From a virus, in IMG/VR virus record IMGVR_UViG_3300035704_000397, positions 1 through 38,631 of that record: a stretch of 38,631 nt of DNA; one strand, written 5' to 3'. Made by a program: the position numbers and the translations under genes. Each line of letters opens with the position of its first letter. Position 1 is the first letter of the stretch. The notes under the pieces were generated by a model, which saw only the letters and a list, made by a program, of their open reading frames with translations, was not told the DNA's origin and did not search any database. This document shows positions 1 to 38,631 of this stretch, piece after piece.

Positions 1-222
1 TCGTGTGGTTCGGCTTATGTAACCATCCGCCCGGCTAACGGTTCGTTTGCCCGTTGGTTGAAAGCTAACCGCGGTGGGTTCCCCGCACACGGTGGCGGCC
101 TGATGTTGTCGGTGCACGCGTTCGGGCAGTCCGTGACGCGCAAGTTCGCCTATGCGCAAGCGTTCGCGGGAGTACTTCGCGAGGCGGGAGTGAGCGCTTA
201 CCCGTCAACTTGGGAAAACTGA
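1..222 (+). CDS. C-terminal fragment of an unknown protein
   Basis: An open frame runs in from the left edge and stops with TGA at 220-222, leaving the last 73 residues. They are rich in Gly, Ala and aromatics (RWLKANRGGFPAHGGG) and end in STWEN. I recognise no family. It lies 64 nt upstream of the RuvB-like gene on the same strand, so it may belong to the same rightward transcription unit, although a repeat copy (223-249) lies between them. Confidence 0.6.
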   Translation, partial: SCGSAYVTIRPANGSFARWLKANRGGFPAHGGGLMLSVHAFGQSVTRKFAYAQAFAGVLREAGVSAYPSTWEN

Positions 223-249
223 TCTTGCGTTAAGCGGTAGGCCATGTGT
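223..249 (+). repeat. Dispersed repeat, copy A
   Basis: TTGCGTTAAGCGGTAGG followed by GTGTG-like sequence. It is nearly identical to 4694-4724 and more loosely matched at 34585-34607. It lies between a stop codon and the RuvB-like gene, where a promoter or operator would be expected. Confidence 0.5.
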
Positions 250-286
250 TTCCGAAAATTTATCAAGGTCTTAGGGAGTGTTTGTG

Positions 287-1255
287 ATGGCTATAGATCC
301 GAAGTTGCGCGGCATGGTTGGCCAGCGCAAGGCGTTGGAGGAGATCACCACCATATGTGAGTCCGCGCGCGGTCGCGGTCTCCCGGTGAGGCATTTAGCG
401 TTTGTGGGTCCGGGTGGCTGCGGTAAGACAGAGCTAGCTAACCGGATTGCCGACATTATGGATGCGCCGTTCGATGAAACGATGGCAGGCGCCGTAAAGT
501 CGAAAGATGCAATGACGGATTGGATCCTCGGTTTCAAGCCGCACACCATTGCGTTCTGCGACGAAGTCCAAGACGTGAGCGTTTCCACTCGTGAACAGAT
601 TCTGTACCCGGCATTAGGTCGCCGTCCGTTCATTATGGTGAAATCCAAGGAAGGGATGGAACGACGCAACCTGCCACCGTTCACCTTAATCGTGGCGACC
701 ACGGAAGGCGGTTTCAATCCGTCAATGGCGCGTCGTTTCAAAACAATATCACTCGGTTATTTCACCGTGGACGAACTAACGGAAATCATCACCCTGACTG
801 TCAAGAGTGACGATTATGAGGGGTTCCAAATCCAGCCGGATGCGGCGCGGTATTTAGCGGTGCGATCGTTGGGTGTCGCGGGTACCGCTCAACAGCGTCT
901 CGCGGATGCTTTAGATCACGCCGTCCGGGATGACTCGCAGGTGATCACGTTAGCGCACGCGGTCAAGGCTATGGACATGGCCGGGATTGACGATATGGGT
1001 TTAGGCCAGCGTGAGCGCACGGTGCTGATCGCAGTGGCGCGTGAGGGGGGTCGCCCAATTGGTCTGGAGTCGATTGCAGGTCTTACGGGGTTCCGTGACA
1101 TCGCGGAGGAAGTGGCAACCCTCACGCGTTTGGATTTGCTGAGGCTCAACGCTGGCCAGCGCGGGAGGGTCGCGACGGTTAAGGCTTATGAGCAGGCGCT
1201 AGGAATGGATGCGCCTCCGATGGTTCTAGGCAGGGAGGGCAACACGCCTAGGTAG
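287..1255 (+). CDS. ruvB-like: RuvB-like Holliday-junction branch-migration ATPase
   Basis: This 322-aa AAA+ ATPase should pump DNA through Holliday junctions. Visible motifs are VGQ near residue 11, Walker A GPGGCGKT at about 41-48, Walker B IAFCDEVQ at about 88-95, sensor-1 VATTEGG at about 136, and an ARRF arginine-finger segment near 150. The C-terminal winged helix (GQRERTVLIAV, RPIGLESIA, RGRVATVKAYEQALG) matches the RuvB DNA-binding domain. ATG 287 follows AGGGAG at a good distance; GTG 278 and 284 are alternatives. No RuvA is visible, and a RuvC-like gene lies at 11069-11668. Seven in-frame TTA codons (395, 614, 686, 854, 911, 950, 1001) are unusual for an actinomycete and suggest a different origin or bldA control. 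Confidence 0.85.
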   Translation: MAIDPKLRGMVGQRKALEEITTICESARGRGLPVRHLAFVGPGGCGKTELANRIADIMDAPFDETMAGAVKSKDAMTDWILGFKPHTIAFCDEVQDVSVSTREQILYPALGRRPFIMVKSKEGMERRNLPPFTLIVATTEGGFNPSMARRFKTISLGYFTVDELTEIITLTVKSDDYEGFQIQPDAARYLAVRSLGVAGTAQQRLADALDHAVRDDSQVITLAHAVKAMDMAGIDDMGLGQRERTVLIAVAREGGRPIGLESIAGLTGFRDIAEEVATLTRLDLLRLNAGQRGRVATVKAYEQALGMDAPPMVLGREGNTPR

Positions 1256-1270
1256 GTAATGGTTACAACC

Positions 1271-1307
1271 AGCAAAGAGCCGTCACCGTGGGTGGCGGTT
1301 TTTTGCT
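1271..1307 (+). terminator. Rho-independent terminator after the RuvB-like gene
   Basis: CCGTCACC, a GTG loop and GGTGGCGG form a stem (one G-U pair) followed by six T. The flanks AGCAAA and TTTGCT can extend the stem. It lies 15 nt after the stop codon. Confidence 0.8.
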
Positions 1308-1308
1308 G

Positions 1309-1667
1309 CGCAAACAACTAGTCCGATCGGGTGTTAATCATACGCGGACCAGCGGAAACGTAGCTAAATCATACGCATGAGGCTAGACTCGGTAGTGCAG
1401 GTCAGCAGGAAAGCCGAGAGGCCCAGCCGCTAGCGCGGTGATCGAAAGGGAAGCATCGGAAATGGCGTTCCGCGGAACGCGCGTCCGAGTACCGGATCGA
1501 ACGCTAGATAACTCGATAGGGGAATCATCGAAGGGCCCCACCGCCGGGCGTTATGGCGGTACATCGCAGACGTTGCCAGGCCAACTAGGCCCATGGTGAG
1601 CCGTAACGGCGCCATAGGTGGCAATCCCGGCTAATGCCCGGGGGAGGTTCGATTCCTCCGTTTGCGG
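1309..1667 (+). ncRNA. Structured RNA candidate resembling tmRNA
   Basis: A 359-nt gene-free span with tmRNA-like ends. CGCAAAC (1309-1315) pairs perfectly with GTTTGCG (1660-1666) as an acceptor stem. GGAGG-TTCGATT-CCTCC (1643-1659) is a perfect T-arm. A 13-nt segment without a D-stem (CTAGTCCGATC) precedes GGGTGTTAATC (1329-1339), which pairs with GGCTAATGCCC (1629-1639) like tmRNA helix P2. A short frame ending GCTAAATCATACGCATGA could be a tag (AKSYA). Against a normal tmRNA: no G3-U70 pair for alanylation, a G discriminator, no CCA, a short 5' part, no obvious promoter after the adjacent terminator, and a direct repeat ATCATACGC (1337, 1368) that might instead be an operator. Confidence 0.38.
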
Positions 1668-1715
1668 CGTCAGGCGACTATCCCTAGTCGTCACGTTCTA
1701 AGAATTGAGCTCACC

Positions 1716-1889
1716 ATGTCCGAGAGAATCTACAGCGACGAAACGGGCGATTTCATCGGAACCGCAACCTACTGCGACAACGGCCGGAAGCAATACAGCG
1801 CGACGTCAGACGTAGGCCGCACTCATGCCTGCACTTGCCGCGGAGCTGCTATCGCGTGGCTCACCACCCAATACAACCGCACCCACTGA
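1716..1889 (+). CDS. Small protein, 57 aa, unknown
   Basis: MSERIYSDETGDFIG opens a 57-residue protein with a Tyr/Cys segment (ATYCDNGRKQY) and a CTCRG motif near the end. The three cysteines could bind metal, but no family is recognised. ATG 1716 was chosen because upstream codons run into the structured RNA; the ribosome site (GAATTGAG) is weak. It is the first gene of a rightward series continuing with the genes at 1909 and 2088. Confidence 0.55.
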   Translation: MSERIYSDETGDFIGTATYCDNGRKQYSATSDVGRTHACTCRGAAIAWLTTQYNRTH

Positions 1890-1908
1890 CAGACCGGAAG
1901 GGATCGCC

Positions 1909-2082
1909 ATGCGTGTCATTACGCGCGAGGAATACAGGCAGATGAAACGGCACGACTACGCGGGCACTAAGGCGTCGCTCTTGCCAGCGACTCGGGCGAC
2001 GTGGCCTGCTGAGGCCACTCACTGGTCACTGCAACTAACCGACGCTGGCACGACGCTGGTCCCTACCCGGATCGAAGGGTGA
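1909..2082 (+). CDS. Small protein, 57 aa, unknown
   Basis: MRVITREEYRQMKRHDYAGTK begins a 57-aa soluble protein. ATG 1909 follows CCGGAAGGGATC, a strong ribosome site. The N-terminus resembles a short charged helix; nothing assigns a function. It is 19 nt downstream of the previous gene and 5 nt upstream of the next, so the three are probably co-transcribed. Confidence 0.6.
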   Translation: MRVITREEYRQMKRHDYAGTKASLLPATRATWPAEATHWSLQLTDAGTTLVPTRIEG

Positions 2083-2087
2083 TTACA

Positions 2088-2624
2088 ATGGTTAAGCCGA
2101 TAACCGATACCGATCAGGCCACCTCCGCACTAACCGAGATCACCCGCGATGACATCCGCGCCATGCGTATGGCGGATACCGCACACTTCCATACTCACTT
2201 AGGCCGCTCTTGGATCGTTGTCGAATTGCGGAATTACGGCCTAGGTCGTATCTACACTGCGACCGAGCAACGGCTATTCTCCGAGGTTCGGAAGTACGGC
2301 GCCGATCGTTGTCGCGAGATTGCGGTAACTACCCAACGGCTGGAGGACTACTCCGGCCGTACCGGTGAGTATCAGGCGTTTGCCTCATTCTGCCCTAGGG
2401 AAGTGTGGCTGACTATCGTGGCCGCATTACGGCCGGGCGATATTCTCGGTTTCCATTGGGTCGCGTCGAACAATTCCGAGAGTATGCGGACGGTTGGTTA
2501 CCATCACGATCAGCTACGGCTGAGTGCCAGCAATCCAGAGCGCAAGAATAATCGCCACTGGATTATCCAAGATCAGTTTGGCCCGGACAACTCCGCACGG
2601 ATGGTAGTGCGCAATGTTGTTTAG
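2088..2624 (+). CDS. Hypothetical protein, 178 aa
   Basis: Starts MVKPITDTDQATSALTEITRDD. The middle contains IYTATEQRLFSEVRKYGADRC and GEYQAFASFCPREVW; the C-terminal half has GDILGFHWVASNNSE. No membrane segment or known catalytic motif is evident. ATG 2088 follows GAAGGG at 8 nt; an alternative GTG 2079 overlaps the preceding stop as GTGA. Two TTA leucine codons are present, as in the RuvB-like gene. It resembles uncharacterised actinophage proteins in composition, but I cannot name a family. Confidence 0.65.
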   Translation: MVKPITDTDQATSALTEITRDDIRAMRMADTAHFHTHLGRSWIVVELRNYGLGRIYTATEQRLFSEVRKYGADRCREIAVTTQRLEDYSGRTGEYQAFASFCPREVWLTIVAALRPGDILGFHWVASNNSESMRTVGYHHDQLRLSASNPERKNNRHWIIQDQFGPDNSARMVVRNVV

Positions 2625-2647
2625 CTCGCCTGGATATGTTCCGCGCT

Positions 2648-2683
2648 GCTCACACGGGGGTGAGCGGTCGCGGTGGATAACCA
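2648..2683 (+). promoter_or_regulatory. Leader hairpin 1 with conserved downstream box
   Basis: GCTCAC and GTGAGC form a hairpin (2648-2665) followed by GGTCGCGGTGGATAACCA and then CCGAAAGGATC before ATG 2707. The same arrangement recurs at 3347-3385 with a changed but still paired stem. It may be an RNA attenuator, or an operator with GGATAAC as a -10 element. Confidence 0.55.
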
Positions 2684-2706
2684 GTCCAGCCGAAAGGATC
2701 ACAGTA

Positions 2707-3327
2707 ATGAGCGACGTTGTCGAAGTTGATATGGAAACCCTGACCATTCCGCGGGTGACCGTGCTCACTGGTCACACGTCCGCGGATACCGCGTATGTGG
2801 TGGACGATTACCCGTATGGTCGCCGCTTACGTTGCAAGATCCGTTATTGGATTGATACAGCGACTAAGGGCGCGGCTAAGGGCCAACAGCGGTTTATGGC
2901 GCAGACCACTAACCCTAAGTCGCGTGAGCCGGGCGACGTGTGGAACAAGCCGAAAGCCAGCACGTATTCACAGATCATGGTGATGTATTTGGACGATATC
3001 GGCCACGTGCACAATTATGGCCTGCCGTTCTGGCTTGACGGACCGTGCGACGTGCGTACCCGCGCAATGGGTGTTTATGACGCTCTGAGCGTTGACCAGC
3101 GCGAGGTTTATGACGCGCTGGTGAAGTTGTATCGGAAGGCTAACGGCACGTGTTGGGAGGAATGGCTAGATAAGGTGTCGGCACTGGCGGAATTTATCGC
3201 TACTACCGGTAAGGCGCCGACTCTGCGCAATTCGGTATGGGTGAACGGTAACCGTCAGGTTTACCTCACCGATCCGGCGGCCTACCTGATCGCAGCACGC
3301 GCGGCAATCGCACCGCAGGATGGTTAA
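2707..3327 (+). CDS. Hypothetical protein, 206 aa, phage-like
   Basis: Begins MSDVVEVDMETLTIPRVTVL. Residues 30-110 look like a compact alpha/beta domain (DDYPYGRRLRCKIRYWID, TYSQIMVMYLDDIGHVHNYG), followed by a helical part (DQREVYDALVKLYRKANG) and LTDPAAYLIAARAAIA. ATG 2707 follows AAAGG at about 9 nt, so the upstream in-frame codons are left out. No known domain. Its leader is shared with the next gene, which implies co-regulation. Confidence 0.65.
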   Translation: MSDVVEVDMETLTIPRVTVLTGHTSADTAYVVDDYPYGRRLRCKIRYWIDTATKGAAKGQQRFMAQTTNPKSREPGDVWNKPKASTYSQIMVMYLDDIGHVHNYGLPFWLDGPCDVRTRAMGVYDALSVDQREVYDALVKLYRKANGTCWEEWLDKVSALAEFIATTGKAPTLRNSVWVNGNRQVYLTDPAAYLIAARAAIAPQDG

Positions 3328-3346
3328 GCGTCGGTTGTATTCCGTG

Positions 3347-3385
3347 CCACTCACCGGGGGGGTGAGTGGTCGCGGTGGATAACCA
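3347..3385 (+). promoter_or_regulatory. Leader hairpin 2, paralogue of leader 1
   Basis: CCACTCACC (3347-3355), a five-G loop and GGTGAGTGG (3361-3369) form a perfect 9-bp hairpin, followed by GGTCGCGGTGGATAACCA as in the first copy. The stem base differs from copy 1 (A-T instead of G-C) yet stays paired. ATG 3410 lies about 25 nt downstream after CCGGAAGGG. Confidence 0.6.
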
Positions 3386-3409
3386 ACCTAGCCGGAAGGG
3401 TTCGCAATC

Positions 3410-4012
3410 ATGGCACGTATCGACATCACAACGGCTCGTGAGATTGCCGCGCATATGCCAGACGGTTGGAAGGCGAAAGCGCCTGCTGACCTCGATAACG
3501 GGGTTTATCTCGACGGGCCGGACAACGTCCGGATACAGATCACGGACGCCGACCACAGAGGCACCCGGTATGAAATCAACGGGCGGCCTACTCGCGAGGA
3601 ATCGAGGCAATCAAGCTACGAGCTGGACGGTAAGAAATTCAGAACGGCACGGGATGGCATAACAGCCTCAGCCGCTAAGACGCCTGCACAGATTGCAGGC
3701 GAGATCACTAGGCGATTGCTGCCCGCATACTTGCCTTACCTGGCAGCGCTGCGGGAACGGCTCAACGCAAGCAATGCGGCCGATGACCGGGTAGCCACGT
3801 ACCGGGACGCGTTGCTAGCTGCTATCGGGACGGCAGGCAGCGCGGATGGCGACGAAGAGATTCGGCTGCACATCGAGGACGGGTACGGGTCATTGCAGGT
3901 ACAGAGCGATGGCGGTGTGTTTTTCCATCGTCTGTCTGTACCGCGTGGCCTCGCGCTGGAGATCGCTAAGGCAATGGCCAACTACGGCCGGACGAACGGC
4001 AGGGACGATTAA
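3410..4012 (+). CDS. Hypothetical protein, 200 aa
   Basis: MARIDITTAREIAAHMPDGWK begins an acidic, soluble protein. The N-terminal 75 residues look beta-rich (NGVYLDGPDNVRIQITDADHRGTRYEING). A helical middle (EITRRLLPAYLPYLAALRERLN) is followed by a C-terminal part, HIEDGYGSLQVQSDGGVFFHRLSV. CCGGAAGGG precedes ATG 3410. No family recognised. A long hairpin 20 nt after the stop probably ends this transcript. Confidence 0.65.
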   Translation: MARIDITTAREIAAHMPDGWKAKAPADLDNGVYLDGPDNVRIQITDADHRGTRYEINGRPTREESRQSSYELDGKKFRTARDGITASAAKTPAQIAGEITRRLLPAYLPYLAALRERLNASNAADDRVATYRDALLAAIGTAGSADGDEEIRLHIEDGYGSLQVQSDGGVFFHRLSVPRGLALEIAKAMANYGRTNGRDD

Positions 4013-4031
4013 CGGTCGGTGCTGTGTCCGT

Positions 4032-4088
4032 GGCGCCTGCCGCTGTGAGCCTGCACAGAGTGACGGTGCAGGCTCACAGCGTGGCGCC
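4032..4088 (+). terminator. Long inverted repeat downstream of the 3410 gene
   Basis: CGCTGTGAGCCTGCAC (4041-4056) pairs perfectly with 4066-4081; GGCGCC at both outer ends extends it. No T-run follows, so it may be a factor-dependent terminator or an RNA-stabilising hairpin. Confidence 0.5.
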
Positions 4089-4206
4089 TTGGCTGGCGTC
4101 CGTTTCGGGCGGTCTGACCTATTCGCATCCGCGAACCGGACATCCGGGACGGCCAGGACGCCGAGCGCGGACAGCACGGATAGCGCCGACCGCGCACAAG
4201 GGAGCG

Positions 4207-4569
4207 ATGGGAGCAATGGGAGCTAAGCGGCAAAAGGTATTTGATCTTCAAGTCGTTGGTGATCTTGTTCGTCCGCCGCAAGAGCCGGCCCTCGGCACTG
4301 TCTACACGGTGCGCGGCGGCGATCATGACGGGATCACCGTCGAGCACCGCGAGGCCGGTTGGTTCATCGAAGACGGCGACGGCGAGCCGCTGGTGTGGTT
4401 CGAGGTGCTGCGCATGCTGTTGTCCGCGCCGGATGTGGTGTTCGTGATGGTGAAGGCGCCGAAACGGTGCGCGCTACCGGGTTGTGTCCAGGCGGTGACC
4501 GGCCGGGCGATCTTCTGCAAGCCTGCGCATCAGGTCGCAGCTGGTCGACTGGCTGGCCGGTGGGACTAG
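4207..4569 (+). CDS. Hypothetical protein with C-terminal CxxxxC/CxxxH motif, about 120 aa
   Basis: From ATG 4207 (or 4216) the protein reads MGAMGAKRQKVFDLQVVGDL, then an OB- or SH3-like stretch (GTVYTVRGGDHDGITVEHREAGWFIEDGDG). The tail CALPGCVQAVTGRAIFCKPAH could bind zinc. AAGGGAG at 4198-4204 suits ATG 4216 by spacing. Upstream in-frame codons cross a 16-bp hairpin and are treated as non-coding. It is the last rightward gene before the convergence zone. Confidence 0.55.
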   Translation: MGAMGAKRQKVFDLQVVGDLVRPPQEPALGTVYTVRGGDHDGITVEHREAGWFIEDGDGEPLVWFEVLRMLLSAPDVVFVMVKAPKRCALPGCVQAVTGRAIFCKPAHQVAAGRLAGRWD

Positions 4570-4578
4570 GGAGGCAAT

Positions 4579-4608
4579 GGGGAACCTGCCCCGCGGGGCA
4601 GGTTCCCC
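4579..4608. repeat. 30-bp perfect palindrome, copy 1
   Basis: GGGGAACCTGCCCC, central GC, and its reverse complement, followed by ACCATCC. It lies 9 nt after the stop of the rightward gene, where transcription from both sides meets. Confidence 0.95.
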
Positions 4609-4643
4609 ACCATCCCTGTACCGGTGTGCCCCTAGAAGCGAAA

Positions 4644-4673
4644 GGGGAACCTGCCCCGCGGGGCAGGTTCCCC
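4644..4673. repeat. 30-bp perfect palindrome, copy 2
   Basis: Identical to copy 1 over all 30 bp and again followed by ACCATCC. The 35 bp between copies 1 and 2 are unrelated to the palindrome. Confidence 0.95.
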
Positions 4674-4693
4674 ACCATCCGTATCCGGACTTG

Positions 4694-4724
4694 ACCTTGC
4701 GCTAAGCGGTAGGTCGTGTGTCCG
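4694..4724 (+). repeat. Dispersed repeat, copy B
   Basis: TTGCGCTAAGCGGTAGG then GTGTGTCCG, matching 223-249 over about 25 bp with few changes. It sits between convergent genes, so if it is a promoter it does not obviously serve a neighbour. Confidence 0.5.
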
Positions 4725-4761
4725 CGGATGGGTGTCGGGTGTCGCTTAGATGATGTGCAGC

Positions 4762-4968
4762 TTAGATGACGTCCAGGAGCCCGCCGCTGAGGTTGGCGAT
4801 GTTGCCAATGCAGGTGGCGACGTTGACGGAATGCTCGCGGGAACACTGCGGTGAACTGTGGTCGTCGCGAGTGGAATGGTCGTCATCAGCGAACGCGGCA
4901 CCAGCGGTGCCGAGGATCAGGCCAGCGGCAACAGCTGCCGTGGCGGCGATGCTTGCGAGCTTACGCAT
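4762..4968 (-). CDS. Small secreted protein, 68 aa
   Basis: MRKLASIAATAAVAAGLIL followed by GTAGAAFA-DDDH is a clear Sec signal peptide with cleavage after AFA near residue 27. The mature part is about 40 residues, acidic at first (DDDHSTRDDHSS), then CSREHSVNVATCIGNIANLSGG with two cysteines likely to form a disulfide. ATG 4968 follows GAAGGGAA at about 9 nt. Small secreted two-cysteine proteins are common in actinomycetes (chaplin-like in size), but this lacks the chaplin consensus. It is the last leftward gene and ends near palindromes 1 and 2. Confidence 0.7.
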   Translation of the reverse strand: MRKLASIAATAAVAAGLILGTAGAAFADDDHSTRDDHSSPQCSREHSVNVATCIGNIANLSGGLLDVI

Positions 4969-5116
4969 TGCTGTGTAGTTCCCTTCGGTTGTGACCAGCG
5001 GCGCCGGGTTCCCGTTCTGCGCACACCACCTCGCAGTGGAGCCCAGGCCTAGCCCGGTCGTTACTGGGCGCCTCATGGTGAGTCGCCTTTCAGGGTGCTG
5101 CTCGCCGGATGCTAAT

Positions 5117-5146
5117 GGGGAACCTGCCCCGCGGGGCAGGTTCCCC
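5117..5146. repeat. 30-bp perfect palindrome, copy 3
   Basis: Same 30 bp as the other copies, but followed by CCTGTTT rather than ACCATCC. It is 9 nt beyond the stop of the leftward membrane-protein gene (5156), consistent with an RNA 3'-end role. Confidence 0.95.
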
Positions 5147-5155
5147 CCTGTTTAT

Positions 5156-5431
5156 TCAGTGAATGAGCAAAGATGCCAGGCCAACGACGATGCCAGCGAC
5201 GATCATCCCGGCGAGTAAGGCCAGCAACGCGACACCGAGCACGAGCCCTATCGCTTTCGCTAACGCTGTCCCCACACGCTGGGCAACGAGCCGCCCCCGG
5301 AGGCGGTGGTGTGTCGGGGGCGGCTCATTGTTGCCGGGGACTCCGGTTCGCCCCTTGCGGGGTGCCGTGTCCGCGCGGGCAAGATTGTGGACTGTATCGG
5401 AAAGATAGCGTTTGGTCTCGCGTTGACGCAA
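5156..5431 (-). CDS. Small membrane protein, start uncertain
   Basis: The last 35 residues (LAKAIGLVLGVALLALLAGM onward) form one or two hydrophobic segments ending SLLIH. The preceding part is basic and proline-rich. TTG 5431 is chosen because AGGGG stands just upstream and it starts 17 nt after the previous gene. A shorter version from GTG 5275 (39 aa) would exclude the strong hairpin at 5283-5334. No family recognised. Confidence 0.4.
   Translation of the reverse strand: MRQRETKRYLSDTVHNLARADTAPRKGRTGVPGNNEPPPTHHRLRGRLVAQRVGTALAKAIGLVLGVALLALLAGMIVAGIVVGLASLLIH
5283..5334 (-). terminator. Strong inverted repeat, possible terminator inside the reading frame
   Basis: GAGCCGCCCCC (5288-5298) pairs with GGGGGCGGCTC (5316-5326); GCAAC/GTTGC extends it. 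Either it terminates the transcript from 5448-6263, making the upstream part of the membrane ORF non-coding, or it encodes the Pro/Arg-rich stretch of that protein. Confidence 0.45.
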
Positions 5432-5447
5432 GTGACCCCTGCGTTTG

Positions 5448-6263
5448 TCAGGACGCGGCGGCCTTTCGGTGTCGGTATCGGTCTTGGATTGTGGCGAGCA
5501 CGTCACGCATTCGGTACAGCGGTGGATCGGTTTCCTGCGCTGGCGACAATCGTCCGCGGGCGACGTATCCGCGGATTTGTGATGGCGTGCAGCGCACACC
5601 GGCGGTGCGCAGACACCCAGCGATTTCAGTGCTCGTGCCCAGTCGGTCGTATGCGAGGTCGAGGAGCCATTGTTGCCGGTCAGCGATGTTGTGGATCGCG
5701 CCGCAACCGGGGCAGCTGGTGGTGTGTTTCCATCCGACGCCATAGATTTCCTGCCGACAAATGGTGTGGTTGGGCAGTGGTTCACCGCAGGGTCCAAGGA
5801 ATAGCCGGTCATCTTGTGGGCGGTCGATGGCGTGTCTGGCCTGGTGGATCGCGGAGGTCACTTCGTCGGCGAGCTGGCCCGCGTCGGCGCGGACCCGGAT
5901 CCCGGCGACGTTGACCAGCAGGTACCGGGCGAGCGCGCTGCTGGTGGGGATGTCAAAGGGGAACCTGCCCCGCGGGGCAGGTTCCCCACCATCCAGGGTG
6001 GTCACCCAGCTGTAGAGGGTGTGGTGCAGCACCCAGACCACTTCGGAGACATGCATTTTGTAGGGCAGTGGCACTTCGCCGCCGCCGGTGGCTTTGTTGG
6101 TTGGGTCGGTGAGTTGGTCTTGTCGGCTGCGGGTGATGTCGAGGTCGGCGAGCAGGCCGGGAACGTCGCCGAGTTCGATGCGCAGCGCGATGGTGCAGTT
6201 CGCGCAGAGCATCAGGTCGGATGGGTCGTGACATTTGCCGCAGTGCGTTACCCGCGCTGTCAT
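5448..6263 (-). CDS. Zinc-ribbon and helix-turn-helix protein interrupted in frame by a palindrome, 271 aa
   Basis: The N-terminus CGKCHDPSDLMLCANC is a four-cysteine zinc site. A second pair, SCPGCGAIHN, lies near residue 180, followed by WLLDLAYDRLGTSTEIAGCL and SQIRGYVARGRLSP, a helix-turn-helix of the kind seen in actinophage DNA-binding proteins. At about residue 93 the peptide GEPAPRGRFP is encoded exactly by the 30-bp palindrome at 5958-5987 and looks inserted between WVTTLDG and FDIPTS. The start overlaps the upstream stop (ATGA at 6260-6263). Probably a regulator acting on element DNA; targets unknown. Confidence 0.75.
   Translation of the reverse strand: MTARVTHCGKCHDPSDLMLCANCTIALRIELGDVPGLLADLDITRSRQDQLTDPTNKATGGGEVPLPYKMHVSEVVWVLHHTLYSWVTTLDGGEPAPRGRFPFDIPTSSALARYLLVNVAGIRVRADAGQLADEVTSAIHQARHAIDRPQDDRLFLGPCGEPLPNHTICRQEIYGVGWKHTTSCPGCGAIHNIADRQQWLLDLAYDRLGTSTEIAGCLRTAGVRCTPSQIRGYVARGRLSPAQETDPPLYRMRDVLATIQDRYRHRKAAAS
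5958..5987. repeat. 30-bp perfect palindrome, copy 4, inside a gene
   Basis: Same 30 bp with the ACCATCC flank. It lies wholly inside the 5448-6263 gene and reads through without a frameshift as GEPAPRGRFP. Confidence 0.95.
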
Positions 6264-6499
6264 GCGTGTTGCCCGCTGAGCTGCCCGCTGCGGTTCGCGG
6301 TGGTGTTAGCGGCCTCGTGGTGCCGGAGTAGCTGCCACGCGGATTGTGCGGCGGCCTCAGCGTCCGCGTGCGGGGTCAGGGTGTCATCGCTGAGTAGGAC
6401 TACACCCCCTGGTGCGACCAGTTCGCGGGGTGGGTCGTCGAAGATGTACCAGCCGGAGCCGTTGATCGGCCCATCAGCAACACGGGATCGGGTGGTCAT
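6260..6499 (-). CDS. Hypothetical protein, 79 aa
   Basis: MTTRSRVADGPINGSGWYIFDD begins a small soluble protein with a beta-rich first half (REELVAPGGVVLLSDDT-like) and an Ala/His-rich helix (ADAEAAAQSAWQLLRHHEAA). It starts the leftward operon that continues into 5448-6263 through an ATGA overlap. A perfect 18-bp hairpin lies 78 nt upstream. Function unknown. Confidence 0.55.
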   Translation of the reverse strand: MTTRSRVADGPINGSGWYIFDDPPRELVAPGGVVLLSDDTLTPHADAEAAAQSAWQLLRHHEAANTTANRSGQLSGQHA

Positions 6500-6577
6500 T
6501 CGTCGCCACCATTTCGCTGTTTTAGACAGGTGAAATGGTTTCGGCGACCATTACGGTCCAGGATAATGCAGCTACAC

Positions 6578-6627
6578 GCAGACGACTCGCCCCGGCCCTA
6601 GGAAAGAGACCGGGGCGAGTCGTCTGC
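6578..6627 (-). terminator. Perfect 18-bp inverted repeat
   Basis: GCAGACGACTCGCCCCGG (6578-6595) pairs perfectly with 6610-6627 across a 14-nt loop. It lies 8 nt beyond the stop of the 6636-7100 gene, the position of a leftward terminator. No T-run follows. Confidence 0.65.
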
Positions 6628-6635
6628 CCCCCTAC

Positions 6636-7100
6636 CTATTCGGTTGGACTTACTGGCGGTGCTTCACCTTGGAGGCACGCCTTGTGGCAGATCGCGTGCT
6701 GGGCCCCGTATTCCTGTCCGGCGCCGTGCGCAGCGAGGTCGGCCGGGGTGGGCCCGATGGCGAGTAGTTGTACTTCCTTCCCGTTGCCGAGCTGCCTGTC
6801 ACACACGATGCATCGTTCGTAGTATGCAGCGTGCGTCTCGGGCAATGGGTCGAATACGGGCCCTAGGCGGGGGTCCACTTCGGGTTTGCGCCAGCGAGCG
6901 AAGACGATGTTCGTCGGCCGGTCCCCGGTGTCGGGGTCCACGGTCAGCCGGTATGGGGCTCCGTCGATTTGCACGGTGAGCATGTTGGTGGATTGGCCGA
7001 ATCGGTCGTCTTCGATGCGGGCGTCGCCTAGTCCACCGCTGATCAGCGCCGAGAGGATGCTCGCGACGGCTTTGACCAACGGGCACCGCTGTGTGGTCAT
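6636..7100 (-). CDS. Hypothetical protein with CxxC-HxxxC pair, 154 aa
   Basis: MTTQRCPLVKAVASILSALISG opens the protein. A beta-rich middle (STNMLTVQIDGAPYRLTVD) is followed by ERCIVCDRQLG and AICHKACLQG, a likely zinc-binding pair. ATG 7100 is preferred over an upstream ATG because GGGGAAAG lies at a usable distance. Proteins with this layout occur in actinophages without a known role. It is isolated between the Lsr2 gene and the hairpin at 6578-6627. Confidence 0.55.
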   Translation of the reverse strand: MTTQRCPLVKAVASILSALISGGLGDARIEDDRFGQSTNMLTVQIDGAPYRLTVDPDTGDRPTNIVFARWRKPEVDPRLGPVFDPLPETHAAYYERCIVCDRQLGNGKEVQLLAIGPTPADLAAHGAGQEYGAQHAICHKACLQGEAPPVSPTE

Positions 7101-7204
7101 TGTTGTTGTCCGCTTTCCCCGAAAAAGTGGGCACGTGGTCATCGGTCGAATCGAGTCAGGTTGTGGTTACCGGTTGTCCCCCTCCCAGTGGTCGTCGATG
7201 TGTT

Positions 7205-7726
7205 TCAGACTCCGATGAACGCGGGCTCCAGCGCGCTGGACTGCTGGTAGGTGTCCGGCTGCGTGTCTTGCTGCTCGCTGTTCTGCTGCTGGCCGTCGTT
7301 GGAAGCTGTGTCGGACCGCTGCTGCTCGGCCATCGCCATGTCGTAGGCGTTGAGGATTTCGTAGGCGATCTGGCCTCGGTCTGAGACGTTGAAACGGGGT
7401 TCGCCGTCGTCGGTGCGCTGCTCGTTGGCCCACCCACGAACCTTGCTGTAGTACTCCCGCTTTTCCCTGGCTTGCTTCGCGGCTTGACCGCGGGGTGGCT
7501 TGGCGACGGGGGCAGCCGCCGCGGTGGTGGGCTTGGCCTTCTTACGGGCGTTGGCGACGTAGTCAGCGAGGAAGTCACGTAGCTCGGTCGCTTGCGGGTC
7601 GCAAAGATCGATTTCGTAGGTGATGCCGTCGATGCCAAACTCCACCGTGGTGATCTTGTCACCCTCGCCGTGGAGGCCTTCGTGTGCAGGCCAGTCACAC
7701 TCGGTGATGACCTGTTGCTTCAACAT
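7205..7726 (-). CDS. lsr2-like: Lsr2-like xenogeneic silencer with Gln-rich tail
   Basis: Lsr2 proteins bridge AT-rich DNA and silence foreign genes. The N-terminal oligomerisation signature is present (TTVEFGIDGITYEIDL, then ATELRDFLADYVANARK), followed by a Lys/Ala/Pro linker and the C-terminal DNA-binding part (SKVRGWANEQ, FNVSDRGQIAYEILNAYDMA). Normal Lsr2 is about 110 aa; this one has 173 residues because of a 45-residue tail rich in Gln, Ser and Asp. The usual RGR hook before the C-terminal helix is not obvious (KPPRGQAAK is the nearest). GAGGAGAAC precedes ATG 7726. It may silence the element or interfere with host Lsr2. Confidence 0.8.
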   Translation of the reverse strand: MLKQQVITECDWPAHEGLHGEGDKITTVEFGIDGITYEIDLCDPQATELRDFLADYVANARKKAKPTTAAAAPVAKPPRGQAAKQAREKREYYSKVRGWANEQRTDDGEPRFNVSDRGQIAYEILNAYDMAMAEQQRSDTASNDGQQQNSEQQDTQPDTYQQSSALEPAFIGV

Positions 7727-7751
7727 GGCTATGTTCTCCTCGAAATGTGAA

Positions 7752-7801
7752 GATCACCTGTGGTGATCGTTTGGAGATGCGGGTACTGCGAACGTCGTTT
7801 A
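7752..7801 (-). promoter_or_regulatory. Operator palindrome and -10-like box upstream of the Lsr2 gene
   Basis: GATCACC-TGT-GGTGATC (7752-7768) is a perfect palindrome 26 nt before ATG 7726. TATAAA on the minus strand (7801-7796) is a good -10. The palindrome would lie in the transcribed leader as a roadblock or autoregulatory operator. Confidence 0.5.
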
Positions 7802-7896
7802 TATCGCAACTGCACGTAACAATTTTCGGCAGAGTGCCCCAGCTCAGAGCCGCTGCCACGGTGGGGCCGTGATCACCACCCCACCGGGGCCGAAGA

Positions 7897-8661
7897 TCAC
7901 CGATTCGGGTCCTCTGTGTCCACTGGTGTCCATCTCTGTGTGATCACGACCCGTTGGCCGATCCAGCTGCCGGACACGTGGGCGCGGATGCGCGCGGCGT
8001 CGGCGTAGCTGTTGGCTTCGGCGACACAAAATGGGTGTTCGGTGGTAGTCGGGCCGGTGAACACCGCGTACTCGACGTCGCGCTCATCCGGGTCGTCGAG
8101 GATCGTTGCATCGACCACCTCATCGGCCGGTGCACATGCATCCATACACCCATCTGTGTGAGTGATACGTATACGGTCACCGCGCGGCGCGTCGCCATCG
8201 GAACGCAAGTCATCGCAACGCAGTAGCCACGGGTTGTCGGGGTGACCGCGGAACACGGTGACACCGGGCCCGACCCGGACCAGCTCGTCGACCGCGTCCC
8301 GAGCGATCCGGGCGGCAGCCTCATCGGTGAGGATCATCGGGCAAGCCCCGATGATCAGATCGGTCAACAGCTGACCATCGACACGAAGCCGGTTTTTGGC
8401 TCCGTCGAGCTGGTCTTGTAAGTCCCTGCGGTGGCTGTGACTGCTGGCCAGCTCGGTGCGCAGCCGCAAGACTTCGTCGCGCTGTTCCCGGCTGCGCACC
8501 CGATTCATGCCGACCTCGGCGCGTAGCCGCTCGATTTCCTCGGTCAATGCCAGGCGTCGTTGTACGCGAGCCTCGAACCCGCCGGAGACCATGGCCAGCT
8601 CATCGCGCAGCACGGCGATCTCCCGGCGCAACGCGTCTGCGGCGGTCTCAGTGGTGATCAT
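7897..8661 (-). CDS. Coiled-coil protein, 254 aa, unknown
   Basis: Residues 5-95 form long charged helices (LRREIAVLRDELAMV, LTEEIERLRAEVG, LQDQLDGAKNRLRVDG) typical of a coiled coil. The C-terminal half is an acidic globular domain (RCDDLRSDGDAPRGDRIRIT, FTGPTTTEHPFCVAEANSYA, WIGQRVVITQRW). Its start overlaps the upstream membrane-protein stop by ATGA. It is the last gene of the operon beginning near 12370. No family recognised. Confidence 0.65.
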   Translation of the reverse strand: MITTETAADALRREIAVLRDELAMVSGGFEARVQRRLALTEEIERLRAEVGMNRVRSREQRDEVLRLRTELASSHSHRRDLQDQLDGAKNRLRVDGQLLTDLIIGACPMILTDEAAARIARDAVDELVRVGPGVTVFRGHPDNPWLLRCDDLRSDGDAPRGDRIRITHTDGCMDACAPADEVVDATILDDPDERDVEYAVFTGPTTTEHPFCVAEANSYADAARIRAHVSGSWIGQRVVITQRWTPVDTEDPNR

Positions 8662-8909
8662 TTTTTGCTCCGGATCCGGATGTCGATGAATGAGCCGACG
8701 AGGAACACGACCAGCGCCGCGAGCCAGCTAGTCGGGACGATCACAGGCCACCACGGGTGGCCCAGCGCGGCGACCAGCCACGCCACCAGCGGTGAGCCGA
8801 ACAGCAGCAGCATGATCGCCAGCAGCATCAGCCCGACCCGCAAATTCGGTGCTTCGGGCTTTGGTTTCGGTGGTGGCGGCCAGTCCCGGCTCAGGTTCGG
8901 GCCGTTCAT
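8658..8909 (-). CDS. Small membrane protein, 83 aa
   Basis: MNGPNLSRDWPPPPKPKPEAP is a proline-rich cytoplasmic start, followed by two hydrophobic segments (VGLMLLAIMLLLFGSPLVAW and VIVPTSWLAALVVFLVGSF) and a basic end DIRIRSKK. ATG 8909 overlaps the upstream stop (ATGA). The gene sits among other membrane or envelope genes (9133-10385), so a membrane-associated complex is possible. Confidence 0.65.
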   Translation of the reverse strand: MNGPNLSRDWPPPPKPKPEAPNLRVGLMLLAIMLLLFGSPLVAWLVAALGHPWWPVIVPTSWLAALVVFLVGSFIDIRIRSKK

Positions 8910-9133
8910 GCCACTGCCCTGTTCACTGCCCGTGCGCGGCGCAGGGCGCCGAGCAAGTCCAGGCCCAGCGTGGAACACGCTTGGACCGCCGCGGTGGGTC
9001 CAGCTTCGGTGCGGGCAGCCCAGCGCAGCACGCAGCACACCGCGCGGTCGTTGGCGTCGTCGCTGATTTCCTCGACTCGTTCCGCGACGTCGCGGACATC
9101 GGTTTTCCCGACGCCATGGCGGAGGTTCCTCAT
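8906..9133 (-). CDS. Hypothetical protein, 75 aa
   Basis: MRNLRHGVGKTDVRDVAERVEE begins a helical, Ala/Arg-rich protein with a CC pair (DRAVCCVLRWAA) and a later cysteine. The start codon overlaps the upstream stop by one base (TAATG). No signal peptide or known domain. Its tight packing in the operon argues that it is real. Confidence 0.55.
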   Translation of the reverse strand: MRNLRHGVGKTDVRDVAERVEEISDDANDRAVCCVLRWAARTEAGPTAAVQACSTLGLDLLGALRRARAVNRAVA

Positions 9134-9471
9134 TAGCGTTCCCCGTCGTTTTTTATCAGCTGGTTGTAGTTCTCGGCGCGTGTTTCTGCGCGGGTGTAGG
9201 CCTCTATTCGGGCGATGATGTCCGCTACGTCGACCAGTTCGGTGTGCGCGTCTTTGCGCAGGACTTTGTTGTGACGTCCCCAGCGGGCGATTAGATAGAC
9301 ACCGATTTCAGCGAGCCCGTCACCGGTGATCTCGACGTGCGGTTCCCACCTCGCGAGCCGGATCGCACGGGCTTTGCGTGCGTCCTTGATAACCACAACC
9401 ACCCAGGCGGTGATGAGCACGAGGCTCATCACCGCCGCGATGGCCAGTAGCGGGTAGATGAGGCCTTTCAC
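9133..9471 (-). CDS. Single-pass membrane protein, 112 aa
   Basis: MKGLIYPLLAIAAVMSLVLI is an N-terminal transmembrane anchor followed by a basic stop-transfer (KDARKARAIRLARWE) and a soluble part, VEITGDGLAEIGVYLIARWG, ending in a helical ADIIARIEAYTRAETRAENY. The start overlaps the SPFH-gene stop (ATGA), so it is probably a membrane partner of that lipoprotein. Confidence 0.65.
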   Translation of the reverse strand: MKGLIYPLLAIAAVMSLVLITAWVVVVIKDARKARAIRLARWEPHVEITGDGLAEIGVYLIARWGRHNKVLRKDAHTELVDVADIIARIEAYTRAETRAENYNQLIKNDGER

Positions 9472-10385
9472 TGACCCGGAACGCTCACGATCGATCCGGT
9501 GGGCACTGGGATCACCTTCACCTGACCGTTACCAACAGCTTTGGCGATGGCCAATTGCAGCTGGTAGGCGGTGTAACCGGCGATACCACCGGGGAAGGTC
9601 GACGCTGCGGACTTGTCGATGTCCGCGGTGGTCTTGCGGATGTTCGCGGCCTGGTTGTTCTCCAGCTCGGTGCGCAGCTGGTCGGGCAGCTCCGGCTTGC
9701 CGAGCTGCACCTGGTTGATGATGAAGTGCCGGGCACCGGTTTTCTGGTCGATGAGGTTCTGCAACTGGGCTTCGACTTGGCGTTGCCATTCCGCCTTGTC
9801 GGCGTTGTTGTTATACAACTGCTCCCAGTTGAAATTCAGCGACGCGTTATTCATCGCGATCGTCAACGGGCCCCCGACATAAAGGCTGACGTCGTCATTC
9901 CAGCCTTCCGGCTGGGGCTCGCCACCATCCGACGCCGCAGCCCCTGTGTGGCGGCCGATGGTGTCGTGGAAACGCTGCGCCAAACCACCGGGCCACTCGT
10001 GGACCAGAATCCGCTTGCCGTTGGCATCGGTGCGGTACTCGCTAAATGGCGTGCAGCTGTCATCCCAGGTGAACGTCACCGACCCGGACACATACAGCTC
10101 GGTCTGGTTCTTGGTGCTGATTTTGATAGGCGGGGCTTCGGCGCCGGGTCCTACCTTGAAATCCCACGTTCTTTGGCCGACTGGGTAGTAGTCGATGGAG
10201 TTGTTGGGCCAGTCGACGTGGCGCACACCAGGGTTGACGCACTGGTCGAAGTTCTGGCTGGAAAACGGGCCACCGGTGTACTCCAGCGCCATCTGGCTGG
10301 GATCCGGGGTGGCGACACTGCACGCGGTGATGGTCGCGAAAGCCACCAGCCCCCCGAGCATGCCCAGAGTCCTACGGGCGTTCAT
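9468..10385 (-). CDS. SPFH/band-7-like lipoprotein, 305 aa
   Basis: MNARRTLGMLGGLVAFATITAC is a lipoprotein signal with the lipobox cysteine in ITACS. A beta-rich domain follows (MALEYTGGPFSSQNFDQC, TWDFKVGPGAEAPPIKISTK, ELYVSGSVTFTWD), then the long helix of SPFH proteins (AEWQRQVEAQLQNLIDQKTG, VQLGKPELPDQLRTELENNQ, AANIRKTTADIDKSA). SPFH proteins oligomerise on membranes, and band-7 proteins occur in many actinophages. Being lipid-anchored outside the membrane is unusual for the family. It overlaps the genes on both sides. Confidence 0.7.
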   Translation of the reverse strand: MNARRTLGMLGGLVAFATITACSVATPDPSQMALEYTGGPFSSQNFDQCVNPGVRHVDWPNNSIDYYPVGQRTWDFKVGPGAEAPPIKISTKNQTELYVSGSVTFTWDDSCTPFSEYRTDANGKRILVHEWPGGLAQRFHDTIGRHTGAAASDGGEPQPEGWNDDVSLYVGGPLTIAMNNASLNFNWEQLYNNNADKAEWQRQVEAQLQNLIDQKTGARHFIINQVQLGKPELPDQLRTELENNQAANIRKTTADIDKSAASTFPGGIAGYTAYQLQLAIAKAVGNGQVKVIPVPTGSIVSVPGQ

Positions 10386-10681
10386 TGCTTTTCCTTTCCC
10401 TTGTTCATGAGTGGGTTGGTCGGCCCAGTGGATTTGGTCGGCGCGGACAACCCTTGGGGTGAATCGGGAATGTCGATCCCGGCAGCGGCCTGGAAAATTT
10501 CGGACAGCTCGGTGATGAACATCCCGGTGACGCTGGTGAGCGCGAGGTGCATCAGCACGTCGGTGTCGTCGCCGGTGCGCAACGCCTGGGCTAGCTCGCT
10601 GGCGCTTTTCGCGAGTGCGTCCGCCTTCACGGCGAATTTTTTGCGCTCACGGTCATTCATGTCAGTGACAAGCACACTCAT
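10382..10681 (-). CDS. Helical protein, 99 aa
   Basis: After MSVLVTDMNDRERKKF the sequence is helical (AVKADALAKSASELAQALRT, HLALTSVTGMFITELSEIFQ) with a disordered Pro/Thr/Ser tail ending NKGKEKQ. ATG 10681 is used; a later ATG (MNDRERKK) is possible. It overlaps the SPFH gene (ATGA) and may be functionally linked to it. No family recognised. Confidence 0.6.
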   Translation of the reverse strand: MSVLVTDMNDRERKKFAVKADALAKSASELAQALRTGDDTDVLMHLALTSVTGMFITELSEIFQAAAGIDIPDSPQGLSAPTKSTGPTNPLMNKGKEKQ

Positions 10682-10699
10682 TTCCCCCTGCTCCTGGTG

Positions 10700-10792
10700 C
10701 TACCAGGTTCTTGAAATGATGTAGATGAACGCGAGGACAAACAGGCAACCCCCGGTGTCTTCTAGCAGCCGGTAAACCTGATCACCGGTCAT
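10700..10792 (-). CDS. Membrane microprotein, 30 aa
   Basis: MTGDQVYRLLEDTGGCLFVLA continues into FIYIISRTW and a TAG stop. A short cytoplasmic head is followed by one hydrophobic helix. ATG 10792 lies inside the end of the upstream gene (11-nt overlap), suggesting translational coupling. A second 30-aa membrane microprotein lies at 27340-27432. Confidence 0.5.
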   Translation of the reverse strand: MTGDQVYRLLEDTGGCLFVLAFIYIISRTW

Positions 10793-11072
10793 CCCGAGCA
10801 TGCTTCACCTGTTTCATGGTCTCGGTGAATCGGGCTCGGTGTTTTTCGGCCGCTTCCCATAACCGCGGGTCGTGTTTGCGACTCCAGCGGTGCCAGGTTT
10901 CGTGGCAATCCGGGCAGGCGTCGAAAAGGACACCGTCGTATACGCCGCGGATCTCGATGGCCAGCGCCCGGTGGTAACGGTGACCGCCGGGCATGATGTG
11001 CTCGGGAATGACTTCACCGAGCAAGTCAGCTCCGCAATGCGGGCAGGTGTCGGAAAGTATTGTGTAACTCAC
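10782..11072 (-). CDS. CxxC/CxxCH zinc protein, HNH-like, 96 aa
   Basis: From GTG 11072 the protein reads MSYTILSDTCPHCGADLLGE, then EHIMPGGHRYHRALAIEIRG, then FDACPDCHETWHRWSRKHDP. Two CxxC pairs flanking a His-rich loop resemble HNH nuclease-like zinc folds, but the canonical HNH catalytic set is not certain. The start overlaps the RuvC-like stop (GTGA), implying a shared job in DNA processing. Confidence 0.6.
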   Translation of the reverse strand: MSYTILSDTCPHCGADLLGEVIPEHIMPGGHRYHRALAIEIRGVYDGVLFDACPDCHETWHRWSRKHDPRLWEAAEKHRARFTETMKQVKHARDDR

Positions 11073-11668
11073 TTTGCCACCACCATCGCAATGGATGGCC
11101 ATTTCACAACGGTGAGAGCACGACCTTGATGACCGCGCACGGAAACTGGCCACCCGAGGCGCTGAGCGCACATCGTGGCCATAGCGAGGGATTCACATTC
11201 GTGATGTCGTTGTTCGTTGGTTGTGCACGGCAGTCCAGGCCACATCGAATGCATTGACTCGACGACGAGTTGTTTGCTGGCCCGGCCGGATTTCGTCGCC
11301 CACTGTTTCAGGGTGCTCGGTGCGACCTCGGCGACCGGGATTGTCCGGTCGGATAGAAGATCGACCAGCAACCACCAAACGTGGGCTCGGTCCCAAGCGT
11401 TGCCGTAATCGGCGTCGAGTGCTGGCCCTTCCATCAGGGCGAGTTCCGCGTGCATCGGTAGAACCAATTCGGCACGGCGGACGACCATTTTGATGCGGGT
11501 TCGGCGGCCGAGAATGAGGGAGCCGCCGGGCGTCGGTCCGGTCTTAATGACGTGGGTGTGCGCTCGACAGCGCTGCCCGTCGAATTCGACTATTCCGATA
11601 CCGGTATGGGAAAGCGCCGAGTCAATACCAATGACTCGAAGTGATGGCACTAACTCGATATCATTCAT
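11069..11668 (-). CDS. RuvC-like Holliday-junction resolvase, 199 aa
   Basis: An RNase H-fold nuclease expected to cut branched DNA. Strand 1 carries VIGIDSALSHTGIGIV with the catalytic Asp near residue 15. The second acidic residue is in LALMEGPALD. VWWLLVDLL and PSTLKQWATKSGRASK match the RuvC helix preceding the third motif. The last motif, HHECESLAMATMCAQRLG, has Glu where the family usually has Asp (DEADAxAxA), which weakens the call slightly. It follows the small genes at 11665-12370 by ATGA overlaps. A RuvB-like gene at 287 could be the motor partner. Confidence 0.75.
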   Translation of the reverse strand: MNDIELVPSLRVIGIDSALSHTGIGIVEFDGQRCRAHTHVIKTGPTPGGSLILGRRTRIKMVVRRAELVLPMHAELALMEGPALDADYGNAWDRAHVWWLLVDLLSDRTIPVAEVAPSTLKQWATKSGRASKQLVVESMHSMWPGLPCTTNEQRHHECESLAMATMCAQRLGWPVSVRGHQGRALTVVKWPSIAMVVAK

Positions 11669-11928
11669 CGAGCACGCACCAACCGTTGTAGCGCTTTAGC
11701 CAAACCCGGCCCGCGCATTACTGCACAACCATTTAGACAACGAACGAATGCGTCAGCGATGTCACCATCACTAGCATTGGACGGAAGCGTAACAGACGCC
11801 GTGCGGACCGTTTCATCGGCCTCCGACAGGGCGACCTGGACCTCGATCACATCGGGCTCGTCAAAATCGAGTGCGGTTTTCGGTAAACCCGGTGGTTCAA
11901 TGCTGGTGATGACGGCGGCATTGCTCAT
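11665..11928 (-). CDS. Hypothetical protein, 87 aa
   Basis: MSNAAVITSIEPPGLPKTAL begins an acidic small protein (FDEPDVIEVQVALSEADETV, TLPSNASDGDIADAFVRCL) ending in a basic helix (KALQRLVRAR). No known domain. ATGA overlaps on both sides place it in the RuvC operon. Confidence 0.55.
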   Translation of the reverse strand: MSNAAVITSIEPPGLPKTALDFDEPDVIEVQVALSEADETVRTASVTLPSNASDGDIADAFVRCLNGCAVMRGPGLAKALQRLVRAR

Positions 11929-12167
11929 TGCATATCCCGAAGCGCTAGGAGCAGAGCCGCTGCCCGGACCGCGGGGTGTGCGGCGATTACGTCTTGTTCA
12001 TCGTCGGTTGGTTTCCGGATATTCGCTGCCACGGTGAAGTCGAATACGGAGACTTCACAGCATCCGCCGCACATCGACGCATCACCGTTTTGGGGGGTGT
12101 CGAATCCCTCGCCAACGGGGGTTTGGTGATCCGACACGGCTTCGCAATAGGGGCAGGTCGTCAGCAT
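11925..12167 (-). CDS. Zinc-ribbon protein, 80 aa
   Basis: MLTTCPYCEAVSDHQTPVGE and MCGGCCEVSVFDFTVAANIR give two cysteine pairs about 28 residues apart, a typical zinc ribbon. A helical tail (DEQDVIAAHPAVRAAALLLA) follows. It overlaps neighbours at both ends. Role unknown, probably nucleic-acid related. Confidence 0.6.
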   Translation of the reverse strand: MLTTCPYCEAVSDHQTPVGEGFDTPQNGDASMCGGCCEVSVFDFTVAANIRKPTDDEQDVIAAHPAVRAAALLLALRDMQ

Positions 12168-12370
12168 TTCGGGTTCTCGACTTTCGGGAGGTCCGCCAGT
12201 CTCAGCCGGGCGTAGTGGGCTGGAACGTTTACGAGTAGCTCACCGGTTTTTTTATTTACGCATAGCTGGCCGGTTGTTGCATGGCAATAGCCACAAGGCT
12301 CGGGGTGGTTCACGGCTAGGGCGCGAAGCTGCTCGAACAGCAGGTCGTGCTTTTTCCCTGCGTCTTTCAC
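12161..12370 (-). CDS. Small CxxC protein, 69 aa, actinophage type
   Basis: After a helical start (KHDLLFEQLRALAVNH) the motif PEPCGYCHATTGQLCVN followed by VPAHYARLRLAD matches the CxxC-x-A-x-x-G-x-x-C...H-x-x-R pattern of a frequent small actinophage protein. GAGGAGAACG directly precedes ATG 12370, and 200 bp of gene-free DNA lie upstream, so this is the first gene of the operon reaching 7897. Confidence 0.65.
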   Translation of the reverse strand: MKDAGKKHDLLFEQLRALAVNHPEPCGYCHATTGQLCVNKKTGELLVNVPAHYARLRLADLPKVENPKC

Positions 12371-12571
12371 CGTTCTCCTCGTTTAATTCGCGCGCGCGTT
12401 CTGTACTTACTGATTAACTTGAGCTCCGAAATAACCACGGACTCAAAGTGATCAGCTCTTTTCGTAGGCAACCCCGCGTCAGCGGGGGCGGCAGCAGGTT
12501 TTGATCTTGGTTTGGTCTTGAGCTGCACCGAGCGCAGCGAGGGTGCAGTTAGGTTGTTGGACCGGGGGGAC
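12371..12571 (-). promoter_or_regulatory. Gene-free region with probable promoter for the 12370 operon
   Basis: This stretch holds no gene. Its right part contains a small GC hairpin (CCCCGC-GTCA-GCGGGG near 12473), suited to ending the 12600 transcript. The part nearest 12370 is unusually AT-rich (TTAATTCG, ACTGATTAACTTGAG on the plus strand) as expected of a promoter, but I cannot fix -35 and -10 boxes. Confidence 0.35.
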
Positions 12572-12633
12572 CGTGACTAACGCGTGACTCACGCGTGACT
12601 CACGCGTGACTAACACGTGAGTCACGCCGTGAC
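12572..12633. repeat. Iteron-like tandem repeats, 11-bp period
   Basis: Units CGCGTGACTAA, CGCGTGACTCA, CGCGTGACTCA and CGCGTGACTAA start at 12570, 12581, 12592 and 12603; an inverted half (CACGTGAGTCA) follows at 12614. The 11-bp spacing keeps units on one helix face. They overlap the end of the 12600-12953 replication-type gene and lie upstream of the next operon, as plasmid or phage origins and repressor arrays often do. Confidence 0.6.
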
Positions 12634-12953
12634 TGTGCGGTCTGACGTGCACGTCTCTGCCTTTCCGCAGTATTTTTTCGCTCCGCAAGCACGCGATCGC
12701 TCGTCGGGTTGTAGAAAGAAAAATCATGCATTTTCCAGCCGCCGTCCTCCGGGATCCACAGTCCGGCGGCCACCAGCCGGGTCGTCTGGGCCACCGATCC
12801 GTAGATAGCGACCAGGTCAGCTGGAATGTGCCCATCGGTGAGGTGCTGGGCGCTGTAGCTGCCACAACGCACCCACAGGCCGATGGCGGAGTTACCAGCA
12901 CGGAGAGTCTTGGGATGCGAGTGGAATTGGTCGTCAATCCGAAACCAGGTCAC
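12600..12953 (-). CDS. Phage-type replication or helicase-loader N-terminal domain, 117 aa
   Basis: MTWFRIDDQFHSHPKTLRAG, then GLWVRCGSYSAQHLTDGHIP, VAQTTRLVAAGLWIPEDGGW and HDFSFYNPTSDRVLAERKN follow the conserved N-terminal winged-helix domain found in many actinophage replication proteins. Full-length relatives, as I recall them, carry a further C-terminal region; here the protein stops at RDSRVSHA inside the 11-bp repeats. The reading frame opening beyond the stop in another phase (VTRESRVSHALVT) suggests a possible frameshift or natural truncation. ATGA overlap with the upstream gene. Confidence 0.65.
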   Translation of the reverse strand: MTWFRIDDQFHSHPKTLRAGNSAIGLWVRCGSYSAQHLTDGHIPADLVAIYGSVAQTTRLVAAGLWIPEDGGWKMHDFSFYNPTSDRVLAERKNTAERQRRARQTAQSRRDSRVSHA

Positions 12954-13201
12954 ACTTGCCGGCCCTCCTCAGTCCAGTTCCACGCGAGCAGTTGCCTTGG
13001 GCTGGCGTCGTCGGGTACCAATCCGGCGAGTACCAGAATCAGGGCCGTTCGCCACAACGGGTGGTCATTTGTGGCTTCCTGGGCAGCGGCTATTGCATCG
13101 AGGATTTCACCGGGATCGCCAGCCCGGACGGCGCCCACCAGTCGTAGTGCGCTCGGCAGGACAGCGTCGCCGAGGAAATGCCCCGTACTAGTGGGCGCCA
13201 T
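12950..13201 (-). CDS. Hypothetical protein, 83 aa
   Basis: MAPTSTGHFLGDAVLPSALR is followed by a helical body (GAVRAGDPGEILDAIAAAQE, WRTALILVLAGLVPDDASPR) ending EEGRQV. It looks like a small all-helical protein and is coupled to the replication-type gene by an ATGA overlap. No family recognised. Confidence 0.55.
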   Translation of the reverse strand: MAPTSTGHFLGDAVLPSALRLVGAVRAGDPGEILDAIAAAQEATNDHPLWRTALILVLAGLVPDDASPRQLLAWNWTEEGRQV

Positions 13202-13210
13202 CTCGTCGGG

Positions 13211-13516
13211 TTAGTCGTCGTCGTCAGCGTCGCCAATGCTGAACAAGTCGGGTTCACCGGTTGGTTTGGCGGGCGGACCTTGCGGGATAATCGAGACGAC
13301 GTCCATTCCGCAGACGTGGCGCAGCTCGCCATCTTTCATGAGGATGTCGCCCTCTTCGCTGCACTTCGTCACGACGGTGTAGACGACTTCGTCACCGATC
13401 GTCGGGGTGACCTCCTCATCGAGACTGTCAATTTTGGATAGGCCCTTGAATTTGACCCGGTAGGCCCCCATTCCGGGGAGTGTTTCGGTCCGTTCGGGGG
13501 CTGTTGCAGTGGCCAT
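13211..13516 (-). CDS. Hypothetical protein, 101 aa, phage-like
   Basis: From ATG 13516 the sequence reads MATATAPERTETLPG, then GAYRVKFKGLSKIDSLDEEV, GDEVVYTVVTKCSEEGDILM and HVCGMDVVSII, a beta-rich domain resembling small phage proteins. It ends in a strongly acidic tail (DADDDD). The acidic tail recalls single-strand-binding partners, but nothing else supports that. GGAAAGG lies 10 nt upstream of the start. It sits between the vWA gene and the replication-type genes. Confidence 0.6.
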   Translation of the reverse strand: MATATAPERTETLPGMGAYRVKFKGLSKIDSLDEEVTPTIGDEVVYTVVTKCSEEGDILMKDGELRHVCGMDVVSIIPQGPPAKPTGEPDLFSIGDADDDD

Positions 13517-13600
13517 GGTGGTGGTGTGCCTTTCCGGGGTGGCGAAACATGAAGGAATAATCGGCATATTCCCGGAAATCGGAGTCTTTCGATTGAGAGG

Positions 13601-14227
13601 CTATTTAATAGCGTCCTCTCTTTGTGCGTCGGTGAAGTCAACGGTTTCGCCGGAAGCCGCGGCGGCGACGTAGGAGGTCATGGTGTTCACAACGGAACGT
13701 GTTCCGTGGTCGGTCGCGGCGTAGGTCATTGTCTGCCCGCGGGGCACTCCCAGTTGGTCGGCAATGTGGAATGCGTCCTGGTTCGCTCCGAGGTATAGAA
13801 CCTTCCAACCGAATTCGTCTTGCTGGCGCTGGAGGTGCTCTTTAATCCAGTCCCAATCGTGTTCGACGGACGCATTCTCGAAACCATCAGTCATGATGGC
13901 GAAGACCACTGCGCCGGGACGTTCCTGCTCTGACATCGCGGCTAGTTCCTTACCGAATTCGGTGAGGGAAAAGCCGATAGCGTCGAGTAAGGCGGTCATT
14001 CCACGGGGGATCAACTCGAATGGCGGGACGTTCGCGGCGTCGGTGGAAACGCACACCGTTTCGATGGCGTCATCGAATTGGGTAATGCGAATGGTCCGGC
14101 GCCCATCCGCCGCTCGCTGGCTGGCGATGAATTCGTTGATCGCGTCCTGCGCTGATTCCCGGATCTTGTGCATGGATCCGGAGCGATCCACCACCAGCAT
14201 CACGGCGGTGTAATTCGGATTGGTCAC
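13601..14227 (-). CDS. von Willebrand factor A domain protein, 208 aa
   Basis: VMLVVDRSGSMHKIRESAQD carries the MIDAS metal motif DxSxS. RGMTALLDAIGFSLTEF holds the conserved Thr, and AVVFAIMTDGFENAS the third metal-ligand Asp. The rest of the vWA fold follows (GWKVLYLGANQDAFHIADQL). Such small cytoplasmic vWA proteins bind partners through a metal ion. GTG 14227 follows AAGGGA at 6 nt and overlaps the upstream stop (GTGA). An AAA+ gene lies about 5 kb upstream, not adjacent, so a MoxR/vWA pair is not implied. Confidence 0.8.
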   Translation of the reverse strand: MTNPNYTAVMLVVDRSGSMHKIRESAQDAINEFIASQRAADGRRTIRITQFDDAIETVCVSTDAANVPPFELIPRGMTALLDAIGFSLTEFGKELAAMSEQERPGAVVFAIMTDGFENASVEHDWDWIKEHLQRQQDEFGWKVLYLGANQDAFHIADQLGVPRGQTMTYAATDHGTRSVVNTMTSYVAAAASGETVDFTDAQREDAIK

Positions 14228-14769
14228 CCGTTGTCCCTTCGAATTGCGCCGTTGGTGAACTGCTCGGCGAGGCGCCACTGTTCGTTGAGGGTGACACCCA
14301 CACGGAACAGACAATTAGCCTGGTATTCGTTCAGGCCTAGAGCGGTGCGGGCTGCCTCGAAGATGTGGGTGGCGCCTTCGGCATTATCGGCGACCACGTA
14401 AGCGGATTCGTTACGGTGATCGTGGCTACAAAACCAGCACCTCTCAGAGCCCGTGCTGCGCGTCCAGTCCATGGTGTGTCCGGCCAAACGGGCCGCGTGA
14501 TATCCGAGGCACCCAACGATTCCGGTTTCGGTTCGCCGAGCCCATATGCGTTGGTCGTGTTCGGCGGGATTGTCGGTGATGTGCTCCAGTGCGCGGCGGA
14601 ACAGATCTACATTGATCGTCGGTACCGGCGCGCGCTGCGGTACCGACTCAGACCGAGTCGGTACCGGCTCGGTGGACAATGCGATGCGGGTCACGATCGC
14701 GTCGAACGCGGCATTGAGTTCGGCATCGAGATCCCGGTAATCGAGAGTGCTGCCAATGGTGAAAGCCAT
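14224..14769 (-). CDS. Hypothetical protein with CxxC-like motif, 181 aa
   Basis: MAFTIGSTLDYRDLDAELNA begins the protein. Residues 95-125 include GCLGYHAARLAGH and GSERCWFCSHDHRNESAYVV, where CWFC and nearby histidines may bind metal, followed by HIFEAARTALGLNEYQANCL, a helical end. AGGAGCACC precedes ATG 14769. It is coupled to the vWA gene by a GTGA overlap and may be its partner. No family recognised. Confidence 0.6.
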   Translation of the reverse strand: MAFTIGSTLDYRDLDAELNAAFDAIVTRIALSTEPVPTRSESVPQRAPVPTINVDLFRRALEHITDNPAEHDQRIWARRTETGIVGCLGYHAARLAGHTMDWTRSTGSERCWFCSHDHRNESAYVVADNAEGATHIFEAARTALGLNEYQANCLFRVGVTLNEQWRLAEQFTNGAIRRDNG

Positions 14770-14797
14770 GGTGCTCCTATCTGAGGCTGAGGGTCTT

Positions 14798-16064
14798 TTA
14801 TAGGGCAGCGGGGGGCTTCTTGTACCAACCAGTGATGACGCCTACCAGGTGGACAATGTTTTGCGTCCGCATGATCGGTGCGGACGCAGAATTCGGCTCG
14901 AAGTCGCTGCTGGCGTCGCTGGTACGCCAAATGCTGTTTTCGGTGACCGGTGCCGCCATGTGCCGGTCGAGGCGCTTGAAAAACTCGGTGATGTCGTCGA
15001 TCTCCGCCGGGTTGTCGCCCGTGCGCAGTTCGTGAAACACCCCGCCGAGCACGCGCAGCATGCCCACCGAGCCGAGCAGTGATGTGCGGCGCAGCTGTTG
15101 GGCTTTGGTCAGCTCCCCGGCTGTGCGTTCCGCGGGGTCGTCCTCGGTGAGCGCGGCGAGGTCGGCGAAGGCGTTGGAGATGGTGTCCAGGAAGTCTTTG
15201 ACCTGTTCGATCACCTCGCCGTCTGTCAATGTCTGCTCTGCCTTTTTGCTGATGCGACCGCCAGCCCCGGCGATGACCGAGCGGGTGATGTCGGCGACGT
15301 GTTTGGCTCCCATGAGGTTGGGGTTTTTCAGGGTCATGCGGTCTTGCTCGGCATCGACCCGGTCCTTTAGCAGCGGGTGGTCGATGATGTCGGAAAGGGT
15401 TCGGTTGGCGACCTTGTAGCTGTCGAAGCGGGCGCGGACGGCGCTGCTGATGCCCTTGGCGTTGTCGGCGACGTCAACGAACATTTGCTGGGCTTTGATC
15501 GGGTCCGGTTCCACGTAGATGTCCAGGCCGACGTACTCGGTTTTCAAGCGATTCATCCGGCCGGTGAGCCTTTCACGCTCGGCTTTGAGCTTGGCTTCCT
15601 TTTCCGCGCTGACCCTGCGTGCCAGCTCTCGGTCGACGGCGGAGATGGCGTTGGTGATGCGCTGCTTTTCGATGGCGACGCCGAGCACGCGGTGCTGGCC
15701 GTCGATGGTGTGCAAAGAGGAGATGCCGCCGATCGCCCACGGGACGGTGATGTAGCCGACGTCTCCGCGCTCGTCGACTTTTTCGAAGGCGCAGCCTCCG
15801 CTGTCGCGGGCCAGGAGGGCGGGGGCGACCCAGTCCTGTTTGGTATCGAGGTACTCGCCGAAATGCTTGGCGTGGAGGCGGTCAACCTTGCGGTTGTCCT
15901 TATCGATGTTGTTCGGGTCGGGGACGGGCAGGATGGTAGGAAGGTCGAGGAGGCTAACGCGCGTGGTGTAGACGGCACGGCCGCCTTGCGTGGTCTTAAT
16001 GGCCAGGTATGTGCTGGCGTCCTGCGGCCTGGACAAACGGAGGGGATCAACGTCGATGCTCACG
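14798..16064 (-). CDS. DndB-like DGQHR-domain protein, 421 aa
   Basis: From GTG 16064 (GGAG 7 nt upstream) the protein starts MSIDVDPLRLSRPQDASTYL. The DGQHR motif is in SSLHTIDGQHRVLGVAIEKQ near residue 125. A long charged helix follows (SAEKEAKLKAERERLTGRMN), then AQQMFVDVADNAKGISSAVR, matching DndB-type proteins. In Dnd systems DndB is a regulator, and DGQHR domains are ParB/Srx-related. No dndC, dndD or dndE is present, so here it is more likely part of the recombination cassette: its start overlaps the RecT stop (GTGA). Confidence 0.75.
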
Positions 16065-16923
16065 TAACACTCCGATTCGGGTCGGGATTCGCTGTTTCTT
16101 CGGCTGGCGGCGGTGCGGTTGCGGCTTTGATCCGCTCCCCAGCTTCGGCGATTTTGTTGAGCAGCTCGGTGTCGTTGCGCCGCATTCCTTTGGCCAGTGC
16201 CCACACTTTTTTGAGCGCCTCTGTGTCGCCAGCCCATTCAGCGTCGTGGATCAGCATGTCCCAGCTGGGTTCGCTGACCACTTCCTCCTCCCGGTGGGAT
16301 TCGATGACCACCGGAGCGGGCTGCGGATTGTCGAGGTGCTGCAATTCCTCCTCGATATACACACCGGACAGTCGCCGCGGGAACGCTTTGCGCCGGGCCA
16401 GTGCTTCGGCGCATTTCCCGATCTGACCGGCGGGCATGTTCGCCCACATCGACGTGGGGGTGCCGTCTGCCTTCGTTTGAACGTATTCGCGAAAGTGAGC
16501 GACGGCATGAACGGGGTTGGGCCAGTCTTTGCGGTACACCGTGAACCGTGCGGCGACTGGTGGTTCATCGCCTGTCCACACGTCACGCCAATGCCCATCG
16601 GGGCCGCACCAGTCGGGGCCCGAAATTCCCCCGAATTCGGGGTGCTCCTCACTCTTGGAACGGAAACCGTCAATACCGACCTGAATGGTCCATTTTTTGC
16701 GCTGTAGCTTCCCGTCCCACCTGCCAATCAGATAAATCTCTTTGTTGAATGGGTCCAATCCCATTTTCTGGGCGACGTGTAAGAACACGAGCTGGTCGCC
16801 GTGGGGGGCCTCATCGATACCGAGCTGGGCGAGCCCGGCTTTTTGCTGGTCGGTCCACTCGACCTGGTCAGGGCGTACCGCTAGGGAACCCTGCACGGTT
16901 GCCACTTCGGTGCCGCTGCTCAT
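16060..16923 (-). CDS. recT-like: RecT/Bet-family single-strand annealing protein, 287 aa
   Basis: RecT anneals complementary single strands made by a partner exonuclease. Family features: DEAPHGDQLVFLHVAQKMGL followed by DPFNKEIYLIGRWDGKLQRK, the signature lysine/tryptophan region KKWTIQVGIDGFRSKSEEHP, and MWANMPAGQIGKCAEALARR then KAFPRRLSGVYIEEEL. The C-terminal third is variable and helical. ATG 16923 overlaps the exonuclease stop (ATGA), the classic order exonuclease then annealase, and it is coupled downstream to the DndB-like gene. Confidence 0.88.
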   Translation of the reverse strand: MSSGTEVATVQGSLAVRPDQVEWTDQQKAGLAQLGIDEAPHGDQLVFLHVAQKMGLDPFNKEIYLIGRWDGKLQRKKWTIQVGIDGFRSKSEEHPEFGGISGPDWCGPDGHWRDVWTGDEPPVAARFTVYRKDWPNPVHAVAHFREYVQTKADGTPTSMWANMPAGQIGKCAEALARRKAFPRRLSGVYIEEELQHLDNPQPAPVVIESHREEEVVSEPSWDMLIHDAEWAGDTEALKKVWALAKGMRRNDTELLNKIAEAGERIKAATAPPPAEETANPDPNRSVT

Positions 16924-17933
16924 GCTGCGTTCCAGCCCTTCACGATGCGAATCCGGCGGCTGGTGCCGCGACGGATGTAGGTTTCCCAGATCTCGGGGTG
17001 ATCGGTTTCGAGCGCGGGGTCGACTGATGGGTTGTTCCGCTGCGATTTCAGGGTGATGGCTGGCCGCTCACCGAGCAGGAGCGCTTCGGCATCACCCGCC
17101 ATCACCTTGATTGCCTTGTCGATTTCGTCGGCGCGTTGTTTCGCTTCTTTTTCAGCGGCTTTGCATTCGGCGCGTTCGTCGAGCATTTGCCGTAGGTACG
17201 CGGGCCACGGGGCTTCGATCGCTTTGCCGGGCGCTTCGATAGGCCAGCGCAGCGAGATTTCCTCATCAGTGATCGTGGTGAGGTCCACCGGTGGTGGTGT
17301 GTCGGCGACGACGTAGGAATCCCACCAGATCTCCCCACGGCGTTGCATCCGTTCGATGAGCGGTTCGTCACGATCCACCGGGCCGCGGATCATCGGCGGG
17401 CGGTCGATGGCATAGGCACAGAACCAGGCGTGTGTTCTGCCGCTGACCATGAGCTGCCATTGCGCTTGGATGTAGGCGTGCCGGGCGATTCCGTCGCGCC
17501 ATTCCGTGGCGGTTTTCGCCCAGGCGCCGATGGTTTTGATCTCGACGACGCCGCCATCTTCGGTGAGCCGGTCGGGGGTGGCCCGTAGGATCGGTTTGTC
17601 TTTATGGGCGAGCAGCCCGCAGCGACGAACGGTCAGTCGTGTTCTCTCGGAAAAAAAGTCGACGACGTGCGGTTCGAGCCACACCCCGCGGCGCATCGCT
17701 TCGGTTTGCTCACCGTGTCCAGCTCGGCCGGTCTTATCCAGCCAGAGCCCGTATTCACTGTCGTCGGCGTAACCGACACCCATCAGCAGGGCCGCATCGG
17801 AGGACCCAAGGCCTTTGCGCCGCTCAGCCAGCCATTCCTCGCGGGGTGCGCCCGCGGGCAACACCAGCGTCGCGGTGGGCATCGACCACGGGTTCACTGG
17901 CCGGACCCGAGCTACCCGAGCGGGCGCGTTCAC
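16920..17933 (-). CDS. YqaJ-type viral exonuclease, 337 aa
   Basis: A lambda-exonuclease/Cas4-fold nuclease that resects ends for RecT. EWLAERRKGLGSSDAALLMG is the YqaJ start motif. ATPDRLTEDGGVVEIKTIGA carries the Asp and the ExK metal site, and HAYIQAQWQLMVSGRTHAWF the Q-box (QxQWQ). A helical Lys/Glu region (ECKAAEKEAKQRADEIDKAI) and LKSQRNNPSVDP end the protein. The start is GTG 17933 in an overlap with the upstream stop. It is the partner of the RecT gene next door. Confidence 0.88.
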   Translation of the reverse strand: MNAPARVARVRPVNPWSMPTATLVLPAGAPREEWLAERRKGLGSSDAALLMGVGYADDSEYGLWLDKTGRAGHGEQTEAMRRGVWLEPHVVDFFSERTRLTVRRCGLLAHKDKPILRATPDRLTEDGGVVEIKTIGAWAKTATEWRDGIARHAYIQAQWQLMVSGRTHAWFCAYAIDRPPMIRGPVDRDEPLIERMQRRGEIWWDSYVVADTPPPVDLTTITDEEISLRWPIEAPGKAIEAPWPAYLRQMLDERAECKAAEKEAKQRADEIDKAIKVMAGDAEALLLGERPAITLKSQRNNPSVDPALETDHPEIWETYIRRGTSRRIRIVKGWNAA

Positions 17934-18370
17934 GCTGGAACGCCCATCATGTTCAGCGTGTCCGCGGTGACCTCCAGGACCGCGTAGATGTTGCGGCTGT
18001 AGGCATCCGGGTCGTCCACGCAGGAGTTGACCAGCGCGGCGCAGGCGTCCTCATCGGCTGCGGCCCTGGCGGCGATGAACCGCCCGGCCCACACGATTTC
18101 GGGTCGGCCGACTTCGTCGGCGTTGTCGATCTGGCCGGTTTCGTCCACCCAAATTGGGCGCGTCGCGATACCGCCTTGGGTGTGACCACCTTGGGCGGCG
18201 ACCATGGTGTCGGCCAGGGCCATGATCAGAATTTGGATGCCGGGTCCGTCGAAACGCTCAGCGAGGGCCGAGACATCGGTTCCCGCGTCAACCCAGCGGC
18301 CAGCTCGGGCGTGCGACAGGATCACCGACGATCGCAGGATCGCTTCCATCTTGTCTTCGGGGCTGATCAT
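17930..18370 (-). CDS. Hypothetical helical protein, 146 aa
   Basis: MISPEDKMEAILRSSVILSH opens a mostly helical protein (ALAERFDGPGIQILIMALAD, RFIAARAAADEDACAALVNS, NIYAVLEVTADTLNMMGV). No known motif. It overlaps both neighbours and is probably co-translated with the exonuclease. Confidence 0.6.
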   Translation of the reverse strand: MISPEDKMEAILRSSVILSHARAGRWVDAGTDVSALAERFDGPGIQILIMALADTMVAAQGGHTQGGIATRPIWVDETGQIDNADEVGRPEIVWAGRFIAARAAADEDACAALVNSCVDDPDAYSRNIYAVLEVTADTLNMMGVPA

Positions 18371-18660
18371 CTGTATCCGTCTCCTCCCTCGAATAGGACT
18401 TCACCTGGTGGTGGCAGCCGCTTTTTCGGGGTTTTCTGCCGGTGCGCCGTTGCTTGTTTGCAGGTAAACAAGTGGCTTCGATATAGGGATTGACCAGGTT
18501 TGTGACCGGCGCTGCCCACGGTGCGGACGGTGGGCAGTAATTCACCGGTGCTCAGAATGAGGTTGCCTTCGGGGGTCGGCTTCGCATCCAGGGGCATTCG
18601 TTTCCCAGTGTTGGTGCGGGCCCAAATGATTTGCCCCCCGCAGGTTTTGCAGGTGCTCAC
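18367..18660 (-). CDS. Zinc-ribbon phage protein, 97 aa
   Basis: MSTCKTCGGQIIWARTNTGK followed by RMPLDAKPTPEGNL is a well-known actinophage pattern: CxxCG, an I-W pair, GK-x-MPLD. A second Cys (HLFTCKQATAHRQK) completes a likely zinc site. The basic tail is probably for nucleic acid contact. A 14-bp hairpin lies 40 nt upstream. Confidence 0.7.
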   Translation of the reverse strand: MSTCKTCGGQIIWARTNTGKRMPLDAKPTPEGNLILSTGELLPTVRTVGSAGHKPGQSLYRSHLFTCKQATAHRQKTPKKRLPPPGEVLFEGGDGYR

Positions 18661-18699
18661 GACTGCTCACTATCACTAGGTGGCGACAGTTGCCGATGG

Positions 18700-18742
18700 A
18701 GTCCGCCCACGAGTGGTGGTGCGGATTGCTCGTGGGCGGACT
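18700..18742 (-). terminator. Perfect 14-bp hairpin between operon parts
   Basis: AGTCCGCCCACGAG (18700-18713) pairs with CTCGTGGGCGGACT (18729-18742). It lies 4 nt past the stop of the lipoprotein gene at 18746. No T-run follows on the minus strand, so readthrough is possible. Confidence 0.6.
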
Positions 18743-18745
18743 TCC

Positions 18746-19150
18746 TCATCTCGGTGCCACCAGCGTCCACATACCGCAGTCGCGGGTTTCGAATCCCTTA
18801 TCGGCGGGCTCGATGACGACTACATCAGGTCCGTGGTTGCCGTACTGCATGGCGATGACACTGCTGGGCACGCCGGTGAAATCTTTCAGCCGCGCCCAGT
18901 AACACTTGTCGGTGTCGCTGACTGGTCCGGTGGCTTTGTATTCACCGGCCACAATGTCGGTGAGCACCTCATATTTGCCGTCACCGAACATCGCGACCGG
19001 GACATGCGGCCTCGGTGACATCGGTGGTGGTGATGCCACGCGGGTCATCGTGATCGGCGGCTTCGGCGGTGCGGGTTTGTTGTGGCCGCAGCCGACCAGC
19101 CCACCCAGCGCGCCGATAGCGAACAGGACACTAACGAGCCTCTTAGTCAT
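18746..19150 (-). CDS. Lipoprotein, 134 aa
   Basis: MTKRLVSVLFAIGALGGLVG followed by CGHN is a lipoprotein signal with LVGC lipobox. A Pro-rich stretch (KPAPPKPPITMTRVASPPP) leads to a beta-rich domain: GDGKYEVLTDIVAGEYKATG, CYWARLKDFTGVPSSVIAMQ, FETRDCGMWTLV. This layout, with a KYEV..DI.PG.Y...G segment and CYW, is common in actinomycete lipoproteins of unknown role. It overlaps the AAA+ gene by 8 nt, an odd pairing for a surface protein. Confidence 0.75.
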   Translation of the reverse strand: MTKRLVSVLFAIGALGGLVGCGHNKPAPPKPPITMTRVASPPPMSPRPHVPVAMFGDGKYEVLTDIVAGEYKATGPVSDTDKCYWARLKDFTGVPSSVIAMQYGNHGPDVVVIEPADKGFETRDCGMWTLVAPR

Positions 19151-20624
19151 CGCGCGCCGTCGTTCCCCGCGCCGCAGCCTTGGGCGCCTTGAGTTTCGTG
19201 TCGAAGATTCCGGGGCCCACGAGGTTCATGCCGTCCGCGCCACTGGTAACGAGACCCTTGACGACCTTGTCCAAGGTGGGCAGTGGTGCTGGTTCGGCAG
19301 CGTCCTGGTGCAGTCGCAGTTGCGGGTGCAGGCTGCGGGCCGCATTGACCAAATCCTCGGTGGTCAGCACGTAATCGGTGCGTCCACCCATGCGGTGAAT
19401 GGCAAATGAGCGGGCCCGGTCCGCGGTGGCGCGGACGAATGCCGGGAGGAACCCGTCCATTTCGGCGTGGACGGCATCGAAGTCGACATCGGCGTCGAGC
19501 TTGCCCGGCGCGACGACGACCCGGATCAGTTGTTCGGTAGCGGGCCGGTCGAGCCCCGCGATTTCCAACACGTAATCCAGGCGGCCGGGTCGGAGCATTC
19601 CCGGTGGCACCCGGTCAATGTGGTTCGTGGACAACGCGACGATGATCTCGCCGTGCTTACTGGTAATTCCATCGAATGCGTCGAGCATTGCTGAGACGGC
19701 TTTGGGACTGCTGGCGTTGGTGTCGGTATCGACATCCTCAACCCACACAACCGCCGGAGCATAAAGTCGTGCAGTGGTCAGGACGTCCTCAACACGATCA
19801 CGACCTGGCCGCGCCATAATAAACGTCCAGCCCGCTTTCACCGCTTCCTGCGCGGTCATCATTCCGATGCTGGTCTTGCCGGTTCCATAAGGCCCGTAGA
19901 GCAGGACCGCGCGCTTGAGCGGGATCTTTTCGGAGCGGTACGCGGTGGGGTGGCGCAGTGGCGAGAACAATGCGGCATCCAGTGATGCCTGCACACCGGA
20001 AGCGAACACGATCTGGCGGGGGTCGAACTTGTCGAGGTCCTCGATGAACATCAACTCATCGGCACCGGCGACGGCTTGGCCTCGGTAGATGCTGCCGTTT
20101 TTCAGCTGCTCCGCAACATCAGCGAAAAACTCTTCAACCTCACGGGAATACATCCGCTTCGCCCGGACGGTGATCTCGAAAATCTCGCCGTAATCGCGGT
20201 GCGAAGTGGAATCCAGGTACACATCGCCACCATCAATAGCGGGAATCTGGATACGACCCCATGGGGCTTGCACGGACCGGCCACCGGGACCGGTAGGCAC
20301 GTCGAGGATCTCCGGTGGCCGTTCGCCGAACATCGTGGGAATCGACTTCCCGGTGACCAGCCCGTAGCGCGCTTTCAACACGATCGCCGTTGCTACCGCC
20401 CCATCACGAGGCCGGTAGTTGAATTCGCGGCGAAATACCGTGTCGGTTTCCTGCTCACGACGCTTCGCTTTCAGGATCTCCATGAGCTTGGAAAAGGTCA
20501 TGTGCCTGGGCAGCGTGATCAGCAACCGGTCGTCGTTGCGGTATTCGATTTCATCGCCGGTGATCAGGTCGGGGTCGGGCGTCAAACGGTCAGCAGCAGG
20601 CGCGATTGTGTTCGGCACAGTCAT
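19143..20624 (-). CDS. AAA+ ATPase, FtsH/Cdc48-like core, 493 aa
   Basis: A 230-residue N-terminal domain precedes the ATPase core. Walker A is in AVLLYGPYGTGKTSIGMMTA, Walker B in APAVVWVEDVDTDTNASS, sensor 1 in EIIVALSTNHIDRVPPGMLR, and the arginine region is RPGRLDYVLEIAGL, as in single-ring unfoldase-type AAA proteins. No protease or membrane segment is present. ATG 20624 follows GGAAGGA at 5 nt. Such ATPases occur in actinophages and plasmids; substrate unknown. It could act on the ParB-like proteins encoded next to it. Confidence 0.8.
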   Translation of the reverse strand: MTVPNTIAPAADRLTPDPDLITGDEIEYRNDDRLLITLPRHMTFSKLMEILKAKRREQETDTVFRREFNYRPRDGAVATAIVLKARYGLVTGKSIPTMFGERPPEILDVPTGPGGRSVQAPWGRIQIPAIDGGDVYLDSTSHRDYGEIFEITVRAKRMYSREVEEFFADVAEQLKNGSIYRGQAVAGADELMFIEDLDKFDPRQIVFASGVQASLDAALFSPLRHPTAYRSEKIPLKRAVLLYGPYGTGKTSIGMMTAQEAVKAGWTFIMARPGRDRVEDVLTTARLYAPAVVWVEDVDTDTNASSPKAVSAMLDAFDGITSKHGEIIVALSTNHIDRVPPGMLRPGRLDYVLEIAGLDRPATEQLIRVVVAPGKLDADVDFDAVHAEMDGFLPAFVRATADRARSFAIHRMGGRTDYVLTTEDLVNAARSLHPQLRLHQDAAEPAPLPTLDKVVKGLVTSGADGMNLVGPGIFDTKLKAPKAAARGTTARDD

Positions 20625-20674
20625 CGCTTCCTTCCAGTGTTGTTGTGGTATCCAATGGTTTGGACGGTCGGTTG

Positions 20675-21073
20675 TCACTTTGCGAGCTGGGTAGCGCGTT
20701 CGATCTTTTCGCGGCGCTCTAGTTCCTCCCTGACCTCTTGAGGATCGGGTGGCGGCTCATAGGGGGCGGAAATCCGCCAGAAGTCAGCGACACCGTCATA
20801 AACGGGCACCAATTCGCCCCACACGTGGGTCGCGGCGATCACCCGCCGGATCGGCCTGCCGGACTGGAAGCCCTCGGCTTCCGGGTAGGAACCTGTTGGG
20901 TCGTAGGCGACTTCGGCTTGGATCAGCCAGCCTGGCAACGCGTACTGGCGAACGCGGCCCCGGTCATTGAGGCACACGATCCGCCAGCCGTTGGGCGCTG
21001 GTACGAATCCATCGGTGTGCCATTCGTAATGGTCTGCGCTGTGCGGCCTACCGGCGCGATGCCTACCGGTCAT
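20675..21073 (-). CDS. Hypothetical protein, 132 aa
   Basis: MTGRHRAGRPHSADHYEWHT is followed by a beta-rich middle (APNGWRIVCLNDRGRVRQYA, GWLIQAEVAYDPTG) and a helical charged end (PQEVREELERREKIERATQL). ATG 21073 overlaps the upstream stop (ATGA). No family recognised; the position between ParB-like and AAA+ genes suggests the same DNA-maintenance module. Confidence 0.6.
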   Translation of the reverse strand: MTGRHRAGRPHSADHYEWHTDGFVPAPNGWRIVCLNDRGRVRQYALPGWLIQAEVAYDPTGSYPEAEGFQSGRPIRRVIAATHVWGELVPVYDGVADFWRISAPYEPPPDPQEVREELERREKIERATQLAK

Positions 21074-21897
21074 GCGGCGTTCCATTCCGGGAGCCGGTGG
21101 ACCTTGCGACGGTGGTTGTAACGGTTGACCAGGATTTCGGCCATCGCATCAGAGATGCGGCCACTGCGAATGGAATGCAGCTGGCGGGCTTGGCCGATCA
21201 ACCCAAGCGGTCCGCCTTCGTGCTGGGCCATTTCGGTGACCAGCTTGCTCATGTCCAGCCGGGGGTGTCGGCGCAGCAGCACACCCAACCCGGACACGAT
21301 TTCCGCGCGCAGCGCATTGGAGTCGTGGCCCCACGCTTCGGTGGCGATCCGCACCAGCGCATCGCAGGTGTCGGCGTCGCCGCCGTCGCGTGCCCGGTAC
21401 ACCTTTTCCATCGCGGCGACCGCGAAAAACGAACCCCGCGCGCCGCTCTTGCTGATACTCCATCCGTGTGAACGCAGGATCGACGCGATCTCGCAGGCCA
21501 CCGGATCGCCTTCGATGATCCGCACCCGGAATCTATCGATGATCTGCACCTGACGGGTATTGTTCAAACGGCGAAACATTGCGGCTTCCTCAGCGCGAGT
21601 CAAACCCTCATACATTTGGCAGGGAATAGGCTCGTTGCCTTTGCCGAGCAACCGCAGCGCTTCCACGCGGTGCTGGCCGTCGATGATGTGATACTTACCA
21701 TCATCGCGCTTCGACACGTGAATCACACCGAGGGATCCACGGTCGAAATCACCGGCGATTGCCGCCACGCGAATACTGTCCTGCGGTCTTTGTACGGTCA
21801 CGTCAACCATGAGCAGCGACGGCTTGATCGTCGTCTGTGTGTAATTCGTGGGGACGGCCTGGGGCGGCCGAGCGACCGTTGTAGTGGTCGTGGACAT
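21070..21897 (-). CDS. ParB/DGQHR-type protein, 275 aa
   Basis: The motif GKYHIIDGQHRVEALRLLGK near residue 70 is the ParB/Srx nucleotide-binding loop. Around it are GVIHVSKRD and CQMYEGLTRAEEAAMFRRLN, then a helical C-terminal half. AAGGAG sits 8 nt before ATG 21897, firmly fixing the start, which lies 95 nt inside the upstream ParB-like gene in another frame. Likely roles are DNA or CTP binding in partition or regulation. Confidence 0.75.
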   Translation of the reverse strand: MSTTTTTVARPPQAVPTNYTQTTIKPSLLMVDVTVQRPQDSIRVAAIAGDFDRGSLGVIHVSKRDDGKYHIIDGQHRVEALRLLGKGNEPIPCQMYEGLTRAEEAAMFRRLNNTRQVQIIDRFRVRIIEGDPVACEIASILRSHGWSISKSGARGSFFAVAAMEKVYRARDGGDADTCDALVRIATEAWGHDSNALRAEIVSGLGVLLRRHPRLDMSKLVTEMAQHEGGPLGLIGQARQLHSIRSGRISDAMAEILVNRYNHRRKVHRLPEWNAA

Positions 21898-22741
21898 TTG
21901 CTACGCTCCTTGGGTCGGCGGCGCCTTCTGAACGTTCTGCGAGTAGCGCCAGCAGTCGTCTGAAACTCTTTGATCGCCGGACCAGGTCGCTCCTCCAATA
22001 AGCGGCCTGCTCCGGTGAGATAGCGGGATCGAGAGCATCCGCGGAAGTCAACACAATGCCCAAACCATCAAATGAATTCGCCATTAGTTGCAGCGCGGGT
22101 TCTTGGACATAGCGGTAGCGGGCTTCGCGTTGACTCAATTTCGGTGCTGGACGGCCCGCTAGTGGGTCCTCACCTCTCCATCCGGGCCTGCCGACGAAAC
22201 GGGGATGACCGCCGTTGTCGATGCGGGACACGAAGGTTTCCTGTGCGCTGACCGATAGCCCGGCGATTCGCGCGGCGGTGGTCAGCGGTACCCGGTCGGT
22301 TTCGACGAGGGCTTTGAGCGCGTCAATACCGGTACGGGCCACGGCTTTGGCGCGCAACATCGTCCCCATTGACGACACGCCGGTCAGCTCGACGAGCTGT
22401 TTGCCCGTGAGGTTGCAGTTGGGGTCGGCCGCGAGGATTCCGCCGATCATCGCCCGGTGACCGTTGCCACCGAGCCGGTGTTGGTTGGCGTTGAGCACGA
22501 ACTGCCACGGGTCGCCGGTGTGGACCCGGTATAGAGGTGTCCGCCCGGTCAGGCGGCAGGCCAGTGCGCGACGGCGGCCGTCGAGGATCGCGCCACGCAA
22601 GGTCCGCACGATGGGCCGTTTCAGGCCGTGCGCGGCGATATCGTTGTAAAGGTCGTCGAATTCGGGCCCGTTGACTTCCGCCGGAAACAGCTCGGTGGCG
22701 GGGTGCACGACCAGTGCGGTGATCGGATCCAGTGACATCAT
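21803..22741 (-). CDS. ParB-like nuclease-domain protein, 312 aa
   Basis: MMSLDPITALVVHPATELFP then GPEFDDLYNDIAAHGLKRPI and LRGAILDGRRRALACRLTGR follow the ParB N-terminal domain, with the GRRR box in place of GERR. A helix-turn-helix is plausible in LTTAARIAGLSVSAQETFVS. The C-terminus is helical. ATG 22741 is chosen since upstream codons overlap the next gene. The last 95 nt overlap the next ParB-like gene out of frame, which is long for this window. Confidence 0.75.
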   Translation of the reverse strand: MMSLDPITALVVHPATELFPAEVNGPEFDDLYNDIAAHGLKRPIVRTLRGAILDGRRRALACRLTGRTPLYRVHTGDPWQFVLNANQHRLGGNGHRAMIGGILAADPNCNLTGKQLVELTGVSSMGTMLRAKAVARTGIDALKALVETDRVPLTTAARIAGLSVSAQETFVSRIDNGGHPRFVGRPGWRGEDPLAGRPAPKLSQREARYRYVQEPALQLMANSFDGLGIVLTSADALDPAISPEQAAYWRSDLVRRSKSFRRLLALLAERSEGAADPRSVANVHDHYNGRSAAPGRPHELHTDDDQAVAAHG

Positions 22742-22746
22742 CGTGG

Positions 22747-23058
22747 TCACGGCGACCGCCGGTGATGACCTACGAAGGCGACCGCACCGCCGATGAGGAT
22801 CAGCGCGGTGCCCACGACCAGCAGCACGATGATGCCGCCGGTGATCGCTAAGCCCAGACCGATGGCGAGCCACATCGCGGCCCACCCGAGCGCGGCTACC
22901 ACCGTGGAGAGCCCCACGAGCACCGCGGTGGCCACCAGAACTGGCCGACCGACGTCTACTGGGGCCAGGTCGTCGGGGTGTTGCTGCATCGGCCCGACGT
23001 CGGCGATGAACTGCTGGAAACGGTCGTCGTCATCGGGTGGTACGGGTGTCGGGGTCAT
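22747..23058 (-). CDS. Small membrane protein, 103 aa
   Basis: MTPTPVPPDDDDRFQQFIAD is an acidic cytoplasmic head. Two or three hydrophobic segments follow (VLVATAVLVGLSTVVAALGW, AMWLAIGLGLAITGGIIVLL, TALILIGGAVAFVG). ATG 23058 overlaps the upstream stop. It lies 5 nt before the ParB-like gene, so it could tether that module to the membrane, though this is only inference. Confidence 0.65.
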   Translation of the reverse strand: MTPTPVPPDDDDRFQQFIADVGPMQQHPDDLAPVDVGRPVLVATAVLVGLSTVVAALGWAAMWLAIGLGLAITGGIIVLLVVGTALILIGGAVAFVGHHRRSP

Positions 23059-23504
23059 CGCGCACCGCCCGCTGGCAACAGGCTGCGCAGGTGCTCGCCG
23101 GTGGTGGACCACCAGTGCTCACCGGGTATCGCGGGGCAGCCCAGCGAATTGCGCAGCGCGTCTGCGGCGTCGTCGTAACAAATCCCGGCGACAACCACGC
23201 GCAACGTGGCGGGGTCGTCGTCGAAGACGAGATCACCGGTGATGGTGAGCTGGCACCAGTGGCGTTCGCCGCCGATGGACGACGCGTCAGCGACGACGAT
23301 TTCGGGGTCGACCAGCGTTTGCGCGGCCCGCAGGGCAACGGCGAGCATCTCGTACCCGCCGGATTCCAGTGTCAGTTCGACACCGTCATTGCTGGCGTAT
23401 TCGACACGAGTGACGGGGATGTCGGCGTGGTGCTCATCGAGCCAGCGCGCTAACCGATGCAGTCCGGTAAGGGGATCGGGTACGGCTGTAGCTGATTTGG
23501 GCAT
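23055..23504 (-). CDS. Hypothetical protein, 149 aa
   Basis: Starts MPKSATAVPDPLTGLHRLAR; an alpha/beta pattern follows (VTRVEYASNDGVELTLESGG, AVALRAAQTLVDPEIVVADA, GERHWCQLTITGDLVFDDDP) and the end is EHWWSTTGEHLRSLLPAGG. No known motif. It closely resembles the 23579 product in tone (helix plus TVRVDRDAWF), hinting at two related small domains. ATG 23504 was picked because upstream codons are low-complexity. Confidence 0.6.
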   Translation of the reverse strand: MPKSATAVPDPLTGLHRLARWLDEHHADIPVTRVEYASNDGVELTLESGGYEMLAVALRAAQTLVDPEIVVADASSIGGERHWCQLTITGDLVFDDDPATLRVVVAGICYDDAADALRNSLGCPAIPGEHWWSTTGEHLRSLLPAGGAR

Positions 23505-23578
23505 GCGGCTGCCTGCCTTGTGTCTCGGATGGGTGGTGGGATTCGCCCTAGAGCCGGGCGTGAATGGGACGCAGGCGG

Positions 23579-23866
23579 TCAGCCCGGTGGCGTCGCCTTT
23601 GGTTTGGTGGTGCCGGGGAATTCCGGTCTGGGGGTAGTCGCGGCGTCCACTGCGGTGAACCACGCATCCCGGTCAACGCGCACGGTCACGACCGCCGGTC
23701 CGTCACCCTGCGCAACGGAACCCACCAGTCGAAGGCCGGAGTCGACGAGCCGTTCGAGCGCGGTTGCGCGGTGATGCAGGTCATGGAACGCGGCGGTTAG
23801 CCAGGTCAGCTGCTCATCGGGACCTACATTTTGGGTCGCGCCGGGCATGCGAACAGTCGTGCTCAT
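23579..23866 (-). CDS. Hypothetical protein, 95 aa
   Basis: MSTTVRMPGATQNVGPDEQL precedes a helix (TWLTAAFHDLHHRATALERL) and a beta part (VVTVRVDRDAWFTAVDAATT), ending in a Pro/Lys tail. ATG 23866 overlaps the stop of the HTH gene. Second gene of the leftward operon starting at the switch. Confidence 0.55.
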   Translation of the reverse strand: MSTTVRMPGATQNVGPDEQLTWLTAAFHDLHHRATALERLVDSGLRLVGSVAQGDGPAVVTVRVDRDAWFTAVDAATTPRPEFPGTTKPKATPPG

Positions 23867-24117
23867 GACGCGAGACGCCCCCGCTCGCAGAGCTGGGTGT
23901 TGTCCCGCATCCAGATGATCAAGCCGTTTTCGGGGTAGCGGGGCGTGGCCCGACCGCACAAAATCACAGGTGGGCCGGTGCGTTGGCGCCGCCACCTACG
24001 CAGGGTCTCTTTGTCCACTCGCAGGTATCGAGCGACCTCCTCCGGCAGCAGCAGGCGGCCCTCCGGGACGTCCAGCTCGTCCCCCTGTCCCCCGGCGTGA
24101 CCCAAAAAATGTGTCAT
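23863..24117 (-). CDS. Excisionase-like helix-turn-helix protein, 84 aa, leaderless
   Basis: MTHFLGHAGGQGDELDVPEG is followed by the MerR/excisionase-type helix-turn-helix RLLLPEEVARYLRVDKETLR and RWRRQRTGPPVILCGRATPR. Such proteins act as excisionases or early regulators. The -10 box ends only about 9 nt before ATG 24117, so the message is probably leaderless. Being the first gene of the leftward block and divergent from the 24309 regulator, it fits a Cro-, Xis- or activator-like role. Confidence 0.7.
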   Translation of the reverse strand: MTHFLGHAGGQGDELDVPEGRLLLPEEVARYLRVDKETLRRWRRQRTGPPVILCGRATPRYPENGLIIWMRDNTQLCERGRLAS

Positions 24118-24118
24118 G

Positions 24119-24154
24119 ACGCAGAGTTCTACAACGATCACGCAGAGTTGTCAA
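24119..24154 (-). promoter_or_regulatory. Leftward promoter with two direct-repeat operators
   Basis: On the minus strand TTGACA (24154-24149), a 17-bp spacer and TAGAAC (24131-24126) form a good promoter. Its boxes are overlapped by two identical 10-bp direct repeats, ACGCAGAGTT on the plus strand at 24119-24128 and 24140-24149, spaced 21 bp, two helical turns. A repressor bound there would block RNA polymerase. Confidence 0.7.
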
Positions 24155-24308
24155 CTTCCATGCACTAGGATGCTGAAACGCGCAAGCGTGTGTAACGGTT
24201 GCGAGGGGCTGTTCCGACAGTGGAGTTAGGCGGGCTCCCCCCGCGCCACCAGGGCAGTTCCCCCAGGCTGCCCACCCGGAATGCCGACCCGGAGGGTCTT
24301 GAGAGACA

Positions 24309-24860
24309 GTGGTTCTCGATATGACAACGGACAGCAGTCACCAGCCGCCGAGCAGCTACGAACCGGACTTCGGCGGCCCAGCAGGTCGAATGTTCCAGAC
24401 GTTGCTAGTGAGCTTGGGTGTCACGAAGCCGAGAGGGTTGCCCGTCGCGAAGCTGGCGACACTGTCCGGCGTCGGTCGCGAGACTTGGCGTCGCTGCGCC
24501 AGCGAGGGCGACCTACCGAAGCTGGAGGCGGTTCCGGCGATGGCCGACGCACTGCGGGAATGCGGGCGCGACATCACCGATGAGCAGATGCAGCAAGCGG
24601 TGCTAGCTGACCTGGCGTCGCGCCACACAAAAATTCCACCTTTTAGGGCTATGACTGTTCAGCCCGGCGCGTCGCCTGCCGATCTAATGTTAAGCGTGCT
24701 ACGGGGCATGTCCGATAAGGACGAGCGGGACAAGTTGATCCGGCAGTTCGCGGCGGTCCTCACCAGCGAGGAGCGAGTGGCGTTCGTGACGGGGATGGTT
24801 TCACCGGGGGAACCATCAGGCGGAGGAGCGAGTACCAGCGATGCAAGCACCCACGAATAG
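24309..24860 (+). CDS. Helix-turn-helix regulator, candidate element repressor, 183 aa
   Basis: LPVAKLATLSGVGRETWRRC followed by ASEGDLPKLEAVPAMADALR is an XRE-like helix-turn-helix at about residues 48-85. A C-terminal helical region follows (SPADLMLSVLRGMSDKDERD, KLIRQFAAVLTSEERVAFVT), with a Gly/Ser/Thr tail. GTG 24309 or ATG 24321 may start it; GGAGG stands 14 nt before the first. It faces away from the leaderless HTH gene, with operators between, as in lysogeny switches. It overlaps the next gene by 20 nt. Confidence 0.7.
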   Translation: MVLDMTTDSSHQPPSSYEPDFGGPAGRMFQTLLVSLGVTKPRGLPVAKLATLSGVGRETWRRCASEGDLPKLEAVPAMADALRECGRDITDEQMQQAVLADLASRHTKIPPFRAMTVQPGASPADLMLSVLRGMSDKDERDKLIRQFAAVLTSEERVAFVTGMVSPGEPSGGGASTSDASTHE

Positions 24861-25089
24861 GGTTCATGTCACCACGTTGACCGACCTGGACGGCTTCGGC
24901 CTGCGGGCGGGCCAGCACACGGTGTTGCACATCAGGGAAGACCTTCCGGTGTGGGCGCGCGACGCCGCAGCGGGCGAGCTACTAAGGCAGCTGCACAGCG
25001 TCCCCGACACTTACGTATCAGCGGGTTTGCCCGCCGATACCGCGGTCACCATTCCGAGTCAGCGCGGGGTGCGCAGCATCAGGCGGTAG
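24841..25089 (+). CDS. Hypothetical protein, 82 aa
   Basis: MQAPTNRVHVTTLTDLDGFG, LRAGQHTVLHIREDLPVWAR and DAAAGELLRQLHSVPDTYVS suggest a small mixed fold. It starts inside the end of the regulator gene and so is probably coupled to it. No family recognised. Confidence 0.5.
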   Translation: MQAPTNRVHVTTLTDLDGFGLRAGQHTVLHIREDLPVWARDAAAGELLRQLHSVPDTYVSAGLPADTAVTIPSQRGVRSIRR

Positions 25090-25110
25090 CTTCCGCGGTT
25101 CAATCGCGGT

Positions 25111-25254
25111 GTGATCTGTGAGTTCTGCGATCGTGAATTCGACCCGATCGCGACCCGCTGGCTGTGCCCCTGGTGCCACTGCAAGGCGAACTGCTGCGAC
25201 GGTGCACCATTGCCGCAACGACGGCACCACGACGGCAGCAGGGGCAACGAATGA
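25111..25254 (+). CDS. Zinc-ribbon protein, 47 aa
   Basis: From GTG 25111: VICEFCDREFDPIATRWLC, then PWCHCKANCCDGAP and a His/Arg tail. Cysteine pairs CxxC, CxxCxC and CC match a small actinomycete/phage protein with the pattern CxxC-x-EFDP-x-ATRW-x-CPxC. No ribosome site is evident; instead a hairpin (CCGCG-GTTCAAT-CGCGG, 25093-25109) ends just before the start. Its stop overlaps the next ATG. Confidence 0.6.
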   Translation: MICEFCDREFDPIATRWLCPWCHCKANCCDGAPLPQRRHHDGSRGNE

Positions 25255-25370
25255 GCACAACGGCGATAGTGGTGCTAATGATCCGGCGAATTTCACGAAG
25301 GTTCCGGAGTCCACTGGTCCGGCAGGCCAGCGGTATCAGTCACCCAACTAACTCACCAGCGCGTCGATGA
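25251..25370 (+). CDS. Possible 39-aa basic protein, doubtful
   Basis: MSTTAIVVLMIRRISRRFRS begins a short Arg-rich frame opened by an ATGA overlap with the zinc protein. It runs 23 nt into the 3' end of the convergent phosphoesterase gene. Only the coupling supports it. Confidence 0.25.
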   Translation: MSTTAIVVLMIRRISRRFRSPLVRQASGISHPTNSPARR

Positions 25371-25929
25371 CGGTCCACGGCACGGGCCGGTAGTGCCACG
25401 CGTCGACTCCCACGTTGATCTGTCGGGCCCGTACCCGCCATCTGTGGTGCACGTGGCCGTGGACTAGCCACTGACCCTGGTCGACCGGCCGCCGGTCGAT
25501 GAACCGCTCGGTCGTGGTGGCGTCCCCGGCGTAGGGGTAGTGGCTGGCGAGCACTTCGGTCCCGCTGGGTAGCGCGATGGTGATGGAGTCCTCAATGATC
25601 ACCTCGGTGAAACCGCCTTCGTCGCGGTAACGCTGCGCCCAGTGGTGCGCCTTGTCCGCGCCGCGGGCCATCGTTGGCCGGTCGTGATTTCCGCACAGCA
25701 GATACGACCTACCGTTCATCGCAGCGCAGCACGCCAGCGAGGTCGTGAGGTCACCGAGCGCGACGTCACCGAGCACCCACACCTCATCGTCGGGCGCGAC
25801 GACCGCGTTATGCCGGGCGATTAACTCAGCGTCGTGCGCCGCGATGTTGTCGAATGGGCGCCCCGGACCGAAACCCAGAACATTGGAGTGGCCGAAATGC
25901 CAATCCGAGGTGAACCACATGGTGCTCAT
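25348..25929 (-). CDS. Metallophosphoesterase, 193 aa
   Basis: Calcineurin-like fold with a full dimetal set: TSDWHFGHSN (DxH), VWVLGDVALGD (GD), LLCGNHDRP (GNHD), VLASHYPYAG (His) and LVHGHVHHRW (GHxH). Small proteins of this type hydrolyse phosphodiesters or nucleotides, and phages often carry them; the substrate here is unknown. The start overlaps the upstream stop (ATGA). It is the last gene of the integrase-headed operon. Confidence 0.85.
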   Translation of the reverse strand: MSTMWFTSDWHFGHSNVLGFGPGRPFDNIAAHDAELIARHNAVVAPDDEVWVLGDVALGDLTTSLACCAAMNGRSYLLCGNHDRPTMARGADKAHHWAQRYRDEGGFTEVIIEDSITIALPSGTEVLASHYPYAGDATTTERFIDRRPVDQGQWLVHGHVHHRWRVRARQINVGVDAWHYRPVPWTVIDALVS

Positions 25930-26186
25930 GACGCCCTGCCTTGCCGTTTGTCGTTGAACGCTCGGGCTTGGGTCAGCACCGTGATCAGTGCACGTTGGCC
26001 TTCGGGGGTCAGGTCGAAATTCCAGCCGTCGTCGGTGGTCAACCAGCCCTCGGTGGTCATCCGGACAACCAGGTTGTCAACAATGCTCTGTTGGACATGA
26101 ACCTCGCGCGCTAAGTCGTAGGTGTCGTATCGGGGCGTTTGCAGGAAGGCTTTCGCCACCCGCACAAGGGCCCAACTGATATGCAC
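25926..26186 (-). CDS. Winged-helix protein, 86 aa
   Basis: MHISWALVRVAKAFLQTPRY then DTYDLAREVHVQQSIVDNLV, VRMTTEGWLTTDDGWNFDLT and PEGQRALITVL fit a PadR/MarR-like winged helix (helix, recognition helix, wing, then T-PEG-x-x-AL). Likely a DNA-binding regulator. It overlaps the phosphoesterase gene by ATGA and starts 15 nt after the VbhA-like gene. Confidence 0.65.
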   Translation of the reverse strand: MHISWALVRVAKAFLQTPRYDTYDLAREVHVQQSIVDNLVVRMTTEGWLTTDDGWNFDLTPEGQRALITVLTQARAFNDKRQGRAS

Positions 26187-26201
26187 ACAGCGGAAGGCTA
26201 T

Positions 26202-26360
26202 CTAGCCGAGTAGCAACGCGAGCGCCACGGCAGCGTCGCCGTCGAGGTCGCCGGTCGCGACCCGCAGCAGCACCGCGCGCCAATCCGGGTCGATCGATCC
26301 ACCGGCCAGCTCGGTGTTGGCTATCGCGTCGTCGACCATCTGTTCCGGTGAGAGTTCCAT
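26202..26360 (-). CDS. VbhA-like antitoxin-domain protein, 52 aa
   Basis: MELSPEQMVDDAIANTELAG followed by GSIDPDWRAVLLRVATGDLD and GDAAVALALLLG. The pattern A-x-AN-x-x-LxG...V-x-P-x-W-x...L-x-x-VxxG-x-x-x-x-x-EA resembles the VbhA antitoxin domain that inhibits Fic toxins. No Fic (HPFxxGNG) gene is visible nearby, so it may be an orphan or serve another role. It begins immediately after the preceding stop. Confidence 0.55.
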   Translation of the reverse strand: MELSPEQMVDDAIANTELAGGSIDPDWRAVLLRVATGDLDGDAAVALALLLG

Positions 26361-26735
26361 CTACAGCGGGCCGTGCCCTTCCGATGCTCGGTCAGCGTTG
26401 ATCGCCGCGAGGGTGGCCAGCGCCTCAGCCCGCAACGACGCATGCTGCCCGCGTTGGCCGAAAATGTGGCTCAAGTCGGCCCGCAGGCTGCACTCCAAAT
26501 GCACCGGCCGCAACCGGACCGCGATGGTGGACTTCTGGTTGCCGGTGGTCACATCGGTGAAATGGGCGATGTGATCGAACACGGGCCACATCAGCCCGCG
26601 GTCCGCGGGTTCGATCGGTTCGGAGCAGTCGATGCACAGTTCACCGACCGGGGTGTCGACCTTCACGGCGAGCTGCGCATCGGGTGAATCCCACCTGATG
26701 CCGAAGATCCGCAGGACGGCGTTGGCCTCGGTCAC
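26361..26735 (-). CDS. CxxC protein, 124 aa
   Basis: From GTG 26735: MTEANAVLRIFGIRWD, a beta part (DAQLAVKVDTPVGELCIDCS), then GLMWPVFDHIAHFTDV and VRLRPVHLECSLRADLSHIF. ELCIDC plus HLEC give a four-ligand zinc site of the HNH-associated type; catalytic residues are not certain. A helical end (AEALATLAAINADRAS) follows. GTGA overlap with the upstream gene. Confidence 0.6.
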   Translation of the reverse strand: MTEANAVLRIFGIRWDSPDAQLAVKVDTPVGELCIDCSEPIEPADRGLMWPVFDHIAHFTDVTTGNQKSTIAVRLRPVHLECSLRADLSHIFGQRGQHASLRAEALATLAAINADRASEGHGPL

Positions 26736-27043
26736 TGGCCACCTCGGGTGATGGTGACCGACCAGCGCGCCACGGTGATCGACCAGCGCGGTCCGGCTAG
26801 GTGGCGCTCCAGGAGGCTTTCGAGCTTGTGTATGTGCGTGGCCAGTTCGGTGAGCCGCTCGCTGATGTCGTCGAGGGCGCCGGTATCGCACGGGTGCTCA
26901 TCCGGCAACGGCACGAACGCGCCGCTGATCGCCTCAGCCCACTCGGCAAGCCGGTGGTGGATGGCGATCTGGTCAAGCCGCGCGATCACCTCACGTCGCC
27001 GCTGCGGGGTGTGTTCGCTCAGCTCGTCCAGCTCGCCGCTCAT
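26732..27043 (-). CDS. Helical protein, 103 aa
   Basis: MSGELDELSEHTPQRRREVI and ARLDQIAIHHRLAEWAEAIS are helical; LDDISERLTELATHIHKLES then LLERHLAG looks like a coiled coil. The end is SITVARWSVTITRGGQ. ATG 27043 overlaps the upstream stop (ATGA). No known family. Confidence 0.55.
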   Translation of the reverse strand: MSGELDELSEHTPQRRREVIARLDQIAIHHRLAEWAEAISGAFVPLPDEHPCDTGALDDISERLTELATHIHKLESLLERHLAGPRWSITVARWSVTITRGGQ

Positions 27044-27306
27044 TTCAGGCCGTCCCTGCTGGCGCGGACCACCCAGCGCCCGTAGAGGTAGGCGTAGACC
27101 GCGGCGAACGCCCAGAGCAGCAAGGCGCGGTACCACACGTAGGCGGCATCCCAGGCCTGTGCTTCCCAGCCGAGCATCACCAGCGGCAACGGCAGCTGGT
27201 ACAGCACCGCACAGGCAAACATCCCCAGCTCGTGAACCACGCCGTAGCCCAGGCGCTTAGTTAGCGGGGTCAATTTGGTGACGGCCAGTCTGGTGAACAA
27301 CAACAA
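27040..27306 (-). CDS. Membrane protein, 88 aa
   Basis: Three hydrophobic stretches are visible: HELGMFACAVLYQLPLPLVM, LGWEAQAWDAAYVWYRALLL and WAFAAVYAYLYGRW. They are preceded by a basic N-terminus and followed by VRASRDGLK. The start appears to be TTG 27306 after AAAAGGGGAACC. The topology suggests two or three membrane passes. No family recognised. Confidence 0.55.
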   Translation of the reverse strand: MLLFTRLAVTKLTPLTKRLGYGVVHELGMFACAVLYQLPLPLVMLGWEAQAWDAAYVWYRALLLWAFAAVYAYLYGRWVVRASRDGLK

Positions 27307-27339
27307 CGGTTCCCCTTTTCGGCGGGAGGATTTCGGGAA

Positions 27340-27432
27340 TCAGTGCCATATTCGGTAAATTTGGTAGCAGAACTTGACGGTCAGTAGAACGAAGACAACA
27401 CCACCGATGATGACCGGCGTGCGGTCGTTCAC
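27340..27432 (-). CDS. Membrane microprotein, 30 aa
   Basis: From GTG 27432: VNDRTPVIIGGVVFVLLTVK, then FCYQIYRIWH and TGA. A polar start, one membrane helix and a basic end. GTGA overlap with the 27429 gene supports coupling. It matches the 30-aa microprotein at 10700 in length and layout. Confidence 0.5.
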   Translation of the reverse strand: MNDRTPVIIGGVVFVLLTVKFCYQIYRIWH

Positions 27433-27743
27433 TCGCTCCCGCTCTCGGTGAAGCATCGTTGCAGTAGGCCAACGATGACGTCAGCCGCTACATCGACGGG
27501 GATGACCAGCACACCGGGGTCCGCATGGCTGCGCCACCCGTCGTGCCAGACCGCTTCACTGTCCGCGAGGGCTTGCCGGATGAGGTCTCTGTTGACGGCG
27601 TCGAAGGACGCTCCCACTCCATCAGGCCGAGTAGTTACGACGTAGAACGCGGTGTCGCCTGAAACCGATTCGGACGATTGTCTTGTCGCGACCTTGCGCG
27701 TGAGCGAACCACCGCGCCGACGCTTGGGGGGCTGAGCGGTCAC
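27429..27743 (-). CDS. Hypothetical protein, 104 aa
   Basis: From GTG 27743: a basic N-terminus (TAQPPKRRRGGSLTRKVATR), then SGDTAFYVVTTRPDGVGASF, NRDLIRQALADSEAVWHDGW and GVLVIPVDVAADVIVGLLQR. The first 20 residues could contact nucleic acid. GTGA overlap with the preceding gene. No family known. Confidence 0.55.
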   Translation of the reverse strand: MTAQPPKRRRGGSLTRKVATRQSSESVSGDTAFYVVTTRPDGVGASFDAVNRDLIRQALADSEAVWHDGWRSHADPGVLVIPVDVAADVIVGLLQRCFTESGSE

Positions 27744-28015
27744 CCTTGCGCCTCCCCGTCTTCCTCGATCACCACGTACATTTTCGCCGCACCCGGCTGG
27801 TCCAGGAATTCGGGCAGACAGGCTTTGCAAATCAAGTGCGGCTCCTCGCGTTGAAACTGTTCGTTGAAAAGGGTGACCGGCTCGGTGGCCACCCCACCGC
27901 ATATCCGCTCTTTGAACTGCATGCCAGCAGCGATGGACTGCGTTTGGTCTTGCCACTTCATTTGGCAAATCCCACCGCCGCCGGTAACCCACACAATGAA
28001 ATCGCCGATTGTCAT
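27740..28015 (-). CDS. CxxC-type hypothetical protein, 91 aa
   Basis: MTIGDFIVWVTGGGGICQMK, FKERICGGVATEPVTLFNEQ and HLICKACLPEFLDQ provide four cysteines, two in a CxxC pair preceded by separate cysteines, so a zinc site is possible. The end is acidic. It overlaps both neighbours. Confidence 0.55.
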   Translation of the reverse strand: MTIGDFIVWVTGGGGICQMKWQDQTQSIAAGMQFKERICGGVATEPVTLFNEQFQREEPHLICKACLPEFLDQPGAAKMYVVIEEDGEAQG

Positions 28016-28284
28016 GACTTATCCTCTCCCCTCTCGGGAGTGGTGGCTGGGACTTTCGTTAGCTCGATAATAAATTCCGCGTAGTCGGAGTAGTGGTCCA
28101 GGAAGTCGTCGAGCCCTGCCTGATCCAGTGTGTAGGTTTTCCTCTTAGGTCCATTCACGAGAGGAGTTATTGTTGTAAGCAAGTAGGTTGCACGGCGGTA
28201 TCTGTCCGCCTCGGCGTTGTCTATGGTTTCTACCCTCGCAGCAACGATGATGCGCGCGGCGCTCGCTGCCCGCTTACGATCCAC
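28012..28284 (-). CDS. Hypothetical protein, 90 aa
   Basis: MDRKRAASAARIIVAARVET opens a helix-rich protein with DRYRRATYLLTTITPLVNGP and DFLDHYSDYAEFIIELTKVP. No motif identified. It overlaps the downstream gene by ATGA and the small 28274 gene by 11 nt. Confidence 0.55.
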   Translation of the reverse strand: MDRKRAASAARIIVAARVETIDNAEADRYRRATYLLTTITPLVNGPKRKTYTLDQAGLDDFLDHYSDYAEFIIELTKVPATTPERGEDKS

Positions 28285-28429
28285 TAGTAATCTCCCCCTC
28301 GTCGACGGGCCGGTTAAGTAAATAGAAGTGGTATGCGGTTTCGACTCGCGCCAAGATCTCGTAATCGCTGGCGTCCTCGTTTAGGTGAAGTGCCCGGCAC
28401 AAGAGACGGCGGAATTCGTCATGATCCAT
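28274..28429 (-). CDS. Small acidic protein, 51 aa
   Basis: MDHDEFRRLLCRALHLNEDA, SDYEILARVETAYHFYLLNR and PVDEGEITSGS. It fills the only gap in the operon and overlaps both neighbours by 11 nt, which is the main support. The length and helical pattern resemble small phage regulators; no family. Confidence 0.5.
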   Translation of the reverse strand: MDHDEFRRLLCRALHLNEDASDYEILARVETAYHFYLLNRPVDEGEITSGS

Positions 28430-28949
28430 GGGGGCCCCCGCAGCTTTCGCCAGTAGGTGGTACGTCGCATCCGGCGCAAAGGCCGTACATCCAGGTGACG
28501 GAGCCGAGTCGTATCGAGTGCGCGGAGATCAAGTCGGGTGGCTTCCCGCTCACCACGTGACCACAACGGTCACATGTCCGGTCTTTGACCGATCCATGCC
28601 GGAATTGCAGCAGATGGCAACATGGCTGGCATACCACGAGGCCAGGTTTCCACGCTGCCGTGAAAACGGGTTGCGGTTTCCGTATGGTAGGCGCATGCAA
28701 ACAGGTTCGACCTTTTCCTGTTACCCATTCCGCTACTGTTTGGCTCACTCCGAGTCTTATCCAATCCGGATAGTCTCGGTAATAGCCACGCACATGTGAC
28801 ATTCCGTACAGCTGTGCGACGTACGTCTGGATGCTGTGCGCGTGGCTGGCCGCCGCATCGCGCTGGTCCTTTTCCGGGCTCGGCGAGTCGGTTACCTGCT
28901 CCGGGACGCACAGCAGACGGTCCAGCTCAATACCGGTGAGATCAGTCAC
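28419..28949 (-). CDS. Zinc protein with CxxC pairs, 176 aa
   Basis: A helical N-terminus (AAASHAHSIQTYVAQLYG) leads to a cysteine-rich half: GRTCLHAPTIR, LVVCQPCCHLLQF, DRTCDRCGHVVSG and LCAGCDVPPTGESCGG. Two CxxC sets indicate a double zinc ribbon. This type of protein is frequent in actinomycete elements. ATGA overlap with the upstream gene. Confidence 0.6.
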   Translation of the reverse strand: MTDLTGIELDRLLCVPEQVTDSPSPEKDQRDAAASHAHSIQTYVAQLYGMSHVRGYYRDYPDWIRLGVSQTVAEWVTGKGRTCLHAPTIRKPQPVFTAAWKPGLVVCQPCCHLLQFRHGSVKDRTCDRCGHVVSGKPPDLISAHSIRLGSVTWMYGLCAGCDVPPTGESCGGPHGS

Positions 28950-29179
28950 GCCGACCGCCTCCCAGTGGTGTCTCTGAGGTAGCGGAAACGCCCATCGGCG
29001 TCGTCCTCACCTTCCGGTGGCCCGACTTTGGTTTCCGACCATTCGCATTCGAAAGAGTCATCGCCAGTGTCGGCTTCTTGCAATGCCAATTCGGTCAACG
29101 TTTCAATCGACGCATCCGCTGGCGCTTCCACTACTGTGTCCAGTATGAGTTCCTGAGTGATGATCACGCGGTGTTTCAT
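28946..29179 (-). CDS. Hypothetical protein, 77 aa
   Basis: MKHRVIITQELILDTVVEAP, ASIETLTELALQEADTGDDS and CEWSETKVGPPEGEDDADGR. A beta strand, a helix, then an acidic loop ending FRYLRDTTGRRSA. No family. ATGA overlaps at both ends. Confidence 0.5.
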   Translation of the reverse strand: MKHRVIITQELILDTVVEAPADASIETLTELALQEADTGDDSFECEWSETKVGPPEGEDDADGRFRYLRDTTGRRSA

Positions 29180-29364
29180 CGGTGCACGCTCCCGGCCCTG
29201 ATAGCGACGATGATCAGCACGGCGAATACTGCTGCCACTCCACAGAGCAGCTTCGCGATGAAACCTGGCAGCGCGAACGTGAGAACCAACAAGGCTATGG
29301 CAACCACGAACGCAGCGTTGCTAGCGTGGATTTGCCGGTCCGTCAGATTCCCGTTGCCGCTCAT
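29176..29364 (-). CDS. Small membrane protein, 62 aa
   Basis: MSGNGNLTDRQIHASNAAFV with two hydrophobic runs (AFVVAIALLVLTFALPGFIA, LLCGVAAVFAVLIIVAIR) and a short end GSVHR. Its ATG overlaps the stop of a 16-codon mini-ORF. Confidence 0.55.
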   Translation of the reverse strand: MSGNGNLTDRQIHASNAAFVVAIALLVLTFALPGFIAKLLCGVAAVFAVLIIVAIRAGSVHR

Positions 29365-29411
29365 AACAGCGACTCCGGCCGCTGGGTCGGTTCAAAGTCT
29401 TGATCGCTCAT
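29361..29411 (-). CDS. 16-aa mini-ORF coupling the integrase to the next gene
   Basis: ATG 29411 overlaps the integrase stop (ATGA) and MSDQDFEPTQRPESLL ends in a TGA overlapping the next ATG 29364. A peptide of this size may serve only to pass ribosomes from integrase to downstream genes. Confidence 0.35.
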   Translation of the reverse strand: MSDQDFEPTQRPESLL

Positions 29412-30592
29412 GCGGAACGCCTCCGTGGCTTCTTGGCGCTGGGGGCTTCCTCGATGGGGGTCACGCTGGCGGTGATCATTTTGGACAGATCCCCAGCGAT
29501 TCGCTTGTCGTCGGCCAGCGCGGCGTGCTGGTAGCGCAACGCGGCGCTGGCACTGGAATGCCCGAGCCGGGCCATGAGCTGTTTGAGGGTCGCGCCGGTC
29601 GCGGCGGCGAGGGTGGCTCCGGTGTGCCGCAGATCGTGGAACCGCAAATCGGGCCGCCCGGCCGCTTCCCGCGCGGGGTAGAACACCCGGTACAGGGTGG
29701 ACGGGGCGAGCTGCAAACCATTGCGGGCACCGGGCCACAACAGACCGTCCGCGCCGGGCGCGGTGTGTTCCAGAAGGTGGGCCTGCACCACCGGCATCAG
29801 GGCCGCCGGGATGGCTACCGTCCGCTTACCGGCCTTCGATTTGGGGTCCTTCACTAGCCGTCCGGCGTTGGTGCGGACCACGCCGCGCCGGACGTGGAGG
29901 ACCCCTTCGGTGACGTCGACATCGGAGCGTCGCATCTCGGCCAGCTCACCGAAACGCAGCGCGCACCACGCCGCGAGCAGCATCATCAGCCGGTACCGGG
30001 CGGGCACCGTCTCCACGATCACCGCCAGCTCGGGCAGCGTCGCGGGTACCGGGTCCACCACCGTCTCCGTTTGACCGCCAGCGGTGACGCGGCACGGGTT
30101 CGACGCGAGCAGCTCGTCGTCCACCGCGGTTTTGCATATCGATTTCAGCAATGCGTAGGAATGGGCTTGCGCGGTGGGGCCGGTGCGTTTGCCGAGGTCG
30201 GCGTACCACTTGCGCACATCGGCTGGCCGGATCGCGTCGACCGACTTCCTGCCGAATACGGGATACACGTGGTCGCGCAGTAATTGCTGGTAATGATCCC
30301 GAGTACGCACGGCGAGGCGCCGGGTCTCCAGCCACGCGTCGGCGAATTCCCGCAGCGTCTTCGGTGCGGCCTTCGGCACGGCGGTGGGCGGTTCCCACTC
30401 TTTGCGGACGATCTCCGCGCGCTTGACGGTCAGCCACGCTGACGCCGCGCTGACGGTGTCGAAGGTCAGCGGGCTGCCGTCGCTGCGGTGGCTGTTGTAC
30501 CGGCGGCCTTCGGCGGTGTACCGGGCCTGGTAGCGGCCCGACTCCAGTACCCGGACACCGGCGGGGAGCTTGCGGCGCTTGGGTGTTGCCAT
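29408..30592 (-). CDS. int: Tyrosine site-specific integrase, 394 aa
   Basis: Catalyses integration and excision at a tRNA att site. An N-terminal arm-binding region (LPAGVRVLESGRYQARYTAE) is followed by a SAM-like core-binding domain (LREFADAWLETRRLAVRTRD). The catalytic domain has R1 in CALRFGELAEMRRSDVDV, a Lys in DPKSKAGKRTVAIP, HxxR in LRFHDLRHTGATLAA, GHSS and the nucleophile Tyr in ALRYQHAAL. ATG 30592 excludes an upstream extension that crosses non-coding sequence; its ribosome site is weak (GGAAG). The 30764-30791 tRNA fragment lies 172 bp upstream. It heads the leftward operon. Confidence 0.92.
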   Translation of the reverse strand: MATPKRRKLPAGVRVLESGRYQARYTAEGRRYNSHRSDGSPLTFDTVSAASAWLTVKRAEIVRKEWEPPTAVPKAAPKTLREFADAWLETRRLAVRTRDHYQQLLRDHVYPVFGRKSVDAIRPADVRKWYADLGKRTGPTAQAHSYALLKSICKTAVDDELLASNPCRVTAGGQTETVVDPVPATLPELAVIVETVPARYRLMMLLAAWCALRFGELAEMRRSDVDVTEGVLHVRRGVVRTNAGRLVKDPKSKAGKRTVAIPAALMPVVQAHLLEHTAPGADGLLWPGARNGLQLAPSTLYRVFYPAREAAGRPDLRFHDLRHTGATLAAATGATLKQLMARLGHSSASAALRYQHAALADDKRIAGDLSKMITASVTPIEEAPSAKKPRRRSA

Positions 30593-30763
30593 GTGAGTGA
30601 CCACTTCCGATGGGTCAGGAGTGGACACGAGAGGACTTGCGTGCCCAATCCGTGCCCAATCGTTTGCCCACGTATGGTAACTCATGACCATGGTTGAGCG
30701 ACACACGCAGTGGGTCGCCGCACGTCAGCGGGGGTTTGCCCTGGTAGCGCTAGGTGTCAAGAT

Positions 30764-30791
30764 ACTGGTTCGATCCCAGTATCGCCCACCA
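30764..30791 (+). other. tRNA 3'-end fragment, candidate attR core
   Basis: ACTGG-TTCGATC-CCAGT is a T-arm, followed by ATCGCCC, A and CCA. No matching D-arm, anticodon arm or 5' acceptor (GGGCGAT) stands upstream, so it is only the end of a tRNA gene, possibly tRNA-Val by resemblance. The next integrase promoter side makes it the expected crossover duplicate. Confidence 0.7.
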
Positions 30792-31015
30792 GCGTTACCG
30801 CAGGTCAGAGGCCCTTTTGAAACGGATCACCGGGTTTCGTGCCCAATATGAGCCCAATGTGTTCAGGCGACACCACTGATGATGATCAAGCCCCACTAGA
30901 CCTCAAGTTCACCCAATTGCTATCGTGCGCAACCGGAAGGCCAGCAACGCGGCCTGCTGCCAGGCGGACCACGGTCACGCATGCTGAGCGCAGGACCCCC
31001 TTGTGGTTTTCCACC
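30792..31015. other. Gene-free stretch beyond the att site
   Basis: I see no gene here. TGAGCCCAATGTG near 30848 resembles the GTGCCCAAT at 30643-30650 by the integrase start, so integrase arm sites are possible. Otherwise unremarkable before the structured leader begins at 31016. Confidence 0.3.
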
Positions 31016-31171
31016 GCTGGGAAGGCTTTTCCGGGGCACAGTCGATGCAACCGGCTGTCGGTGGGGCCTTCCCAGCACCCTGATCCACCGCAGCGCCGGG
31101 CGTGACCCGAGGACCCTGCGGACCACCAGGGCAGCGTGCCTGCCCTCGCGTCCGTGAGGAGCACCACCGCA
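31016..31171 (+). ncRNA. Structured leader RNA A upstream of an HTH gene
   Basis: Stem 1: GCTGGGAAGGC (31016-31026) with GCCTTCCCAGC (31066-31076), enclosing 39 nt. Stem 2: CGGG-CGTGA-CCCG (31097-31109). Stem 3: TGCGGAC (31117-31123) with GTCCGTG (31150-31156), enclosing AGGGCAG (31128-31134) and CTGCCCT (31140-31146). AGGAG follows stem 3 directly, before GTG 31172. Leader B at 31647-31797 has the same order with compensatory changes. Confidence 0.65.
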
Positions 31172-31378
31172 GTGACCACCACCAGCAGCCGCCCGAAAGA
31201 GCGCCGCTACCTCTCCGTCGAATCCGCCGCCATCTACGTCGGTGTGTCCACCCAAACCATCCGGCGCAGCATCGACTGCGGCGAATTGCCCGCGTACCGG
31301 TTCGGCAAGAAGCTGGTCCGGGTCCAGCAATCCGACCTCGACGCGATGCTGCGCCGAATCCCCACCGTGAGCCAATGA
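31172..31378 (+). CDS. Excisionase/MerR-type helix-turn-helix protein A, 68 aa
   Basis: RRYLSVESAAIYVGVSTQTI then RRSIDCGELPAYRFGKKLVR and VQQSDLDAMLRRI is the excisionase-family helix-turn-helix with wing. GTG 31172 gives exactly the same length (68 aa) as the paralogue at 31798. GTGAGGAG precedes the start within the structured leader. Such proteins bend DNA or regulate promoters; being close to the integrase it could be an excisionase, though it lies outside the att site. ATGA overlap with the next gene. Confidence 0.75.
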   Translation: MTTTSSRPKERRYLSVESAAIYVGVSTQTIRRSIDCGELPAYRFGKKLVRVQQSDLDAMLRRIPTVSQ

Positions 31379-31629
31379 CACCGCACGACCCCGATGACTG
31401 TCAGGAGTGCGGTCGGCGGGAATCCGTGGTGTACCGGTGCACGTCGTGTGAATACACGTTCGACGTTCCGGGTGAGTACCGGTATTTCGCTCAGGGCCGT
31501 GGGCACTGGCATGTCGCTGACAACGACGCCCGGTTCAAACACCTACTGGCCGGTCACGTCGGGTCGCACTCGACGGCCGCCGGATTCGTGCCACTCGCGG
31601 GCGACGTTAGTGCACACGACGGGACGTAG
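31375..31629 (+). CDS. Zinc-ribbon protein A, 84 aa
   Basis: MTPHDPDDCQECGRRESVVY, then RCTSCEYTFDVPGEYRYFAQ and GRGHWHVADNDARFKHLLAG. Two CxxC pairs 10 residues apart form a zinc ribbon. It overlaps the HTH stop (ATGA). In the second module the position is filled by a different Cys/His-rich protein (32001). Confidence 0.65.
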   Translation: MTPHDPDDCQECGRRESVVYRCTSCEYTFDVPGEYRYFAQGRGHWHVADNDARFKHLLAGHVGSHSTAAGFVPLAGDVSAHDGT

Positions 31630-31646
31630 CTGCTACCGTCACTGGC

Positions 31647-31797
31647 GGGGAAGCGCCCGCGGGCCCTGATCTATCACCGCCACGCGCGGTTCGCTTCCCC
31701 ACCTAATCCAAGCCGTGGTGCCGGGTGAGATCCCGTGGACCCCGCGGACACACACAGGACAGGTCTGTCCTGAGTCCGCGAGGAGTCCACCGCGAAG
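31647..31797 (+). ncRNA. Structured leader RNA B, paralogue of leader A
   Basis: Stem 1: GGGGAAGCG (31647-31655) with CGCTTCCCC (31692-31700). Stem 2: CGGG-TGAGAT-CCCG (31722-31735). Stem 3: CGCGGAC (31743-31749) with GTCCGCG (31774-31780), enclosing CAGGACA-GGTC-TGTCCTG (31755-31772). AGGAG follows at 31781. Stems 1, 3 and the inner stem differ from leader A yet stay paired. Confidence 0.65.
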
Positions 31798-32004
31798 ATG
31801 CTCACAACCAGCGATATCGCCACCACCAGCAGGCTGATCAGTCTGGGTGACGCCGCCGCCTTGCTCGGTGTGCACGCCCGGACAGTGCGCCGCTACATCA
31901 CCTCTGGCCGGATCCAGGGCTATCGGGTTGGGCCACGCCTAGTGAAAATCGACGCCGCCGACATCGACAAACTGATGCGGCCGATCCCGCCCCTCGATTC
32001 ATGA
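31798..32004 (+). CDS. Excisionase/MerR-type helix-turn-helix protein B, 68 aa
   Basis: TSRLISLGDAAALLGVHART then VRRYITSGRIQGYRVGPRLV and KIDAADIDKLMRPI. Same fold and length as the product of 31172-31378, clearly a diverged duplicate (SxxxAAxxxGVxxxTxRRxI shared). ATG 31798 is preceded by GAGGAG inside leader B. The stop overlaps the next ATG. Confidence 0.75.
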   Translation: MLTTSDIATTSRLISLGDAAALLGVHARTVRRYITSGRIQGYRVGPRLVKIDAADIDKLMRPIPPLDS

Positions 32005-32249
32005 GCGACCACGGGGAGCACACCGCCGGTGAATGCCCTTGCGGTCACCACCACGACCACGCCGACTGCCTGACCGAGCTGCGCAATGCGTTCGTTGGCC
32101 AGCACCTCGACGTCACCATTTCGACTAAGCCGCCGGTCGTGTTGGGCCCTTTCACGCTCGCGCCGTTCGTTTGCCCGCACGGTGTGCGGTACTGGGCTGA
32201 ACCGACCGGTGAGCAGCTCGCTGCGTGGGTCACTAACCGGATCCCGTAG
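32001..32249 (+). CDS. Cys/His-rich small protein B, 82 aa
   Basis: MSDHGEHTAGECPCGHHHDH then ADCLTELRNAFVGQHLDVTI and PFTLAPFVCPHGVRYWAEPT. The CPCGHHHDH and CPHG motifs suggest metal binding. The second half (PFxCPHGxxYWxEPT) is a frequent ending in small actinomycete proteins. Overlaps the HTH gene (ATGA). Confidence 0.6.
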   Translation: MSDHGEHTAGECPCGHHHDHADCLTELRNAFVGQHLDVTISTKPPVVLGPFTLAPFVCPHGVRYWAEPTGEQLAAWVTNRIP

Positions 32250-32253
32250 TGCG

Positions 32254-32757
32254 ATGAGCAAATGGGATACCGAGCCGTCAGCGGGCGATCTGAGGGCACC
32301 ACGCCCGGCTGATGAGCAACCGGTTCGGCACACCCGGCGCCGTTCCACGAAACTGTGGTGCCGGGGCAAAGTCGGTGTGGAACACACCTACGGGATCCGG
32401 CTCAAACGGGCCGTGGCCAGCCGCGAGCAGCAGCCCCACAAGTACGGCCGGGATCGCTACCAGTACCTCGACGGGTACCACTGTGGGTGGTCGTGGTGGT
32501 TGTGGCGGCTCTATGAGGACTGGCGTTACTCGTGCGGCCATGAGCGGTTCTGCACCAGCTGCGGGAAGATCTTCACGCTGGAACCGGGCAGCTGTCCGGA
32601 GTACTACCAGCACCCCAAACCGACGATCAGCGCGCAGGAAGCTGAGGACCGGTACCACCGCCAGCGGGTAGCTGAACGCGACGCTGCACGGGTGGCGCGC
32701 GACACGGCGCGGGAAGCGGCGCGGGCGGCACGGAAGCGGCACCGACACGGTAAGTGA
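32254..32757 (+). CDS. Hypothetical protein with zinc ribbon and Arg/Ala tail, 167 aa
   Basis: MSKWDTEPSAGDLRAPRPAD is followed by LDGYHCGWSWWLWRLYEDWR, YSCGHERFCTSCGKIFTLEP and GSCPEYYQ. HxxxC, SCGHxxFCTSC and CP make a likely zinc fold with many tryptophans. The tail (ERDAARVARDTAREAARAAR) is a basic helix. It begins 4 nt after the previous stop. No family known. Confidence 0.6.
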   Translation: MSKWDTEPSAGDLRAPRPADEQPVRHTRRRSTKLWCRGKVGVEHTYGIRLKRAVASREQQPHKYGRDRYQYLDGYHCGWSWWLWRLYEDWRYSCGHERFCTSCGKIFTLEPGSCPEYYQHPKPTISAQEAEDRYHRQRVAERDAARVARDTAREAARAARKRHRHGK

Positions 32758-32781
32758 CGCGGTCCCTGGTGACGGTGCTAG

Positions 32782-32832
32782 GTAAAGGAAGCGCTACCGT
32801 GCGCGCTTGTTTGCCTTTACGCACACCGGAGG
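32782..32832 (+). promoter_or_regulatory. Leader hairpin before the cysteine-desulfurase-like gene
   Basis: GTAAAGG (32782-32788) pairs with CCTTTAC (32814-32820) around an inner stem AAGCGC/GCGCTT. CCGGAGG follows at 32826-32832, close to GTG 32839. Comparable in style, not in sequence, to leaders A and B. Confidence 0.5.
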
Positions 32833-32838
32833 CCTGTT

Positions 32839-34206
32839 GTGACCATCCACGTCCATGATTTCAGAGCACCGACGACGATGCCGAGTCTGGTCGGTGGGGA
32901 TGCGGTGGTGCCGCTCGTCACCGGCGGCACCACCCGATATGTGAACCTCGACAACGCCGCGAGCAGTCCATGCCTGACGGCAGTGAGAGACAAGGTCGTT
33001 GAAACGCTAGAGCTTTACGCCTCCGTGCACCGAGGCACCGGGTGGAAATCCCACGTCACCACCGAGCGGTATGAGCAGGCACGCGGCGTTGCTGGGTTCG
33101 TCGGTGCGCGACCCGACGATGCGGTCATGTTCGCCGCCAACACCACCGATGCGCTCAACCGGCTCTGTTGGGCGGTAGGTGCCGAGGCCACCGTGATAGT
33201 GGAAACCAGCAACCACCACGCCAATTTGTTGCCCTGGCGGCGCTGCCGGGTCATCGAACTCCCGGTGTCGCGCACCCCGGACGAAGCATTCGACCGGATC
33301 GAGCGCGCGTTACGCCGCTCACGGTGCAAGCTCGTGGCGATCACCGGTGCTGGCAACGTGACCGGCGAGCTGTGGCCCATCCGGGAGATCGCCGATCTCG
33401 CGCACCGCTACGGCGCGCGGATCGTGGTCGACGCCGCGCAACTCGCACCGCACCACCCGATCAACATGGCCGAAGACCAGATCGACTACCTCGCTTTTTC
33501 CGGGCACAAGATCTACGCGCCGTTCGGTGCTGGTGTGCTCATCGGCCGCCCCGACTGGCTCACCAACGGCGAACCGATGATCGCTGGTGGCGGAGCTGTG
33601 AAGTACGTCCGCACCGACAGTGTGATGTGGGCTCACCGAGCCGAGGACCGGCAAGAGGCCGGTAGCCCCAACGTGATCGGCGCGGTGGCGCTCACCGAGG
33701 CCTGCCGCATCCTGCAAGCCGTGGGGATGGGCCTGCTGGCGGCCGATGAAGGGGTCCTGTTCCGCGACGCCCGTAAAGCGCTGGGCGACGTTCCGAAGCT
33801 GCGGATCTACCAACAGTGGCCCGTGCATCATCCCCGAATCGGGGTGATCACGTTCAACATCGAAGGGATGGCCTACGCCAAACTCGCCGCGATCCTGTCC
33901 GCTGAGTACGGCATCGCGGTCCGCCACGGGTGCTTTTGCGCACACCCCCTGATGGCGTCGCTGCTGGGCATTGAGGACGACCAGAGCCGATGGATCACCG
34001 CCGCGCTACGCGCTGGACGCACGGTGGCCGAGCCTGGCGGGGTCCGGGCGTCATTGGGAATCGGCAGCACTGGTGAAGACGTCACCGCGCTGGTCGACGC
34101 GCTGCACCAGATCGTCGAGAGCGGCCCCGCTTGGGCCTACGACCACACCCCCGACCACGGCCACTACTGGCCGATTTCCGACCCGCGGGAGCTGTCGTGT
34201 TGCTAG
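32839..34206 (+). CDS. Class V PLP aminotransferase, cysteine-desulfurase-like, 455 aa
   Basis: The family moves sulfur from cysteine via a persulfide. Visible motifs: NLDNAASSPC start, GTGWKSHVTTERYEQARGV, VIVETSNHHANLLPWRRC (SNHHAN of SufS/CsdA type), RIVVDAAQLAPHHPINMAED (Asp of the PLP ring), LAFSGHKIYAPFGAGVLIGR (Schiff-base Lys), and RHGCFCAHPLMASLLGIED, where the cysteines could be the persulfide site. GTG 32839 follows CCGGAGG. Nearby tRNA-Lys(TTT) and a Glu-like tRNA are substrates of s2U34 thiolation in bacteria, but no MnmA-like gene is visible. Confidence 0.85.
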   Translation: MTIHVHDFRAPTTMPSLVGGDAVVPLVTGGTTRYVNLDNAASSPCLTAVRDKVVETLELYASVHRGTGWKSHVTTERYEQARGVAGFVGARPDDAVMFAANTTDALNRLCWAVGAEATVIVETSNHHANLLPWRRCRVIELPVSRTPDEAFDRIERALRRSRCKLVAITGAGNVTGELWPIREIADLAHRYGARIVVDAAQLAPHHPINMAEDQIDYLAFSGHKIYAPFGAGVLIGRPDWLTNGEPMIAGGGAVKYVRTDSVMWAHRAEDRQEAGSPNVIGAVALTEACRILQAVGMGLLAADEGVLFRDARKALGDVPKLRIYQQWPVHHPRIGVITFNIEGMAYAKLAAILSAEYGIAVRHGCFCAHPLMASLLGIEDDQSRWITAALRAGRTVAEPGGVRASLGIGSTGEDVTALVDALHQIVESGPAWAYDHTPDHGHYWPISDPRELSCC

Positions 34207-34370
34207 GAACGTGGTTGCTCAAGTGGTTCGTGTTCGTGGTCGGCGGGATGGTCGCCTACGTGCTCGCTGGATATGAGGGGGTCCTCGTGGTCATGGGCGT
34301 GGTCACTGTCGGGTTCATCGCTGACCACGTCCGCTACCGGCTCGCGCTGGCGCGGCACCGGAAACGGTGA
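34197..34370 (+). CDS. Small membrane protein, 57 aa
   Basis: From GTG 34197 (overlapping the previous stop): VLLGTWLLKWFVFVVGGMVA, YVLAGYEGVLVVMGVVTVGF and a basic end ADHVRYRLALARHRKR. Two hydrophobic segments. Coupled to the cysteine-desulfurase-like gene; may tether it to the membrane. Confidence 0.55.
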   Translation: MLLGTWLLKWFVFVVGGMVAYVLAGYEGVLVVMGVVTVGFIADHVRYRLALARHRKR

Positions 34371-34477
34371 GGGTGGTGGCGCGGTGCAGATGGAGACCCA
34401 AGGGGGCCCGCACCTCACGGTGCGCTGCTGTCGCCGGGGTGAGGAGCCCAGCCATCCCGGCAGTGCCGCACCACCTG

Positions 34478-34551
34478 TAGCGGGAGCCGGATTCGAACCG
34501 GCGACCTACAGCTTATGAGGCTGCCGAGCTACCGAGCTGCTCCATCCCGCT
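34478..34551 (-). tRNA. tRNA-Met(CAT), initiator-type body without initiator hallmarks
   Basis: Minus-strand acceptor AGCGGGA/TCCCGCT is fully paired; D-arm sequence TGGAGCAGCTCGGTAGCTCG matches actinobacterial initiator tRNA exactly as I recall it. Anticodon arm GCAGC-CTCATAA-GCTGT, T-arm GCCGG-TTCGAAT-CCGGC. It lacks the 1:72 mismatch and the three G-C pairs of initiators. CCA is not encoded. Confidence 0.8.
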
Positions 34552-34584
34552 GTAGCGGGGAAGCTACCCCCCGGCAGCGACGCT

Positions 34585-34607
34585 GCGATGAGCGGTAGGT
34601 GTTGTGT
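34585..34607 (+). repeat. Dispersed repeat, weak copy C
   Basis: TGAGCGGTAGG then TTGTGT aligned to copies A and B gives about 19 of 26 matches. It lies just before the terminator hairpin at 34618, between two tRNA genes. Confidence 0.3.
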
Positions 34608-34617
34608 CGACAGAAGC

Positions 34618-34660
34618 AACGATGGCCCCGGCGAGTGTGTCCGCCGGGGCCATCGTTTTA
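34618..34660 (+). terminator. Strong terminator hairpin
   Basis: AACGATGGCCCCGGCG (34618-34633) pairs perfectly with 34642-34657 and TTTTA follows. It serves plus-strand transcription reaching the tRNA-Met region or, in reverse, shields it. Confidence 0.8.
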
Positions 34661-34735
34661 CTCGTTACCTGACGCGCATCGGTGGCGCAATGCGAGGCGA
34701 CTTTAGACGCCTATGTCATGCTGCGTCAACCAGCG

Positions 34736-34808
34736 GGGCCGTTAGCTCAATTGGCAGAGCAGCAGCCTTTTAAGCTGCGGGTTCTGGGTTCGAGTCCCAG
34801 GCGGCCCA
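34736..34808 (+). tRNA. tRNA-Lys(TTT)
   Basis: Acceptor GGGCCGT/GCGGCCC, D-arm GCTC...GAGC, anticodon arm GCAGC-CTTTTAA-GCTGC with TTT, variable GGGTT, T-arm CTGGG-TTCGAGT-CCCAG. All stems pair; ACC follows, so CCA is not fully encoded. Confidence 0.95.
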
Positions 34809-34817
34809 CCCCCCCCT

Positions 34818-34964
34818 CTAGCGCCAGGTGGCCGCGATCAAAGCGGTTAGCGCCGCTACGCAGACGATCGCGGCCACCAGGGCGCAGTAGTCAGCTCGTA
34901 GGAAGGCTAGGAAACCTCTCCAGCGACAAACGAAGTGGGCGCACGGCCAGGGATTCATCGGCAT
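34818..34964 (-). CDS. Possible membrane microprotein, 48 aa
   Basis: MPMNPWPCAHFVCRWRGFLA, then LVAAIVCVAALTALIAATWR. A hydrophobic C-terminal helix after a Cys/Trp-rich start. No ribosome site is seen and the region also opens on the other strand, so it is doubtful. Confidence 0.3.
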   Translation of the reverse strand: MPMNPWPCAHFVCRWRGFLAFLRADYCALVAAIVCVAALTALIAATWR

Positions 34965-35113
34965 GAGCACACCATGCCGCGGGGCCCTTGCGTGCCGCTC
35001 TCGCCGCGCTGGCGCGCAACTTTCACTGGTGGTAGGCACGCCGGATCCCGAGCGGTGACCTGCGGTTTCGGGCCATCGGGCTGCGCTGGCCGCCGTGGTT
35101 AGCGTCCGCGGAG

Positions 35114-35233
35114 GTGATCACGTTCATCTGCCGCCGGTGCGCTGAGGGCAACCACGAGGCCTGCCCGAACCGCACCGGGGATAAGACCCATTGCGATTGC
35201 CAGCACGAGACCGGGCGTCGGCGCAGTCTCTAG
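35114..35233 (+). CDS. Cysteine-rich small protein, 39 aa
   Basis: From GTG 35114: VITFICRRCAEGNHEACPN, then KTHCDCQHETGRRR. The CxxC...C...CDCQH pattern is a recurrent small actinomycete protein. Start uncertain: codons upstream stay open for 26 more residues without ATG. It converges on the DUF397 gene, overlapping by 4 nt. Confidence 0.5.
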   Translation: MITFICRRCAEGNHEACPNRTGDKTHCDCQHETGRRRSL

Positions 35234-35472
35234 GTCAGGTCGTCGAATTCGCCGTCCTTCGCGCCAGCGAGGAACGCGGCCATCTCCTCACGGGTGAAGA
35301 TCAGAGCTGGGCCGCCAGGGTGCCGTGAGTGGCGCACCGCGACGTCGCCGCCTTCCAGCGCGCCAGCTTCGACGCAGTTGCCGAGCTGGCCACTGTGCGT
35401 GCTCTTACGCCACCTCACTTTGGTGATCAGGGTGAGCACGGCGGCTGGCATGCCGTTTTTGATCCCGTCCAC
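35230..35472 (-). CDS. DUF397 protein, 80 aa
   Basis: VRWRKSTHSGQLGNCVEAGA then GGDVAVRHSRHPGGPALIFT and REEMAAFLAGAKDGEFDDLT is the complete DUF397 pattern (W-KS-S-GNCVE, AVRxS, P-G-P-L-FT-x-E-x-x-AFLxGxKxGEFD). DUF397 genes usually stand beside XRE-family regulators in actinomycetes; none is adjacent here. GTG 35472 follows GGAAGGGAG at 7 nt. Confidence 0.85.
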   Translation of the reverse strand: MDGIKNGMPAAVLTLITKVRWRKSTHSGQLGNCVEAGALEGGDVAVRHSRHPGGPALIFTREEMAAFLAGAKDGEFDDLT

Positions 35473-35660
35473 GGTCGGACTCCCTTCCGGTCGTGCAACC
35501 GCCGATGCGGCTGCACGTGCGTCGTACCGTGTCACGGCGTGTCCGGGCCAGTCAATGCGCCAGCCGGGCGGTTCATGAGCAGTGGCCCCCCGCTCCACAA
35601 GATGTGCACTTCTGTGACATTGTGTTCAGGAATGTATAAACATATGCGCCGCGAATTAAC
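35473..35660. promoter_or_regulatory. Divergent intergenic region with AT-rich promoter
   Basis: Nothing coding is evident. TATAAA at 35635-35640 is a good -10 for the rightward gene at 35661; a matching -35 at proper spacing is weak. A hairpin GGGAG-CTCCC at 35669-35685 may hide the ribosome site of a GTG 35691 start. Confidence 0.35.
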
Positions 35661-36443
35661 ATGTATAAGGGAGTAATAGCCTCCCGCGCCGTGAGCCTCC
35701 TTTGTCAGATCATCGCCGTCGAGCCGTCCGTCAAGAGCACCACCTACAGCACCGTCACGAAGCTGCACCACGACACCCAGCGGATCCAGAGCAACGGTCC
35801 GTTCGCGGGCATCGCTAGGACCTACAGCCCGATCATCTCGCCGGAAAACGGTGGCGAGATGCTGCCCGGTGAGTCCACTCGGGTCCAGCTGAAAATCGAT
35901 GACATCCTGCGGCAGATCGCCGAAGCCCAAACCCGGATGTTTGATCTGGTCGCGACAAAGGATTTCGCCAACACCCAAGCGAAAGGCACCATCAGGGTCG
36001 ATGGGAAAGATCTGCTGAAAGACGTTCCGGTGACGCACCTGCTATTCCTCGAAAAGCAACTGCGGGACATGCACACCATCATCGCGAAGTTGCCCACGCT
36101 GGATCTGGCAGACAATTGGCATTACGACGCGCAGCGTGGCTGCTGGGCGACCGACCCGGTGAAGACCGCCCGGACAAAGAAAAATCCACAGAACCACGTT
36201 CTAGCTCCCGCGACGGATAAGCACCCGGCGCAGGTGCACCTTTTCACCGTCGATGAGATCGTGGGTTACTGGGAGACCGTGAAGTTTTCCGGCGCATTAC
36301 CGGCAGATCGGGTTGCGGTCCTGCTGGAACGCGTCGAGAAGTTGCAACAGGCGGTGACCTTCGCTCGGGAAGCCGCGAACTCCATGAAGGTCGAAGACCG
36401 CAAGGTCGGCAAAGCACTGTTCGATTACCTGCTGGCGTCATGA
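35661..36443 (+). CDS. Conserved actinomycete protein of unknown function, 260 aa
   Basis: LLCQIIAVEPSVKSTTYSTV, PFAGIARTYSPIISPENGGE and LPGESTRVQLKIDDILRQIA begin the conserved region. TRMFDLVATKDFANTQAKGT, VPVTHLLFLEKQLRDMHTII, AKLPTLDLADNWHYD, VKTARTKKNPQNHVLAPATD, KHPAQVHLF, VGYWETVKFSGALPADR and LERVEKLQQAVTFAREAANS follow. I know this as a widespread uncharacterised actinomycete family. The start may be ATG 35661 without a ribosome site, or GTG 35691. Four genes follow, most with overlaps. Confidence 0.75.
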   Translation: MYKGVIASRAVSLLCQIIAVEPSVKSTTYSTVTKLHHDTQRIQSNGPFAGIARTYSPIISPENGGEMLPGESTRVQLKIDDILRQIAEAQTRMFDLVATKDFANTQAKGTIRVDGKDLLKDVPVTHLLFLEKQLRDMHTIIAKLPTLDLADNWHYDAQRGCWATDPVKTARTKKNPQNHVLAPATDKHPAQVHLFTVDEIVGYWETVKFSGALPADRVAVLLERVEKLQQAVTFAREAANSMKVEDRKVGKALFDYLLAS

Positions 36444-36952
36444 GCCAGCAGTTCTCTGACGCCGCGCTCCTCGGCGACGCCAGGGAATGGCTAAGAGTGG
36501 CGGCCCAACGCGGTGGCGCAGCGTGTCCGTGTTGCACCCAACTCACCAAGGTCTACCGGCGGCCACTGAACGCCGCGATGACCTACGGGCTGATCCGGGC
36601 GTACCGCCAGGTGAGCCGCGAGGTGTTCCACATGCCCACCGTCCTGGACCACATCGCCGGTGACCACGCCAAGCTGAGGTACTGGGGACTGATCGAGGAG
36701 GAACCAGTCCGGCGCGACGACGGCGGCCGGGCGGGGTGGTGGCAGATCACTGACCGCGGTGAGCAATTCGTGCGCGGCGCCGTCAAGGTGCCGAAGTACG
36801 CGCTGATATTCGACGGTCGCCTATTGCGGCTTGACGAAACTGGCGGGTACGTGACGATCATCGAGGCGTTGGGCAAGAAGTTCAACTGGACAGAACTAAT
36901 GGCTGGCGTACCGCCGGTCTATGACCCAACGCTGCTAGAGGGGGACGATTAG
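36440..36952 (+). CDS. Zinc and winged-helix protein, 170 aa
   Basis: AQRGGAACPCCTQLTKVYRR carries CPCC, a possible zinc knuckle. PLNAAMTYGLIRAYRQVSRE and LDHIAGDHAKLRYWGLIEEE followed by GRAGWWQITDRGEQFVRGAV is a winged helix (helix, helix, wing, ITxxGxxFV). Likely DNA binding. It starts by ATGA overlap with the previous gene. Confidence 0.65.
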   Translation: MSQQFSDAALLGDAREWLRVAAQRGGAACPCCTQLTKVYRRPLNAAMTYGLIRAYRQVSREVFHMPTVLDHIAGDHAKLRYWGLIEEEPVRRDDGGRAGWWQITDRGEQFVRGAVKVPKYALIFDGRLLRLDETGGYVTIIEALGKKFNWTELMAGVPPVYDPTLLEGDD

Positions 36953-36954
36953 TC

Positions 36955-37221
36955 ATGATCACGGGTGCAGTGGAAATCACCATCGAGGCCAGCACAGTCG
37001 GGCACTTGGAAAGTTTCCTGACCATGTGCAAGCTCGCCGGGGTGCCAGCCGACACTCCGATTCAGGCCCGCACCGCGGCCCGGCGGCAGCTTCGACAGCT
37101 GGGAGTGAAAGCTGATTCGGTGGCGGCTATTGCCGGTGCTCTGCTGGCCAGTGGAGAGGCCAACGATGATGTCAGCGACGAGCCCATTCCCGACGCCGTA
37201 ACCGACACCGACCCGACATGA
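36955..37221 (+). CDS. Hypothetical protein, 88 aa
   Basis: MITGAVEITIEASTVGHLES, FLTMCKLAGVPADTPIQART and AARRQLRQLGVKADSVAAIA, with an acidic tail. A small alpha/beta protein. It follows the previous stop by 2 nt and its own stop overlaps the next ATG. Confidence 0.55.
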   Translation: MITGAVEITIEASTVGHLESFLTMCKLAGVPADTPIQARTAARRQLRQLGVKADSVAAIAGALLASGEANDDVSDEPIPDAVTDTDPT

Positions 37222-37295
37222 TAAACATCGAGTCGAAGATGCTAGCGGTGGAAATAGCGTTCATCGCGGTGTTCGCGCTGGCTCGGTTCTGCTGA
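37218..37295 (+). CDS. Membrane microprotein, 25 aa
   Basis: MINIESKMLAVEIAFIAVFA, then LARFC. A single hydrophobic helix, opened by an ATGA overlap, directly upstream of the interrupted tRNA (13 nt). Confidence 0.4.
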   Translation: MINIESKMLAVEIAFIAVFALARFC

Positions 37296-37308
37296 AAACT
37301 GAATGCTT

Positions 37309-37447
37309 AGCGTCGTAGTCTAGTGGCCTAAGACACCGTGTAGCGAGGGGATCGAGGCCCCATTCTCACCGCTAGTGCTAGCCAGGTGAGACCCGCAAGG
37401 GAATGGCACCCGCCACGGCAACCCCGGTTCGAATCCGGGCGACGCTC
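37309..37447 (+). tRNA. tRNA-Glu-like gene with 73 nt in the anticodon loop
   Basis: Acceptor AGCGTCG (37309-37315) pairs perfectly with CGACGCT (37440-37446). TA, D-arm GTCT...AGAC, A26, then anticodon stem CCGTG (37336-37340) with CACGG (37414-37418), variable CAAC, T-arm CCCGG-TTCGAAT-CCGGG. Elements are of tRNA-Glu type. The loop holds 73 nt, including GGGG...CCCC and CCC-GCAA-GGG hairpins and TTCTCAC, which looks like a Glu anticodon loop. It may be an intron, an insertion, or a pseudogene. Confidence 0.55.
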
Positions 37448-37448
37448 T

Positions 37449-37595
37449 ATGAATGAACCAGAACAACCAGTGCTGGTGCTGTTCTACCCGCTGGAACCGT
37501 GCGCGCGGTGCGCGCGTGCGTGCTGCACTGCGTGCCCGATCTGCCGGGGCCCCTACTGCCTGGCATGCGTCTACGACCACCACGCTGCGCACTAG
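37449..37595 (+). CDS. Cysteine-rich protein, 48 aa
   Basis: MNEPEQPVLVLFYPLEPCAR, then CARACCTACPICRGPYCLAC. Seven or eight cysteines in CxxC spacing suggest two zinc or one iron-sulfur site. ATG 37449 stands 1 nt after the tRNA, so the two may share a transcript. No ribosome site; leaderless or tRNA-processed mRNA is possible. Confidence 0.5.
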   Translation: MNEPEQPVLVLFYPLEPCARCARACCTACPICRGPYCLACVYDHHAAH

Positions 37596-38065
37596 GGACG
37601 CCAGGACTCCAGGACGCTGCGGTCGGCGATCAGGATGGTGTTGTCGCCCCTGCATCTCTTGATCGCCCCCATGTTTTCCAGGTCCGTCAGGTAAGGCCGG
37701 ATCCAGCGGCTACGCGGTGAGCTGAAACCTTCCCGGCTGAGCGCGCGGACCAGGGCGTCCCGAGTGATCTTGTCCACCGGGTAGGTCAGCAGGATTCTGG
37801 CGAAGGCCGCGGTGCGTTCGTCGGCGTCGGTAGGTTCCGGTTGGGGTGGCTGCGGTGTTGGTGTTTTCGTGAGGTGCCAGTGGTCGGTGCAGGGGTAGAC
37901 GTCGGTGGGGCCGCATCCGAGCGCCCGAAGTTCCAACGCTGCCGCGTCGGCGTTTCCGGCGGTGGGAAACGTCACCTTGTCCCCGCGGTGGCAGCAGCGC
38001 TGCAACGCTCCGTCGCTGTCATGCGCGGCGTATCGGCGCATGACAGCGTGCACCCCGCGAGGCAT
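37592..38065 (-). CDS. Hypothetical protein with winged-helix-like C-terminus, 157 aa
   Basis: MPRGVHAVMRRYAAHDSDGA, CCHRGDKVTFPTAGNADAAA and CGPTDVYPCTDHWHLTK begin. TAAFARILLTYPVDKITRDA, LVRALSREGFSSPRSRWIRP and YLTDLENMGAIKRCRGDNTI look like a DNA-binding winged helix. Start overlaps the upstream stop by one base (TAATG). It converges on the cysteine-rich gene. Confidence 0.55.
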   Translation of the reverse strand: MPRGVHAVMRRYAAHDSDGALQRCCHRGDKVTFPTAGNADAAALELRALGCGPTDVYPCTDHWHLTKTPTPQPPQPEPTDADERTAAFARILLTYPVDKITRDALVRALSREGFSSPRSRWIRPYLTDLENMGAIKRCRGDNTILIADRSVLESWRP

Positions 38066-38595
38066 TAGGCGGACCGGCTAAGCACGGGTGTAGGTACGGG
38101 AGCAGGGCTGTCCTCACCACGGCCACGGCCACGGCGGCGGCAGTACGGGCAGTACGGCTCCAATAGCCGATGCCAGTAAGCGGCCCAGCTCTCGACCGCG
38201 AAACATGCCCACATCACGACGGCGGGCCACCACACCCAGATACCCAGGACCACTACGGCGGCGATCCCGACCATCTGGCGGCCGGGATGATCCGTGACCA
38301 GATGAAACGTGCGCAACGCTCGCCGCCGCCGCCCTTGTGCCTGCCCTTGTGCGTCCAGCGGGAAAGCGTCACCGCAGGCCAGGCAGATCCCGCGCCGGTG
38401 ACGGATGGTACCGATGACGGACAGCCCGTAGACCGCGTAGAGCCCGATGCCGACCAGCAGCGCCAACGGCGACCGGACGTAATGATCGACCACCAGCGCG
38501 GTGGCTAGTGCGATCAGGATCAACGCCTGGTAGTGCGCGAGGCGGAACAGCAACGGATCGGTTGGATGTTTCGCCTCAGCTGCCGCGGTGGTCAC
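38065..38595 (-). CDS. Membrane protein with CxxC pairs, about 176 aa, near the right edge
   Basis: Four membrane segments (LFRLAHYQALILIALATALV, LALLVGIGLYAVYGLSVIGT, MVGIAAVVVLGIWVWWPAVV, WACFAVESWAAYWHR). GICLACGDAF and LEPYCPYCRRRGRGRG give two CxxC pairs, one in a loop and one after the last helix. GTG 38595 gives MTTAAAEAKHPTDP; the frame stays open to the edge, so an earlier start is possible. No family recognised. Confidence 0.6.
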   Translation of the reverse strand: MTTAAAEAKHPTDPLLFRLAHYQALILIALATALVVDHYVRSPLALLVGIGLYAVYGLSVIGTIRHRRGICLACGDAFPLDAQGQAQGRRRRALRTFHLVTDHPGRQMVGIAAVVVLGIWVWWPAVVMWACFAVESWAAYWHRLLEPYCPYCRRRGRGRGEDSPAPVPTPVLSRSA

Positions 38596-38631
38596 CCGGC
38601 GGATTTTGCCACACGCGCCGGGATGTGACAC

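Follow-up and report, generated by a model that had tools for sequence, protein, structure and literature searches.

A conserved pair of structured leaders upstream of two excisionase-like HTH genes in an actinobacterial phage

In this study, a real, non-random and conserved pair of structured leaders was found upstream of two excisionase-like HTH genes of an actinobacterial phage. The source is a 38.6-kb virus record (IMGVR_UViG_3300035704_000397), and the whole stretch of 38,631 nt is referred to here as the window. Leader A (31016-31171, + strand) and leader B (31647-31797, + strand) extend for approximately 155 nt before gene A and gene B, respectively, and their inverted repeats lie at nearly equal distances from the start codons. 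The best explanation, to which we assign a probability of roughly 0.45, is that two Xis-like regulators have their ribosome sites masked by a phage-specific structured leader. The leader pair most likely adds one more example to a type of control that is already known.

Stems of the two leaders and their conservation

Leader A begins with stem 1 (GCTGGGAAGGC/GCCTTCCCAGC, loop 39; 31016..31076), followed by hairpin 2 (CGGG/CCCG; 31097..31109) and stem 3 (31117..31156), the latter with an outer part (TGCGGAC/GTCCGTG) and an inner part (AGGGCAG/CTGCCCT; 31128-31146). The AGGAG ribosome site of gene A lies at the base of stem 3 (31157..31161), and the gene has a GTG start (31172..31378). Leader B has stem 1 (GGGGAAGCG/CGCTTCCCC, loop 36; 31647..31700), hairpin 2 with the same CGGG/CCCG arms between stems 1 and 3 (31722..31735), and stem 3 (31743..31780) with outer CGCGGAC/GTCCGCG and inner CAGGACAG/CTGTCCTG (31755-31772); its AGGAG (31781..31785) is largely paired within the base of stem 3, and gene B has an ATG start (31798..32004). 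All of these features are on the + strand. A preliminary description of this DNA had reported three stems in the same order followed by AGGAG, and every arm that it quoted is present in its place; the inner arms had been quoted out of register, and the inner stems differ at one pair.

Measured from the start codon, the perfect inverted repeats of leader A are 11 bp at -156/-95 and 7 bp at -44/-25 (spacer 5), and its outer stem 3 is 7 bp at -55/-15 with two G-U pairs included. Those of leader B are 9 bp at -151/-97, 8 bp at -43/-25 (spacer 2) and 7 bp at -55/-17. When B was shuffled with its dinucleotides preserved (n=4000), a matched stem 1 arose three times; a nested stem 3 never arose, nor did both together. 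The loop and spacer lengths of A and B differ (39/36, 5/6, 26/24 and 5/2) and the arms are retained. Such variation in loop length, together with the G-U pairs in leader A, is expected of RNA and not of a DNA operator.

The preliminary description also emphasized compensatory changes. Among 28 aligned pairs, with stem 1 aligned by hand and with the stems and the alignment chosen from the same two sequences that were later scored, none is broken and 23 are unchanged. Two pairs vary between G-U and G-C/C-G, as one-sided changes in outer stem 3, and both partners differ in three further pairs, two of them in stem 1 (GC/GC versus CG/CG) and one in the inner stem (G-C versus A-U). Pairing is therefore kept, but double changes are fewer than had been implied. 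In unconstrained simulations, all 28 pairs were kept in 0 of 20,000 runs at a divergence of 0.3 and in 0.15% of runs at a divergence of 0.14. A pair-shuffling control on stems 2-3, in which the observed covariation was equaled or exceeded in 259 of 500 shuffles, is powerless with only two sequences, and for the same reason significance of the R-scape type is impossible.

The block containing stems 2 and 3 is 79% identical between A and B, and identity is higher in paired columns (36/40, 90%) than in unpaired ones (25/37, 68%). The corresponding values are 41% for the stem-1 half of the leader (29/70 identical) and 50% for the DNA of the two genes (47% at third codon positions); the proteins share 24 of 68 residues. 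As the likeness of the leaders exceeds that of the genes, it is not accounted for by duplication of whole genes; gene-wide duplication with no excess in the stems, the explanation against which the preliminary description had set its own, was checked and does not describe these sequences. The avoidance of paired columns by the changes favors selection, whether the leaders have long been held or a cassette was copied. The pattern supports the view that the leaders are under selection beyond that acting on the genes, at least as judged from these two sequences. The shared leader would then be either kept by selection on two old genes or derived from a promoter-leader cassette copied between genes A and B. 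The earlier proposal of selection on RNA structure agrees with the excess of identity in paired columns over unpaired columns and genes, but the searches described below found no covarying homologues.

Predicted folds and the ribosome site

Relative to shuffled sequences, the predicted fold of leader B is exceptional (z -4.6) and that of leader A is not (z -1.5; an equally good or better fold was reached by 16 of 200 shuffles). In both leaders, stem 1 is stronger and better predicted than any other stem. The ribosome site of B is paired in the predicted fold, and its opening cost is high at 9.5 kcal/mol; that of A, calculated in an 80-nt upstream window, is 4.1 kcal/mol, less than the median of the control genes. 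For A, stem 3 is the minimum-energy fold in the local folding window only. The full-length leader is predicted to favor an alternative fold by 7.3 kcal/mol, with its ribosome site paired elsewhere. The earlier statement that the ribosome site sits at the base of stem 3 holds for the position of AGGAG in both leaders, but full-length A is predicted to prefer another fold.

A survey of HTH_17 leaders (n=47, start codons picked by rule) gave a median ribosome-site opening cost of 6.2 kcal/mol, compared with 4.7 kcal/mol in control genes of the same loci; the effect is modest (p 0.003 with GC matched). A stem with a T-run, as in a terminator or attenuator, was found in neither leader. An upstream leader peptide was considered and rejected: a 12-codon ORF is readable in A at ~31042, and a counterpart in B was not seen by eye. 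Possible extended -10 elements lie upstream of gene A (TGCTATCGT; 30918..30926, + strand) and gene B (TGCTACCGT; 31631..31639, + strand), and the latter would imply a transcript start at approximately stem 1. An extended -10-like TGCTAnnGT is present upstream of A, B, L082, L054 and L056; across the whole window its frequency is at chance level, and its promoter role is putative.

In the proposed mechanism, A and B would be two copies of one structured 5' leader on two different excisionase-like HTH genes, each transcribed together with its gene. With AGGAG held in the base of the last stem, translation would be kept low, and both proteins would consequently be scarce, for example in a lysogen. 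As the leaders are more alike than the genes, one signal probably opens both together; candidate signals are a protein, an RNA, or the conditions of transcription or translation at induction. The arrangement resembles cis hairpins that occlude a ribosome site, in that AGGAG of A and B is at the 3' base of the last stem and is paired in the predicted folds. It differs from that class in the weak occlusion of leader A in the local folding window.

The HTH genes, the integrase and the attP region

Genes A and B each encode a 68-aa protein of the excisionase-like HTH_17/TIGR01764 family, as the preliminary description had recognized; their TIGR01764 scores (46.9 bits for A, 44.2 bits for B) are above the curated cut-off of 28.8 bits, and both proteins are DNA-binding by family membership. 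The same description regarded them as paralogous duplicates. Duplication in the sister sense was rejected, since each protein has nearer relatives elsewhere: among 60 homologues, the best-scoring one is L082 for A and L049 for B, B ranks 36th for A, A ranks 26th for B, and the two were grouped in 0% of bootstrap trees, the tree being poorly resolved. Descent as sister genes thus does not account for the leader that they share. Each gene is followed on the + strand by a Cys/His-containing ORF without family, of 84 aa after gene A (31375..31629) and of 82 aa after gene B (32001..32249). The name "zinc proteins" given to them earlier is in keeping with their Cys and His residues, but neither has a Pfam, PHROG or NCBIfam match, and the two do not resemble one another.

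A tyrosine integrase of 394 aa (29408..30592, - strand; Pfam Phage_integrase and Phage_int_SAM_3, PHROG 1) is encoded upstream of gene A, and between them two GTGCCCAAT-type repeat pairs flank a tRNA-3'-like core. The left pair of attP arm-type repeats comprises two copies of GTGCCCAAT spaced 11 bp apart (30641 and 30652; 30641..30660, + strand), and the right pair comprises GTGCCCAAT and GAGCCCAAT at the same spacing of 11 bp (30839 and 30850; 30839..30858, + strand). The probable core, TGGTTCGATCCCAGTATCGCCCACC (30766..30790, + strand), resembles a tRNA-Val 3' end when compared with tRNA-Val(GAC) of L113/L082. Gene A, the integrase, the arm repeats and the tRNA-like core all lie within 1.8 kb; gene B is not beside att. 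The region 30641-30858 is probably an intact attP, and arm repeats on both sides of the core would indicate an unintegrated phage.

Integrases or tRNA genes with the same arm repeats at their flanks occur in L113, L116 and L117. Repeats of the GTGCCCAAT type also mark integrative elements in genomes G696 and G597, and they occur near an integrase in the IMG/VR contig L121. Relatives of the window's integrase were not found in IMG/VR. In a faecal phage record (L099, MT835972.1), an integrase 47% identical to that of the window is adjoined by an A-like HTH gene on the opposite strand, and the arrangement of the two genes there is convergent, not divergent.

The integrated element of G696 has tRNA-Val(GAC), arm repeats, a leader and an A-like gene at one end (L082/L113); on another contig (L116), an integrase is accompanied by arm repeats. 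We infer that these contigs are the two ends of one element. The phage is similar to this element in its GTGCCCAAT arm repeats and tRNA-Val 3' end; in the element, the integrase is at one end and the Xis-like gene with a three-stem leader is at the other. The L082 leader has its ribosome site in the last of its three stems. It differs from leaders A and B in its unrelated sequence, and the stretch read contains a single such HTH gene. In view of the attP context and the layout in G696, gene A stands where an excisionase would, and it may encode the recombination directionality factor (excisionase) that serves the adjacent integrase and attP. Both 68-aa proteins score above the TIGR01764 cut-off, like the TIGR01764/HTH_17 Xis proteins of phages and integrative elements, and gene A adjoins attP opposite the integrase; unlike those of Xis proteins, gene B is away from att, and the excision activity of A and B is putative.

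The window also contains phage recombination genes (RecT-like and RecE/YqaJ-like). A gene for a DndB-like protein (14798-16237; Pfam DNA-sulfur modification-associated, E 8e-26) adjoins the RecT-like gene. A phage-borne cysteine-desulfurase-like gene of the aminotransferase class V type is present at 32839-34206; its relatives in the genomes tested are only ~50% identical, and none was found in IMG/VR. The phage carries a tRNA-Met gene (34477-34551, - strand) and a tRNA-Lys gene (34736-34810, + strand).

Further copies, alternative explanations and significance

The int-alpA RNA motif and other HTH/integrase-associated motifs are likewise structured RNAs located close to an integrase and an AlpA/HTH gene. 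Leaders A and B differ from int-alpA and the other HTH/integrase motifs of Rfam 15 in having no family match: the two tRNAs were the only Rfam 15 matches in the window, and a local Rfam scan of the leaders gave no match at the gathering threshold and one chance hit only at E up to 10. Exact leader patterns had 0 hits in IMG/VR and 9 in 84,980 genomes, and a second pattern had 4 in IMG/VR; the motif preceded an HTH gene in none of these 13 hits, most of which were inside coding DNA. A covariance model search of actinomycete genomes, which the preliminary description had suggested, yielded no homologue before HTH genes. With a model of stems 2-3, no match upstream of HTH genes was obtained in 59 homologous loci and 395 Actinomycetes genomes, the seven weak hits in the 395 genomes being close to chance expectation and none of them before an HTH gene. 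A further 15 loci gave 10 weak hits (E 0.018-0.57); the two that were displayed have broken pairs and lack the inner stem. A distant DNA search of phages and plasmids gave no match to the leaders, and a search of the literature for excisionase genes with structured leaders brought up no relevant work. With no other copy found in these samples, the leader probably serves this phage alone, as a small private switch. A new cis-regulatory RNA, as proposed earlier, is still the best reading and accords with the lack of an Rfam match, but the homologues with covariation that would extend it were not found.

The main rival, which we regard as somewhat unlikely, is that the palindromes are DNA operators bound by the HTH proteins or by one phage repressor, the RNA fold being a by-product. 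It is consistent with the family assignment of the two proteins and with the likeness of leader B to its nearest relative L049: they have CAGGACA-4-TGTCCTGAG in common, with 76% identity over 25 nt, and CAGGACAnnnnTGTCCTGAG, common to leader B (31755-31779) and L049 (-109 to -85 upstream of the HTH gene), is a possible operator. Palindromes of the GGACA/TGTCC type are present in three of 60 leaders (B, L049 and L081, all among the proteins closest to B), compared with a mean of 0.9 and a maximum of 3 in shuffles. However, A and B have different half-site spacings (5 versus 2 nt, and 26 versus 24 for the outer arms), the outer arms of A need G-T to match, the 36-39 nt spacer of stem 1 argues against an operator, and the palindrome of L049 is ~65 nt further from the start than that of B. 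Both readings may be true together, with an operator inside the folded leader. The self-titrating module suggested earlier found no support apart from the inner palindrome as a possible operator for an HTH protein.

It is quite unlikely that the likeness of the leaders comes simply from recent copying or conversion of a promoter-leader cassette between the genes and not from selection on structure. The identity of 79% in the stem-2/3 block against 41-50% in the flanking DNA and genes looks like a conversion tract, and A and B, not being sister genes, would fit cassette copying; yet within the block the changes avoid paired columns and those that occur keep pairing, and stem 1, which is outside the block, stays paired despite 41% identity around it. 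A role of the stems in shielding the mRNA from nucleases or in slowing transcription, with no hiding of the ribosome site, appears improbable. The strength and good prediction of stem 1 in both leaders fit mRNA protection, as would the position of stem 1 of B at the extreme 5' end if TGCTACCGT is a promoter, but this leaves unexplained why the most conserved block is that of stem 3, which has AGGAG at its base. Inverted repeats arising by chance in GC-rich DNA are disfavored and very improbable: leader A as a whole folds unexceptionally, but shuffles and simulations fall far short of the matched places, the nesting and the retained pairs.

Masking of the ribosome site by a phage-specific leader is thus the preferred reading. 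In a broader and rather unlikely form, one leader RNA would be a phage-specific riboregulator common to two non-sister Xis-like genes, a single signal would release both at induction, and the excisionase genes of actinobacterial integrative elements would repeatedly have gained multi-stem leaders, unrelated in sequence, in which the ribosome site is masked. The leader itself has limited reach, being one private motif for which no homologues were found. If the reading is correct, the exit of the phage from the chromosome would depend on translational control through a shared leader and not only on the promoter, and coordinate control would show itself in an unusual way, by a leader kept more alike than the proteins encoded behind it. 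Masking hairpins that recur before excisionase-like genes would offer a testable idea of how integrative elements keep their excision proteins scarce.
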